Shown: positions 1 through 42,274 of the stretch, one piece after another
How the letters are laid out: each line of letters begins with the position of its first letter
How positions within the stretch are numbered: the first letter of the stretch is position 1
Virus record (IMG/VR): IMGVR_UViG_3300003323_000383
Coordinates: 3,738-46,011 of that record
Reading direction: 5' to 3' (one strand)
DNA from: a virus
Length of the DNA: 42,274 nucleotides
The notes under the pieces: model-generated
Databases searched by the model: none
The model's input: only the letters and a program-made list of their open reading frames with translations
What the model was told of the DNA's origin: nothing
Program-made: the position numbers and the translations under genes

Positions 1-355
1 GACCGATACCGCCGGTCCACCCCGCCGAGGCTTGCGCCAGATACCCACTGATACCACCGAAGTTCTCGAAGTGCTTGTTCCCCCGACCAGCGAGCGGCAC
101 GATCAGCTGCGGCGTAGTGGCGTCCCAAAACAGATCCACTTGGATACCATCCGCGATGGCGAACTCGATGAAGTCGATCCGCCACGTGGCCGGCGCCTTG
201 TAAGGGCTGCCCGGAATCAACGTCGCTTGGTAGGTCGTGGGCGCCAGCTTGACGTTGTACGCTTCACCCGGCGTCGTGTCGATCTCACCCGTAAGCTTGA
301 CGATGGTGTTGCGCGGCCCGTCTTCCAGAATCTGGGTGCTAACGACGTTGGCCAT
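1..355 (-). CDS. Virion-associated protein, 3' end cut by window edge
   Basis: The start is ATG at 355, one base after the TAA of the upstream gene, with GGAG seven bases before it; 118 codons are visible before the edge. The product is soluble, rich in Thr, Gly and aromatics, and has no signal peptide or membrane segment. A stretch around residues 18-50 (LTGEIDTTPGEAYNVKLAP) looks like beta strands. It is transcribed with and just after the capsid genes, so a head-completion, decoration or tail-interface role is the likeliest inference. I do not recognise the family firmly. The reading frame is open to position 1, so the C-terminus is unknown. Confidence 0.7.
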   Translation of the reverse strand, partial: MANVVSTQILEDGPRNTIVKLTGEIDTTPGEAYNVKLAPTTYQATLIPGSPYKAPATWRIDFIEFAIADGIQVDLFWDATTPQLIVPLAGRGNKHFENFGGISGYLAQASAGWTGGIG

Positions 356-356
356 G

Positions 357-1118
357 TTAGCGCTCCAGAGCCGCGAGCTGGTAGTCCAGGACCACCGTCT
401 TGCTCGTCGCCGTGCCGGCCAGGATACCGAAGGTCGGCGACATGTTGACCGCCGGGTACGAGGTCGGGATCACGCGTGCCACCGGGCCCAGCGCGATGGT
501 GTTGTAGTCCACCGTAGCTTGACCGACCAGCTGGTTGCCCGCGAAGGCAACGATCGACGGCACGCCCGCGTTGCCTTGCGGCGCGTAGACGAAGCCGAAG
601 TTCACTTGCTGTGCGTTGACCAGGGTGTAGGGTACTACCGCCGAGCCAGTGACCACGCCACCGACCACCGACTGGAGGGTCATCTGCGTCGCCGCTGAGG
701 CCTTGGTGAAGTAAATCCCGTCGGGTAGGCCGGTGAAGGGCGTTGCCGAGATCGCCATCAGCCCGAAGCGGAAGCCCGGGTTGACCGTATCCGCCGCCGT
801 GAAGCTGCACAGATACGCCAGCTTCTGTGTGGCCTGCACGGCATAGCTCGCCACCGGGCGCTGGATCGACGTGAAGTCGGTTGCAGCCGGCGTCGTCACG
901 GAGGTCGTGAGCGTAATCAAGCCGCCTGCACCAGCAGTAGCTGCGGCAGTACCGGCCGCTGCGCCCGCTTGTGAAAGGGTGTAATCGCCCGCACGATAGG
1001 GCAGGAAGTCATCCTGGTCTACCGCGCAGAAGAAGGGATCGGGAAAGCCCATAAGACCAAGAGGCTGAAACTCTTGATCCTGTGTGAATCCCGCTACGAA
1101 ACGTGCCGGGGCCGCCAT
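357..1118 (-). CDS. Putative virion structural protein, 253 aa
   Basis: I chose ATG at 1118 because GGAG lies six bases upstream; a longer frame to 1214 would run back through the hairpin that follows the capsid gene. The protein is rich in Ala, Thr, Gly and Val with few charges, typical of beta-rich phage coat or decoration proteins. There is an Ala/Gly run near residues 50-70 and a C-terminal half resembling a small jelly-roll (FGFVYAPQGNAGVPSIVAF). It sits directly downstream of the major capsid gene and its terminator, so it is expressed late at a reduced level relative to capsid. The exact family is not recognised. Confidence 0.7.
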   Translation of the reverse strand: MAAPARFVAGFTQDQEFQPLGLMGFPDPFFCAVDQDDFLPYRAGDYTLSQAGAAAGTAAATAGAGGLITLTTSVTTPAATDFTSIQRPVASYAVQATQKLAYLCSFTAADTVNPGFRFGLMAISATPFTGLPDGIYFTKASAATQMTLQSVVGGVVTGSAVVPYTLVNAQQVNFGFVYAPQGNAGVPSIVAFAGNQLVGQATVDYNTIALGPVARVIPTSYPAVNMSPTFGILAGTATSKTVVLDYQLAALER

Positions 1119-1136
1119 GACAATCTCCAATTGGTC

Positions 1137-1176
1137 AAAAAGTACCGGGATCGGCATGGAGCCCAATCCCGGTATA
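1137..1176 (-). terminator. Hairpin terminator after the major capsid gene
   Basis: Read on the minus strand, TACCGGGAT pairs perfectly with ATCCCGGTA (1166-1174 with 1143-1151). One wobble and two GC pairs extend the stem, closing an eight-base loop, and CTTTTT follows. It lies between the end of the capsid gene (1218) and the next start (1118). This is a textbook intrinsic terminator, probably leaky since structural genes continue downstream, giving high capsid message relative to later genes. Confidence 0.75.
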
Positions 1177-1217
1177 AAAACCGCCAGCGCTCGATCAACG
1201 CTAGCGATCCCCAACCA

Positions 1218-2138
1218 TTACGGTCCGTTCGAACCGAAGATGCCACGCGGATCGGTCGCGCCGACCGAGAACCGCATATACGTCGCGGCCTTGGCGTTCT
1301 TCGTATCGAAGTCGTTGTCCTGATCGAACTCGGGCCGATCGCGCCAGAACATCGTCATGCCGTTAGGGCAATTCGTGCGGATGAACCACGCGTGCGGAGA
1401 CGTGAAGTAGTGGTTCATCTTGATCCCTTTCGGGAACGCATTGGTCGCCTTGAGAACGTTGATGTTGTTCGAGGTCGTGTTGGACTGGAGCACCGACTTC
1501 ATGATGCGGTTGGCGTTGTACCAGTCCTGGCGGCTGACGTGCAGCGACTCGGCCATGATCGAGATCAGGAGGCCGCGATCGTTCTGCGTACCCATGATCT
1601 GGATGTTCAGGTCCTCGAACGCCGCTTCCGAGATGTCGACCGACGGGAACAGCGCGTTGCTGTAGGTGCCGCCCGTGACGTTCACGTGCGCCGTGGAGAT
1701 GAGCGGTTGCCCATCCGGCGTCGTGTAGTACGTGGTGCTGAACGCGTTGTTGTAGAGGAACGCGGCCACGTTCTCGATCGTCTGATTGATGGAGAACGCG
1801 TTGGCGCGTGCCCGATCCATCGAGACTTTCTCGTACAGGTTGTCGCGCAGCTCTTCGTACGTGACCTGATAACCCAGCGCATAGGCGATATGCGCGTAGG
1901 TGGTTACCCAGCCCTGCACTTCCGAGTCGTATTGAACCGGAGCACCCTGCGCCTTGACGGGCGCGAGGCCGAACGACGCGACCTGCACGTCTTGTTCGTA
2001 CGCTTGGTCCGAATCCTCGATGTTATAGAGGTCCGGATACTCCATCGCGTGCTCGTTGTAGATCTGCCCCCATACTGCGTGTACCCCAGGCCACAATAGC
2101 TTGGGATGGGAGCCTGTGTTGATAACTCCACCGGCCAT
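1218..2138 (-). CDS. Major capsid protein
   Basis: The 306-residue product has the hallmarks of phage major head proteins of the HK97 fold. These include the segment DGQPLISTAHVNVTGG near residues 141-156 and a C-terminal FSVGATDPRGIFGSNG, which matches the usual 'D-x-R-G-x-x-G-S' ending of this group. The length fits a capsid without a fused scaffold, in line with the separate scaffold gene upstream. Start ATG at 2138 follows AGGAG with a CATATC spacer. The neighbours, scaffold and head-associated genes upstream and a strong terminator immediately downstream, support the assignment. Confidence 0.9.
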   Translation of the reverse strand: MAGGVINTGSHPKLLWPGVHAVWGQIYNEHAMEYPDLYNIEDSDQAYEQDVQVASFGLAPVKAQGAPVQYDSEVQGWVTTYAHIAYALGYQVTYEELRDNLYEKVSMDRARANAFSINQTIENVAAFLYNNAFSTTYYTTPDGQPLISTAHVNVTGGTYSNALFPSVDISEAAFEDLNIQIMGTQNDRGLLISIMAESLHVSRQDWYNANRIMKSVLQSNTTSNNINVLKATNAFPKGIKMNHYFTSPHAWFIRTNCPNGMTMFWRDRPEFDQDNDFDTKNAKAATYMRFSVGATDPRGIFGSNGP

Positions 2139-2153
2139 GATATGCTCCTGAGG

Positions 2154-2750
2154 TTAGACGCCTGCCGTGTTCTTGGCAAGCTGATGCACGTTGATAAGGC
2201 ACAGCCACTTCGCTGCGGTCCCGTACGCGTTGTCGATGGTGCGCACGAGGCCCATCAGGCGAACCTGAAGGGTCGCGCCGGTACCAGTACCGACATCGTT
2301 GAAGGTCCACTGCGACACGTAGCCGTTGTTCACGCCGGACAGCAGGTTGGCGTTCTGGCCCACGTTGGCCGAGGTGAGCGCCGGGCCGGCACCGCCTTCC
2401 TGGATCTGGAAGAGGATGTTCGGATCGTCGGCGACCATCGCGTAGTACGGATTGGTCTTCGCTGCCGGGACAATGTTGCTATCCAGGTTCGCCGGGTTGG
2501 CCATCAAAGTCTCATACCGGCCGAACCCGACGATTGCGCCCAAGATGGGGTTGGTGGCACCCGCCGTAGCCAGGGTGATGCTGGGCACCCCGTTCACGTC
2601 CGCATCGCCAGCCATGACGACCGGGTCGCCGATGGCGTAAGCGTTACCGTCCGCTTGCGGGATGAAGTAGCACCGCGCCTGGCCGGACCAGGGCGAGCCG
2701 TTGAGGTATTGCACCGGCGATAGCCCCGCCGGCTTGCTGACGTTTGCCAT
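2154..2750 (-). CDS. Capsid-associated protein, possibly head decoration, 198 aa
   Basis: ATG at 2750 follows GGAG with a six-base spacer. The N-terminus (MANVSKPAGLSPVQYLNG) and the following GNAYAIGDPVVMAGDAD segment match a protein I recall lying next to the capsid gene in many podo- and siphoviruses; that family is annotated only as structural or hypothetical. It is beta-rich, Asn/Gly-rich and lacks membrane segments. Its position directly upstream of the capsid gene suggests a decoration or cement role, which is inference. Confidence 0.75.
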   Translation of the reverse strand: MANVSKPAGLSPVQYLNGSPWSGQARCYFIPQADGNAYAIGDPVVMAGDADVNGVPSITLATAGATNPILGAIVGFGRYETLMANPANLDSNIVPAAKTNPYYAMVADDPNILFQIQEGGAGPALTSANVGQNANLLSGVNNGYVSQWTFNDVGTGTGATLQVRLMGLVRTIDNAYGTAAKWLCLINVHQLAKNTAGV

Positions 2751-2785
2751 TTCAAGCTCCAGTTATGGGCACCCCTCGCGCCGCG

Positions 2786-3304
2786 CTAGCGCTTGCGCTT
2801 TGGAGTAAACAGATTGGTGACGTTTTGGCGCTGCCCCTCGGGGATGTAGCGCTGACTCTGGTCGTAGGGGTTGGCTTCGCCAAGCATCGCACCGCGTGCG
2901 TCCCCTCGCAGGGCCCTAGCTACTGACTCGTTGCGCTCAAAGAGCGCATCCTGATCCTGCTCCCAGAACTCCTGTGGGAGCTTCATCAGGAACAAACGTT
3001 CCTCGCTGTCGCCCCCGACGGCGGCTGGTACGCTGATCCGGGAGCCAAGATCGCTGCTTCCGTTAGCGCTCGCGTCGCCGGCGAGGTCGAAGTTATTGAT
3101 GTCCACCCCATCCTCCTCCGTTACGAAGGTGTAACCGGCCCGGAGGGCGCGAGGTACACGGGAGGTCAGAAACCAATGCAGGTGATACCCAGGAATATCC
3201 GCTACTTCTAGGTGGCGGACTGGCACCGACATAGGAACGCGGTCCTTACCGGGATTTTTGGTCTCGGGAAGGTTCGACGGGTTCTTCGGATCTGCGGGAT
3301 TCAT
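2786..3304 (-). CDS. Conserved phage head-region protein, 172 aa
   Basis: Two adjacent ATGs (3307 and 3304) overlap the TGA of the scaffold gene. I prefer the second because it sits seven bases from GGAG; the first sits four. The N-terminus is a Pro/Asn/Lys-rich linker, then a folded part starting near VPVRHLEVADIPGYHLHWF, and a C-terminal acidic/Gln segment ending in a Lys/Arg tail (TPKRKR). Its place between scaffold and capsid-associated genes suggests a role in head assembly. The basic tail could contact DNA or scaffold, but no function is established. Confidence 0.7.
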   Translation of the reverse strand: MNPADPKNPSNLPETKNPGKDRVPMSVPVRHLEVADIPGYHLHWFLTSRVPRALRAGYTFVTEEDGVDINNFDLAGDASANGSSDLGSRISVPAAVGGDSEERLFLMKLPQEFWEQDQDALFERNESVARALRGDARGAMLGEANPYDQSQRYIPEGQRQNVTNLFTPKRKR

Positions 3305-4143
3305 CATTGCTCTCCTTTGTAGTACAGGTCGGCATAGTACTTCTGCCACGAGGCCTGATCCTTGAATGCCCGGCCCTCGCCCACCAGTTTCTTACCCTGC
3401 TTGATGCAGGCCTCTTTTGCCTCGGGCGGGAGGCTGTCGTACGATTTCGAGCCTCCGCCGCCCCCACCACCGCCGTCGCCGGTAGGCCGACCACCGCCCA
3501 CCTTCCCGGACGAACCGCCCGGAACTTGCCCTTCGGTCATGACCTTCACCACATGGTCGAAGAACGCCCGGCCCTGGAGGTGATCGTTGCGCTCGTCGCT
3601 CCGAAGCATGTGAGCGATGCCCTCAGCCTTCGCGGTCTTGCGCTGGTCCACCCCATACCAAGGGTTGTCGTTCATCCACGCCTGGAAGTCGGGGTCGATC
3701 TGCGGCTTCTGCTGGGTGGGCTGCTGCTGCGTTTGCTGCACAGGCTTTGTGACAGGCGTCGGCGTGTCCTTTAGACCGGCGATCTCGGTCTGGATTTCCA
3801 CCTCGCGAAGCGTGTCGCCCGAATCCCGAGCCTCCTGGAGTTCGGTGGCCAGTCGGCGCTTCTGCGCCTCCAGCTGCGTCTTCAGGTTCTGCTCGTGGAA
3901 GCTTTGCAGCTCGGAAATGGATTCCTGCGAGGCCTTGAACATGCCTGCAAGATGTTGATTCTCGCCGCGAAGGCGTTGCACCTCCTGTTCGAGCCGGCGG
4001 TTTTGCGACCGGACGATCGGGAGGACCTGCTCACCTTTCGCAATGAAGGTCTCCGCGTCGACCCACTTCTCCGGGCCAGAACGGAACTCCTCCAGCGGAA
4101 CCCAGCCCATATCCCGGGCGCGTTGCTCGACATCGTTACTCAT
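3304..4143 (-). CDS. Head scaffolding protein
   Basis: The 279-residue product begins with a motif common to phage scaffolds (ARDMGWVPLEEFRSGPEKWV, about residues 9-28). It continues into a long heptad-rich coiled coil (about 45-130) and a Gln/Pro-rich linker (PVQQTQQQPTQQ). A run of nine Gly near residues 225-235 precedes a basic, helical C-terminus (about 240-279) of the sort that binds capsid subunits. It lies upstream of the capsid genes in the usual order. ATG at 4143 follows AAGGAG with six bases between, and that SD overlaps the end of the upstream gene. Confidence 0.85.
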   Translation of the reverse strand: MSNDVEQRARDMGWVPLEEFRSGPEKWVDAETFIAKGEQVLPIVRSQNRRLEQEVQRLRGENQHLAGMFKASQESISELQSFHEQNLKTQLEAQKRRLATELQEARDSGDTLREVEIQTEIAGLKDTPTPVTKPVQQTQQQPTQQKPQIDPDFQAWMNDNPWYGVDQRKTAKAEGIAHMLRSDERNDHLQGRAFFDHVVKVMTEGQVPGGSSGKVGGGRPTGDGGGGGGGGSKSYDSLPPEAKEACIKQGKKLVGEGRAFKDQASWQKYYADLYYKGEQ

Positions 4144-4146
4144 GAC

Positions 4147-4359
4147 TCACTCCTTATAGAAGGATTCCACACTGCCCGAGAACAGGCAGCGGCAGCGAGG
4201 GCAGTTCACGCCCGAGGCTGCAAGGGACATCCCGTTGTGGTACAGCTGGCCCGACGCCGCTAGGCGCGAGGCTTCCTCGCGGAAGAGGGTGCCACACACC
4301 CCACATTCCATCTCGACCTCCATCAGGGTGAGGTCCTTCCCTTCTTGCGTGACTCTCAT
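4147..4359 (-). CDS. Small zinc-ribbon-like protein, 70 aa
   Basis: The start ATG at 4359 overlaps the TGA of the GroES-like gene (ATGA), and GGAGG in the upstream gene end serves as SD. Two Cys pairs are visible, CGVC at residues 19-22 and CPRC at 53-56, about 30 residues apart, as expected for a single zinc ribbon. No enzymatic domain is present. Translational coupling to the GroES-like gene and the following scaffold gene suggests a role in head assembly, possibly as an adaptor; the function is unknown. Confidence 0.7.
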   Translation of the reverse strand: MRVTQEGKDLTLMEVEMECGVCGTLFREEASRLAASGQLYHNGMSLAASGVNCPRCRCLFSGSVESFYKE

Positions 4360-4712
4360 TCTTCCTCCGTGATGCCAGCGAAGATATCCCGGTCGTTGAT
4401 GAGGCGGTACACCTTCCCATCCTTCGGCCCCTTCGCCATGTAGCCAGCGAGCTTCGAGATGAGGACCTTGTCCCCCACCTTCGCCCGTGCCGGCTCGTCC
4501 GGCCAGCAAGCCGGCCCGATTGCGATAACCACCGCCCGTTGCTCCACCATGAGCGTCCGCTCATGCACGGAGTCAGGCAACTGAATCATCGCTCCCTTCC
4601 TCTCCGGTTCGTAGTGCTCCACCAGAACCGCCCGCCCAAGAGGGACCAGTCCCGACCCATTGCTGGTCGTCGTCAGGGAGGTCATCCCCAGGCCTTCTTC
4701 CGTCGTACTCAT
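4356..4712 (-). CDS. GroES-like co-chaperonin
   Basis: Residues about 22-115 follow the GroES fold pattern: VPLGRAVLVEHYEPE (compare the GroES start 'PLxDRVLVK'), a mobile-loop region KGAMIQLPDS, then VVIAIGP, VGDKVLISKLAGY and a C-terminal strand RLINDRDIFAGI. The length of about 96 core residues matches GroES. An extra Ser/Thr-rich N-terminus of 20 residues overlaps the upstream gene by 140 bases, so a downstream start such as ATG at 4685 is possible. No GroEL is encoded here, so it would act with host GroEL. Placement between portal and scaffold suggests capsid folding as its job, as with T4 gp31. Confidence 0.8.
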   Translation of the reverse strand: MSTTEEGLGMTSLTTTSNGSGLVPLGRAVLVEHYEPERKGAMIQLPDSVHERTLMVEQRAVVIAIGPACWPDEPARAKVGDKVLISKLAGYMAKGPKDGKVYRLINDRDIFAGITEEE

Positions 4713-4962
4713 CTCTCATCTCTCCTACAACAGTGAGGAAGTCGATACCCATGATCTCTTCATAGGCTTGACATTCCCCGATCGATTTAGCGTTCGCGAT
4801 CGCATTAGCGAAGTGTTCTTGGTAAGCCACATTCCCCTTCGCCCACGACTCTTTGAGCGCTTCCCTACGCTTGACCAGCAACGCCATTAGGACTTCCGTT
4901 GCTGGGTGCTGCGTCCATGCTGCCCATTCCTCCTCCGTCGGCAGCCGCTTGATTTGCGTCAT
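4573..4962 (-). CDS. Hypothetical protein overlapping portal and GroES-like genes, 129 aa
   Basis: ATG at 4962 has GGAG seven bases upstream, but both lie inside the portal gene's last 98 bases. The 3' third overlaps the GroES-like gene by up to 140 bases. Residues 1-85 look like a normal helical soluble protein (PTEEEWAAWTQHPATEVLM, then HFANAIANAKSIGECQ). The last 40 residues are acidic, Gly-rich and low in complexity, as often seen when a frame runs on through a neighbouring gene. Function is unknown. The strong SD supports real translation. Confidence 0.65.
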   Translation of the reverse strand: MTQIKRLPTEEEWAAWTQHPATEVLMALLVKRREALKESWAKGNVAYQEHFANAIANAKSIGECQAYEEIMGIDFLTVVGEMRDEYDGRRPGDDLPDDDQQWVGTGPSWAGGSGGALRTGEEGSDDSVA

Positions 4963-6985
4963 GCGTAATCTCCAGTGACTTCAGGATCGCCTGCATGCGG
5001 TCCCGGAGTCCTTCGTTGTGGGTCTTCATAACCCCGATGGCGGCGTTGAACGCAGCGATCTCGTGACCGGTCTGCACGCCGCCTGCCTCTTCCATCGCCT
5101 GGGCGGCTTGCGCCTCCATGAGGATGATCTTCGCCTTGTTGAGTTCGTGCTCCTCGGCCATCTGGATAGCGAACTTCTTGAGTTCTATCTGCCCCTTGGC
5201 CTGGAGTTCGTTCATCTTGTTCTGGCCCTTGATGGTCTCGATAGCCCCCTTCGGATTCGGGAGCGGCGGCACCTTGTCCGGACCCGGGTACACGGTCTCG
5301 GGGTCCTCGACCTTGAGCGCCGCAAGCACTCGACGCTCGACCGCCGGGATATCGTAGCCGGGAGTGGTCTGGGCGAATTGCTTGAGGGTGACGGCCTTTT
5401 GGTACTGCTGCTGCTCCGAGATCATGTTCGGGTCGGCCGCAGGGGCGATGCGCTTCGGGTCCGCCATGTAGTCCTGCTTGAGGACCGACTGGTTGTCGCC
5501 GAATATGGTGGAGTCGGGAAGGTAGATCGCGTTGAGGCAGTACAGCTTGCGGAACTCCTCCTTCATACTGCGCCACATCCGCTTGAACAGGGCAGAGTAG
5601 ATCTTCATGCCCTGCTCGACCATGGATTGCTGGGTCTGGGCGGGAGTGTTCTGGCCGGGGTTAACGCCCGAGAGGGCGTCGGTCGAGGCGCCCAGACGCT
5701 GCGCGTACTCCACGATGAAGCCGAGGAGCTGGAACAGAACCGTCGATGGCTCCCGGACCGGCATCGGGAAGATTGACTTCTGGAGGTCATCCCCCGAGAC
5801 ATCAACCCGGTTCCAGCCAAACTGATTGAAGGTGTACTGGCCACCCCGGATCTTCGCACCTCGGGCGAGGAACCCGCCACTCGTCGTGGCTAAGGTGCCG
5901 GCGTCGAGGAGCTGATTGATAACAGCGTTGACCACGCTGTTGAGGGGGCCGAGCAACACACCGAAGCCCACATCGTAGATGCTGCCATCTGCCGAGGGGA
6001 TGAAACCGTACTTCGTGTAATACTCCGTCGAGTGGATCCGGGACAAGCGCCCATAGATGCTATACTCCATCTGCTCCTTCTTGTCCCACCCAGCGACGAT
6101 TCGCACAGGACAGTGGGAGTCCGACTCGATCGTCACGATCCACGGCTCCGCGTACCCATCCCCATCCAGGTCCAGCCGGCAATGCTGTTCGATGAAGGTG
6201 TAAGGCGTGTCCTCATCCGGCTCGACCGGCGCCATCACGCCCTTGCGATTGTCTTCCTTAGCCTTACCAGGTTCGAACTGAATCGGCTTGGCCGCGTCGT
6301 TGTACCAAGGCTCATCGAGGATATCCCTATACTTCCCCTCCACGACCCCCGAGTAGATCTCATTCCGGTACACGGGCATCAGTTGGGACTTCCGGGCGGC
6401 GGTCTCGACCGACTTGGCGTAGTAGTCCACGACCAGGTCCTGCGCGACAACCAGCTCCGACACATTCCCCTCGCCGGGCTTGTGGAAGGTCTTGACGAAG
6501 GCGCACCCGACGATAGGCACATTGAGCATGAGGCGGTCGTGTTGCTCCTCCCATGCCTGGTCCTCCTCGAGCACCTGATAGCTCATGTGGGTGCCGATAC
6601 GCTGGGCGCGGGCGTACTCTTGCCCCTTGGGGTCGGCGCCGATCACCCGGTAGCGGACGATGTCGGTCCCCGAGATCATGGCGGGGTAGGCGCGGGAGTG
6701 AAACTGCAGGCACGAGATACTGATGAGGGGGAACACTACATTCGCGCAGCCCGGCCAGGGGAAGGATTTCCCCTTCTGGATCTGCATAGCCATGTCCATG
6801 GCGTTTTGGGTGCGCTTCTCCCACTTCGCCCGGGAGAGCTTGTCCCGCCGGAATCCCTCCCACACCCGAGCCCCAATGCTCTTAAGGTCATCCTCATCCA
6901 GCAGCGAAGTGATGTTCGGCGCCATCCAGATGTCAGCGCCGTCAACCTTATCCTTGAGCGAGATAGCCTTCTTGATATGCCACAT
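4865..6985 (-). CDS. Portal protein (P22-like)
   Basis: The 706-residue length, position directly after the large terminase, and sequence pattern match large portal proteins of podoviruses. There is an N-terminal WxxxxxDxM-rich helical region (FPWPGCANVVFPLI near residue 76) and a core with FIEQHCRLDLDGDGYAEPW, typical of P22-like portals. Next comes the wing/stem part (NQLLDAGTLATTSGGFLA), and a long Gln/Glu/Ala helical C-terminus (about 590-680) like a barrel helix. It forms the dodecameric DNA gate and docks the terminase. ATG at 6985 lies two bases after the terminase stop. Its 3' end overlaps the next gene by 98 bases. Confidence 0.88.
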   Translation of the reverse strand: MWHIKKAISLKDKVDGADIWMAPNITSLLDEDDLKSIGARVWEGFRRDKLSRAKWEKRTQNAMDMAMQIQKGKSFPWPGCANVVFPLISISCLQFHSRAYPAMISGTDIVRYRVIGADPKGQEYARAQRIGTHMSYQVLEEDQAWEEQHDRLMLNVPIVGCAFVKTFHKPGEGNVSELVVAQDLVVDYYAKSVETAARKSQLMPVYRNEIYSGVVEGKYRDILDEPWYNDAAKPIQFEPGKAKEDNRKGVMAPVEPDEDTPYTFIEQHCRLDLDGDGYAEPWIVTIESDSHCPVRIVAGWDKKEQMEYSIYGRLSRIHSTEYYTKYGFIPSADGSIYDVGFGVLLGPLNSVVNAVINQLLDAGTLATTSGGFLARGAKIRGGQYTFNQFGWNRVDVSGDDLQKSIFPMPVREPSTVLFQLLGFIVEYAQRLGASTDALSGVNPGQNTPAQTQQSMVEQGMKIYSALFKRMWRSMKEEFRKLYCLNAIYLPDSTIFGDNQSVLKQDYMADPKRIAPAADPNMISEQQQYQKAVTLKQFAQTTPGYDIPAVERRVLAALKVEDPETVYPGPDKVPPLPNPKGAIETIKGQNKMNELQAKGQIELKKFAIQMAEEHELNKAKIILMEAQAAQAMEEAGGVQTGHEIAAFNAAIGVMKTHNEGLRDRMQAILKSLEITHDANQAAADGGGMGSMDAAPSNGSPNGVAGQA

Positions 6986-6987
6986 GG

Positions 6988-8502
6988 TCAGTATCCTGTA
7001 ACCTCATCCCGCCCCACCATGTTCCGGGGGTCCTCGTCTTCCATCTGAAGCTCCTCGTCCGTCCGGAAGTCTTCTTCCTCGGGCGGAGCCTCCATTTCGA
7101 ATCCCTTCACCAGGATCGCCGTCGAGTCGAACTGGTCGTCGGAGATTGCCTCCGTGGTACCGGTGAATTGCTTCAGTTCGGCCTTGTACTCCTCGTACCA
7201 GCGGGCGTCCGCCGAGTACCGCATGCCGCCGTGGCGGTGGCGCTTCTTGAACGCGAGCGCCCGGGCCGCCTTGTCCTTGACCGGGTTGATGACCTTGAAG
7301 TTCAGCCAGATGCCCCGCTCCCGCATCTCACGGCGGATGGTCGGGTAGACCGCATTCCAGATCACGCCACCTTCCACCACCCACTCCTCTGGGTCGTGTT
7401 CGATCTGGAGGGAGAACATCTCCTTGATCCACTCCTCTGAGTCCCACCGGCCGGTCCGCTGGTCAAAGACGCACAGCAGGTTCTGCGGCGTCTCGCCGCC
7501 CACCGTGAAGGAGGTTCGGTTGGCAAGCGTATCCTTCGACACCGCGAAGTCGCAGCCGATCTTGACCTTCTTCGGCGCCATGAAGTCATCCCGGCTCATC
7601 GGGATGAAGCCGTCTTCACCCAAGAAGGCCAGCGCGTCATCGAGCGGGGTGTTCAGGTACTCCTGCGAGTAGCCCGGCGCATCATCATCCTCGATGTACC
7701 GCTGGCGTTCGGCCTTGAGCTCCTTCTCCCCAAACATCTCGGGCCACAGGATGTCTCGGAAGTCATCGAAGGCCCGATGCGCCTTGAATAGAAGCGTAGC
7801 CCATCCCTCCGCCCTCTGGAGTCGAGCCAGCAACGCATCGGCGTGCATGATGGTGCCGTAGATACGGGCGAGCCCGCCTTTCCGCAGGCAGGGGAGCAGG
7901 GCGCGGTTGAACCACTTGCGGAACTTCTTCCGCGCCGAGAGGTTCTCGACCTGTTCGTCTTCCTCAAGGTCATCCCCCAAGATGAGGCCAGGCCGCTTGC
8001 CGTTCCACTTCAAGCCCCGGGTCTTCTGCCCGGAGCCCTTCGCTAGGATGCGAGCCTGGTGGCCGTCCTCGAACTCCACGATGCAATCCGTCTTGGCATC
8101 GACCACGAGGCGGCGGATCTTGAACTCCCGCCGCAGCTCATCGTTCTCTCGAAGCTGCTTCGCCATGTCGCCGAGGTGGCCGATGGCTAGGTCCTCGGTG
8201 GCGGACACCAGCAGGATGTAGTCCTGGGCGCGGAAGCAAATCGTCGCGAGGCCGTATGAGTGAGTGAACGCGGTGGACTTGGCGTGGCCCCGAGGCGCCG
8301 CGATGCTCACATACCGATGGGCGGTGCAGCACAAGCCCCAGCCGTCCCGGTGGAAATCCGCCGTGGGGGCTGGGTTATCATACATCGGAGAGAGGAACAC
8401 CCCCGCGAAGCTCTCCACGAGATCGGCAGTGAGTTCGACCCGCTTGAACAGATCAGCCACGTTCGCAAGCCCTCGAGCCCGCCATCTCAAGCGGCGTGTC
8501 AC
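6988..8502 (-). CDS. terL: Terminase large subunit
   Basis: This is the ATP-driven packaging motor and genome-cutting nuclease. Visible motifs are Walker A APRGHAKST (about residues 69-77), Walker B LILGDDLEE (173-181) and a coupling motif YGTIMH (215-220). The RNase H-like nuclease has acidic residues in KIGCDFAVS (D318), WVVEGG (E377) and SDDQFDST (about 454-461). The length of 504 is typical. I use GTG at 8502 because GGAG precedes it by seven bases; it overlaps the upstream small gene by 50 bases. An alternative GTG at 8460 has a weaker SD. Confidence 0.92.
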   Translation of the reverse strand: MTRRLRWRARGLANVADLFKRVELTADLVESFAGVFLSPMYDNPAPTADFHRDGWGLCCTAHRYVSIAAPRGHAKSTAFTHSYGLATICFRAQDYILLVSATEDLAIGHLGDMAKQLRENDELRREFKIRRLVVDAKTDCIVEFEDGHQARILAKGSGQKTRGLKWNGKRPGLILGDDLEEDEQVENLSARKKFRKWFNRALLPCLRKGGLARIYGTIMHADALLARLQRAEGWATLLFKAHRAFDDFRDILWPEMFGEKELKAERQRYIEDDDAPGYSQEYLNTPLDDALAFLGEDGFIPMSRDDFMAPKKVKIGCDFAVSKDTLANRTSFTVGGETPQNLLCVFDQRTGRWDSEEWIKEMFSLQIEHDPEEWVVEGGVIWNAVYPTIRREMRERGIWLNFKVINPVKDKAARALAFKKRHRHGGMRYSADARWYEEYKAELKQFTGTTEAISDDQFDSTAILVKGFEMEAPPEEEDFRTDEELQMEDEDPRNMVGRDEVTGY

Positions 8503-8641
8503 CCCCGTGCTCCATCCAATCCAGCACGGCGATGGCCCCTTCGATAAACGCAGCTGTCTCAGGGCTGACTTCCAACTGCAAAATAGCCAGGCATTCGCGC
8601 TGGCTTTGGATGGACCGCAGGGGGACTTCGCAGGTAATCAA
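8453..8641 (-). CDS. Small hypothetical protein with TTG start, 62 aa
   Basis: The start is TTG at 8641, overlapping the upstream TGA as TTGA, with GGAGG seven bases before it; no ATG is available in a sensible position. The product is soluble and helical (LEVSPETAAFIEGAIAVLDW), with two Cys near the ends and no known domain. It overlaps the start of the large terminase by 50 bases, so the two are probably translationally coupled. Function is unknown. Confidence 0.6.
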   Translation of the reverse strand: MITCEVPLRSIQSQRECLAILQLEVSPETAAFIEGAIAVLDWMEHGGDTPLEMAGSRACERG

Positions 8642-8958
8642 AGCGGATCCTCCACAATGGCGAGGTACCCGAACAGGACCAGCGCCTGCCCGGGCACGTC
8701 GTTCGTGTCGGCAAGCATCTTGATCTTGTAGATACACCCGTTGACCCCGTTGTTCACCTGCTGGAAGGCGTAGGGGCCATTGAAGGTAGGAGCGCCCAGC
8801 AACACCGCCGAGGGGTTCGGGTCCACGCCCGCCCACACTTCGATGCTGCTGAACGCCGCCGAGAGGGTGACGCCCGGGGTCGAGAGGCTCGAGAAGTCGA
8901 ACGTCAGCGTCAGGAGCGCGGAGGGGGACTTCTGCGGGAAGCCAATGATGTCACTCAC
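8638..8958 (-). CDS. Hypothetical beta-rich protein, 106 aa
   Basis: GTG at 8958 overlaps the upstream TGA (GTGA), with GGAGG five bases before it. The sequence alternates hydrophobic and polar residues (LLTLTFDFSSLSTPGVTL, then ALVLFGYLAIVEDPL) and looks like a small immunoglobulin-like or jelly-roll sandwich. Such small beta proteins are often fibre- or capsid-associated in phages, and its size and pattern resemble phage fibre-adaptor proteins; I am not sure of that. It is part of the tightly packed terminase-proximal cluster. Confidence 0.65.
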   Translation of the reverse strand: MSDIIGFPQKSPSALLTLTFDFSSLSTPGVTLSAAFSSIEVWAGVDPNPSAVLLGAPTFNGPYAFQQVNNGVNGCIYKIKMLADTNDVPGQALVLFGYLAIVEDPL

Positions 8959-9125
8959 CGACCCCTCCCGCTCTTCCGCGCCTTGTTCATCGCAATAGCG
9001 ACGGCCTGCTTGTTAGCCTTCTTCTTCCCGAACTTCGCAGCCGTATGGGCGTAGGTCTTACCCCCATGCAGCTCGCGGATGTTCGAGGAGATCGTCTTCT
9101 TCCCCTTCCCGGATTTGAGCGGCAT
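8955..9125 (-). CDS. Small basic DUF6496-like protein, 56 aa
   Basis: ATG at 9125 was chosen over the longer frame because the protein then begins MPLKSGKGKKTISSNIREL. That matches a recurring small phage protein pattern (K-S/G-K-G-K-K-T-I-S-x-N-I, then KQAVAIAMNKA near the end). The product is very basic with a conserved C-terminal helix. No catalytic residues are seen. A nucleic-acid-contacting role is plausible from charge, but the function is unknown. It lies between terminase-associated small genes, with GTGA coupling to the next gene. Confidence 0.65.
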   Translation of the reverse strand: MPLKSGKGKKTISSNIRELHGGKTYAHTAAKFGKKKANKQAVAIAMNKARKSGRGR

Positions 9126-9126
9126 G

Positions 9127-9333
9127 TTACACCTTGCGCTCGATGCTGGGCACGTCGCTCGCCGCCCAGTTATACTGCATCCGAGTCGGCTGGGACTCGG
9201 TGGGCTGGCACTGCGTAGCCACCTCGGCACACGGCGGGTTGGGTTGCCCCTTCCACGTCGACGACGGCCGGGTCACCGGCAGGCACGCGTGCTTCTTGTG
9301 CTTGGCTTTCAACGAAGCGGACATCTTCGGCAT
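9127..9333 (-). CDS. Small hypothetical protein overlapping terS, 68 aa
   Basis: ATG at 9333 has GGAG eight bases upstream, but this lies inside the small terminase frame, which it overlaps by 164 bases. The N-terminus is Lys-rich (MPKMSASLKAKHKKH) and there are Cys residues at about 15, 34 and 41. The rest is Pro/Gln/Thr-rich and probably poorly ordered. Either this gene or the last third of the small terminase frame may not be used; both have plausible translation signals. Function is unknown. Confidence 0.5.
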   Translation of the reverse strand: MPKMSASLKAKHKKHACLPVTRPSSTWKGQPNPPCAEVATQCQPTESQPTRMQYNWAASDVPSIERKV

Positions 9334-9766
9334 TTTGAACTCTCCGATGCTTGGATTGCAAGGCCACGAGGCGCTCTGCGAGTTCCTCGAGGTGGTTAGG
9401 ATTCGCGGCGGGGGCGGGCGGGGTCTGACCGATCCCGAGGGACTTCGCACCGAACTCCGCAGCCCGCATGACCAGCGCGTCCGGAATGAACGCAGCGGGA
9501 GCCTCGAGCTTTTCGGCTATGACCTCCAGGCTCCGCTCAGTCACGGCACGAATGCGGTCCTCCAGCGTGGCAGTGATCGTCGGGTCGACGAGTTCCGTCC
9601 GCCGCGCAGCGAGGCGCGCTTTGAAGGCGTCGCTCGACTTAATCATCGAGCACCACGCGGCGGTATACCCGAAGCGAGCCGCCAGCTCGTTATTCGAGAT
9701 GCCGGGGTGGGCCACAATCAAGTCGATCATGGCGTCGTGCGTGTAGCTGATTTTCTGGATGCTCAT
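9170..9766 (-). CDS. terS: Terminase small subunit
   Basis: This is the first gene of the leftward operon, with ATG at 9766 and AAGGAG six bases upstream. Residues about 15-50 form a helix-turn-helix (NNELAARFGYTAAWCSMIKS) followed by SDAFKARLAARRTELVDPTI, a pattern typical of phage small terminases that bind the packaging site. A helical oligomerisation region follows (about 65-115). It is coupled in order to the large terminase. The last 55 residues, from about 145 on, overlap the 68-residue gene in another frame and look less natural, so the conserved part may be shorter than the 198-residue frame. Confidence 0.8.
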   Translation of the reverse strand: MSIQKISYTHDAMIDLIVAHPGISNNELAARFGYTAAWCSMIKSSDAFKARLAARRTELVDPTITATLEDRIRAVTERSLEVIAEKLEAPAAFIPDALVMRAAEFGAKSLGIGQTPPAPAANPNHLEELAERLVALQSKHRRVQNAEDVRFVESQAQEARVPAGDPAVVDVEGATQPAVCRGGYAVPAHRVPADSDAV

Positions 9767-9981
9767 GTTAGGCTCCTTGCGAGGGCGCGGGGCCGGGGGT
9801 TCAATATGGCCACAGCTTACGCGCGCGGGCGGGAGTGGGCGGGAGCGTGGAGGGGAACGGGGGGAATCCCGGTATGTTTGAAACTTGGGCGCAAAATATG
9901 GAAGGGGCTTATGAATTTTTACAGCGCGGCTCCGTTTGCCCCTCCCCCGGCCAAGCGGACGGCGTCGAAGCGGCGGGGGCG

Positions 9982-9995
9982 TGGAAGCGCTTCCA
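9982..9995. promoter_or_regulatory. 14-bp perfect palindrome, candidate operator
   Basis: The sequence TGGAAGCGCTTCCA is a perfect inverted repeat with a central CG. Its form agrees with the generic LacI/GalR-family operator pattern (TG-N-AA-N-CG-N-TT-N-CA). It sits in the divergent control region about 140 bases upstream of the right-facing promoter. Binding by a host or phage regulator is inference. Confidence 0.45.
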
Positions 9996-10130
9996 TGCTG
10001 CGGTGCAGCAGGGGAGGCTGGCATGGTTTGTGCAACGCGCGTGCGCGCGGCCGCGTCGCGCGTCTTAGCTAGGCGGGACGATACCGGGGTCGGGCGGGCA
10101 CCGGATACCGGGATTAGGGTTTGTCCTACC

Positions 10131-10159
10131 TTGCAACCCCGCGTGCCATCCCCCATACT
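10131..10159 (+). promoter_or_regulatory. Sigma70-type early promoter
   Basis: TTGCAA (10131-10136) is separated by exactly 17 bases from CATACT (10154-10159). These are four-of-six and five-of-six matches to the consensus hexamers. Transcription would begin near 10166, about 38 bases before the first early gene at 10204. It is well placed to drive the rightward operon with host RNA polymerase. Confidence 0.6.
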
Positions 10160-10203
10160 GAAGTCACGGTCGCAACACAGCGGCCACTAACCGGAGGTGT
10201 ATC

Positions 10204-10362
10204 ATGGGCGTGTTCTGGGTCTTCGCGGTGTTGAATAGCGTGGCGGTCGGAGGGTTGATCGCGGTGGCGTTGGCAGGGGTGCGGGAAGCGCATCGGCAGG
10301 AGCGCGAGGTCACGGCGATGGTTGGCGTGGATCGGGCTCGGGCGATGGCAGGAGAACTGTGA
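10204..10362 (+). CDS. Small membrane protein, first early gene, 52 aa
   Basis: ATG at 10204 follows GGAGG with spacer TGTATC. The product has one hydrophobic segment (FWVFAVLNSVAVGGLIAVAL, residues 4-23) and then a charged, mostly basic helical tail, so it should span the inner membrane once with a cytoplasmic C-terminus. As the first gene after the early promoter it could act in host takeover, but this is a guess from position. Family not recognised. Confidence 0.65.
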   Translation: MGVFWVFAVLNSVAVGGLIAVALAGVREAHRQEREVTAMVGVDRARAMAGEL

Positions 10363-10646
10363 TGATTGATAACTGGTTCTATTCCGACCCGTTCGGCGGC
10401 CGCGATCTGCTCGCCCAAGCCGACGAGGAGCGCGCACCGCGCTGCGCAACCGGGCTGTGTGTGGTGGACTTGTGGGACGAGCCCCCGCGCGAGCCAACCC
10501 GCGTATATCGCGGCGTGGAGATCGTCCACCAGCCGGGCGGGGGCTATGTGCTGTGGTGGCTCCCGGTCTCGGGCCGCGAGGGTCGGCTCGGCGTTGCGGC
10601 CACGGTGGCGGATGCGAAGGCGGTGGTGGATCACGCGTTAAGCTAA
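10362..10646 (+). CDS. Hypothetical early protein, 94 aa
   Basis: ATG at 10362 overlaps the previous TGA and has GGAG seven bases upstream; a GTG one codon earlier is less well spaced. The C-terminal half contains a repeated strand pattern (VYRGVEIVHQPGGGYVLWWL) and ends in a helix VADAKAVVDHAL, resembling small alpha/beta phage proteins of unknown role. There are no membrane segments and two Cys near residues 27 and 32. It is co-transcribed with the membrane protein before a hairpin at 10665. Confidence 0.65.
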   Translation: MIDNWFYSDPFGGRDLLAQADEERAPRCATGLCVVDLWDEPPREPTRVYRGVEIVHQPGGGYVLWWLPVSGREGRLGVAATVADAKAVVDHALS

Positions 10647-10957
10647 TGTCGGATGGGCCGGATACCCGCGCGAGCGGGCTTTCGGCGCTTGTGTTACCGG
10701 AATGTTGACAACAACAACAACCACAACAAGCATCTGCTGCTCCCCATGGCCCCGGACCCTGGCTCGAAGTACGATAGTTTTTTTTTATTTTTTTTTTTTC
10801 TTAATAGCTAAGGGCTATCGGACGGACCGGGCACCCCGGCACCCACGAGCAGCAGTAGCTTGTAGATGATGTTGTCAATCAGGGTAAACCCCAATATGCA
10901 CAACCACAACACCATGCCACAATCGCATGTGGCCGTACTCAACCCATAGGAGTTATC
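10647..10957 (+). other. Gene-free region with hairpin, CAA-rich stretch and long T tract
   Basis: No gene is visible in these 311 bases. From left to right they hold a terminator-like hairpin (10665-10682), a perfect TTGACA box (10705-10710) without a good -10, a CAA/CCA-rich unstructured stretch, and an AT-rich block with nine then twelve T (10778-10799). That block is bracketed by CGATAG and CTATCG. A second copy of CAACCACAACA (10718-10728 and 10901-10911) and a TTGTCA box (10872-10877) lie before the next gene's AGGAG-TTATC-ATG. Confidence 0.55.
10665..10682 (+). terminator. Hairpin with short T run after first two early genes
   Basis: CCCGC (10665-10669) pairs with GCGGG (10674-10678) around a GCGA loop of the stable GNRA type, followed by CTTT. 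The stem is short and the T tract is only three bases, so termination is probably partial. It would separate the first two genes from the rest of the early operon. Confidence 0.45.
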
Positions 10958-11425
10958 ATGCGACGCACAAACCCTTCACGCGGGCGGCGCGCGTTCAGTC
11001 CCTCGCAGGTGGCTGAAATCCGCCAAATGTATGCGCGCGGAATGGCACAGACCGAAATCGCGCGTGCGTTTCAAGTGAACTCGCAAACCATCGGCAGGCT
11101 CCTGCGCGGTGACACGTATATCGGGGTGACGGCGGAAGGGTCGCAAGCGCCTGTCGCGGACCAGTACCGGGTTCAGACCATTCCGACAACGCTGGAGGAA
11201 CAGCAGGCAATGGCCGAGCGGATTATGGCACGCGCGCGGGCGGGCGGTGGGATTGACATTCCCCCGCCGAAGGCTACCTCCGCCCCCGAAGTGGATAATG
11301 GACCGCTTACAGAAGCGGAAGCGCTGGCGTACAAAACATTCGGGTTTGTGCCGGGTAGGCCGAACTACCAACCGAATGAAGCCGATAGCGACAATCAATT
11401 GGGCAGCGGCGCCGACCCGGCATAA
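10958..11425 (+). CDS. Helix-turn-helix DNA-binding protein, 155 aa
   Basis: The N-terminal 55 residues match a resolvase/Hin-type helix-turn-helix: FSPSQVAEIRQMYARGMAQ, then EIARAFQVNSQTIGRLLRGD, preceded by an Arg-rich start (MRRTNPSRGRR). The remainder is a flexible, Pro/Asn-rich tail with a short helical segment (EEQQAMAERIMARARA). There is no catalytic Ser or recombinase domain, so it is probably a regulator or DNA-binding adaptor. It stands alone after the T-tract region and has a strong AGGAG-TTATC-ATG start. It could control the early promoters; that is inference. Confidence 0.75.
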   Translation: MRRTNPSRGRRAFSPSQVAEIRQMYARGMAQTEIARAFQVNSQTIGRLLRGDTYIGVTAEGSQAPVADQYRVQTIPTTLEEQQAMAERIMARARAGGGIDIPPPKATSAPEVDNGPLTEAEALAYKTFGFVPGRPNYQPNEADSDNQLGSGADPA

Positions 11426-11437
11426 GCTTCCAATCAA

Positions 11438-11455
11438 CGGCCCACCGATGGGCCG
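11438..11455 (+). other. Intercistronic hairpin with CCGA loop
   Basis: CGGCCCA (11438-11444) pairs with TGGGCCG (11449-11455) around CCGA, 12 bases after the preceding stop and 35 before the next ATG. No T run follows, so it is more likely an RNA-stability or insulation element than a terminator. Confidence 0.55.
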
Positions 11456-11490
11456 ATTCAACCGGGCGATGCCCACACATGGAGAGTATC

Positions 11491-12120
11491 ATGAACGCAC
11501 CCGAAGCAGCAGTGACGAAGGCGAAGAAACCCGTTGCGGTGAAGACCCCCGTGACCCTCACGACCGGCGAGGTGGTGGAATTCACGGACCGCCAACGGAC
11601 CATCAAGACGCACGACCTGCACGACGGCAACGCGACGGTGAAGTTCGCGTTTAAGAACGGCGAAGTGCGGACGTTCAGCTTCGACAAGCACGCGAAGCTG
11701 CTGATGCGCCTCGCGATCCACGGCGCGTTGCAGAAGATCGGGGATGAAACCGCCGGCGTGGAGGACATCGACGATCAAGTCGCGGCGGTGGATGCCGTGA
11801 TCGACCGGCTCGAGAAGGGCGAATGGGGTGCCGAACGCACGGCGGGCGATGGTTTCGCGGGTGCGAGCATCGTGATCCGCGCAATCGCCGAGGTGAAGGG
11901 CGTCACGCCGCAGGAAGCGAAGGACTTCATCGAGCGCACGCTCGAGAAGTACAAAGCGGCGGGCAAGCCCATCACCCGGCAAGCGCTGTACGCAAGCTTC
12001 CGTGCGCCGGGCTCGAAGACCGCGCCGGTGATCGCACGACTCGAAGCGGAAAAGGCTGCCAAGGCCAGCAACAAGCCGGACGCGCTCGACGCGAACAGCC
12101 TGCTGGACGAAGCGGAATAA
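11491..12120 (+). CDS. Conserved early phage protein, 209 aa
   Basis: ATG at 11491 is set by GGAG with spacer AGTATC; a GTG/ATG four codons earlier has no SD. The N-terminus is Ala/Lys-rich and flexible (about 1-20). A beta-strand domain follows (VVEFTDRQRTIKTHDLHDGN, then FAFKNGEVRTFSF), and a helical middle. The C-terminal half (EKYKAAGKPITRQALYASF, then an Ala/Lys-rich acidic tail) resembles domains seen beside phage replication genes. There are no enzymatic signatures. It is flanked on both sides by GC-rich hairpins, so it is probably a single-gene message segment expressed early and strongly. Confidence 0.7.
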   Translation: MNAPEAAVTKAKKPVAVKTPVTLTTGEVVEFTDRQRTIKTHDLHDGNATVKFAFKNGEVRTFSFDKHAKLLMRLAIHGALQKIGDETAGVEDIDDQVAAVDAVIDRLEKGEWGAERTAGDGFAGASIVIRAIAEVKGVTPQEAKDFIERTLEKYKAAGKPITRQALYASFRAPGSKTAPVIARLEAEKAAKASNKPDALDANSLLDEAE

Positions 12121-12137
12121 CCCCCGCATCGCGCAAC

Positions 12138-12161
12138 AGCCCCCGGCTGCGGTCGGGGGCT
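12138..12161 (+). other. Intercistronic GC hairpin, 8-bp stem
   Basis: AGCCCCCG (12138-12145) pairs with CGGGGGCT (12154-12161) around an eight-base loop GCTGCGGT. It begins 18 bases after the preceding stop and is followed by CATT, not a T tract. It lies just before GGAG-ATC-ATG of the next gene. Confidence 0.55.
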
Positions 12162-12178
12162 CATTCACGGAGATCATG

Positions 12179-12403
12179 ATGGCACTGGTAGTGAATTTTT
12201 GGGAAGCGGACGGCCCGAACGGCGAGACCCTGCGCCAATCGATCCGGGTGAAGGTGAAGGACGAGGTTCAGGGCATCATGCAGGACTTTCACCCCGAACG
12301 GGACTTCGGCGGGCAGGTAGTGCATGTCACGCTTGACCGTACGGATCGGCAATCGACGGTCACGCGTGACTTGTGGGTCAAACCCGGCTACAATCCGGTT
12401 TAG
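12179..12403 (+). CDS. Small beta-rich hypothetical protein, 74 aa
   Basis: Two consecutive ATGs occur at 12176 and 12179; the second is six bases from GGAG and is preferred. The product is beta-rich with alternating charged residues (VVNFWEADGPNGETLRQSI, then VVHVTLDRTDRQSTVTRDL), no Cys and no membrane segment. It looks like a small barrel or sandwich, the sort of fold used by nucleic-acid- or protein-binding inhibitors, but nothing specific can be assigned. It is bounded by hairpins on both sides. Confidence 0.65.
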   Translation: MALVVNFWEADGPNGETLRQSIRVKVKDEVQGIMQDFHPERDFGGQVVHVTLDRTDRQSTVTRDLWVKPGYNPV

Positions 12404-12414
12404 GCTTGCCCGAG

Positions 12415-12438
12415 AGCCCTTGGTGCGCCAAGGGCTTT
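12415..12438 (+). terminator. Intercistronic hairpin, terminator-like
   Basis: AGCCCTTGG (12415-12423) pairs perfectly with CCAAGGGCT (12428-12436) around TGCG, and TTCC follows, making CTTTCC. The nine-base stem and short U run make this the most terminator-like of the early intercistronic hairpins. It is probably partial, since the operon continues. Confidence 0.55.
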
Positions 12439-12476
12439 CCAACAAACCTACACCAACCCCACCCCAAGGGATAATC

Positions 12477-12626
12477 ATGGATGACGCGATTGAGATGGCT
12501 CCCTCCAGCACAGAATTGTGGCTGGAGTATTTGCGCTACAAGAGCGCATGCGAACGCTTTCATTTGCCGGTGATGATGGACTACGCGTTCTACCTCGGGC
12601 TGTGGATGGAGGCGCATCGTGGCTAA
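12477..12626 (+). CDS. Small hypothetical protein, 49 aa
   Basis: ATG at 12477 follows GGGATAATC, a weaker version of the GGAG-TATC-ATG context used by many genes here. The product is acidic at the N-terminus and then helical with several aromatics (STELWLEYLRYKSACERF, YAFYLGLWM). No domain is recognised and no full membrane segment is present. It overlaps the next gene's GTG start by eight bases, which suggests coupled translation. Confidence 0.6.
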   Translation: MDDAIEMAPSSTELWLEYLRYKSACERFHLPVMMDYAFYLGLWMEAHRG

Positions 12627-12999
12627 AGTCCCACCGGGAACGAAGCGGGTTGAGGTGTATCTGCCGCTCGCGCTCGCGCAGCGGCTAGACGCGTTGCTGC
12701 GGAGTGAGGCGCTGGGCCGGGTGCCGTATGGGAGCTATAATGCCTTCTTCGTGCAGCGCACCACGGAGTTCTTCGCCTCGGCACGGCTCCCGATGGGGCA
12801 GTATGCCGGCTTTCCTCGCGATGGTTGGATTAGCGGGCCGACCGAGACCGTGCGCGCGGTGGCCACGCTCCTCGCACCCACCCGCACGACCCCCGATGAA
12901 CTGGATCTAGCATTCCCCGAGTTGAACCCCCTCGCGGATGGGTTATCCGCATCAGACCTTGATGGAGATCACGATGACGAACAGCAAGCCGCTGGTTGA
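12619..12999 (+). CDS. Hypothetical protein, possible ribbon-helix-helix N-terminus, 126 aa
   Basis: GTG at 12619 follows GGAGG with a six-base spacer. Residues 7-50 (GTKRVEVYLPLALAQRLDALL, shown in part) start with a short strand then helices, which is the layout of ribbon-helix-helix DNA-binding proteins. The middle has PYGSYNAFFVQRTTEFF, as in RHH-type proteins for phage or plasmid control. The C-terminus is acidic (DLDGDHDDEQQ) and overlaps the next gene. A DNA-binding role is suggested but not proven. Confidence 0.6.
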   Translation: MAKVPPGTKRVEVYLPLALAQRLDALLRSEALGRVPYGSYNAFFVQRTTEFFASARLPMGQYAGFPRDGWISGPTETVRAVATLLAPTRTTPDELDLAFPELNPLADGLSASDLDGDHDDEQQAAG

Positions 13000-13231
13000 G
13001 CGGGACTATGAACTAGGGACCCTATGGGTCACGGCGGATGGGGAGCACTACCCCATCAGTGGCGCACAGTCCGATGCGGACCCGAAGCTCCTCCCCCGCT
13101 TCATGGAGTTGATCCGGGAAGGCTTAGCCCTGACCGCGAATGAGGGTTATGACCGGTTCAAGGCGCGCGAACGCGCTGAACTTGAAGGGCAGGTGACCTC
13201 CTTCATCCGCTCGGCGGGGTTGAAGCTGTGA
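12974..13231 (+). CDS. Hypothetical protein, 85 aa
   Basis: I use ATG at 12974 because GGAG lies six bases upstream; an in-frame ATG at 12962 has no SD. The gene overlaps its neighbour by 26 bases. The product has a short beta N-terminal half (YELGTLWVTADGEHYPI) and a helical C-terminal half (LLPRFMELIREGLALTAN, then AELEGQVTSFIRSAG). It has no Cys and no membrane segment. Not recognised. Confidence 0.65.
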   Translation: MTNSKPLVERDYELGTLWVTADGEHYPISGAQSDADPKLLPRFMELIREGLALTANEGYDRFKARERAELEGQVTSFIRSAGLKL

Positions 13232-13539
13232 GCGCGCAACGCAAGGGCATGGTGCCGGGCGCACGGTGCATGGTAGTGGGCGGGGCAAACTCAGGCCGGA
13301 CCTGTATCTTGGTCCAGCATGTCGGCCCGTGGGTGCCGAAGCACCGAGACCCCGCCAAGTACCGCCCGCTTGACTCGTGGCGCATCCGCCCGGAAGGGAC
13401 ATTTGTGGCCTTCCGACCCGGCGGGCGGTATGAGTGCGATCGGGAAGGGATTCTGCCCACCTTCCGCCTCATCCCCCTCGATGACCCCGACACACCTACC
13501 ATCGACTCAACCCATAAGGAGAACGAGAATGTTGTCTAG
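13228..13539 (+). CDS. SH3/KOW-like small protein, 103 aa
   Basis: GTG at 13228 overlaps the preceding stop (GTGA). Residues 7-60 follow a KOW/SH3-like pattern: GMVPGARCMVVGGANSGRT with alternating strands, then RTCILVQHVG, DSWRIRPEGTFVAF. Such small barrels bind RNA, ribosome or transcription factors in other proteins, but in phages most copies are uncharacterised. The C-terminal 25 residues are acidic/polar and overlap the next gene by 11 bases. Confidence 0.6.
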   Translation: MSAQRKGMVPGARCMVVGGANSGRTCILVQHVGPWVPKHRDPAKYRPLDSWRIRPEGTFVAFRPGGRYECDREGILPTFRLIPLDDPDTPTIDSTHKENENVV

Positions 13540-14116
13540 CCTCGCATGGAAGCTCACGGCCCGCGTGCTAGCGCTTCCTCCCATCCGTCGTGCCCTCATC
13601 GCGTATGCGGTGAAGCATCCGTACACGCATATCGGCCCGGAAGGGGATGAATACATGATGCGGTATTGGGTGTTTAACGCCTACAATCGCGACTACGAGG
13701 GTCAGCGGTTCCCCCGCCTCCCCTCCATCCGCGTGCACCATATCAAGCGCCCGGACAGCGACGAGCACCTGCACGACCATCCCCTTCGCTCCCGCGTCAT
13801 CCTTCTGTCAGGGTACTATTGGGAGAAGTCAGTCCTGCGCTGGCTCGGCCATAGCATCCCAATGCGCTCCCGCGCGTTACGGGGCGGATCGACGTACTAC
13901 CTCGACCCCCGCAACAAGTACCACGCGATCTACGCGCTCGGTGACGCGGGCGGGGTGTGGTCGGTCTTCATCACATGGCCCAAGCGCGGTGGAGGGGATG
14001 AAGGATCGTGGGGGTTCCTTGTAGACGGCGTGCATGTGGATCAGGCGACCTACAAGCTCATGATGGGCGGCCGGCTCTCGAAGCTGCGCGGCGAAGCCTC
14101 GGGGAGCCAATCATGA
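13529..14116 (+). CDS. Cupin-like metal-binding protein, 195 aa
   Basis: ATG at 13529 follows AGGAG with seven bases between. The central part carries HLHDHP (about residues 84-89) followed by SRVILLSGYYWEK. This is the His-x-His...Gly pattern of cupins that bind Fe or Mn, and proteins of this type recur in phage early regions. A hydrophobic basic N-terminus (residues 1-30) could be membrane-peripheral. Conserved downstream residues include DPRNKYHAIYAL, which may supply the third His. The substrate is unknown, and dioxygenase or epimerase activity cannot be inferred from this alone. Confidence 0.65.
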   Translation: MLSSLAWKLTARVLALPPIRRALIAYAVKHPYTHIGPEGDEYMMRYWVFNAYNRDYEGQRFPRLPSIRVHHIKRPDSDEHLHDHPLRSRVILLSGYYWEKSVLRWLGHSIPMRSRALRGGSTYYLDPRNKYHAIYALGDAGGVWSVFITWPKRGGGDEGSWGFLVDGVHVDQATYKLMMGGRLSKLRGEASGSQS

Positions 14117-14424
14117 CCGCGATTATGGCAGAGACCTACCTGCGTATCGAGCTGACCCGCGCACGGGCCAAGGCGGAGGCGTTGCAGGCCCTTTTGGACG
14201 AGGCGAACGCGCGGATCAAGCGGTTTGAGGACGAGACCTCCCAACTCCTCGCGGCCTGCGGTGCGGGGTATGGGTTGGTCCGGCCCTATCCGCAGATCGT
14301 GTCCTCGGTGACGAAGCTGTCCCGGCTCATCGCGCCGGTGGAGGAGCATGGGGTGCCCGTGAAGCCCCATCACTACACCAACACGGTGCGGAGGCAGCTC
14401 AACGACGAGGAGGAAGAGCTATGA
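14113..14424 (+). CDS. Hypothetical coiled-coil protein, 103 aa
   Basis: ATG at 14113 overlaps the upstream TGA (ATGA) and has GGAG with spacer CCAATC. Residues 10-45 form an amphipathic, Ala/Arg/Glu-rich helix (LRIELTRARAKAEALQALL) likely to coil. The rest includes a Cys and a proline-rich stretch, and the tail is acidic (NDEEEEL). No enzyme motif. Coupled translation with the tiny membrane protein that follows suggests joint expression. Confidence 0.6.
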   Translation: MTAIMAETYLRIELTRARAKAEALQALLDEANARIKRFEDETSQLLAACGAGYGLVRPYPQIVSSVTKLSRLIAPVEEHGVPVKPHHYTNTVRRQLNDEEEEL

Positions 14425-14543
14425 ATCCCGGTAAGGGGCGCAAGCCCGATCCCGGTATGCGCAAGGCCATGCTTCGTGCATCCGACATCGTGCTCGCGAT
14501 TATCTTCCTCCTGTTCGTCGCCGCTTGGCTCGCATCCTGTTAG
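14421..14543 (+). CDS. Tiny membrane protein, 40 aa
   Basis: This gene starts with ATGA overlap at 14421 and ends with TAG at 14543. The first 18 residues are basic and Gly/Pro-rich (MNPGKGRKPDPGMRKAM), and the rest is one hydrophobic segment (IVLAIIFLLFVAAWLASC, residues 23-40), so it is an N-in single-pass membrane peptide. It is followed by a hairpin that closes this small gene cluster. The function is unknown; toxins, anti-holins and superinfection-exclusion peptides share this form. Confidence 0.6.
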   Translation: MNPGKGRKPDPGMRKAMLRASDIVLAIIFLLFVAAWLASC

Positions 14544-14551
14544 GGTGCATA

Positions 14552-14571
14552 GGGGAGGGTTGACCCTCCCT
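14552..14571 (+). other. Intercistronic hairpin with TTGA loop
   Basis: GGGAGGG (14553-14559) pairs with CCCTCCC (14564-14570) around TTGA, with one extra GT pair, and outer GCA/TGC bases (14547-14549, 14574-14576) can extend it. It begins nine bases after the preceding stop and lies upstream of a GGAGG-led start. No T tract. Confidence 0.55.
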
Positions 14572-14604
14572 CCTGCATCTTCCACCCCTCCACGGAGGCT
14601 TAGC

Positions 14605-14853
14605 ATGACTTGCATCAAAACGGGAGCAGATGTCTTGCTCGACTCTCACGGCGCGACCGTCCACGGAGACTTGTACGAGGTAGGTGACACGTACATTCTG
14701 CTGTGCGGCGCGAGTGTACACGACTGTATGGAGCACGACCCCTCGCGCTACCATATCCGCGTCAAGGGCGATTGGCATGCCCTCGGCTCGCGCGCAATCG
14801 CGTTCGAGGCCTCGGCGGCCATTGACTTCAACTACGAGGGGACTGAGCTATGA
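14605..14853 (+). CDS. Hypothetical protein, 82 aa
   Basis: ATG at 14605 follows CACGGAGGCTTAGC, an RBS repeated exactly before the methyltransferase gene at 21652-21665. The product alternates strands and polar turns (VLLDSHGATVHGDLYEVGD, then TYILLCGASVHDCME) with three Cys residues and no membrane segment, suggesting a small beta-barrel. Function unknown. It opens a run of overlapping small genes to 15439. Confidence 0.6.
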   Translation: MTCIKTGADVLLDSHGATVHGDLYEVGDTYILLCGASVHDCMEHDPSRYHIRVKGDWHALGSRAIAFEASAAIDFNYEGTEL

Positions 14854-15050
14854 GATCCCTCAACTCGAAGGTGAAGCAGTGCCTCCAGCTCTCCGACGGC
14901 GACCTCACGGTGTGGGAAGAGGGCTTCCTCGAAAACATCTCTGACCGGACAAACTCCGGGCAGGATTGCACCCGGCTCAGTGACGCTCAGATCGACAAGG
15001 TCGAGCAGATTTGGGCCAAACACTTCGGAGGCGATGATGCGGGCCGTTGA
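14850..15050 (+). CDS. Hypothetical protein, 66 aa
   Basis: The ATG at 14850 overlaps the preceding TGA. The product is a soluble, mostly helical small protein (SDGDLTVWEEGFLENISDRT, then LSDAQIDKVEQIWAKHFGG) with two Cys. The final segment, a helix with Trp-Ala-Lys-His, is a common ending of small phage proteins of unknown role. No motif for enzymatic activity. Confidence 0.6.
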   Translation: MRSLNSKVKQCLQLSDGDLTVWEEGFLENISDRTNSGQDCTRLSDAQIDKVEQIWAKHFGGDDAGR

Positions 15051-15249
15051 TGAACAGAACACGAAGGCCGCAGCAATGCGCCTCGCTGCCCGCGCCGAGC
15101 CCGGCAGTCTGCTCGACGTGCTGGAAGAAGCCCTTTCCTTCGTCTCCCGCCATTCCGAGTCGTGGTACTACAGCGGCCAGGAGTTGTGTGGGAAGCTTGA
15201 AGGGAAGATTGACGAACTGAAGGGAGGGAATGATGGCACACGGACCTGA
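15037..15249 (+). CDS. Hypothetical helical protein, 70 aa
   Basis: Two ATGs in tandem occur at 15034 and 15037; the second is five bases from GGAGG and is preferred. The sequence is helical and charged (AVDEQNTKAAAMRLAARAE, then LLDVLEEALSFVSRHSESW), with a C-terminal helix (ELCGKLEGKIDELKGG). It overlaps both neighbours by 14-17 bases. Function unknown. Confidence 0.6.
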   Translation: MRAVDEQNTKAAAMRLAARAEPGSLLDVLEEALSFVSRHSESWYYSGQELCGKLEGKIDELKGGNDGTRT

Positions 15250-15439
15250 AGCGGAAGCACGCATCGCCCACCTCCGGCGCGAAGCGACCACCCGCGACCT
15301 CACCCCCGACGAGACCCGCGAGGTCATCGCGTTGCTTCGGGCGGGCCGCGTCTCGGCCTTCCACGCATCCGACACAGCGAGGAAGAAGACCGCGAAGGTC
15401 GAGATTCCCAACGCGGATGACTTGCTGGCGGACTTTTGA
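15233..15439 (+). CDS. Hypothetical basic helical protein, 68 aa
   Basis: Tandem ATGs occur at 15230 and 15233; GGAGG with a five-base spacer favours 15233. The middle (LTPDETREVIALLRAGR) is a helix-loop-helix. The C-terminus (KKTAKVEIPNADDLLADF) ends in acidic residues with a terminal Phe. Its end, ADDLLADF, is a plausible docking peptide, but there is no evidence for a partner. No domain recognised. Confidence 0.6.
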   Translation: MAHGPEAEARIAHLRREATTRDLTPDETREVIALLRAGRVSAFHASDTARKKTAKVEIPNADDLLADF

Positions 15440-15441
15440 CC

Positions 15442-15618
15442 ATGCGCTACTGCGAAGTGTGTGGCGACGAGGTTGATACCTATATCGATGACACCTCGTT
15501 CGACCATGAATTCGGCGTGCACCTTCAATACGACATCAAGTGTAAGGAGTGTGATAACATATTAGAGGCCTGTAACGGTCGCCCGCCAGAGGAGCCCTAT
15601 GATGCCGAAGAGCTTTGA
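15442..15618 (+). CDS. Small zinc-finger-like protein, 58 aa
   Basis: ATG at 15442 is preferred to TTG at 15436. The two Cys pairs, CEVCG (residues 4-8) and CKECD (34-38), are spaced as in a treble-clef or zinc ribbon, with acidic residues between them (DTYIDDTSFDHEF). The protein is strongly acidic, so nucleic-acid binding is less likely than protein binding. It lies beside another CxxC protein, so the pair may have related roles. Function unknown. Confidence 0.6.
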   Translation: MRYCEVCGDEVDTYIDDTSFDHEFGVHLQYDIKCKECDNILEACNGRPPEEPYDAEEL

Positions 15619-15817
15619 ACACTGGCTCGACGGCGCGGGCCGAGGCGAGACGGAGGAGGTGGATGACACCTACTACTTCGTCTGTAGGGGCTGCGGGAAG
15701 TCGGAGTATGTCTCTCTCGCAGAGTATGAAAACGGCGATACCGGTTGGTACGCCGAGCAGCATCCAATGGGCCACTTCACCGGCGTGTGCGGCGGCTCCC
15801 CGTGGTGTTTACCTTGA
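15602..15817 (+). CDS. Small Cys-rich acidic protein, 71 aa
   Basis: Tandem ATGs occur at 15599 and 15602; the second lies seven bases from GGAG. The residues YYFVCRGCGKSEYVSL contain CxxC, and CGGSPWC near the end adds two more Cys, giving a likely zinc site. The rest is acidic and aromatic (GWYAEQHPMGHF). It overlaps the preceding gene by 17 bases. Function unknown. Confidence 0.6.
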   Translation: MPKSFEHWLDGAGRGETEEVDDTYYFVCRGCGKSEYVSLAEYENGDTGWYAEQHPMGHFTGVCGGSPWCLP

Positions 15818-15834
15818 GTCTAGGAGTACTTGAA

Positions 15835-16374
15835 ATGGATAGCCCGTTCAAAGGCGTTAAGGGTTGCGAAGACCCGTCGTGCATGGCGTGCCAACTCGCC
15901 CGCCTGTATCCCGAAGAGCACCGCGTCGCGGTAATCTACCACACCGCGCAAGTAATGGACCTCATGTGCATGTGCATGAGCCAAGCGCACCAAAAGACCA
16001 ACACGCTCGGGCAGGTGCTTGAAGCCCTCGGCGCCGAGGATCAGAAGACCAGGCTGTACAACCAAATCTTCGACCAGCTCTTCGCGGCGAACCTCGAGCA
16101 GCGCGCGAGGGGTATCATGGTGCTGGTGCAGACCTGCTTCGCCCTCCTCCCCACCGACATCATGGACGCGGCCCGCGCGACCTACATGGCCCGGCTCGAA
16201 GCGGCGGGGAAGGCGTCCGGCGAGACCGACGGCCACGGGTTCACGGAGGAGGAGATCCGCGAATCCCTGGACCTCGCCAAGCAGTACATCAAGGACCTCG
16301 AGCAGGGTGGGCAGGAGTACCTTGTGGGGATCACGGGGCAGTCGCCCCTCGGCTCAACCGACACGGTGCAGTGA
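15835..16374 (+). CDS. Conserved hypothetical with N-terminal CxxC, 179 aa
   Basis: ATG at 15835 follows AGGAG with eight bases between. Residues 10-20 read CEDPSCMACQL, a small Cys cluster. The rest is helical (YHTAQVMDLMCMCMSQAHQ, then QIFDQLFAANLEQRARGIM). The C-terminal third is charged and helical. It has many Met/Cys residues in the middle and resembles no enzyme family I know. It ends exactly at the start of the next gene. A metal-binding structural or regulatory role is possible. Confidence 0.6.
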   Translation: MDSPFKGVKGCEDPSCMACQLARLYPEEHRVAVIYHTAQVMDLMCMCMSQAHQKTNTLGQVLEALGAEDQKTRLYNQIFDQLFAANLEQRARGIMVLVQTCFALLPTDIMDAARATYMARLEAAGKASGETDGHGFTEEEIRESLDLAKQYIKDLEQGGQEYLVGITGQSPLGSTDTVQ

Positions 16375-16712
16375 TGAAGGATTACAACGAAGAATACGCT
16401 CAGCTGGAGATCGGAGACGTGATCCACTACGACGACACGGGCCGCTATGATAGGGCAGATGTGTTTACCGGCGTGGTGGAGCAGCAGCCAGAGTCTTCCT
16501 ACCTGCGCATCCGAGTTACAAAGTGGTACGTGCGCTCTGGCCATACCACTAACACCGAGTTCTGGCGCGTCGGAGATGGGGTGGTGGATAAGGAGTGCTA
16601 CAAGCTCCTCGCCCCCACCGGCGGCACGCAGCAACCCACCTCCCATATCGCCGGTCTCTCCCCCGAGACTATCGATTGGGACGCCCACAAGGCCTTTGGA
16701 GCCTCACTATGA
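16374..16712 (+). CDS. Hypothetical protein, SH3-like N-terminus, 112 aa
   Basis: The start is ATG at 16374, overlapping the previous TGA; a GTG one codon upstream is possible. The SD is weak, so expression probably depends on coupling. Strand pattern LEIGDVIHYDDTGRYDRAD, then YLRIRVTKWYVRSG and EFWRVGDGVV suggests a small SH3-like or barrel domain (about 1-80), followed by a flexible tail. Not recognised. Confidence 0.6.
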   Translation: MKDYNEEYAQLEIGDVIHYDDTGRYDRADVFTGVVEQQPESSYLRIRVTKWYVRSGHTTNTEFWRVGDGVVDKECYKLLAPTGGTQQPTSHIAGLSPETIDWDAHKAFGASL

Positions 16713-16954
16713 GCCACGCACCTACCACCAAGACCTGCAAGTCATGCCGGTTCTACAACGCCCCGACCTCCGAGTGCCGGCGCAACCCCCCGCAAGTCGG
16801 CATCGTGATGGGGATGCAACCCGGCACAGTCGCCACCGGCGGCCGCCCCGTTCCCGCTCCGATCCCGGTCGCGGCCTTTCCTAACATCGGGGAGCCCGAT
16901 AAGTACTGGTGCGGCCAGCATGAGTTCCACGCAACCCCTCTGGTGAAAGCATGA
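16709..16954 (+). CDS. Zinc-ribbon-like small phage protein, 81 aa
   Basis: ATG at 16709 has GGAG seven bases upstream. It begins with KTCKSCRFYNAPTSECRRNPP, then a Pro-rich linker and FPNIGEPDKYWCGQHEF. This is a widespread small phage layout with Cys-x2-Cys, Cys-Arg-Arg, and a C-terminal Trp-Cys-Gly-x-x-x-Phe, and it binds metal by its four Cys. Role unknown; its neighbours are replication-related, as is usual for this type. Confidence 0.7.
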   Translation: MSHAPTTKTCKSCRFYNAPTSECRRNPPQVGIVMGMQPGTVATGGRPVPAPIPVAAFPNIGEPDKYWCGQHEFHATPLVKA

Positions 16955-17208
16955 ACATCACCAAACGCTACAACATCGTCGCTTGCATCGGGTTGTACAC
17001 CGACGGCAGCGGCAAGAAGGTCTACCGCCGCGTCGGCACTCTCTGCGAGACCGACACCGGCCCGGTGATCTTCATGGACACCACCTTCACTCCCGCCGGT
17101 TGTCACGGGAATAAAGGTGGCTCGGCCATTCTGTCCTGCTATGCCGAGGACGAGAGTGGCTACCCACGTCGTACTACGCCCGGCGAAGACGACGACATTC
17201 CGTTCTAA
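16951..17208 (+). CDS. Beta-barrel-type protein with SSB-like acidic tip, 85 aa
   Basis: ATG at 16951 overlaps the previous stop. The body (about 1-65) is a beta-rich fold (YNIVACIGLYTDGSGKKVY, then RRVGTLCETDTGPVIFM) like small phage proteins next to replication genes. The last residues, GEDDDIPF, are almost identical to the C-terminal tip of bacterial single-stranded DNA-binding protein (DDDIPF), which recruits replication and repair partners. A DNA-fork role is therefore inferred. The barrel itself is shorter than an OB-fold SSB, and DNA binding is not shown. Confidence 0.65.
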   Translation: MNITKRYNIVACIGLYTDGSGKKVYRRVGTLCETDTGPVIFMDTTFTPAGCHGNKGGSAILSCYAEDESGYPRRTTPGEDDDIPF

Positions 17209-17219
17209 GGAGAGCTAGC

Positions 17220-17573
17220 ATGATCGAGTTTCAAGTAGGTATTTTCGCGTCCCTCGTAGATGAGTATGATCCGGAGGAAGGGCGCTATGTACAGCACATT
17301 CGCTATGTCGTGAAGGACTGGTGCGATGAGAAGGGCATCGCGTATCGGGCGGAAGAAGGCATGGTCTTCGTCTGCCACCACAACTTCACGTTCGACGAGG
17401 CGCAAGGTATCACGCGCGAGCAAGTCATTCTCGGAATGGTCGAGGGGCTCGAGGCGAAGAAGCGCAGCATTCAGGCCGACGCGCAAGCCACCATCACCAA
17501 CATCGACCAGAAGATCGGCTCGCTGCTCATGTTGCGTGCGCCGTCGGACGATACGGAGGTGCAAGATGTCTGA
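17220..17573 (+). CDS. Hypothetical protein, possible metal-free coiled-coil tail, 117 aa
   Basis: The start at 17220 follows AGGAG with a short AGCTAGC spacer. The N-terminal half is mixed alpha/beta (IEFQVGIFASLVDEYDPEE, then HIRYVVKDWCDEKGIAYRA). The C-terminal half is helical and Gln/Ala/Lys-rich (EGLEAKKRSIQADAQATI) and likely to form a short coil. It overlaps the nuclease gene downstream by eight bases, so the two are likely translated together. Confidence 0.6.
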   Translation: MIEFQVGIFASLVDEYDPEEGRYVQHIRYVVKDWCDEKGIAYRAEEGMVFVCHHNFTFDEAQGITREQVILGMVEGLEAKKRSIQADAQATITNIDQKIGSLLMLRAPSDDTEVQDV

Positions 17574-18495
17574 CCTCATCCCGACGACCTTCCCCGAGGT
17601 GCTCGACAGCACCATGATTACCACCTACCGGGCGTGCCCCCACAAGTTCTTTCGGGAATACTGCCAGCACTGGAAATCCGCCACACCCTCCGTCCACCTC
17701 CACGCGGGCGCGGCCTTCGCGAAGGGGCTCGAAGTCGCCCGCCTCGCCCATTACCGGGACGGCAAGGGGCAGGAAGACGCCCTCGAAGACGGCATGACGG
17801 CGCTGTTGAAGGCGTACGGCGACTTCGACTGCCCCGAGGACTCTGCGAAGTCCGCGACCCGGATGGCGGGCGCGCTGGAGTTCTACTTCGAGCGCTACCC
17901 CTTCGCGTTCGAGGACGCGCCCCCGCACACGGTAGCGTCGACGGGGCTCCCCGCCGTGGAGTTCAACTTCGCGGAACCCCTCCCCATCCACCACCCGGAC
18001 ACGGGCAACCCCCTCATCATCGCGGGCCGGTTCGACCAAGTGGTTGACTACGCCGGCGGGGTGTGGGGCGAGGATGACAAGACGGCCTCGCAGCTCGGGG
18101 CCTCGTGGCCGAAGCAGTGGGACATGCGGTTCCAGTTCTCGACCTACTGCTGGGGCGCGAAGCGTGCGGGCATGCCCCTCCAAGGCTTCCTCGTCCGGGG
18201 GATCAGCATCCTCAAGCGCGGCTACGACACCATGCAAGCGATCACCTACCGCCCCGAGTGGATGCTCCAGCGGTGGGAGGAGGAGATGCTGCACACCGTC
18301 GGGCGGATGGTGGAGGATTGGGTCGCGTATCGCGCGTCCGCGCCGATCTCCTTCACCCACAACGAGGGCGATGCGTGTAACGCCTACGGTGGATGCGGCA
18401 TGCGCACGGTGTGCCTTGCCGTAGACCCGGAACCGTGGCTCCGGACCTCCTACGAGCAGCGCGTCTGGAACCCGTTGACCCGAGGGGAAGAGTGA
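17566..18495 (+). CDS. PD-(D/E)XK nuclease, Cas4/RecB-like, probable Fe-S protein
   Basis: This probably processes DNA ends in recombination. Residues 17-32 (MITTYRACPHKFFREY) match the RecB/Cas4 entry motif. The nuclease core shows GRFDQVV (154-160; D157) and GEDDKTA (168-174; K172), the expected D...(D/E)xK residues. Four Cys are placed at C24, C271, C277 and C283, the layout of the iron-sulphur 'staple' in AddB and Cas4. ATG at 17566 follows GGAGG. The NTPase and DUF669-like genes downstream fit a phage recombination module; 309 residues is normal for this family. Confidence 0.8.
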   Translation: MSDLIPTTFPEVLDSTMITTYRACPHKFFREYCQHWKSATPSVHLHAGAAFAKGLEVARLAHYRDGKGQEDALEDGMTALLKAYGDFDCPEDSAKSATRMAGALEFYFERYPFAFEDAPPHTVASTGLPAVEFNFAEPLPIHHPDTGNPLIIAGRFDQVVDYAGGVWGEDDKTASQLGASWPKQWDMRFQFSTYCWGAKRAGMPLQGFLVRGISILKRGYDTMQAITYRPEWMLQRWEEEMLHTVGRMVEDWVAYRASAPISFTHNEGDACNAYGGCGMRTVCLAVDPEPWLRTSYEQRVWNPLTRGEE

Positions 18496-18683
18496 TGAAT
18501 CTTCAGGATCTGCAAGACCTACTAAATGAGGCGACTTTTGACGCCGTCATGGAGTTGGGTGTTCGTAGAGAAGAAATAGACGTATTAGTGCACGACGTTA
18601 ACAACTATGCAGGTGCACACCATATTGCGAACGTATCATATCGAAATGGGCGTTTGTACATCACATTAGGGGACGAAGCGTGA
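18495..18683 (+). CDS. AT-richer small hypothetical protein, 62 aa
   Basis: ATG at 18495 overlaps the nuclease stop. The product is a mostly helical acidic protein (LQDLQDLLNEATFDAVMEL) followed by a strand (HHIANVSYRNGRLYITL). By eye its codons end more often in A or T than its neighbours' (TTA, ATA, GTA are used), so it may have come from a different source. There are no Cys residues. Function unknown. The next gene's GTG overlaps its stop. Confidence 0.6.
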   Translation: MNLQDLQDLLNEATFDAVMELGVRREEIDVLVHDVNNYAGAHHIANVSYRNGRLYITLGDEA

Positions 18684-19570
18684 CCCGCCCGGACGGTGTA
18701 GCCAAGGTCATCTGGACCGACGCTTCAGGCACCACGCGGGGAACCGCCGAGGTGTATTGTGCCGCGCTCCAAGAGGCGAGTGGCCGCCGTCCGGGGTACT
18801 GGCCCTCCCGCACCTACATCTGTCCGCACTGCGGCCAGGCTTGGATGCGGGAGGAATGGAAGCACAAGTACCAGTACCGCTCGGGCGCGGGCCCGGCGTG
18901 GAAGGTGGTGGAGCGGCCCTGCCGGTGGCATGGTGACGGCACGCTCCTGTCCCACCTCCCCCTCGAATCATGCGATGCAGCTATCCTGCAGCGCGAACTG
19001 AAAATCCTTTTTGACGAGTTCGATCATGAGTACAACACCGGCTTCACCCCCTACCTCGGCCTCCCAAACCTTGCAGGAGACCACCACCGAGGAGCTAATC
19101 CTTCGCGGCCCGAAGGTGATGTTGCAAGGCCCGTCGGGGACTGGAAAAACGACCGCACTTGGGACAGCAGTGGACTGGTGCGAGAAGCACAACTGGCCGG
19201 TGTACGCTATGTTCACCGAGAACTCGACGGAAGTCCTGTACGGGTACTGGAAAGACAAGGGCCGGCCGATCCCCTCGAACCTCCATGTGGCGGACCTGAT
19301 GGTCAAGGCGGTGGACCTGACCTCCCTGATCGATGCGGCGGACAAGGTGGGGAAGCTGACCTACGAGTCCCTGACGAAGCTGATCGACCCCAAGCGCTCG
19401 GGGGAGAACAACGCGTACTGGAAGATCCTGAAGAGCTGTGCGAACTTCGTGGACTCCCGGACGGGGGAAGCGTTCGGGTCGCTGGAGTCGTTCCCGACGG
19501 AGAGCCTGTTCATCATGGACTCGCTGAGCGAGACGGCGAACGCGGCCTTCCGGATGCAGGTGGGGAATAA
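18680..19570 (+). CDS. Zinc-ribbon protein whose frame runs into the NTPase gene
   Basis: GTG at 18680 overlaps the preceding stop. Residues 1-115 look genuine: YICPHCGQAW (Cys pair near residue 49), then a second site RPCRWHGDGTLL, a layout I recall in phage zinc-ribbon proteins of about 110 residues, and a helical end (ILQRELKILFDEF). No stop occurs before the NTPase start at 19026, and the frame continues 181 more codons to 19570 with Gly/Pro/Arg/Asp-rich, unnatural sequence. The functional part is probably the first 110-120 residues; the read-through tail may be translated but is doubtful. Confidence 0.5.
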   Translation: MTRPDGVAKVIWTDASGTTRGTAEVYCAALQEASGRRPGYWPSRTYICPHCGQAWMREEWKHKYQYRSGAGPAWKVVERPCRWHGDGTLLSHLPLESCDAAILQRELKILFDEFDHEYNTGFTPYLGLPNLAGDHHRGANPSRPEGDVARPVGDWKNDRTWDSSGLVREAQLAGVRYVHRELDGSPVRVLERQGPADPLEPPCGGPDGQGGGPDLPDRCGGQGGEADLRVPDEADRPQALGGEQRVLEDPEELCELRGLPDGGSVRVAGVVPDGEPVHHGLAERDGERGLPDAGGE

Positions 19571-19928
19571 GCCCGTCGCCTCGCAGCCGGATTACCTCGT
19601 CGCGCAGCAGAACCTGCTGAACTTCCTCCGCCTCCTCACCCAAGGCATCCGCTGCGGGGTGATCCTCACCGCCCACGTGGACCGCCTCGTGGACGAGATC
19701 AACGGCGGGACGAAGATCACGACGAAGAGCATCGGGAAGGCCCTCGCGGGCGAACTGCCCCAACTGTTCAGCGATGTCATCCTCACAACGCGGATGGGTA
19801 CGGAGTGGGTGTGGGACACCGCCAACGTCATGACGGACCTCAAAACCCGCAACCTGACCTACAGCTCGAAGCTCCGCCCCGACTTCGCCCCGCTGTTCGA
19901 CAAGTGGCTCTCGCGAGCCCAATCATAA
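19026..19928 (+). CDS. RecA-fold phage NTPase (AAA_24 / Sak4-like)
   Basis: The protein has Walker A GPSGTGKT (residues 35-42), a Walker B-like FIMDSLSET (about 163-171) and ILTAHVDR near 205, in a RecA-type fold of about 300 residues. This architecture is the phage nucleotide-binding protein group that includes Sak4 single-strand annealing proteins. The nuclease upstream and DUF669-like gene downstream are their usual partners. I chose ATG at 19026; a TTG at 19011 lacks an SD. The start lies inside an overlapping open frame from the upstream gene. Role in homologous recombination is inferred by family and context. Confidence 0.8.
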   Translation: MSTTPASPPTSASQTLQETTTEELILRGPKVMLQGPSGTGKTTALGTAVDWCEKHNWPVYAMFTENSTEVLYGYWKDKGRPIPSNLHVADLMVKAVDLTSLIDAADKVGKLTYESLTKLIDPKRSGENNAYWKILKSCANFVDSRTGEAFGSLESFPTESLFIMDSLSETANAAFRMQVGNKPVASQPDYLVAQQNLLNFLRLLTQGIRCGVILTAHVDRLVDEINGGTKITTKSIGKALAGELPQLFSDVILTTRMGTEWVWDTANVMTDLKTRNLTYSSKLRPDFAPLFDKWLSRAQS

Positions 19929-19969
19929 TGTTGGTGTAGTACCTTAACGCGCTCAAACAGGAGGTTAAT

Positions 19970-20227
19970 ATGGCTGACACGAGGAACTCTCAACCCTTTC
20001 CGGTCCCGGAGGACCAAATGCCGTACTACACCAAAACCGAGCGCGTTAACCCCAACGTCGCGTTCGAGCAACTCGCACTGTTCCGCGCCTTCGAGTATTA
20101 CGAGACGCTGTTTATCAAGCTGGATAGCACGTCGGCCCTTGCCGTTCAGCTGCGTAAAGTGGAGACCATATCGCCTCAGGCGATCGTGGCTCCGGTGGGC
20201 CGCATTCAATACTGGTTGGAGAAATGA
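19970..20227 (+). CDS. Hypothetical protein, 85 aa
   Basis: ATG at 19970 follows AGGAGG with a six-base spacer, one of the strongest SDs in the operon, after a 41-base gap without a hairpin. The product begins polar and Pro-rich (NSQPFPVPEDQMPYY), then helical with aromatics (AFEQLALFRAFEYYETLF). No Cys, no membrane segment. Strong SD suggests high expression. Family not recognised. Confidence 0.65.
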   Translation: MADTRNSQPFPVPEDQMPYYTKTERVNPNVAFEQLALFRAFEYYETLFIKLDSTSALAVQLRKVETISPQAIVAPVGRIQYWLEK

Positions 20228-20228
20228 A

Positions 20229-20594
20229 ATGAAAGCAATCCTTGCAGCAGTGGCCCTCCTCGCAGCGCCCCTCGCCCACGCCGATGGTATTTGGGCGACC
20301 GCCCAGCTGTCCAACAACTCCCTCGTCCAGCTGTCGGATATATCGGTCGCGGACAAGGACCACCCCGGCTGTATCGGCGCCATGATGACCTTCCCGAATC
20401 CGAAGGAAGAGCCCATCTACGGCTGCTGGTCTAAGCCGGCGAAGGGCAAGATTCTCGTGACGTGGTTCTTCGACGGGGGCTCTACCCCGTGGGAGGAGAT
20501 GTACACCACCAAGCAATTCCACCTCACGCCGTACGGTGAGGGCATGTTCTCGATGCTGCTGAAGAAGCGTGCCGCGACCACGCCCTCCATGTGA
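20229..20594 (+). CDS. Exported small protein with Sec signal peptide, 121 aa
   Basis: ATG at 20229 is just after the previous stop with GGAG seven bases upstream. Residues 1-18 (MKAILAAVALLAAPLAHA) are a textbook Sec signal ending in A-H-A. The mature part is about 103 residues with three aromatic-rich strands (DHPGCIGAMMTFPNP, then YGCWSKPAKGKILVTWFF) and a Cys pair that could form a disulphide. A periplasmic location is likely. Possible roles are superinfection exclusion or envelope modification. The stop lies just before a hairpin. Confidence 0.7.
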   Translation: MKAILAAVALLAAPLAHADGIWATAQLSNNSLVQLSDISVADKDHPGCIGAMMTFPNPKEEPIYGCWSKPAKGKILVTWFFDGGSTPWEEMYTTKQFHLTPYGEGMFSMLLKKRAATTPSM

Positions 20595-20621
20595 TTGAGC
20601 GAGCGCCCATCTCGCACTCAA
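20595..20621 (+). other. Intercistronic hairpin with internal bulge
   Basis: TTGAG-CGAG (20595-20603) pairs with CTCG-CA-CTCAA (20611-20621), a nine-base-pair stem with a two-base bulge and a CGCCCAT loop. It begins immediately after the stop of the exported protein gene and precedes the RBS of the next gene. No T tract. Confidence 0.5.
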
Positions 20622-20656
20622 TGGGCATATCCCTTAACTCCGAAAGGAACTGTATC

Positions 20657-21121
20657 ATGACCTCCATGTTCGATCCCAACATCCTCCTCGACGCAACCCT
20701 GGCCGAACCGACCGAAAAGCGCCCTCCCCTCCCTGTCGGCGACTACACTGCGATCATCGGTGAAGTCACCGCCGGCACGTGGCAGTCGGCCAAGGACGCC
20801 ACGAAGTCCGGCGTGAAGTGGAACGTGCCGCTGGAGCTGCAAGTCCCCGCCGACATCCAGCAGCAACTCGGTATCGAGCTGCCCACCCTCAAGCTGACGG
20901 ACAGCATCATGCTGGACCTGACGCCGCAGGGCGGCCTCGACAACTCGATCGGCAAGAATGGCCGGCTTCGCATGTACCGCGAGGCGCTGGACATGAACAA
21001 GCCGGGCGACGTGTTCGGCGCGCGCAAGATGCAAGGCCAAGTAGTCCTGGTCCGCATCACGCACCGCGAGTACCAGGGGCAACTGCTGGAAGATGTTTCG
21101 AAGGTAGCCGCACCGGTCTAA
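20657..21121 (+). CDS. DUF669-like ssDNA-binding-type recombination partner, 154 aa
   Basis: ATG at 20657 follows AAGGA with spacer ACTGTATC. The pattern matches phage proteins that travel with Sak4-like annealases: DPNILLDATL at the start, LPVGDYTAIIGEVTAGTWQS, KSGVKWNVPLEL, IMLDLTPQGGLDN, then ALDMNKPGDVF and VVLVRITHREY. They are thought to act as single-stranded DNA-binding or annealing cofactors. The beta-rich fold agrees with that. The hairpin at 21140 closes the gene. Confidence 0.7.
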   Translation: MTSMFDPNILLDATLAEPTEKRPPLPVGDYTAIIGEVTAGTWQSAKDATKSGVKWNVPLELQVPADIQQQLGIELPTLKLTDSIMLDLTPQGGLDNSIGKNGRLRMYREALDMNKPGDVFGARKMQGQVVLVRITHREYQGQLLEDVSKVAAPV

Positions 21122-21139
21122 CCGCCGGCGTTTGACGAG

Positions 21140-21157
21140 CAGGGGCTCCGGCCCCTG
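21140..21157 (+). other. Intercistronic hairpin with TCCG loop
   Basis: CAGGGGC (21140-21146) pairs with GCCCCTG (21151-21157) around TCCG, followed by TTCCC. It lies 19 bases after the stop of the DUF669-like gene. A short stem of seven pairs with a mixed T/C tail gives it terminator-like strength. Confidence 0.5.
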
Positions 21158-21176
21158 TTCCCACTTGGAGCTTGGC

Positions 21177-21320
21177 ATGCATCGCAAGAACAAACCGCAT
21201 ATCCACTACCAGCAGGGTTACTGGCGTTGTATGCTGCGCTCTGGTGGCTTCGGCGGCAAGGGTCCCACCGTCGTGCTGGCGTATTGGGACTGGCGGAAGT
21301 GGAATACCATCCTCAACTAA
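21177..21320 (+). CDS. Small hypothetical protein, 47 aa
   Basis: ATG at 21177 has GGAG six bases upstream. The sequence MHRKNKPHIHYQQGYWRCML reads as a short strand pair, then GPTVVLAYWDWRKWN. It resembles the 47-residue protein at 25794 (KPHIWFRYGTWWC), both starting with Lys-Pro-His-Ile and an aromatic-Trp-x-Cys pattern. This suggests two copies of one small-protein type. Function unknown. Confidence 0.6.
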   Translation: MHRKNKPHIHYQQGYWRCMLRSGGFGGKGPTVVLAYWDWRKWNTILN

Positions 21321-21353
21321 CGGTAATGGGGGCGGGCACAAACCCGGTAAATC

Positions 21354-21689
21354 ATGACCATTCGTAACTCCACCGGCGCGCTTCGCCGGTCACGCAAGAT
21401 GCCTCCCGAGGACACGCTCGGTTGGAGGCTGAAGAACGCCCGCATCGAACGCGGGATTAACATTGACTTCCTCGCGAGCTATATCGGCACCGATCCTTCC
21501 CGGATCACGGCGATAGAGAATCGGGGAGAGTATCCCACCCTCCGCACCGCGATCGCGCTTGCTAAGGTCCTCGACATCTCCATCGACTACCTCGTGGGGT
21601 TGGAGGACATTAACGGTAAGCGGACCGCCGAGGCGGATGACATTTCTATCCCACGGAGGCTTAGCGATGCTGCGGTTTCTAACCCTTGA
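21354..21689 (+). CDS. XRE-family helix-turn-helix regulator, 111 aa
   Basis: Residues about 22-82 are an XRE/Cro-type HTH: LGWRLKNARIERGIN, then DFLASYIGTDPSRITAIENRG (shown in part), and PTLRTAIALAKVLDISIDYL, which also matches the usual domain end. The N-terminus is basic and short, and there is no protease or dimerisation domain as in CI, so a small repressor or control protein is likely. The SD upstream is poor (GGTAAATC). No lysogeny gene accompanies it here, so a role in early or late timing is more likely than lysogeny. Confidence 0.75.
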   Translation: MTIRNSTGALRRSRKMPPEDTLGWRLKNARIERGINIDFLASYIGTDPSRITAIENRGEYPTLRTAIALAKVLDISIDYLVGLEDINGKRTAEADDISIPRRLSDAAVSNP

Positions 21690-22971
21690 GCAAGTCACGG
21701 TGGCGCCCAATCGCCAACGCGCCTTCATCGACCCGGTCAAGTTGCAGGAGCTGGCAAACAGCATCCGCGACAACCACCTCATCCACGCCCCCGTGGTCGA
21801 CGGCTCCAACACCCTCATCGTCGGCGAGCGGAGGTATCGGGCCATCCAACTCCTACATGACATGGGCGAGGAGTTCTACTACGGGCAGAAGAAGGTCCCG
21901 CCCGGCTTCGTTCCGGTGGTCGACATCGGAGACCTCACGGACATCCAGCGCTATGAAATCGAACTCGAGGAGAATATTCGTCGCGAAGGGCTCACATGGC
22001 AAGAGGAAGTGCAGGCCACAGCTCGTCTGGCGGAGCTTAAGACCTCCATCGCCCTCGCGGCGGGCCTCACGCCCCCGTCTAACGCACAGCTCGAAGGTGA
22101 GATCCGGGGTCTCTCCAAGGCCTCTGATGGCGGGACGGTACGCGAGCATCTCGACCTTGCGCGCAACATGGACAAGCCTGAAGTTGCTAAGGCCAAAACA
22201 CAGAAGGAAGCTACTAAGGCTCTCAAGCGAATTGTGCAGGCTGAACAGCATGCGAAGCTTGCGGCCGCAGTCGGCGCCACGGCATCAGCCTCCCGCCACA
22301 TTCTCCACCGGGCGAACTGCCTCGAGTTCATGCCCGGGTACCAGTCGGAGTCCTTCGACTGCATCTGCACTGATCCCCCGTACGGTATGGGAGCGGATCA
22401 GTTTGGAGACTCAGGAGGCTCCCTTGGCCGCACTCACGGCTATGCGGATGACGTTGATGTCTTGGATCAAATCCTGTCGGAAGCGCCCCGGGAGTTCTGG
22501 CGGGTGCTGAAGCCCCAAGGCCACGTGTACGTGTTCTGCGACTTCCGGTTCTTCGGAGATTGGAAATCCGCACTGGAGTGTCAGGGCTTCAGGGTCTTCC
22601 GCACGCCCCTCATTTGGCACAAGCCCACCGGCCTCGCCCGCGCCCCGTGGCCCGAGATCGGCCCGCAGCGCCGCTACGAATGCATTGTCTACGCCATCAA
22701 GGGCAACAAGCCCGTGACCGGAATGTACTCCGACGTGATCAGTGTGGAGTGGGACGAAGCGACCGGGCACGCCGCGCAGAAGCCTGTGGCCCTGTACACC
22801 AACCTCCTCCGCCGGTCCTGCCTGCCCGGCGAGACCGTCCTCGACCCCTTCTGTGGCAGTGGCCCGATCTTCCCGGCCGCTGAAGAACTCAAGCTCACCG
22901 CCCACGGTATTGAGATGGATGAAGTGAGCTACGGCATCGCCGCACAGCGCCTCGCAGCGCTCAAGGCGTAA
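21667..22971 (+). CDS. ParB-like nuclease/DNA methyltransferase fusion
   Basis: ATG at 21667 follows CACGGAGGCTTAGC and overlaps the HTH gene end. Residues 1-110 are a ParB N-terminal domain (LIVGERRYRAI near 50-60, ELEENIRREGL near 99-109). Residues about 205-434 are a DNA methyltransferase with catalytic DPPYGM (236-241), a target-recognition part, and SAM-binding VLDPFCGSGP (391-400). DPPY before FCGSG gives beta-class order. It probably methylates adenine N6 or cytosine N4 in DNA for protection against host restriction. Such ParB-methyltransferase fusions are known in phages; the target site is unknown. Confidence 0.85.
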   Translation: MLRFLTLEQVTVAPNRQRAFIDPVKLQELANSIRDNHLIHAPVVDGSNTLIVGERRYRAIQLLHDMGEEFYYGQKKVPPGFVPVVDIGDLTDIQRYEIELEENIRREGLTWQEEVQATARLAELKTSIALAAGLTPPSNAQLEGEIRGLSKASDGGTVREHLDLARNMDKPEVAKAKTQKEATKALKRIVQAEQHAKLAAAVGATASASRHILHRANCLEFMPGYQSESFDCICTDPPYGMGADQFGDSGGSLGRTHGYADDVDVLDQILSEAPREFWRVLKPQGHVYVFCDFRFFGDWKSALECQGFRVFRTPLIWHKPTGLARAPWPEIGPQRRYECIVYAIKGNKPVTGMYSDVISVEWDEATGHAAQKPVALYTNLLRRSCLPGETVLDPFCGSGPIFPAAEELKLTAHGIEMDEVSYGIAAQRLAALKA

Positions 22972-22976
22972 CCCCC

Positions 22977-22988
22977 GGGCCTCGGCCC
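22977..22988 (+). other. Short intercistronic hairpin
   Basis: GGGC (22977-22980) pairs with GCCC (22985-22988) around CTCG, right after the methyltransferase stop, followed by TTCCTTGGAG and the next start. It is the weakest of the set of early-operon hairpins but in the same location relative to genes. Confidence 0.35.
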
Positions 22989-23004
22989 TTCCTTGGAGCA
23001 TGGC

Positions 23005-24483
23005 ATGAAACGCATCATTGCAGCATTGACCCTCTCCCTCGCGGCAGTCGCCTCGTGGGCAGCGTGTGTCAACTCACCGTCCGACTCGGGCGGCTCCCTC
23101 CCTCTAACCACCGGGAAGCTTGTATGGCACTCCTACACCTCCTACGGCGATGGGTCATCGCAGTTGTTTGTGCGAGACATTGCCGCCGGGAGTACGACAA
23201 ACGTCTCTTCTTCCTGGGCCTGTGCCTCGGGCTGCACCGTAAAAGACCCAATGAACGCGGTGTGGAGCGCGGATGGCAACTGGCTCCTCTTCATGGGGGT
23301 GGCAAACAACGCGTGGAACCTCTTCGCCGTCTCCGCATCCGGCGGCTCACCAATCAACCTCACCGGCTCTACCGGCACGACCCGGAACGAGGACCCGAAG
23401 TTCTCCGCCGACGGGACGAAGGTGGTGTGGAAGCAGGGGCAGGCGGGGACGTGGCGGGTGATGCAAGCACCCTGGTCGGTGACCGGGGGCACGCCGTCGC
23501 TTGGTACTACGACCACGCTCATAACCGGCTCTACCGAGAACTCGATGCCGTTCCTCGACTCCGCCGGCACCACCCTGTATTACTCCGCCGGCAGCTCAAG
23601 CCCCTTCACCTTGTACAGCAAGGCTCTCCCCTCCGGCACACCCTCGTCGATTTCGAGCAGCGGCTACTACCCCGTGGTTCGCTGGTCAGACAACACTGTC
23701 TTCTGGGCCGACGACACCACGCAGGGAGCGAACGATCAGGTGGCGTACAAGGCTAGCGGCGGGTCGACCACCTACCCCTCCATCAACGACTGCAACGGGA
23801 ACAACTCGGACCCGTGGCCAGTGGGGAGCACGAACTATGTCTTCTTCTCAAGTACTACTCCGGGTGGTTATCAACTTTACCTTGGTGACCTTTCTAACGG
23901 CAATCGCTATAATCTGTCTGCGTGGTACTCTGACACAGCGAAAGCTCACCTGGGCTCTTCGTATTATAGCGGCACTGGTGGCGGTGGTGGCGGTTCAGGT
24001 AGTTCTACTACCGTAAACCTTGCCCGCGTGACCGGCCAGACCACGAACCCCTCGGCGACCGCCTCGTCCACCACGTCCCCGATGGTGGCAAGTCGTGCGA
24101 TCGACGGCAACACCGCCGACACCAACGCCTCGCGGTGGGACAGCACCGAGCCGATGCCGAACCCCTCGTACCTAATCGTCGACCTCGGCTCGCAGTGCGC
24201 GGTGGGCTACACGGGGGTCTGCACCATCACCGGTATCGACCTGTACAAGGACTCCTACCCCACCCACAACGAGATCGATATCTCGTCGGACGGGACCAAC
24301 TGGACCTCGATCTGGTCGATCACCAACGACACGAGCTACACCCACCGGGCGATCAACCAGACCGCACTCGGCGGGGCGAAGTACGGCCGCTACATCCGGG
24401 CCTACGGAACGGCGACGGCGCCTTACGGCATGTCGTTGCCGGAGATCCAAATCTGGGGCTGCACCGCTCAGACCTGTAACTAA
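23005..24483 (+). CDS. Secreted beta-propeller plus F5/8 type C (discoidin-like) protein
   Basis: ATG at 23005 has GGAG six bases upstream. Residues 1-19 (MKRIIAALTLSLAAVASWA) form a Sec signal peptide. Residues about 30-315 repeat a TolB/WD40-like blade pattern (SADGNWLLFMG, FSADGTKVVWK, DNTVFWADD), implying a beta-propeller. A Gly-rich linker (322-334) then joins a C-terminal F5/8C-like lectin domain (338-492) with VASRAIDGNT, DLYKDSYPTHNEIDIS and SLPEIQIWG. It should reach the periplasm or outside and bind a glycan or envelope component. Base composition around 23830-24020 is visibly AT-richer than on either side, hinting at a mosaic join. Confidence 0.75.
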   Translation: MKRIIAALTLSLAAVASWAACVNSPSDSGGSLPLTTGKLVWHSYTSYGDGSSQLFVRDIAAGSTTNVSSSWACASGCTVKDPMNAVWSADGNWLLFMGVANNAWNLFAVSASGGSPINLTGSTGTTRNEDPKFSADGTKVVWKQGQAGTWRVMQAPWSVTGGTPSLGTTTTLITGSTENSMPFLDSAGTTLYYSAGSSSPFTLYSKALPSGTPSSISSSGYYPVVRWSDNTVFWADDTTQGANDQVAYKASGGSTTYPSINDCNGNNSDPWPVGSTNYVFFSSTTPGGYQLYLGDLSNGNRYNLSAWYSDTAKAHLGSSYYSGTGGGGGGSGSSTTVNLARVTGQTTNPSATASSTTSPMVASRAIDGNTADTNASRWDSTEPMPNPSYLIVDLGSQCAVGYTGVCTITGIDLYKDSYPTHNEIDISSDGTNWTSIWSITNDTSYTHRAINQTALGGAKYGRYIRAYGTATAPYGMSLPEIQIWGCTAQTCN

Positions 24484-24490
24484 ACCTCAC

Positions 24491-24506
24491 GCCCCCGAGA
24501 GGGGGC
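24491..24506 (+). other. Intercistronic hairpin with GAGA loop
   Basis: GCCCCC (24491-24496) pairs with GGGGGC (24501-24506) around a GAGA tetraloop of the stable GNRA type. It lies seven bases after the propeller gene's stop and right before GGAG-CTATC-ATG of the MazG-like gene. No T tract. Confidence 0.55.
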
Positions 24507-24518
24507 ATTGGAGCTATC

Positions 24519-24950
24519 ATGGCAGAAATCACTAAACCCTCTGAACTCGATCCCGTCTCCATCGAAGTGATGATGACGGTGCTTAACCGCTTCGCCCGCA
24601 TGGCGTACGGCAACAGCCACGCGAAGGGCTTTTGGGACGAGTACGAGGAGACGCTCGCCGTCATCGGCCTGCAACTGAACGAGGCTCACCAAGCCAAGTA
24701 CACCACCGACGTGAAGCTCTCCAAGATCGACCTGATCCATAGCGAACTTGGCGAGATGACCGAAGGCGTACGAAAGCCCGGCCCGGATCAGCACTGCCCC
24801 GAGTTCACGCAGGAAGAGATCGAGGCCGCTGACGCCTTCATCCGCCTCATGGACTATGTAGGCAAGTTCGACCTCCGCTTCGGGCCTGCCGTTATGGCCA
24901 AGATGGAGTACAACGCCTCGCGCCCCTACAAGCACGGGAAGGCAGCGTGA
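24519..24950 (+). CDS. MazG-like NTP pyrophosphohydrolase
   Basis: ATG at 24519 has the recurrent GGAG-CTATC-ATG start. The 143-residue all-helical protein has DLIHSELGEMTEGVRK (about residues 71-86) with an ExxE metal site, then EEIEAADAFIRLMDYVGKF (about 99-117) with ExxxxD-type residues. That is the metal-binding pattern of MazG/dUTPase-type all-alpha NTP pyrophosphohydrolases. They hydrolyse NTPs or dNTPs to monophosphates and may cleanse the pool or lower host alarmone. Neighbours are DnaQ and polymerase genes, consistent with nucleotide metabolism. Confidence 0.8.
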   Translation: MAEITKPSELDPVSIEVMMTVLNRFARMAYGNSHAKGFWDEYEETLAVIGLQLNEAHQAKYTTDVKLSKIDLIHSELGEMTEGVRKPGPDQHCPEFTQEEIEAADAFIRLMDYVGKFDLRFGPAVMAKMEYNASRPYKHGKAA

Positions 24951-25105
24951 CCCGCTGGCAGGTTCAGGAGTTAATGGACCTGCTCATTCTCCTGCACGGT
25001 TACGTGGAGTTCGATCCGGGTGACCGTGTGGGGATTGAAGTCAGGATCAACATCGAACGGCTGAAGGTGTATGCCGAGGAACTGAAGGAGCAAGGTAAGC
25101 CATGA
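24947..25105 (+). CDS. Small helical protein, 52 aa
   Basis: GTG at 24947 overlaps the MazG-like gene's stop, and its own TGA overlaps the DnaQ-like start (ATGA). The product is mostly two helices (WQVQELMDLLILLHGYVEF, then IEVRINIERLKVYAEELKE). It links MazG-like and DnaQ-like genes by coupled translation. No motif for a catalytic role; a small regulator or subunit is possible. Confidence 0.55.
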   Translation: MTRWQVQELMDLLILLHGYVEFDPGDRVGIEVRINIERLKVYAEELKEQGKP

Positions 25106-25797
25106 CCACCTATTTCTACGACACGGAGACGACCTCCTCCGACCCCACCACCGCGCAGGTTATTGAGGCCGCGAGCGCGGAGCTGGACACTTCCATGTGG
25201 GCCCTCGGGGTGCGGTATCAGCAACGCTTCCGCCCCTCAGATCCGATCACCCCGGGAGCAATGGCTGTTCACCACATCACCCGCACGGATCTCGAGGACT
25301 GCGCGCAGACCGAGTCGTATCTCTTCGAGCACGCCTGCCCGGATTGCACCTACCTGATCGGCCACAATGTGAGCTTCGATTGGGAAGTATCCCGCAAGCC
25401 GGATGTCAAGCTGATCGACACGCTGGTCCTCGCCCGATACCTCTGGCCCGACATCGAGCACAAGCTCGGCGCGCTCATGTACCACTTCTATGGCGAGGAC
25501 GCCAAGCCCATGCTAGTTGGCGCCCACAATGCGCTGGTTGACGTGGAGAACCTGGCCGCGCTGTTCCTCGAGCATATCCGCCCGGCCCTCCCGGTGGCCG
25601 CCCAGCACTCCATCGCGGCGCTGCATGCCTTCAGCGAGGAGGCCCGCATCCCCCGCGTGATGGCGTTCGGGAAGTACAAGGGCGAGAAGATCGAGGACGT
25701 GCCTATCGGCTACATGCAGTGGGCGTTCAAGCAACCCGACTTCGACCCATACGTCCTCGAGGCGTTCCGGCGCGCGCTGAGGGGGCCTCGGCCATGA
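25102..25797 (+). CDS. DnaQ-like 3'-5' exonuclease
   Basis: DEDDh exonuclease motifs are visible: FYDTETT (residues 5-11; Exo I), GHNVSFDW (87-94; Exo II) and HNALVDVE (142-149; Exo III, with His at 142 and Asp at 147). The C-terminal 45 residues (VMAFGKYKGEKIEDVPIGYM) match a short domain seen after DnaQ in many phages (DUF3820-like). It could supply extra proofreading or degrade host DNA, next to a polymerase with its own exonuclease. Length 231 is typical. Confidence 0.85.
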   Translation: MTTYFYDTETTSSDPTTAQVIEAASAELDTSMWALGVRYQQRFRPSDPITPGAMAVHHITRTDLEDCAQTESYLFEHACPDCTYLIGHNVSFDWEVSRKPDVKLIDTLVLARYLWPDIEHKLGALMYHFYGEDAKPMLVGAHNALVDVENLAALFLEHIRPALPVAAQHSIAALHAFSEEARIPRVMAFGKYKGEKIEDVPIGYMQWAFKQPDFDPYVLEAFRRALRGPRP

Positions 25798-25937
25798 AGC
25801 CCCATATTTGGTTTAGGTACGGTACTTGGTGGTGCGCTACGAAATACTGCTATCGCGGCGGCGGCACAACACCCATGCGTGCCTACCTCGATCACATGAG
25901 GCGTCTATCGGAGTTACTCCATGACAGGCATTATTGA
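25794..25937 (+). CDS. Small hypothetical protein, 47 aa
   Basis: ATG at 25794 overlaps the DnaQ-like stop. It begins KPHIWFRYGTWWCATKYCYR, a pattern also seen in the 21177 gene (KPHIHYQQGYWRC), so the two are probable paralogues. The C-terminus is helical (AYLDHMRRLSELLHD). Two Cys and many aromatics; function unknown. Confidence 0.55.
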   Translation: MKPHIWFRYGTWWCATKYCYRGGGTTPMRAYLDHMRRLSELLHDRHY

Positions 25938-26190
25938 CCAAAACTGGTTCGTGCGGCTTTGGCCCGCAGTCGAAGAACACTTCAACAAGATCTATTCGGA
26001 GCCCCAAGATGTCAGTACGAAAAGGAAACGGGAACCCAAACGCTCGCGTCATGGTAGTCGGCGAGGCATGGGGCGCGGAGGAAGAGCGGACTGGACAGCC
26101 CTTTATGGGTGCTTCCGGCCAAGAGCTAAACCGCATGCTCCAAGCCGCCGGCATCGGGCGAAGCGAGATCTGGACTACCAACCTCGTTAA
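25921..26190 (+). CDS. Hypothetical protein overlapping the polymerase start, 89 aa
   Basis: ATG at 25921 follows GGAG with seven bases and overlaps the preceding gene. Residues 1-30 (MTGIIDQNWFVRLWPAVEEH) look genuine, but no stop occurs before the polymerase ATG at 26009. The last 60 residues run out of frame through its 5' end and are Arg/Pro-rich. The real product may thus be about 30 conserved residues plus a non-specific basic tail. It could be a leader that couples polymerase translation. Confidence 0.5.
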   Translation: MTGIIDQNWFVRLWPAVEEHFNKIYSEPQDVSTKRKREPKRSRHGSRRGMGRGGRADWTALYGCFRPRAKPHAPSRRHRAKRDLDYQPR

Positions 26191-28510
26191 CGCCCGCCCG
26201 GCCGGCAACGACTTCGGGGAGTGGGTGGCCCTGAAGAAGAAGGACATCACTCCGGACCACGTTCCCTTCCGGGACAAGATGGTCCGGCCGATTGTGAGGC
26301 TCGGCTACGAGTCCCTCATGCAGGATATCGACCTTGTCAAACCTAACGTTATTGTGCCCGTTGGCAACTACGCAATGTGGGCCCTCACAGGAGCATTCGG
26401 CATCCTCAAATGGCGGGGGAGCATGCTACGTATGTCGCAGGATTCTAGCTCACCGAAGGTCATACCTACAGTTCACCCTGCCGCTGTGCTGCGTGAGTGG
26501 AAGTACCGCTCCATCGTCATCAACGACCTCCGACGAGTCGCAAACGAGCAGCACTCCCTAGAGTGGGCTACCCCACCCCGCGACTACCGCTTCATCATCC
26601 GCCCCTCGTACCAAAAGGTGATGCTCACGCTCGCCGAACTGAAGCGTCGCATGGACGCCGGAGAATCGCTATGGTTGGAACTGGACCTCGAAACGCGTGC
26701 CGGGCACATCGCTTGCTGTGGCATCTCATGGAGTCATGTGGATGCACTTGTCGTCCCCTTGATGTGTATCGAGAACGAGAACGGGTATTGGGGGCAGGAA
26801 GAAGAAGCGACTATTGTACATGCCTTACGCCGAGTGTTGACTCACGCGCGTGCGAAAGTGCGGTTGCAGAATGGCTTGTACGACGCACAGTATACCTGGA
26901 GGCACTGGTTGTTCGTTCCTCGAGTGGCGCAGGACACTATGCTCTCTCAACACACCTGCTTTGTGGCGCTGCCGAAGAGCTTGGCCTTTCAAAGCTCGAT
27001 GTACTCTCCGCACTACGTCTACTGGAAAGACGATGGGAAAACATGGGGGGAGACTCACAGCGAGGACCAGCTATGGTCCTACAACGGGATGGACTGCGTG
27101 AGGACCCGCGAGTGTGGGGAGGCTTTGATGGAGTCGGTGACCTCATTGGGGCTGCAAGAAGTGGAAGCCTTTCAGCAGAGGCTGTTCTGGCCAGTGCTGC
27201 GCGCTATGCAGATCGGGGTCCGGGTGATCCCGGAGAAGCGGGCGCAGATCATCCAGGAGCTGCAAGACGCGATTGCGGACCGGGAGGAGTGGATGGCGAA
27301 GGTCCTCGGGCACTCCCTCAACATCGGGAGCCATGTCCAGATGAAGAAGCTGTTCTACGAGGACCTGAAGCAAATTCCTGTCATGACGCGGGCTACGAAG
27401 AAAAAGCCCTCGACCATGACCTGCAACGACGAGGCCCTCCAGACCATCGCGAAGCGAGAACCGTTGCTGAAGGGTCTGTGCAACACGATCGCGGACATGC
27501 GGACCCTTGGGATATGGTTAGGCACCTTCGCCCAAGCCAAGGTGGACTTCGACGGCCGGATGAGGTGCTCGTTCAACATCGCGGGCAACGAGACGAAGGA
27601 GCAGGGGGAGGGAGAGAAGGCAGTGAAGGCGGCCCCGTACACATACCGCCTGTCCAGCTCCGAAAACGCCTTCGGCTCCGGGCTCAACATGCAAACGATC
27701 CCCAGCGAGAAGTCCAAATCCGCCGGGAAAGCAATCGCCCGGGGAAGCAAGATGCCGATCCCGAACCTCCGCTCGATGTTCGGCCCGGACCCGGGGATGA
27801 CATTCTTTGACGCGGACTTGGACCGCGCTGACCTTCAAGTCGTGGTGTGGGAGGCGAACGATGCAGACCTCAAAGCTGCTCTGCGAATGGGAGCTGACAT
27901 TCACTTGCTTAACGCATACATCCTCGTGGGCAAAGAGCCTCCACCTATGGATGAGCTGGTTGAGGGGCATCCCAAATACAAGGATCATAGGGCACCGTAT
28001 AAAACCCAGCGAGAGTTTGCCAAGGTTTTCTGTCACGCTACAAACTACGGAGGATCTCCGAAGACTATTGCTGGACACACAGGGAGAACTATCGCGGAAG
28101 TTGATCGAGCGCAACGGATCTGGTTTGGCGCTCACCCGGGTATACTTCGCTGGCACGAGCGAGTAGCGCAGCAGATCAACCGCTACCACTTCATCGAGAA
28201 CCCGTTCGGCTACCGGTGGTATATCTTTGACCGGCTGGATAACGCGTTCACGGAAGGTCTGGCGTGGGTTCCCCAATCCACGGTAGGGTGTGTCATCAAC
28301 CGCGTGTGGGACCGGTGGTACACGGAACTCCCCTCCGTGCAGGTGTTGCTGCAGGTGCATGATAGTTTGGCGGGGCAGTTCCCGACGAGGGAGCGCCACG
28401 TGCTTGTGCCCAAGATGTTAGAGCTAGGGCGAATCGTTGTACCGTATGAAGATCCCCTAATCATCCCCCTTGGCATGGGAACGTCGGACGTGTCGTGGGG
28501 CGACTGCTAG
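26009..28510 (+). CDS. UDG-like domain fused to family A DNA polymerase
   Basis: ATG at 26009 follows GGAG with CCCCAAG spacing. Residues 14-165 are a uracil-DNA-glycosylase superfamily domain: VVGEAWGAEEERTGQPFMG, then NLVNARPAGND and VHPAAVLREW. The Fe-S cysteines of family 4 enzymes are absent. A 3'-5' exonuclease follows (LELDLET 223-229, NGLYDAQY 288-295, YNGMDC 358-363). The polymerase domain has motif A FFDADLDRADLQ (599-610), motif B TQREFAKVF...NYGG (666-682) and motif C VHDS (783-786). The exo and polymerase acidic residues are present, so replicative activity with proofreading is expected. SPO1 polymerase, as I recall, also has such an N-terminal domain. Confidence 0.85.
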   Translation: MSVRKGNGNPNARVMVVGEAWGAEEERTGQPFMGASGQELNRMLQAAGIGRSEIWTTNLVNARPAGNDFGEWVALKKKDITPDHVPFRDKMVRPIVRLGYESLMQDIDLVKPNVIVPVGNYAMWALTGAFGILKWRGSMLRMSQDSSSPKVIPTVHPAAVLREWKYRSIVINDLRRVANEQHSLEWATPPRDYRFIIRPSYQKVMLTLAELKRRMDAGESLWLELDLETRAGHIACCGISWSHVDALVVPLMCIENENGYWGQEEEATIVHALRRVLTHARAKVRLQNGLYDAQYTWRHWLFVPRVAQDTMLSQHTCFVALPKSLAFQSSMYSPHYVYWKDDGKTWGETHSEDQLWSYNGMDCVRTRECGEALMESVTSLGLQEVEAFQQRLFWPVLRAMQIGVRVIPEKRAQIIQELQDAIADREEWMAKVLGHSLNIGSHVQMKKLFYEDLKQIPVMTRATKKKPSTMTCNDEALQTIAKREPLLKGLCNTIADMRTLGIWLGTFAQAKVDFDGRMRCSFNIAGNETKEQGEGEKAVKAAPYTYRLSSSENAFGSGLNMQTIPSEKSKSAGKAIARGSKMPIPNLRSMFGPDPGMTFFDADLDRADLQVVVWEANDADLKAALRMGADIHLLNAYILVGKEPPPMDELVEGHPKYKDHRAPYKTQREFAKVFCHATNYGGSPKTIAGHTGRTIAEVDRAQRIWFGAHPGILRWHERVAQQINRYHFIENPFGYRWYIFDRLDNAFTEGLAWVPQSTVGCVINRVWDRWYTELPSVQVLLQVHDSLAGQFPTRERHVLVPKMLELGRIVVPYEDPLIIPLGMGTSDVSWGDC

Positions 28511-28524
28511 CTCTGAGGTGGGCA

Positions 28525-29748
28525 ATGGCCCGTAACTTTAACAACTGGTTGACGGCGTTCCTGGATTACTCCAGCTACGCCGAGTCTCCAAAAGAAATGC
28601 GCTTTTGGGCTGGCGTGAGTGCGATTGCCGGTGCGCTCCGCCGGAAGGTTTGGATCGATCAGAGGTATTTCACATGGACCCCGAATTTCTTTATTATACT
28701 CGTTGCTCCGCCTGGAATTGTGTCAAAGTCCACCACAGCCGATCTTGCGATGAATCTGCTGCGCGAGGTGCCTGGGATCAAGTTCGGACCCGATGTGGTA
28801 ACGTGGCCTGCCTTGGTACAAGCGCTTGCGGGATCGTGCGAGTCCTTCGAGTATCAGGAGGAGTGGCATCCAATGTCGCCATTAACTTTGGTAGCAAGCG
28901 AACTTGGCAACCTGATTCAGCCCCAGGACCGCGAGCTAATCAACATGTATATCCACCTCTGGGACGGGAAGAAGACGGTGGAGAAGGTCACGAAGACCTC
29001 CGGGTCGGACGTGGTCGAAGCTCCCTGGGTGAACATGATCGGGTGCACGACTCCCCATTGGATCGCGGACAACATGCCCCCAGCCACCGTCGGTGGTGGG
29101 TTCACCTCGCGGTGTATCTTCGTCTACGCCGAGGCTAAGGAGAAGTTCGTGGCGTACCCCCGCTACCATATTCCGAAGGATTTTGAGGACACCAAGATGA
29201 AGCTGATCCAGGACCTCGAGCATATCAGTACGAACTTGGTAGGGGAATACGTCCTGACTCAGGAAGCTATTCGCTGGGGGGAGGCGTGGTATAGGGAGCT
29301 GTGGACCAACCGCCCGCTAGAGTTGATGAACGAGAAGCTGGATGGCTACGTCGCGCGGAAGCAAACCCACCTGCACAAGCTAGCGATGGTGCTAGCAGCG
29401 TCAGAGTCTGACTCTATGACGATTGATGCAGGTCACCTCCAACACGCCGAGATGATGCTGAAGAGTGTGGAGGTGGACATGGAGCTGGTGTTCTCCCGGA
29501 TCGGGAAGAGCGAGGCAAGCCTACAACTGGATAACCTGCTGGAGTATATGCGGCTTCGCGGCAGCATCCCGATGGAGGAGGCCTCCCGCTACATCCACTC
29601 TCATTTCCCGGACTACAAGGACATGGATGGGGTGCTCAGTGGGCTCATCCGAAGCGGGTACTGCAATATGGAAATGAAGGGGAATGTTATGATGCTAACG
29701 TGGTTGGACGTTACCGGTAAGGTGACCGCCCCCAAACCCGGTAACTGA
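28525..29748 (+). CDS. DUF3987-like P-loop protein, putative helicase/primase-associated
   Basis: The 407-residue product has a variant Walker A APPGIVSKST (61-70) and a start (YAESPKEMRFWAGVSAIAGA) seen in phage DUF3987-type proteins. The core then has LWDGKKTVEKVTKTSGSD, NMIGCTTPHWIAD and GGGFTSRCIFVYAEA, all typical of the family. These proteins are the likely replicative helicases of phages without a DnaB homologue. The C-terminal part (about 330-400) looks like a winged helix (LRLRGSIPMEEASRYIHSH). Start ATG at 28525 follows GAGGTGGGCA. It follows the polymerase directly, fitting one replisome operon. Confidence 0.75.
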   Translation: MARNFNNWLTAFLDYSSYAESPKEMRFWAGVSAIAGALRRKVWIDQRYFTWTPNFFIILVAPPGIVSKSTTADLAMNLLREVPGIKFGPDVVTWPALVQALAGSCESFEYQEEWHPMSPLTLVASELGNLIQPQDRELINMYIHLWDGKKTVEKVTKTSGSDVVEAPWVNMIGCTTPHWIADNMPPATVGGGFTSRCIFVYAEAKEKFVAYPRYHIPKDFEDTKMKLIQDLEHISTNLVGEYVLTQEAIRWGEAWYRELWTNRPLELMNEKLDGYVARKQTHLHKLAMVLAASESDSMTIDAGHLQHAEMMLKSVEVDMELVFSRIGKSEASLQLDNLLEYMRLRGSIPMEEASRYIHSHFPDYKDMDGVLSGLIRSGYCNMEMKGNVMMLTWLDVTGKVTAPKPGN

Positions 29749-29750
29749 CC

Positions 29751-30089
29751 ATGCCACACCCTCCAACCGTCCGCCAGCTGATAGTCGAAGGGATGGGGTA
29801 CTGCTGCCCCCATCTCTTCTTCACCCTATTCCCTGAAACGTGGAAGGCCGCCCTTCGCCTCGGCGTCACCCGCCGGGCCATCAAGTATGAGAAGCAAAGA
29901 GCCCGCACGGGATGCGCGGGCTGTGAGGGGTGCATGGCACCGAGGCTTAAGGCTTTACAGCACGCAGTGCAGCAACGACCGCAGAAAGATCATGATCTGT
30001 CAACGACACGCCCATCGGCACATCCTCCGGAAGCACCGATAAAAGTGATCCGTCGACAAGCCACAGATGTTCGTGAGGAGGATGACTAG
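29751..30089 (+). CDS. HTH-like Cys-rich small protein, end of early operon, 112 aa
   Basis: ATG at 29751 is two bases after the previous stop, with a weak SD, so coupling is likely. Residues about 1-66 are the likely conserved part: VRQLIVEGMGYCCPHLFFTL, RLGVTRRAIKYEKQRA (an HTH-like helix pair), then CAGCEGCM. This resembles a small HTH-type phage protein I recall at such operon ends. The last 45 residues overlap the convergent lipase gene by 143 bases and look like read-through sequence. The frame contains the late-operon terminator hairpin on the opposite strand. Confidence 0.6.
   Translation: MPHPPTVRQLIVEGMGYCCPHLFFTLFPETWKAALRLGVTRRAIKYEKQRARTGCAGCEGCMAPRLKALQHAVQQRPQKDHDLSTTRPSAHPPEAPIKVIRRQATDVREEDD
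29891..29922 (-). terminator. Late-operon terminator
   Basis: On the minus strand AGCCCGC (29922-29916) pairs with GCGGGCT (29906-29900) around a nine-base loop, followed by CTTTGCTTC. It lies 25 bases after the lipase stop at 29947, at the end of the leftward late operon. It sits inside the plus-strand gene 29751-30089, so it acts on only one strand. Confidence 0.6.
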
Positions 30090-30639
30090 CGCCCCATGTG
30101 GTCACGAATGGGTAGTGCCAGAATACGTCGCGCTCGTGCACCACAGATACGGTGTCGGCGCGATCGTATTGCTTCCAGAACTCCGCATTCCCTGCCTTGG
30201 GGGACTCGAAGGCGAAGATGCCGGCGAGCCGGGACGCGGGGCAGAACAGCGGGGAGTAATACGCCCGCCATCCCCCCAACGAGTGCCCCTCCACCCACAC
30301 CGCCGCACTGCTCGGCAGCCCTTTGAACACCCACTGCCATAGCGCCGGCAGTCCGCAATACGCCCCACGCGCCACCTTCGCCCCGCCCCCCACGTCCTTA
30401 TCATCTACATCAAGGTCGTGGAGGAGGTCCTCCACCTGGTCATCCGCGAACCGGGTGCCAGAGATGGAGAGGTAGGCCGCGCCTTCGCGCATGGTAAGGG
30501 CCGCCTGCACGGCCCCCACCTTGTACTGGCCTACCCACTCCATGCCCTGATCCTCCATCGAGGCCCGACACGCGGCCGGGTCCATGATGTAGGCGGCCTC
30601 ACACCGTAAGGCCGACTCGAGGATGAGTTGCAGGTTCAC
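29947..30639 (-). CDS. Class 3 lipase-like hydrolase in lysis cassette
   Basis: The start is GTG at 30639, overlapping the lipoprotein stop (GTGA). The protein shows the lipase nucleophile elbow VEGHSLGGW (S120), Asp at RDVFWHYP (D171) and His at DHDLSAVV (H216), a plausible Ser-Asp-His triad in an alpha/beta-hydrolase of 230 residues. An upstream motif SISGTRFADDQVEDLLHDLD also fits the Lipase_3 family. No signal peptide is seen. Located at the end of the lysis gene cluster, it may attack membrane lipid or envelope esters during release, like LysB in mycobacteriophages, but in a Gram-negative context this is inference. Confidence 0.8.
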   Translation of the reverse strand: MNLQLILESALRCEAAYIMDPAACRASMEDQGMEWVGQYKVGAVQAALTMREGAAYLSISGTRFADDQVEDLLHDLDVDDKDVGGGAKVARGAYCGLPALWQWVFKGLPSSAAVWVEGHSLGGWRAYYSPLFCPASRLAGIFAFESPKAGNAEFWKQYDRADTVSVVHERDVFWHYPFVTTWGASHPPHEHLWLVDGSLLSVLPEDVPMGVSLTDHDLSAVVAALRAVKP

Positions 30640-31049
30640 GGCGTAGCTGCCGCCGGCACAGGGCCGTATGCCGCGAGGGCCGCCGCGAGCGCCACGTTCA
30701 CCAGCATCAACCCGTTGCCGACCTGGGTCTGCTGGGCTGCGGTGATCGGAAGGGTCTTGAGCGCCGCAATGGCCGCCGGGATCGTGGAGTTGACGATCGT
30801 CTGCAGCGAGGTCGGATCGACCGCCGCGTTAGCCGCGCACAACCCATTCACCGCCGCGATCGCTGCATCCACTTTCGGATCGAGGTTATACAGCGCTGCA
30901 GCATCGACTGCGACCGGTTGGAACACAGTGCACGCTTTAGCGACCTTCGCTTGAGCGCTTGCCGCAACTGCCGGGGCGTTGGCGCATGCACCGAGAAAGC
31001 CAGTAGCACACGCGATCACGAGGAGCACCAAAATGCCTGGGAGTTTCAT
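30636..31049 (-). CDS. Lipoprotein of lysis cassette, 137 aa
   Basis: The N-terminus is a lipoprotein signal: MKLPGILVLLVIACATGFLGAC, where LGAC at about residues 19-22 is a lipobox (shown here in part: GFLGAC). The mature part is Ala-rich and helical with two further Cys. It sits between a holin-like gene and the lipase, overlapping both by 4 bases. The size and Ala content are unlike typical Rz1 outer-membrane spanins, so it may be a distinct membrane-anchored lysis factor. Translation is coupled to the lipase gene. Confidence 0.7.
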   Translation of the reverse strand: MKLPGILVLLVIACATGFLGACANAPAVAASAQAKVAKACTVFQPVAVDAAALYNLDPKVDAAIAAVNGLCAANAAVDPTSLQTIVNSTIPAAIAALKTLPITAAQQTQVGNGLMLVNVALAAALAAYGPVPAAATP

Positions 31050-31246
31050 GATTGACCTCCAGTGGGTTTGCTGAAGAAGCGGTTGATCACATAGTGACCG
31101 ATGCTAAGAACCGCTGCCGTGATGAGGCCCGGGAGGACCTCGGGGGCCGGCGCGTGGAAGCCCATAAGCCCCCACTGCACGATCGGCTGGATGGTGGCGG
31201 CGGAGAAGGTTACCCCTGCCGTTACACCGCTTGATACATTTGCCAT
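31046..31246 (-). CDS. Small membrane protein, holin-like, 66 aa
   Basis: ATG at 31246 follows GGAGG with five to six bases; the longer frame upstream is a shadow of the endolysin gene. The protein has two hydrophobic segments: TIQPIVQWGLMGFH (about 18-31) and LPGLITAAVLSIGHYVINRF (about 38-57), ending in a short polar tail. The arrangement resembles small phage holins of two passes. Two holin-like genes flank the endolysin, so one could be a holin and the other an antiholin. Confidence 0.6.
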   Translation of the reverse strand: MANVSSGVTAGVTFSAATIQPIVQWGLMGFHAPAPEVLPGLITAAVLSIGHYVINRFFSKPTGGQS

Positions 31247-31271
31247 ACGTACCTCCGGTTGCGGATCAGAG

Positions 31272-31790
31272 CTAAAGGTAGTCGGAGACCGTCCGCATGA
31301 TCTCCGTCCCGCGATGGACCCATCCCTTACCCTGCGAGGGCCAGGCACTGCATGAAGTCCAGTAATCGAACCGAGCCGCCATGAACCGCATGACGACCAC
31401 CGAGACAGGGCGCGCCCGGACCGCTGCAATGGTCTGAGCCCCGATGTCCCCATCGACCGTCACGGAGACCGCTTGCTGTAGCCACCGCGCCGGATACCCA
31501 CCGTTGAACGCCGCGTCGAAGATCAGATACCCAATGATCGGGGAGAACTGATCGCACTTGTAGGGGTCCCAATACTTCGTCTTCGCGATCCCCATCGCGC
31601 GGTCATAGCTCATCGCGGCGATGTCCTCGTTAGGAAAGGAGGCCGCCGAGATCCCGTACTTCGATCCCCGCAGCTGCCCCGCTCCGACGGCCCCGCCAGT
31701 CCAGTTCCCCGGATCGTTCGGGTCCATCGAGAGTCGGTCTCCCTCCGCCAACGCGACCTTCGCCCATACGTCTGCAAAGCTAGTAATCAT
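31272..31790 (-). CDS. Endolysin, GH108-type muramidase
   Basis: ATG at 31790 has GGAGG with seven bases spacing. The N-terminal domain has ALAEGDRLSMDPNDPGNWTGG (part: EGDRLSMDPNDPGNWTGG), the Glu-Gly...Asp-Pro-x-Asp-Pro-Gly...Thr-x-Gly pattern of glycoside hydrolase family 108 muramidases, with catalytic Glu at 16. A C-terminal peptidoglycan-binding-like half follows (about 90-160). It cleaves the glycan backbone of murein. There is no signal peptide, so release depends on the neighbouring holin. Length 172 is typical. Confidence 0.85.
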   Translation of the reverse strand: MITSFADVWAKVALAEGDRLSMDPNDPGNWTGGAVGAGQLRGSKYGISAASFPNEDIAAMSYDRAMGIAKTKYWDPYKCDQFSPIIGYLIFDAAFNGGYPARWLQQAVSVTVDGDIGAQTIAAVRARPVSVVVMRFMAARFDYWTSCSAWPSQGKGWVHRGTEIMRTVSDYL

Positions 31791-31974
31791 GATGGCGCCT
31801 CCGTTGCCGCCTCTTGTGTTGGATGTCCAACCACGTCTTCCAGATCTGCAACGCCGTGAGGAAGATGGTAAGCCATAGAGCCACCTTCCCCACCGTTACG
31901 TGCTCGGTCAGGAAGCCACAGACTGAAGCCACCCATGAAGCGGCGAGCTTCAGCCACCCTTTCCAATCGCCCAT
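31780..31974 (-). CDS. Holin-like membrane protein, 64 aa
   Basis: ATG at 31974 is immediately after the spike gene TAA. The product has a hydrophobic helical segment (LAASWVASVCGFLTEH, then VALWLTIFLTALQIWKTWL) and a strongly basic tail (HKRRQRRRHH). This layout of two hydrophobic stretches, a C-terminal positive tail and a position just upstream of the endolysin suits a class II-type holin. It overlaps the endolysin start by 11 bases. Confidence 0.65.
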   Translation of the reverse strand: MGDWKGWLKLAASWVASVCGFLTEHVTVGKVALWLTIFLTALQIWKTWLDIQHKRRQRRRHHDY

Positions 31975-33402
31975 TTAGCACCCCGCAATCCCAAGTGAAG
32001 CCATTACGTACGTGGATACTGCTGCGCCCGTTGCGCTGACTCGTACTGAGAAGTTATCGCCGTCGGCAAGGGGGACCGCACCGACGATATTAAGAGAGGT
32101 GCCACCACCGGTGAGTGAGCCGGTCATCGAGGTGGGGGCGCCATTCTTGTACAACGTATAAGTTTGACCGTCACCGCCCGCCGAGGGCGTGGAGATCACA
32201 ATCCGCATCGACACGATCTCGGCGATGCCTTGCTGCAGCTTGCCCGCGATGGGGTTGGCCGAGAGGCCGCCCGGGCCTATGTAGAAGGTTTGGGCCGCCG
32301 CAACCTGGGTGTTCCCCGAGCTGAACGCCACCGTCTGATCCCACTCGTTCTGGAACGAGGTACCATCCACCGAGACGAGGGTGGTGCCGAATGCCGACTT
32401 GTTCGCGGAGAAGGTGTTGTCGGTCGAGCCGTTCTGGAACCGCCAGTTCGACAGAGGAAAGTGGCCCGGACCCTGCCAATCGTAGCTCTGGTTCCCTGTG
32501 AAGATGTTGTGGGTCGACGAGTCGATGATGGCGTTGTGGTAGAGGCCGTTGCCCGCTAGCGAGTTGTTGTTGATCCAGTTGCCTAGGAGCAGGTTCTGCT
32601 GGCAGTTAATCATCCACAAGCCGGCCTGTTGCGACTGCTCGAAGCGGTTGCCGATCATCCGGTTCTCTTGGCACGCCGTGTCCATCACCATGCCTTGGAG
32701 GTTCTCCCACAGGAGGTTGTCCCCGAAGTAGCCGTTGGAGCAGGTGGAGAAGTGGACCGCGATAGCCGGCCGGTTGTCGGGGGTGAACGGCCCCAAGCTC
32801 CCGAACTGGTTGTTCGCGTACATGTAGTCTTGGGAGTAGAGCGCCTGGAACTGCGGCGAGACCCCGTCGATCCCGTTGGAGAAGAACAAGTTCCGCTCCA
32901 TGATGCAGCCGGAGATCTGGCTCCCCACCGTCCCGTTCATCAGGAGGCCTTGGGACATATGGTTGTAGATGATGGAGTCATACAGCCGCAGGCTGGAGTG
33001 GTCATCGATCTGGATACCGCCGGTCGAGGTGACCCCTTGCCCCGGCGTGAAGCCCATGTCGGAGATTTGGAAGTTGTTGCAGCCCTGCAGCGACCAGTTA
33101 AACCCGGTGGACTGCGTGGCGAGGATTTGGGACTTGAAGACCCCCGGGGTGCCCTGCACACAGATGTTGTTCAGGTTCGGCAGGGTCAGCTGCTGGCAGG
33201 GGTAGACCCCCGGCGGGAAGTACACATTCTGCCCCGAGGTCAGCGCGTTGTAGATGGCTTGCGTGTCGTCGTGGAAGCCGTTGCCTTGGGCCCCGAAGCG
33301 CATCGGGGTGGTCCAGCCGCGCCCGTAGACCCACGCGTTAACGTCGTTGAGCCAGTCGGACGAGATGACCGTCTGGCGGTACTTGAAGGTAGTCGATGCC
33401 AT
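31975..33402 (-). CDS. Tail spike, right-handed beta-helix
   Basis: The 475-residue protein starts with an N-terminal anchor (KYRQTVISSDWLNDVNAWVY) and then FGAQGNGFHDDTQAIYNAL (about 37-55), the usual entry to pectate-lyase-fold tail spikes. Next come NVYFPPGVYPCQQLTL and a long region of beta-helix turns with many Asn/Gly (about 90-350). The C-terminal part is a beta-sandwich-like domain. It should bind or cut a surface polysaccharide on the host. ATG at 33402 follows AAGGA with a short spacer. The catalytic residues cannot be identified by eye. Confidence 0.75.
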   Translation of the reverse strand: MASTTFKYRQTVISSDWLNDVNAWVYGRGWTTPMRFGAQGNGFHDDTQAIYNALTSGQNVYFPPGVYPCQQLTLPNLNNICVQGTPGVFKSQILATQSTGFNWSLQGCNNFQISDMGFTPGQGVTSTGGIQIDDHSSLRLYDSIIYNHMSQGLLMNGTVGSQISGCIMERNLFFSNGIDGVSPQFQALYSQDYMYANNQFGSLGPFTPDNRPAIAVHFSTCSNGYFGDNLLWENLQGMVMDTACQENRMIGNRFEQSQQAGLWMINCQQNLLLGNWINNNSLAGNGLYHNAIIDSSTHNIFTGNQSYDWQGPGHFPLSNWRFQNGSTDNTFSANKSAFGTTLVSVDGTSFQNEWDQTVAFSSGNTQVAAAQTFYIGPGGLSANPIAGKLQQGIAEIVSMRIVISTPSAGGDGQTYTLYKNGAPTSMTGSLTGGGTSLNIVGAVPLADGDNFSVRVSATGAAVSTYVMASLGIAGC

Positions 33403-33411
33403 GATCTGTCC

Positions 33412-34995
33412 TTACGGGAGGCGGATTGCGGTGATAACGCCCTGCACTTGGCACGTACTCACATTGAACGAGACGAAGCCGTACAGGTACACAGTCGTGG
33501 TGGAGGCCAGGTTCAACACGCGAGCCGGCGCTTCGATTGTGGGTGTGGCGTTAGCCGTGGTGGTTACACCATTGAAGATAGCCAGCAACGGATTACCCGG
33601 TGAGGTGGCACTTACGGTGGTGATCGCCGCTTGCCAGCCATTCAGTGTAGTCGTAGCTGCAGCTGCATACAGGATGTTTCCGAAGACATACCAGTTGCCC
33701 GGTCCGAGTGAAATGCTTGTGACGTTGGTGGAGGTGAGGTTGGAGATCGAGGTCAGTGTTGAGGTCGAGGTGACTACGTTGCCCCAGTTCCCCGATGCGG
33801 GGTTAGTGCCGCTGGTCGACCCTACCACCGTCGGCGTGGTGATGGTGGGGGAGGTAGCCAACACCGGTCCGCCCGTGCCAGTGGCCGCGCTAGCCAGCCC
33901 GGTCGCCACCCCTGTACCCAGCCCCGATACGCCCGTGGAGATCGGGAGCCCCGTGCCGTTGGTCAGCGTGACCGAGGTCGGGGTGCCGAGTACCGGGGTT
34001 GTGAGGGTAGGCGACGTCCCGAACACCAACGCGCCCGAACCCGTCTCGTCGCTGATGACGCCAGCGAGTTGGGCGGAGGTCGTCGCAGCGAACTGCGCGA
34101 GGGTGCCAGTGGTCAGCGCAGTGCTTGACCCGCACACGAAGCCAACGTTCGACTGGTAGTTCAGTCGGTTGTTGGTGCCATTGCAGTTCGGCATGGCGAA
34201 TGCCGTGGGCGTGGCACTGCTTGCCGTAGCGTTCAGGGGGAGGGTGTTGGAGGCAATCGGCGCGAGTGCTGTCAACGGGATAAGCCCCGTCATGGTGACC
34301 GTACCCGTAGCCGTGAGGTTGGTGAACGACCCCGTCGAGGGGCTTGTGTTCCCCACCGGCGTGAAGTTCAATCCGCCCGTCGATGCAATGACCCCCGCGT
34401 CGCTCACCGAGAAGATACTCGCGTTGTTCGCATCGTTAGCGATCAGGAAGCCCCCGTTCACCACCCGCAGGTATTTGGTAGGCGTCGTCACCCCATTCCC
34501 GGTCATGTGGATACTCACACCGTTGGAGCCGGTGTTCACCACTTGCAGAGTGTTGTTGCCATTCGCCGGCTCGGTGATGGTCTGCGCCTGCGTGAAGCTG
34601 TTGGCCTGATCCGTCTTCGCAACGGTGGTGGTGCACTGGAAGCCGGTGCCCGACGCATACTGCAAGGCGGATGACACACTACTGCAGGATGGGAGGGGCA
34701 CTGCTGCCGGGCTTGCCACCCCTCCCGTCACATTCGCCACCGCTGTGTTGGCCGCCTGCGGCGCGAGCGACGACACTGGCAGCGAACCACTCGCCGGAGT
34801 GAATGTCCCCCGTACCGTGAGGTTGTTAACCGACAGGTCGCCCGACATGTAGGACCCTGAGAGGTTCACCGCCTGCGCGAAGGCCTGATTCAGCTGGCTC
34901 GCACTAAGCGTCTGGCCCGGCACGAACCCCGGATAGATCTGGGCCCCTGCGACAAGGGGCAAGGCTGCTACGATCGTCGCGAGAAGTTTCTTCAT
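33412..34995 (-). CDS. Tail-fibre-like protein with predicted signal peptide
   Basis: The central and C-terminal parts contain recurring phage-fibre phrases: ISDETGSGALVFGTSPTLTT (about 310-329), VLGTPTSVTLTNGTGLP, and many Thr/Ser/Gly/Asn repeats, so it is tail fibre-like. The N-terminus (MKKLLATIVAALPLVAGAQ) is a good Sec signal with an A-G-A cleavage site, unusual for a fibre assembled in the cytoplasm. The ATGA overlap at 34992-34995 supports this start; the SD is weak. An internal ATG at codon 49 is an alternative. Confidence 0.65.
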   Translation of the reverse strand: MKKLLATIVAALPLVAGAQIYPGFVPGQTLSASQLNQAFAQAVNLSGSYMSGDLSVNNLTVRGTFTPASGSLPVSSLAPQAANTAVANVTGGVASPAAVPLPSCSSVSSALQYASGTGFQCTTTVAKTDQANSFTQAQTITEPANGNNTLQVVNTGSNGVSIHMTGNGVTTPTKYLRVVNGGFLIANDANNASIFSVSDAGVIASTGGLNFTPVGNTSPSTGSFTNLTATGTVTMTGLIPLTALAPIASNTLPLNATASSATPTAFAMPNCNGTNNRLNYQSNVGFVCGSSTALTTGTLAQFAATTSAQLAGVISDETGSGALVFGTSPTLTTPVLGTPTSVTLTNGTGLPISTGVSGLGTGVATGLASAATGTGGPVLATSPTITTPTVVGSTSGTNPASGNWGNVVTSTSTLTSISNLTSTNVTSISLGPGNWYVFGNILYAAAATTTLNGWQAAITTVSATSPGNPLLAIFNGVTTTANATPTIEAPARVLNLASTTTVYLYGFVSFNVSTCQVQGVITAIRLP

Positions 34996-35381
34996 ACCAG
35001 TTTCGATTGGTCCAAGATGAAGGTGTAGTCCAGTTCGTCAATGTCGGGGGCGAATCCTAGGTCATCCCAACCCGGCGCCGCGAGATCACAGATGGCACAG
35101 TCCGCCACCCCTACGTCCGCAATCCCATTCCGCCCGAGCCACGAGCACATGGGCGGGAAGAAGTCCTCCTGCGGCTGCTGCCATGGAGGATCGATAACGT
35201 CGGGTACCGACCGGACGAAGTCCTGGGGCTGCCGCTGCTCCCAATGCTCCGGACACACCCAATACCCCTGCCAGTGCTTGATGAGGGTGGAGGCCTTCCG
35301 CTTCCGCCCGCACTGCCAGCACGCCGCATTCCAGTCGCCGAGCTCTAGATAATCCGCCCGGCCGCGAAGAGGCCTAGCCAT
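34992..35381 (-). CDS. Zinc-ribbon protein in tail operon, 129 aa
   Basis: ATG at 35381 overlaps the ATP-grasp stop and has GGAG seven bases upstream; a longer frame to 35405 lacks support. Residues about 20-50 have CWQCGRK and YWVCPEHWE, a Cys-Cys-Cys-His zinc site of a type seen in phage tail-region proteins. A second set of Cys and an aliphatic motif lie near the end (GIADVGVADCAIC), followed by an acidic tail. It is coupled to the ATP-grasp and fibre genes, so it may be their substrate or partner. Confidence 0.65.
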   Translation of the reverse strand: MARPLRGRADYLELGDWNAACWQCGRKRKASTLIKHWQGYWVCPEHWEQRQPQDFVRSVPDVIDPPWQQPQEDFFPPMCSWLGRNGIADVGVADCAICDLAAPGWDDLGFAPDIDELDYTFILDQSKLV

Positions 35382-36660
35382 GTTTCCACTCCGTTGCGTA
35401 GCCAAACCCCTTCAGGGTCTGGAGTTTGGTTTTAACCTTCCGGCCGATGTCGTCCCGGTAGAGAGCTGAGTTGGGGATATGGACTTTCTTGACTCGGGTG
35501 TAGGCGTCCTCGACGGCTTCGGCCACCGTTGCCGCCCGACCGAGGACTGTGATGGGGGTCGTGGAGGCCGTGACCGTCATCGGTTTGCCCATCACCTCCC
35601 CCAGCATCACCCCATCGTGGGCCACCCAGCCCTCTTGCTTCTCCAACCCAAAGATGGGGTAGCCCGTTGCTTCGTCCCGGGGCCGACGGTCGTAGGGGAA
35701 GTCTGGCATAGCCACCGCCACCCCCACCGCGACATCGTACAGCGGCTTGAACTTGTTCTCCCCCCGGACCGCCGCAAGCATCCATTCCGCCTTGTCCGGG
35801 TGGAGGCACTGCTGGATCGCCCACAACGGGTAGCCGAAGCGGCACGTGAACTCCAGCGGCCACGGCCGCCCCCTCTTATCCACGATCACCGCCACGTCGA
35901 TGTAGCCCACATACCCCTGCCGCAGCAGCTCGGGTTCAAGGGGCTTGAGCACTTCCGCCGCTAGCTTGGAGTCGTTCACATACCGCATGACCGTCCCCAT
36001 CTCGCCCGTGTTCGGACCCGAGTCGCCTGCCATCAGCTTCTTGTGCTCGAAGTTCTCGAGCCACGGCCCCACCCAGCCCTGCCGCCCCATGAAGCCACCC
36101 ACTGCGAATTCCGTGCCCTCGATGAACTCTTGGAGCACGATATCCGGCACGGCGTTGCGGTCCCTCTGCCACCGGTCGAGCATGTATAGGAGATCCTCCT
36201 GCCCCTTCGGCACATACGAGAGCGCCTTGGCCACATCGCCATTCGGCTTCACCACAAACCGCTTGTCCGACGCCGAGGCGAACGCCGCCGCATCGCGGAA
36301 GTTCTTGAACGGGTGCGACTCTGCCACTGCGATGCCGTGCTCTGCAAAGACATCCTGGCCCCTCTGCCGGTTCAACTCCCACGTCGTGACTTCCTTCGTC
36401 GCGCCAAAGATGGGGTACCCACGCTTGCGATATCCCTCCAGCGCGTGCATCCCGTGGCTGTTGTCGGAGATCACGATCAGGTCGGCCCACCGCATAGAGG
36501 GCTCCCACTCCCGCATCCGGTGAACCAGCCCCCGCCCGATGTTGTTCGTGTCTCCCTTCAGGATCAAGGGGGCATGGAGCCGAACCTCATGGCCCGCGCG
36601 CTGCGCCTCCACACAGAAGTGCAGGTTCAACGCGGTGTGATCGATGACGAGAATCTTCAT
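35374..36660 (-). CDS. PurD-like ATP-grasp enzyme
   Basis: The 428-residue product is similar in size and layout to GAR synthetase (PurD): an N-terminal nucleotide-type domain (MKILVIDHTALNLHF), FVVKPNGDVAKA (135-146), QEFIEGTEFAVGG (177-189), NTGEMGTV (217-224), and a C-terminal LEFTCRFGYP (269-278). PurD has EFNxRFGDPE; here the Mg-ligand Asn is Thr and the Asp is Tyr, so the substrate may differ. ATGA overlap with the ejection-protein gene at 36657-36660. It lies in the virion operon, not in a nucleotide-metabolism set. It could ligate an amino acid or peptide to a virion protein or to DNA; this is inference. Confidence 0.75.
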   Translation of the reverse strand: MKILVIDHTALNLHFCVEAQRAGHEVRLHAPLILKGDTNNIGRGLVHRMREWEPSMRWADLIVISDNSHGMHALEGYRKRGYPIFGATKEVTTWELNRQRGQDVFAEHGIAVAESHPFKNFRDAAAFASASDKRFVVKPNGDVAKALSYVPKGQEDLLYMLDRWQRDRNAVPDIVLQEFIEGTEFAVGGFMGRQGWVGPWLENFEHKKLMAGDSGPNTGEMGTVMRYVNDSKLAAEVLKPLEPELLRQGYVGYIDVAVIVDKRGRPWPLEFTCRFGYPLWAIQQCLHPDKAEWMLAAVRGENKFKPLYDVAVGVAVAMPDFPYDRRPRDEATGYPIFGLEKQEGWVAHDGVMLGEVMGKPMTVTASTTPITVLGRAATVAEAVEDAYTRVKKVHIPNSALYRDDIGRKVKTKLQTLKGFGYATEWKHG

Positions 36661-39600
36661 TCGTGCTTGCTCCCATAGACCTTGCGCTTCTTGTCCTTCG
36701 CCCGCTCCTTCTTCGCGGCTTCCTTCTCCGCTGGAGTCATCCGATAGACCGGGGTACCGAGGGCCGACAGCGCTGCCCGCTTCGCAGTCTCCTCCGGCGT
36801 CCGACCCGGTGCCCCCGAGTTGAAGGACATCGGCCCCAGGTTAGAGGCGAGATGCCCAATCCTCGAGCCCTGCATCGGGATGGAGCGCCCTTCCGCCGAC
36901 ATATACTCCACGCCGGCAAGCTGGTCGATGACCTCCGAGGGGATCATGCCGAGCTTGTTCAGCGCGGTCTGGCGGGGGTGCAGGAGCCACTCCGGCCCTT
37001 CCATAGCGTGTTTGGCGATCTGTTGGGTAGTCCCATCCCGCCACTCGATCTTCGTCGGGTCCTTGTTGTCCCAAATGGGATGACCCGAGGCCGCGATGTT
37101 GTAGCCATTCATCAGAGTCGCCCACAGGATTGCGGTGCGGAGGACGTACTTCTGGTGCAGAGTCCGGGTGAGTGGCATGGCCCCCGAGCCCGGCAGCGCC
37201 TTGTACATGGCCCGGAAGGTCGACATAGTCCAGTCCGGCGCGAACATCAGGATCTGGAGCGCGCTGCGGCCCCTAGGCGAAAACATATTGAGGGCGATGT
37301 TCCGAGCGATCTGCGACTGCGTCTCCGTCGCCACCCGATACCAGTCCAGCCCGCCGAAGGTATCGTTAACGAAGCTCGATACCTGCTTCGCGATATCCGC
37401 CTTGCTCGCGCCCGGGTTCTTCCGAATCGCCTTCTCGAACTCCCGAGTCGCCAGTGCGAGCTTCAACCCCGTGTGGAGGTAGTCCCAAGTCAGCTTGTCA
37501 AACGTCTTCCGCTGCAGCCCCTCGATCGCCCCGAAGCCCTTTTCGAACGCCGAGAACTTGGACCCGAAGGCCGTATTCACCACCGAGTCCATCACAGCGC
37601 CCAGCTTCTCGCCCGCCCGGACATCCGCCTCCATCGGCTTCTCGATCTTCAAGCCGTTCTGCAACAGCGTGTCGATCGTGTCGCCAAGGCCACCTTGTCG
37701 GTATGCCTTGATCGCGGCGTTGATGTCGTGGATCATAGCCACGCTGCGAACCCCACTCGCGCCGACATAGGCGTTGATCAGGTTCTGCGCGTGGAAGAGG
37801 GACAGGCCCGTCGCCAGCCGCTTCTGCGCGAGGCTGAGGCTCAGCAACCCCCGAGTCACATACCCGGGGTTGGTACTCTCCGCTACGAACTTGATCGCCG
37901 GTGCGAGGTCCGGGTGGACCCGGTAGCCCTGCAGCTGGGGAGTGTTCACGGTCTGGTAGCTCTGCGGTGCGTGCTCGGCCTTCTCGATATACGCCTTCGC
38001 ATTCGGCACCTGCGCGACCTTAGCCGCCTTCAGGTTGTCGAACAGCTTCTTATTCTCGATCGCCCGAGCCATCGACGAGCCGTAGATGTCCACGAGGTCC
38101 GCAATGTCCTTGGTGCGCAAGCGCAGCCCGGTGCCCTGCAGAGCCGCTTCGAGCTGCTGGAAGTTGTCGTACTTCCGGTGCTTCGCAAATCCGGTGTTCG
38201 GGCTCGCACCCCCACTCCCCTTCGCGTCCCCGAATAGAGCATCCATGACCTCCTGCACCTTGGTGCGAGGGAGGGCTTCCCGATCCACCACGTGCGTCAC
38301 GTAGTTCTGGACCAGGTCCTTCAGCACCCCGGCGTTCTGCGCCGCCGCACCAAAGCTCGACGTGAACCCCTTATACGCGTTGTAGACCTTTATCTCCTGC
38401 GCGTTGAGCCCCGCCGGCGACCCAGCCTCCACCGCCTCCGAGATCTTCGCCCGACGCGCTTCATCAGGCACCGCCGTGCGCATGGCCCAGGAGGTGTTGT
38501 ACACCTGCCGCTCCTGCGTAGCGATCTGCCCGTTGCGCGCGTTGATCAAGTCATCGATGGACATGTTGCCCACCATAGGGATCTTAGCCTTCGGCAGCAT
38601 GTGGCTCATGCCCCACATGACGCCGAGGACCGCACCCTCCACCGGGTGATCCTTGTCGAGTTGGGAGAGGCCGTAGCTCACCCCCGCCGTGGTCGCGCCG
38701 AGCTTGAGGGCGCTGCCCCACTTCGACCCAATACGCCCCGCGTACCGGGGGAGGATCGTTGCCGCCAACCCCCCAAACCCGCCCAGGATCGCACCCTCGA
38801 GCTTCTCCCGATCCGCCGCTTGCGCACCGATGTAGGCCCCCGCCGCCACGCCGGCGATCGGGAGGAGGGTCTTCAGGTCCACCGCGCCGCCCTGCCCACG
38901 AGGGGGAAGCGGCCCCGTACCACCGGGATTGCGAGGTCCCTTCAGGCGGGGGACCGGGCCGGGCAATAATGGGGTTGCGGCGGGCGTGGTGGGTTTTGGT
39001 GGGTTTCCTGCCGCGCCCGTGGGGGGTACACCGTCCCCCGCCGTCGACCCCGTGGCGGGCCGATTTTCCATTCCCGGTAACGCATTCTTAGGTGCCTTCG
39101 GCAACGGGTCCAGGATGTCATCGATAGGGATATGGGTGGAGAGAGGGCCCTGCATGACCTCCTTCCGGCGCGCCATGAATTCGTCTAGCTTCTTCCCGAC
39201 CAGCGGGTTAGCCTTGATGGCGGCTTGCGTTTCCTTGAGCGACGCCCCCCGGGACATGAGGTCGTAGGCCTTCCCTTCCGCTGCGATCTCCGCGTCGGAC
39301 TTCTGAGTCAGCGAGTCGTGCATGCGCTGCTGGACTTGCTCGACCGTCATCCCCTCGGGGTTGCCAGTCTCCTTCGTGTACTTCCCGAGGATGTCCTCGG
39401 CGGTCGAGTTCTTGATCTTCCCGGTCTTCAGCTCGTCGGGGGAGAGCTTCCCCCGCTCCATCAGCGCGTAGCGGGAGAACCCCAGCGGAGCCAGGTTCAT
39501 CAGGTCGGTGGCGAGGGTTTGGAGCTGCTGGCTGGTCACCGTCCCGCCGCTGTGCTTCTCCACATAGTCCCCACCCTTCCCGATGGCATCGTTGACCATC

Positions 39601-40334
39601 TTGGTTACCTTGCCGATGTCGGAGTCCTGGTAGTCGTCCTTGTAGCCAAAGGCGTGCATGATCGCCGCAATGGGGCTAGTAGTGTAATGGGCCACGTTCG
39701 CCCGAATCGCCGCACCTTTCGCGCCCTGAGCTTTCGCTTCGGCGGGGTTGGTCGGCAGCGGCGCAAAGGTCTCATATCCCTTCCCTGCGATAGTTGCGAT
39801 GAGGCTCCCCGGCGAGCTGAGCACCATATCGGCGAGCCCCGCCAGGTCCTTCCCCGCCCGGGTCAGGAAGTGGCTAGTGTCCGTTTGCGGTACAGGCTTG
39901 TCAGTGCCAAGACCGATGTCCGCGTCGCTGAGAGGTTTCGCGAGGTGGTCTCGCCATCCAGGGGTCTCATGATCCAGCATGGCATCCCGTAGACGAGCAC
40001 GCGTGGCCCGATCCTCGAGGTTAAGGGGCTCGTCGGGACCAAGGCCCATAGCTCCTGATACGTGTTTGATGTAGGCACGAGTGTTGTTCTCCGACGAAGG
40101 GGCCCACCGGTTCACCACCTTCGAGATGGTGTTCCGACCGGCCTTACCATACTTATCCAGCAACGAGTCCGCCGCGTCGACCCCCTCCTGCATAGAGTTG
40201 AAGCGCTGAAAGCCCTCGGACGCGCCCACAGGGCGAAGGTTCCCAGGGTTGTTGTTCCGCACGCCGAGCGGCGTCCCCGGCGGAAACGGATTGGCCTCCG
40301 TCTGGAGGCCGATGTCTGCGTCGGAAAGTGGCAT
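36657..40334 (-). CDS. Large internal virion/DNA-ejection protein with muramidase-like domain
   Basis: ATG at 40334 overlaps the upstream TAA (TAATG) with GGAGGGG before it, giving 1225 residues. Residues 25-130 carry VRNNNPGNLRPVGAS, then VVNRWAPSSENNTRAYIKHV, the virion-associated muramidase-like ('structural protein P5') pattern. A Pro/Gly-rich linker lies near 430-495, followed by small hydrophobic segments (LLPIAGVAAGAYIGAQAAD, GAILGGFGGLAAT) and a long helical region to the basic C-terminus. It is probably ejected with DNA to open the periplasm. PLSDADIGL occurs twice, at 2-10 and 134-142, bracketing the muramidase domain. Confidence 0.8.
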   Translation of the reverse strand: MPLSDADIGLQTEANPFPPGTPLGVRNNNPGNLRPVGASEGFQRFNSMQEGVDAADSLLDKYGKAGRNTISKVVNRWAPSSENNTRAYIKHVSGAMGLGPDEPLNLEDRATRARLRDAMLDHETPGWRDHLAKPLSDADIGLGTDKPVPQTDTSHFLTRAGKDLAGLADMVLSSPGSLIATIAGKGYETFAPLPTNPAEAKAQGAKGAAIRANVAHYTTSPIAAIMHAFGYKDDYQDSDIGKVTKMVNDAIGKGGDYVEKHSGGTVTSQQLQTLATDLMNLAPLGFSRYALMERGKLSPDELKTGKIKNSTAEDILGKYTKETGNPEGMTVEQVQQRMHDSLTQKSDAEIAAEGKAYDLMSRGASLKETQAAIKANPLVGKKLDEFMARRKEVMQGPLSTHIPIDDILDPLPKAPKNALPGMENRPATGSTAGDGVPPTGAAGNPPKPTTPAATPLLPGPVPRLKGPRNPGGTGPLPPRGQGGAVDLKTLLPIAGVAAGAYIGAQAADREKLEGAILGGFGGLAATILPRYAGRIGSKWGSALKLGATTAGVSYGLSQLDKDHPVEGAVLGVMWGMSHMLPKAKIPMVGNMSIDDLINARNGQIATQERQVYNTSWAMRTAVPDEARRAKISEAVEAGSPAGLNAQEIKVYNAYKGFTSSFGAAAQNAGVLKDLVQNYVTHVVDREALPRTKVQEVMDALFGDAKGSGGASPNTGFAKHRKYDNFQQLEAALQGTGLRLRTKDIADLVDIYGSSMARAIENKKLFDNLKAAKVAQVPNAKAYIEKAEHAPQSYQTVNTPQLQGYRVHPDLAPAIKFVAESTNPGYVTRGLLSLSLAQKRLATGLSLFHAQNLINAYVGASGVRSVAMIHDINAAIKAYRQGGLGDTIDTLLQNGLKIEKPMEADVRAGEKLGAVMDSVVNTAFGSKFSAFEKGFGAIEGLQRKTFDKLTWDYLHTGLKLALATREFEKAIRKNPGASKADIAKQVSSFVNDTFGGLDWYRVATETQSQIARNIALNMFSPRGRSALQILMFAPDWTMSTFRAMYKALPGSGAMPLTRTLHQKYVLRTAILWATLMNGYNIAASGHPIWDNKDPTKIEWRDGTTQQIAKHAMEGPEWLLHPRQTALNKLGMIPSEVIDQLAGVEYMSAEGRSIPMQGSRIGHLASNLGPMSFNSGAPGRTPEETAKRAALSALGTPVYRMTPAEKEAAKKERAKDKKRKVYGSKHE

Positions 40335-41488
40335 TACTCGTCCCCTCCATCCGTGGCGGTCCAGCCATTCCCCGCCCACTTATACACCTTGCCCCCGTGG
40401 CTGTAGTACGCGCCGACCTTGCGGTCCTTCGGGGAAGGCGGAATCGTGTCGATCGGCTTGTCGGGTGAACTACCGGGATCGGACGCGCCCCCCTTACCGG
40501 TTTTCCCGAAGTGCGTAGTCGATTTCGATGTACCCGGGATAGGGAGGCCCATGAACTTGTAGTTATCGTTCAGGGTTTGGAACTGTCCGCTATCACGTGC
40601 CTCCTTAAGCGCCCGTTGTGTTGCCGAGTCCGCATCCATACCCGGCGTCGACTTACGGATGGCCCGCGCACGGGAAGCAATGCTAAACGCCGCATTGTTG
40701 ATCTCATCCTGGGGTAGGTCGGGATAAGCCTGCTGAATAAGGTCTGACGCATGATCCAATTCCGCCTTGACGGGAGTGCCAACATCGGCGGTCTTGCCGC
40801 CGCCCTTCCGCAGCCGATCCTCGCGATCGCGCCGGAGCGCCATCTCGTCGTTCATATACCCCTTCCGGAACTCACGGAAGCTCGCATTCGAGTCGGAGTT
40901 CCGGCGTTGGGTCTCGGCATTGTACTTCTTGATGCCGAGGTCGATCTGGTCCTTCAACGAGAGGGTCTGCTGCTGGAGCTGAGCGACGAACGCCGGATTG
41001 TACTCCATGCCCTCGTAGGGGGATTGCTTGCCCATCATGGACTTGAACAGCGAGTTAGCAGCGTCCCACGAGGCTTGGTCGGTCACCCCACCCAACAGCT
41101 TCTCGACCATCGTCAGCTGGTCCTTCGCGGCGGAGGCCTGCTCGTGGAGGGTCTGGGATTGGGCATGCACGGTCTGGGCTTGCTTCAACCGCAAGGCAGC
41201 CGCGTCCCCAGCCATCTTCGCACCCTGGGTTGTCAGGCCCGCACTATAAGCCAACTTCGCCATGTCCTCCATCCGCTCAGCCATAGGCTTGTCGTTCTCG
41301 CCCGGCTTGCCGGCCTGCTGCCGCATGAGCGCCTGCATCTGAGCATGCTCCTGCAGCTCCATCTGACCCGCTTGATTCTGGATCTGCTGGCCCTGGGTTT
41401 GGGCCTTGATCCCCTCAGTCGTGGCGAGGCGCTGCATATCACTATAGGCAGCCGACGTACCGCCTGCGCTTCCAAAGATGTCAGCCAT
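40334..41488 (-). CDS. Internal virion protein, 384 aa
   Basis: ATG at 41488 lies just after the preceding stop. The sequence is helical, Gln/Ala/Met/Lys-rich (about 20-130 and 150-260), typical of podovirus internal core proteins, and a C-terminal short motif VGAYYSHGGKVYKWAGNGW suggests a small beta domain. There is no membrane signal. It lies directly upstream of the large ejection protein, in the order seen for core proteins that form a channel during DNA injection. Confidence 0.7.
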   Translation of the reverse strand: MADIFGSAGGTSAAYSDMQRLATTEGIKAQTQGQQIQNQAGQMELQEHAQMQALMRQQAGKPGENDKPMAERMEDMAKLAYSAGLTTQGAKMAGDAAALRLKQAQTVHAQSQTLHEQASAAKDQLTMVEKLLGGVTDQASWDAANSLFKSMMGKQSPYEGMEYNPAFVAQLQQQTLSLKDQIDLGIKKYNAETQRRNSDSNASFREFRKGYMNDEMALRRDREDRLRKGGGKTADVGTPVKAELDHASDLIQQAYPDLPQDEINNAAFSIASRARAIRKSTPGMDADSATQRALKEARDSGQFQTLNDNYKFMGLPIPGTSKSTTHFGKTGKGGASDPGSSPDKPIDTIPPSPKDRKVGAYYSHGGKVYKWAGNGWTATDGGDE

Positions 41489-41489
41489 G

Positions 41490-42274
41490 TTAGAACCCCA
41501 GACCTGCTACACCGTAGCCCAGCGCCGCCAGCGAACCCGAGGCGGATTGGTTGGCGAGTGCCTTACCCTGCAGAGCCATTGCGTTGCTTTGCGCGCCGCC
41601 CTGTGCCAGGCTCTGCAGCTGTGCCACTTGGTTGTTGAAGAAGTCGCCACCGTACTTCTGCAGAGCGGCTGCCATGTTGCCCGAGCCTTGGTACCCTTGC
41701 GACGCCATTGAGCGCTCGACCGCCTCCGTCCCGGCTTGGTAGCCCGGCATGGAGGTGATGCTCGACGGGTTCTGCATGAGCTGGTAGAGCTGGTCGGCGT
41801 ACTGCTTCGAATACTGGCCACCCGACTGACCTAACTGCTTGGCCATGTCGTTCATCTGAGAGGCTTGGGTCAGCCCATAGATCCCCGAGCCGAGGCTCAT
41901 CAGGCTCGAGACGGGGCCAAGTGCCGGCGCCTTCCCGGTCGTGAACGCGGAGAGGAAGCCGTTCCCCGTGTTGCCGTTCGGGGCGGGGACCGAGCCCGTG
42001 GTCCCGTTGAACATGCCTAGGCGCGAAGCCGGGCCCACACCCGAGGTACCCGAGCCACCGATCCCCGTCGCGCTGACACCTCCGCCACCACCCGAGAGCC
42101 ACCCAGGGTTCACCGACGCGAGCATCGAGTTCACATTGGAGTACCCGAGTGCGTTCGCCGCCTCGGTCGCCGTGGAGGTGCCCGTGGCGGTCATTGCTTG
42201 GCTGATCGCCTCGATCGGATCGCTCGCACCCGCAAACGCAGCATTAGCACCCGCCTCCGAAATTGGAGCCGCCG
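41490..42274 (-). CDS. Internal virion protein, 5' end cut by window edge
   Basis: The frame is open to the window edge; 26 in-frame codons upstream of the ATG at 42194 read as natural sequence (GANAAFAGASDPIEAISQAM), so the true start is outside. The visible part is Gly/Ser/Ala/Gln-rich, with a helical middle (LYQLMQNPSSITSMPGYQ) and an Ala-rich end (LAALGYGVAGLGF). Its pattern of Gln/Asn/Gly helices suits a small core or ejection protein. It sits before the other internal virion proteins. Confidence 0.7.
   Translation of the reverse strand, partial: AAPISEAGANAAFAGASDPIEAISQAMTATGTSTATEAANALGYSNVNSMLASVNPGWLSGGGGGVSATGIGGSGTSGVGPASRLGMFNGTTGSVPAPNGNTGNGFLSAFTTGKAPALGPVSSLMSLGSGIYGLTQASQMNDMAKQLGQSGGQYSKQYADQLYQLMQNPSSITSMPGYQAGTEAVERSMASQGYQGSGNMAAALQKYGGDFFNNQVAQLQSLAQGGAQSNAMALQGKALANQSASGSLAALGYGVAGLGF

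Follow-up and report, generated by a model that had tools for sequence, protein, structure and literature searches.

The Bacillus phage phiNIT1 carries PghP and LevP, host-derived proteins that are not part of the virion and are directed against extracellular polymers, and LevP-like enzymes combine a propeller with a beta-sandwich (PMC6966330). In Pseudomonas aeruginosa, PA3619 has been named as a gene upstream of mutS (PMC10579334), matching the place of the P. aeruginosa homologue identified here, which sits between mutS and cinA-recA; we found no functional study of PA3619. Here we describe a viral gene whose predicted product joins a signal peptide, a TolB-type propeller and an F5/8 type C (F5/8C) domain. 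It lies in a window (the whole stretch of DNA analysed) of 42,274 nucleotides, positions 3,738 to 46,011 of IMG/VR record IMGVR_UViG_3300003323_000383. The gene, its parts and its surroundings have the following window coordinates.

21559-22971, + strand: left neighbour, ParB domain with N4/N6 DNA methyltransferase (Pfam ParB and N6_N4_Mtase)
23005-24483, + strand: whole gene, exported-type propeller-F5/8C protein of 492 aa (open reading frame, translation and homologues)
23005-23064, + strand: predicted signal peptide, about residues 1-19/20 (sequence and hydrophobicity; similar N-termini in homologues)
23107-23970, + strand: six-bladed TolB-type propeller, residues 35-322 (AlphaFold2, Foldseek and VIA-align; PDB TolB chains also matched by profile)
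23383-23406, + strand: RNEDPKFS motif, residues 127-134 (invariant in 40/40 aligned family members; inner-strand enrichment)
23836-24015, + strand: low-GC3 patch, codons 278-337, last blade and linker (60-codon GC3 and homologue comparison)
23971-24021, + strand: Gly/Ser-rich linker, residues 323-339 (translation and low pLDDT)
24022-24480, + strand: F5/8C (discoidin/CBM32-like) domain, residues 340-492 (Pfam; Foldseek on a weak model)
24491-24506, + strand: GC hairpin without a T tract in the gap before the next gene (z -2.1; not called as a terminator)
24519-24950, + strand: right neighbour, MazG-like by eye and conserved in relatives (no Pfam match)

The frame, which starts with ATG, is intact across its 492 codons, and the phage copy retains every residue that is invariant in the family. 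Its N-terminus, MKRIIAALTLSLAAVASWA/ACVN (slash, predicted cleavage), has a basic n-region, a hydrophobic core whose best 10-residue Kyte-Doolittle mean is 2.4, and a cleavage site of S-W-A or A-x-A type; most homologues in the propeller family also begin with signal-peptide-like N-termini. These features bear out the signal peptide proposed in a first-pass annotation made from the letters alone, and from them we infer Sec export of the phage product. Inspection of the translation found no lipobox, as the WAAC preceding C21 does not qualify.

AlphaFold2 modelled residues 31-322 as six blades with pLDDT mostly above 90, and the best PDB matches of this propeller were TolB structures (VIA-align Z 29.7, 272-274 residues aligned, rmsd 2.9-3.0). 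A profile search likewise matched TolB chains in the PDB (E 1e-11 to 1e-7), and a Pfam PD40 match lay marginally over its cut-off (21.0 versus 20.9), so that the propeller claimed earlier is upheld by a confident model and by structural matches. Across the 40 members in the family alignment (from 80 loci fetched), 28 propeller positions were invariant, RNEDPKFS among them. With inner strands assigned by hand from the DSSP line of the AlphaFold2 model, 17 of these 28 residues fell on the six innermost strands, where 4.1 were expected (p about 2e-9); excluding RNEDPKFS, 10 of 20 did so (p about 2e-5). This concentration points to a putative ligand or catalytic pocket at the central channel of the modelled propeller.

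The linker and discoidin-like C-terminal domain, also anticipated by the first pass, were recovered in the translation and by Pfam, where PF00754 scored above its curated cut-off (44.5 bits versus 28.2, 2e-11, residues 350-472). Although the model of this domain is weak (mean pLDDT 60), its Foldseek matches were factor VIII C2, the DDR2 discoidin domain and CBM32 domains. Among the matches found, the phage F5/8C domain is nearest to that of the Burkholderiaceae two-domain proteins (86 bits, 44%), with other F5/8C domains scoring at most 54 bits; it forms a long branch in a small F5/8C tree.

The change in base composition noted near the linker (about 23830-24020) is real. Third-position GC falls to 0.40, versus 0.80, over the last blade and linker, with the 60-codon minimum at codons 278-337; elsewhere in the window genes tested the minimum was 0.45, 5000 codon shuffles of the gene never reached 0.40, and none of the seven homologues tested shows such a dip. 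Recombination or replacement may have produced the patch. Along the gene, identity to one Paraburkholderia homologue (L052) peaks there at 0.74, but the patch is also where L052 and L007 are most alike (0.87), and conservation could account for the peak. The further proposal, that the gene was assembled from two sources, found partial support only: the domain pair already exists on Burkholderia, Ralstonia and Paraburkholderia chromosomes, and the dip, covering both last blade and linker, marks no single domain as foreign. With the pair established and widespread in Burkholderiaceae, assembly inside the phage from two unrelated sources is needless. On the other side of this question, the propellers that branch closest to that of the phage, L051 and L052, come without an F5/8C domain, and the C-terminal part may have been captured separately.

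Full-length relatives are found on the chromosomes of Burkholderia, Ralstonia and Paraburkholderia and are about 41-49% identical to the phage protein. Propeller-only relatives occur in P. aeruginosa (PA3619), Lonsdalea, Bacteroidota and Ruminococcus; L052 carries a Ser/Gly/Thr tail after its propeller. In the tree, the phage propeller groups within Pseudomonadota with L052 and L051 (support 98/97). Given the full-length matches in these three genera and the position of the propeller within Pseudomonadota, the phage gene most likely derives from a Burkholderiaceae-like bacterium. Only 2 of 399 evenly drawn Burkholderiales genomes held a close relative, most other matches being weak and TolB-like. 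The Bacteroidota and Ruminococcus copies lie far from the phage branch, at 26-34% identity. In Bacteroidota the propeller follows a short, often lipoprotein-like N-terminus, and in Ruminococcus it precedes a dockerin-like tail, with Dockerin_1 above the Pfam cut-off in three copies (L068, L074 and L086) and similar tails visible in further ones. We found no characterised member of the family, and a literature search for a dockerin/TolB-like family returned no papers.

The settings of these relatives bear on function. In all five Bacteroidota loci the propeller gene comes after a SusC-SusD pair, directly in L063, L064, L065 and L066 and with one gene between in L075 (the SusD of L066 was read by eye from the frame, and the SusC of L075 was recognised by size and place only). 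In three of the five, GH20 or GH116 genes come after it (GH116 in L063; GH20 in L065 and L075), as does SASA in L065. Near the Lonsdalea copy there is a GH13 gene; around the Burkholderia and P. aeruginosa copies, the neighbouring genes give no glycan hint. Together, the SusC-SusD and glycoside hydrolase neighbours, the dockerin-like tails, the F5/8C fusions and the Lonsdalea GH13 gene support, by association and mostly from Bacteroidota and Ruminococcus, a family that works on or at extracellular glycans. Against a glycan reading, F5/8C domains can also bind lipids and proteins, and the ligand of TolB, the nearest fold of known structure, is protein. Separately, a TolB-type propeller after SusC-SusD, as in these five loci, appears to be an undescribed component of polysaccharide utilization loci (PULs).

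In the virus, the gene sits among genes of the replication cluster. Pfam confirmed the methyltransferase named by the first pass on its left, with a ParB domain; on its right, the MazG-like name given to 24519-24950 is unconfirmed, as no Pfam family matched. No promoter or terminator was called in the gaps flanking the gene. Virus relatives, chosen by DNA polymerase, show an order of nuclease, ATPase, SSB-like, ParB-methyltransferase, MazG-like and/or exonuclease genes, polymerase and DUF3987. The propeller gene was absent from the fetched related loci and from 15 whole related virus records (4 partial contigs under 20 kb). In L089 the methyltransferase junction is bare. An HTH gene occupies it in G001, the closest relative; L091 has an HNH-like stretch there, and L099 and L101 have an exonuclease. 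Judged by its gene content, the junction is a variable slot. Because the gene is absent from the 15 related records and the contents of the junction vary, gene order identifies it as a single-gene cargo insertion ('moron') between conserved phage genes. An exported-type propeller with F5/8C does stand within a replication cluster, and the earlier view that it is not a phage replication protein holds.

Several other genes of the window deserve mention. A 121-aa frame at 20229-20594 (+), in the same replication cluster, has a signal-peptide-like start (MKAILAAVALLAAPLAHADG...) and no match in annotated phages or related phage loci. At 25934-28510 (+), a uracil-DNA glycosylase domain is fused N-terminally to a family A DNA polymerase, and the same stretch is matched in relatives. 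A lipase class 3 gene adjoins the replication cluster at 29947-30639 (-), with a 64% identical copy in the closest relative (L088), and a PurD-like (GARS) ATP-grasp gene lies amid structural genes at 35374-36660 (-). No integrase or resolvase families were found in the virus record, which may be a fragment, so lysogeny is unsupported.

We found no other viral copies in IMG/VR or INPHARED. A first single-sequence scan of IMG/VR with the propeller-F5/8C protein gave no matches, and no PHROG matched it up to E 0.1. The single annotated-phage match, 'Pseudomonas phage Y8' (OQ572410), is flanked by cinA-recA on one side and the start of mutS on the other, and an IMG/VR match at a contig edge (L087) is the same P. 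aeruginosa gene; both are chromosomal flank at prophage edges, and a phage family of its own was therefore rejected. The Y8 record itself (L002, OQ572410.1) holds recX, recA, cinA, a PA3619-like gene and the start of mutS at 731-4110, that is, prophage plus host flank, and its PA3619-like frame is without the usual start.

We tentatively favour, at a little short of even, a host-derived exported protein that acts on surface or extracellular glycans during infection; the extracellular-type action suggested by the first pass fits both the signal peptide and the glycan settings of the family. On this reading, the probable use of the protein is in binding or trimming the infected cell's sugar coat. 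A bacterial gene would have been captured as single-gene cargo, set between two replication-cluster genes and probably transcribed with the early genes. Its product would leave the cytoplasm via the Sec pathway; the propeller, with its pocket at the central channel, may then act on or at an extracellular glycan as its putative ligand, while F5/8C would supply a CBM32-like tether. Host surface or extracellular polysaccharide could thereby be bound or processed, whether in the periplasm, on the cell surface or once the cell has lysed, and the presumed benefit would be changed later adsorption, or easier release and spread. It is conceivable but doubtful that the propeller represents an undescribed secreted family, of enzymes acting on glycans or of proteins binding them, with members in Pseudomonadota, Bacteroidota and Bacillota, and that the phage exports it from its replication cluster to remodel the polysaccharide coat of the infected cell.

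Fairly unlikely, in our judgement, is surface exclusion or receptor masking, in which F5/8C would tether the protein to a glycan of the infected cell and the propeller would cover it, so that other phages or the virus's own progeny fail to adsorb. Its export signal, tether-like domain and early-cluster position would suit such a role, and surface-exposed phage exclusion lipoproteins exist, as PMC3952083 describes for Ltp; but the phage protein lacks a lipobox and has no link by sequence with exclusion proteins already known, and none of the bacterial relatives examined is a prophage gene, so that the family was probably not born for exclusion. We also think it unlikely that the gene is a neutral passenger, a recently caught host gene without a selected role in the phage. 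Its presence in one virus only, and its absence from all relatives checked, mean that it could be a passing acquisition, but an intact frame with all invariant residues at about 41-49% identity to full-length relatives speaks for long-term selection, be it in the phage or in a bacterium not yet sampled.

Quite improbable is a periplasmic TolB mimic, whose propeller would bind Pal or another periplasmic protein through a TolB-like channel, disturbing or protecting the envelope and affecting, for example, lysis timing or the entry of Tol-using phages or bacteriocins. TolB is the best solved fold by both structure and profile, export is predicted, and the conserved part is the binding channel; yet there is no TolB_N domain, the TolB family score is 31 versus a cut-off of 343, and relatives stand beside SusC-SusD or carry dockerin-like tails, even in Gram-positive Ruminococcus. 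Ruminococcus is not known to have a Tol-Pal partner. In PMC2821528, the Pal-contacting residues of TolB were not located under a few residue names. A virion protein, such as a glycan-binding tail or capsid decoration, is very improbable: F5/8C and propeller folds are known in phage proteins, and the top BFVD match is a phage protein with F5/8C (TM-score only 0.39), but the signal peptide, the + strand replication cluster (portal, terminase and tail genes lie on the - strand), the lack of any PHROG match and the lack of any F5/8C match in 50,697 phage records count against it, and we accordingly rejected a tail protein.

Here a phage has taken up a whole two-domain host protein, predicted to be exported, in its early cluster, where envelope-acting cargo is seldom sought. 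A conserved, apparently uncharacterised secreted family, with PUL sites, dockerin-like tails in Ruminococcus and a P. aeruginosa member beside mutS, now has a testable handle.

Set against known systems, the Burkholderia and Ralstonia chromosomal proteins run, like the phage protein, from signal peptide through propeller to F5/8C; in the family alignment they are 44-49% identical to it and keep all invariant residues. They differ in being bacterial genes, in a shorter linker, in having no low-GC3 patch in those tested, and in lacking the CAVGYTGVC loop that is present in the phage F5/8C domain. PA3619 shares the signal peptide and propeller (the PA7 copy is 39% identical), but is chromosomal and without F5/8C. 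TolB of the Tol-Pal system resembles the phage protein in its six-bladed PD40-type propeller and periplasmic signal, whereas the phage protein has no TolB_N, has an extra F5/8C domain and scores 31.3 bits against TIGR02800 (cut-off 343), and was rejected as a TolB orthologue. No GH32 was found among its Pfam matches; by this measure it is not a GH32 member, and GH32 propellers are five-bladed whereas that of the phage protein is six-bladed. Phage GH32 has no signal peptide (PMC4595243), unlike the protein described here. LevP (GH32) and PghP of phiNIT1, being host-derived and targeting extracellular polymers, are the nearest functional precedent, and at most an analogous one.

Follow-up and report, generated by a model that had tools for sequence, protein, structure and literature searches.

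The window, a 42,274-nucleotide stretch of viral DNA (positions 3,738 to 46,011 of IMG/VR record IMGVR_UViG_3300003323_000383), carries a gene for a PurD-like protein that, on balance, we take to be an active ATP-grasp carboxylate-amine ligase with the GARS fold, distinct from GAR synthetase, acting on small-molecule substrates and carried as an accessory, late-expressed cassette. The parts of this reading differ in strength. We infer with high confidence that the protein is an active ligase other than PurD, and small molecules (an amino acid or a similar acid) seem its somewhat likelier substrates.

The ligase gene (35374 to 36660, minus strand) starts with ATG and encodes 428 amino acids. 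It shares an ATGA stop/start overlap (36657 to 36660, minus strand) with the preceding gene, which encodes an ejection or internal virion protein with a lysozyme-like N-terminal part (36657 to 40379, minus strand; phrog_873, E 1.8e-33); the families matched by this product are phage ejection or tape-measure-like. The latter open reading frame (ORF) comes to 1240 amino acids when counted from a GTG and to 1225 from an internal ATG, in agreement with the 1225 residues given in an earlier note on this DNA. On the other flank, the gene for a 129-amino-acid zinc-ribbon protein (34992 to 35381, minus strand; CxxCG...C..H) starts at an ATG (35381) inside the ligase gene, with 8 bp shared by the two, and the stop of the zinc-ribbon gene overlaps the start (34995) of a tail fibre gene (33412 to 34995, minus strand). 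Upstream of the ejection gene lie the genes for a second ejection-module protein (40334 to 41488, minus strand), conserved in 2 other loci (L002 and L006), and for a gp7-like ejection-module protein (41490 to 42194, minus strand) whose cluster, cluster 1, occurs in 58 of 105 loci. Altogether, ORF, domain and fold evidence bears out the claim of the earlier note that a PurD-like ATP-grasp gene sits inside the tail operon, here a late tail/ejection operon, and is coupled on both flanks. The note had also seen no second purine gene, and a Pfam scan of the 39 window ORFs found none. Elsewhere in the window, positions 13319 to 14116 match PHROG 4786 (E 1.1e-23), which is labelled cysteine dioxygenase, a label that may be wrong because one window ORF matches a uracil-DNA glycosylase family, and a lipase/esterase-like gene (29947 to 30639; phrog_21992) lies in the tail-side operon and is conserved in L002.

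To place the protein, we compared its predicted structure and its profile matches with those of known families. The structure prediction proposed in the earlier note recovered the whole GARS fold: the AlphaFold2 model of the window ligase reached a pLDDT of 94.3 and a pTM of 0.92, and its best match among solved structures was 2yw2 (Z 36.6, rmsd 3.2, 394 residues, 25% identity). The top solved matches were all GAR synthetases, followed by PurK with a Z of approximately 25, and a profile search of PDB sequences with the window ligase returned PurD-type chains only. In Pfam, the protein matched GARS_A (E 6.7e-16) and, just under the cut-off, GARS_C (E 1.1e-7), and had no GARS_N match. No PHROGs family was found for it, and the best match in a viral structure search had a TM of at most 0.46. 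The structural and sequence features of the ATP-grasp superfamily were found, namely the fold with a conserved ATP-binding Lys, acidic metal ligands and a catalytic Arg (invariant E95, K138, E184, K207, E270, and R274). With PurD (TIGR00877; PDB 2yw2, 1gso, and 2qk4) the ligase shares the whole GARS fold, the ATP-binding and catalytic Glu/Lys/Arg residues and the YRxDIG motif, whereas it has neither the GGREHA loop nor the GDPE motif, carries Thr for the Asn of the Mg site, has 2 of the 3 glycine contacts changed, and stands outside any purine context. On the purD model TIGR00877 it scored 119.2 bits, and 6 relatives scored 66 to 109 bits, against a curated cut-off of 288 bits. Common ancestry with PurD is thus clear, and the curated purD model rejects membership. 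The next structural matches after PurD, PurK, PurT, and PylC (Z about 23 to 25), perform carboxylate/amide chemistry on small molecules but are only 11% to 17% identical to the ligase, so that PurD is clearly nearer.

We then aligned 92 ligase relatives with 8 canonical PurD proteins. E95, K138, E184, K207, E270, R274, and the C-terminal YRxDIG motif were kept throughout, and 5 replacements were fixed in 92/92 members (K98R, E177Q, D205E, G220E, and N272T). In the N domain, the 8 PurDs have a GGREHA loop, which is replaced in every member of the ligase family. The motif that reads EFNxRFGDPE in PurD is EFTCRFGYPL in the window ligase (residues 270–279; 35824 to 35853, minus strand), with E270, T272, R274, and P278 invariant in the family, and the PurD motif TGGMGA is TGEMGT (residues 218–223; 35992 to 36009, minus strand), with T218, G219, E220, G222, and T223 invariant. 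Positions 272, 277, and 279 are T, Y, and L in the window ligase and N, D, and E in 8/8 canonical PurDs. In place of the PurD Asp at position 277 most phages have W and most cellular members Y (W or Y in 54 of the 55 phage rows of the alignment), and in place of the PurD Glu at position 279 phages have mostly L, also H, A, or I, and cellular members mostly T. The PROSITE signature PS00184, R[LF]GDPEx, does not match the window sequence RFGYPLW. The Asn-to-Thr and Asp-to-Tyr changes read from the window in the earlier note are therefore real and family-wide, and after correct alignment the Mg ligands of PurD are not intact. In addition, 23 residues were invariant across 69 relatives, and comparison with the nearest relative gave a dN of approximately 0.21 and a dS of approximately 1.65, that is, the gene is under strong purifying selection. 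Because of these invariant residues and a dN far below dS, the motif changes are more than chance.

On its own, the Asn change is no proof of a new reaction; the loss of the N-terminal loop and of the glycine ligands weighs more. A computational study of A. aeolicus PurD gave Asp212, Arg287, and Glu292 as its glycine contacts (PMC8880213), which align with Glu205, Arg274, and Leu279 of the window ligase, so that the Arg alone is retained. This pattern suggests that the Arg still binds the acid, with the glycine site remodelled and the phosphoribosylamine site lost. Glycine is probably not the acid, since the Asp and Glu ligands are now Glu205 and Leu/Thr279 and an aromatic residue stands for Asp277, and the amine is probably not phosphoribosylamine, since the GGREHA loop is gone. 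The suggestion that the fold ligates something other than glycine and phosphoribosylamine thus gains support as probable from the family-wide motif changes in a PurD-fold protein that is not PurD. In the reaction that we propose, ATP would phosphorylate a carboxylate held by the retained Arg274, the amine would attack the acyl phosphate and an amide would be formed, and the phage would carry the enzyme as an accessory cassette expressed late.

To understand how widely this protein occurs, relatives were collected from viral and cellular genomes. Relatives on viral contigs were full length and 38% to 73% identical, and a profile-type scan of IMG/VR yielded at least 572 confirmed relatives. GTDB, with one genome per species, yielded 532, of which the best 80 were examined; among these 80, prophage-like loci came from Paraburkholderia, Glaciimonas, and other Pseudomonadota, and ordinary chromosomal loci from Micrarchaeota and other DPANN, Nitrososphaerota, Planctomycetota, Patescibacteria, Balneolota, Parvularculaceae, and others. 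In a tree, canonical PurD formed one distant clade, the cellular relatives formed another (support 98), and the phage relatives were sister to the sampled cellular clade (support 91). The ligase thus belongs to a separate family, common to phages, archaea, and bacteria, that stands apart from PurD. Half of the 16 genomes with a cellular member that were checked also encode a PurD above the cut-off, 6 small ones have neither PurD nor PurM above it, and the other 2 (G006 and G015) have PurM but no PurD above it, a pattern that could reflect incomplete assemblies or substitution for PurD. Because 8/16 have a true PurD and 6/16 lack both enzymes, a purine role is very unlikely.

The cellular family is patchy, with 29 of 146 genomes in one phylum and 3 of 80 in one order, and no conserved partner gene was found across 57 non-redundant cellular loci. 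Scattered M20/M28/M42-like peptidases were seen near the Micrarchaeota genes, an enolase-superfamily gene with DUF1611 in Balneolaceae, a DapD-like gene in one locus and GNATs in a few; as functional clues these neighbours were set aside as too sparse. A 1343-amino-acid planctomycete frame, considered as a fusion, looked like a frame extension. Several archaeal homologues, among the micrarchaeal L210 and L219–L225, have long Lys/Glu-rich N-terminal tails with EEKKEEKK repeats that are absent from phage members. One micrarchaeal homologue with an ORF of 815 codons (L353; G238:C35:22500-26500) contains an apparent intein that splits the invariant TGEMGT motif precisely at G222/T223, starts with Cys, has 2 dodecapeptide-like endonuclease motifs and ends in ...YWCGN/T.

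The location of the phage gene is more regular. Of 73 viral loci scored for the gene upstream, 55 show the same 4-bp overlap with it, and the remaining loci have a gap or a short ORF in between. The genes upstream of the ligase in 105 viral and prophage loci encode tail adaptor, stabilisation, gp7-like, and ejection proteins, a podovirus-like module. When operons were searched from the ejection protein, the ligase gene was directly behind it in 54 of 78 informative operons and absent from 24, in most of which the next tail gene follows almost directly. On the ejection-protein tree, 12 changes between presence and absence were needed, 11 of them forced by supported branches. In 3 loci without the ligase (L274, L275, and L279), an 82-amino-acid ORF at the usual ligase site resembles a decayed ligase (WPLEWSVRPSWSLFQIQSGLHKGD), which indicates loss in place. 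The contigs of these remnants also appear as L333:3060-3308, L334:6823-7071, and L337:12007-12255, with the sequence WPLEWSVRPSWSLFQIQ... Presence in 54/78 operons and at least 11 gains or losses indicate that the gene is a cassette at a fixed address and not a core assembly gene.

The earlier note had proposed that the enzyme may ligate, for example, an amino acid onto a virion protein, the zinc-ribbon protein or DNA. Of these, a protein target fares best, although we consider it unlikely: the ligase would add an amino acid or similar group to a phage protein and so aid assembly or injection, the best candidates being the ejection and tail proteins encoded on the same transcript. The ejection-operon location and the recurrent 4-bp overlap argue for such a target, as does the GNAT or Asp/Asn-hydroxylase-like gene that frequently lies a few genes upstream. 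The slot between the stabilisation and gp7-like genes (n = 50) held only a GNAT in 17 cases, only an Asp/Asn-hydroxylase/cupin-like gene in 17, both in 4 and neither in 12 (clusters 9 and 12), and the genome of the window has a GNAT gene just outside it (L205:317-787, minus strand). GNAT presence was weakly associated with that of the ligase (12/32 versus 1/15; Fisher p 0.037, uncorrected for relatedness), whereas the hydroxylase-like gene showed no association, and a 3-enzyme modification module of GNAT, hydroxylase, and ligase was rejected on these grounds. The ejection proteins themselves argue against the idea, since an ejection protein with the ligase behind it and one without can be as much as 88% identical, the ligase stays where the upstream ejection proteins are unrelated in sequence (L001 and L003), and no ejection-protein residue tracked ligase presence across 9 non-redundant pairs (p 0.89); a seeming target site came from near-identical contigs and vanished once redundancy was removed. 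No such partner is known for the cellular sister family either, and the proposal of ejection-protein modification thus found no support. A pairing with the zinc-ribbon protein, which the earlier note had suggested checking by co-occurrence, was rejected because the adjacency is not conserved: the zinc-ribbon gene is present in 23 of the 63 loci that extend 4 kb or more downstream and lies far upstream in L003. Phage-borne ATP-grasp enzymes with a protein target have been proposed before, namely the R2K peptide ligases, as modifiers of host proteins (Burroughs et al. 2015, PMC4431377); by their description, these belong to a different, divergent clade. A more specific version is slightly less likely again: recruited from the same ancestor as the cellular ligase, the enzyme would couple an amino acid, or an acid like it, to an ejected or tail protein while the virion is being assembled, a kind of modification not yet described for virion proteins.

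We favour small-molecule substrates because the ejection protein does not track the ligase, the GNAT link is weak, and the cellular sisters are stand-alone, patchy and partnerless. The absence of a docking insertion from the ligase points in the same direction. These arguments are indirect and give the preference modest strength, and the constant position within the late operon is compatible with a virion target too.

It is improbable that catalysis has been lost and that the virion uses the protein for binding or as a structural component. The Thr at the usual Mg-ligand position and the late structural operon would agree with such a role; the ATP-binding and catalytic residues, however, are invariant in phages and cells, 23 residues are fixed in 69 sequences, and the apparent intein of the archaeal member splits TGEMG/T, an insertion point typical of active-site motifs. 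Other active ATP-grasp enzymes, PurK and PurT, are likewise not known to have the Asn of the Mg site.

There is very little to recommend the view that metagenome pipelines would take, in which the gene is a true purD and serves purine synthesis as an auxiliary gene. The GARS_A and GARS_C matches and the GARS fold agree with it, and purD has been called an auxiliary gene in viral surveys (PMC11097641; PMC12043954), among them a report of snow phages with purD (PMC11097641), where a temperate phage of 46.6 kb is one of the complete genomes with auxiliary genes of this kind. However, the score lies below the purD cut-off, the GGREHA loop and the glycine ligands are lost, the family forms a separate clade, and its cellular sisters occur also in genomes without PurM. 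A 2011 study turned down similar haloarchaeal proteins as PurD: in the accessible text of Brown et al. (PMC3261824), the PurD-like Haloarcula rrnAC0307 and Halorubrum Hlac_1553 are judged not to be GAR synthetases on the grounds that they lack GARS_N, the Mg sites and the Asp that is conserved in R[LF]GDPE. These features agree with the phage ligase, a likeness drawn from the description alone, and that text makes no mention of phage members (PMC3261824). In the phage collection, most other purD matches (H2–H28) look bacterial, from mislabelled or contaminating contigs; the 2 that were tested (L203 and L204) both carry GGREHA and the GDPE motif, and one match is annotated purD in a Salmonella contig.

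ATP-grasp enzymes occur in some phage DNA-modification clusters, but participation in DNA hypermodification, the third target raised in the earlier note, is just as improbable here, since the gene lies in a late operon, its cellular sisters are stand-alone, and only ordinary methyltransferases were found, with no hydroxymethyl-base synthase, as the note had said, or other hypermodification gene.

The fold, the general chemistry and 2 extra cellular paralogues, noted in 2011, are already known; we found no description of a phage PurD-like ATP-grasp family in the open-licence literature. This family is common in uncultivated podovirus-like phages and nearly absent from phage records: a single one of the 50,697 records in the phage collection, the uncultivated MW202796, has a clear member, and it carries no annotation for the gene. 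Databases would call this ligase PurD, and if the viral "purD" genes of surveys belong to its family, the conclusion that they are purine auxiliary genes is wrong; bacterial purD on mislabelled or contaminating contigs is a further trap for such surveys. The family also marks an enzyme of DPANN, Nitrososphaerota, Planctomycetota, and Patescibacteria that is retained even in genomes of at most 1 Mb without PurD and PurM. Since cultured strains of Paraburkholderia and Glaciimonas carry prophage-like copies, the substrate of the ligase and its role in the phage can both be tested.
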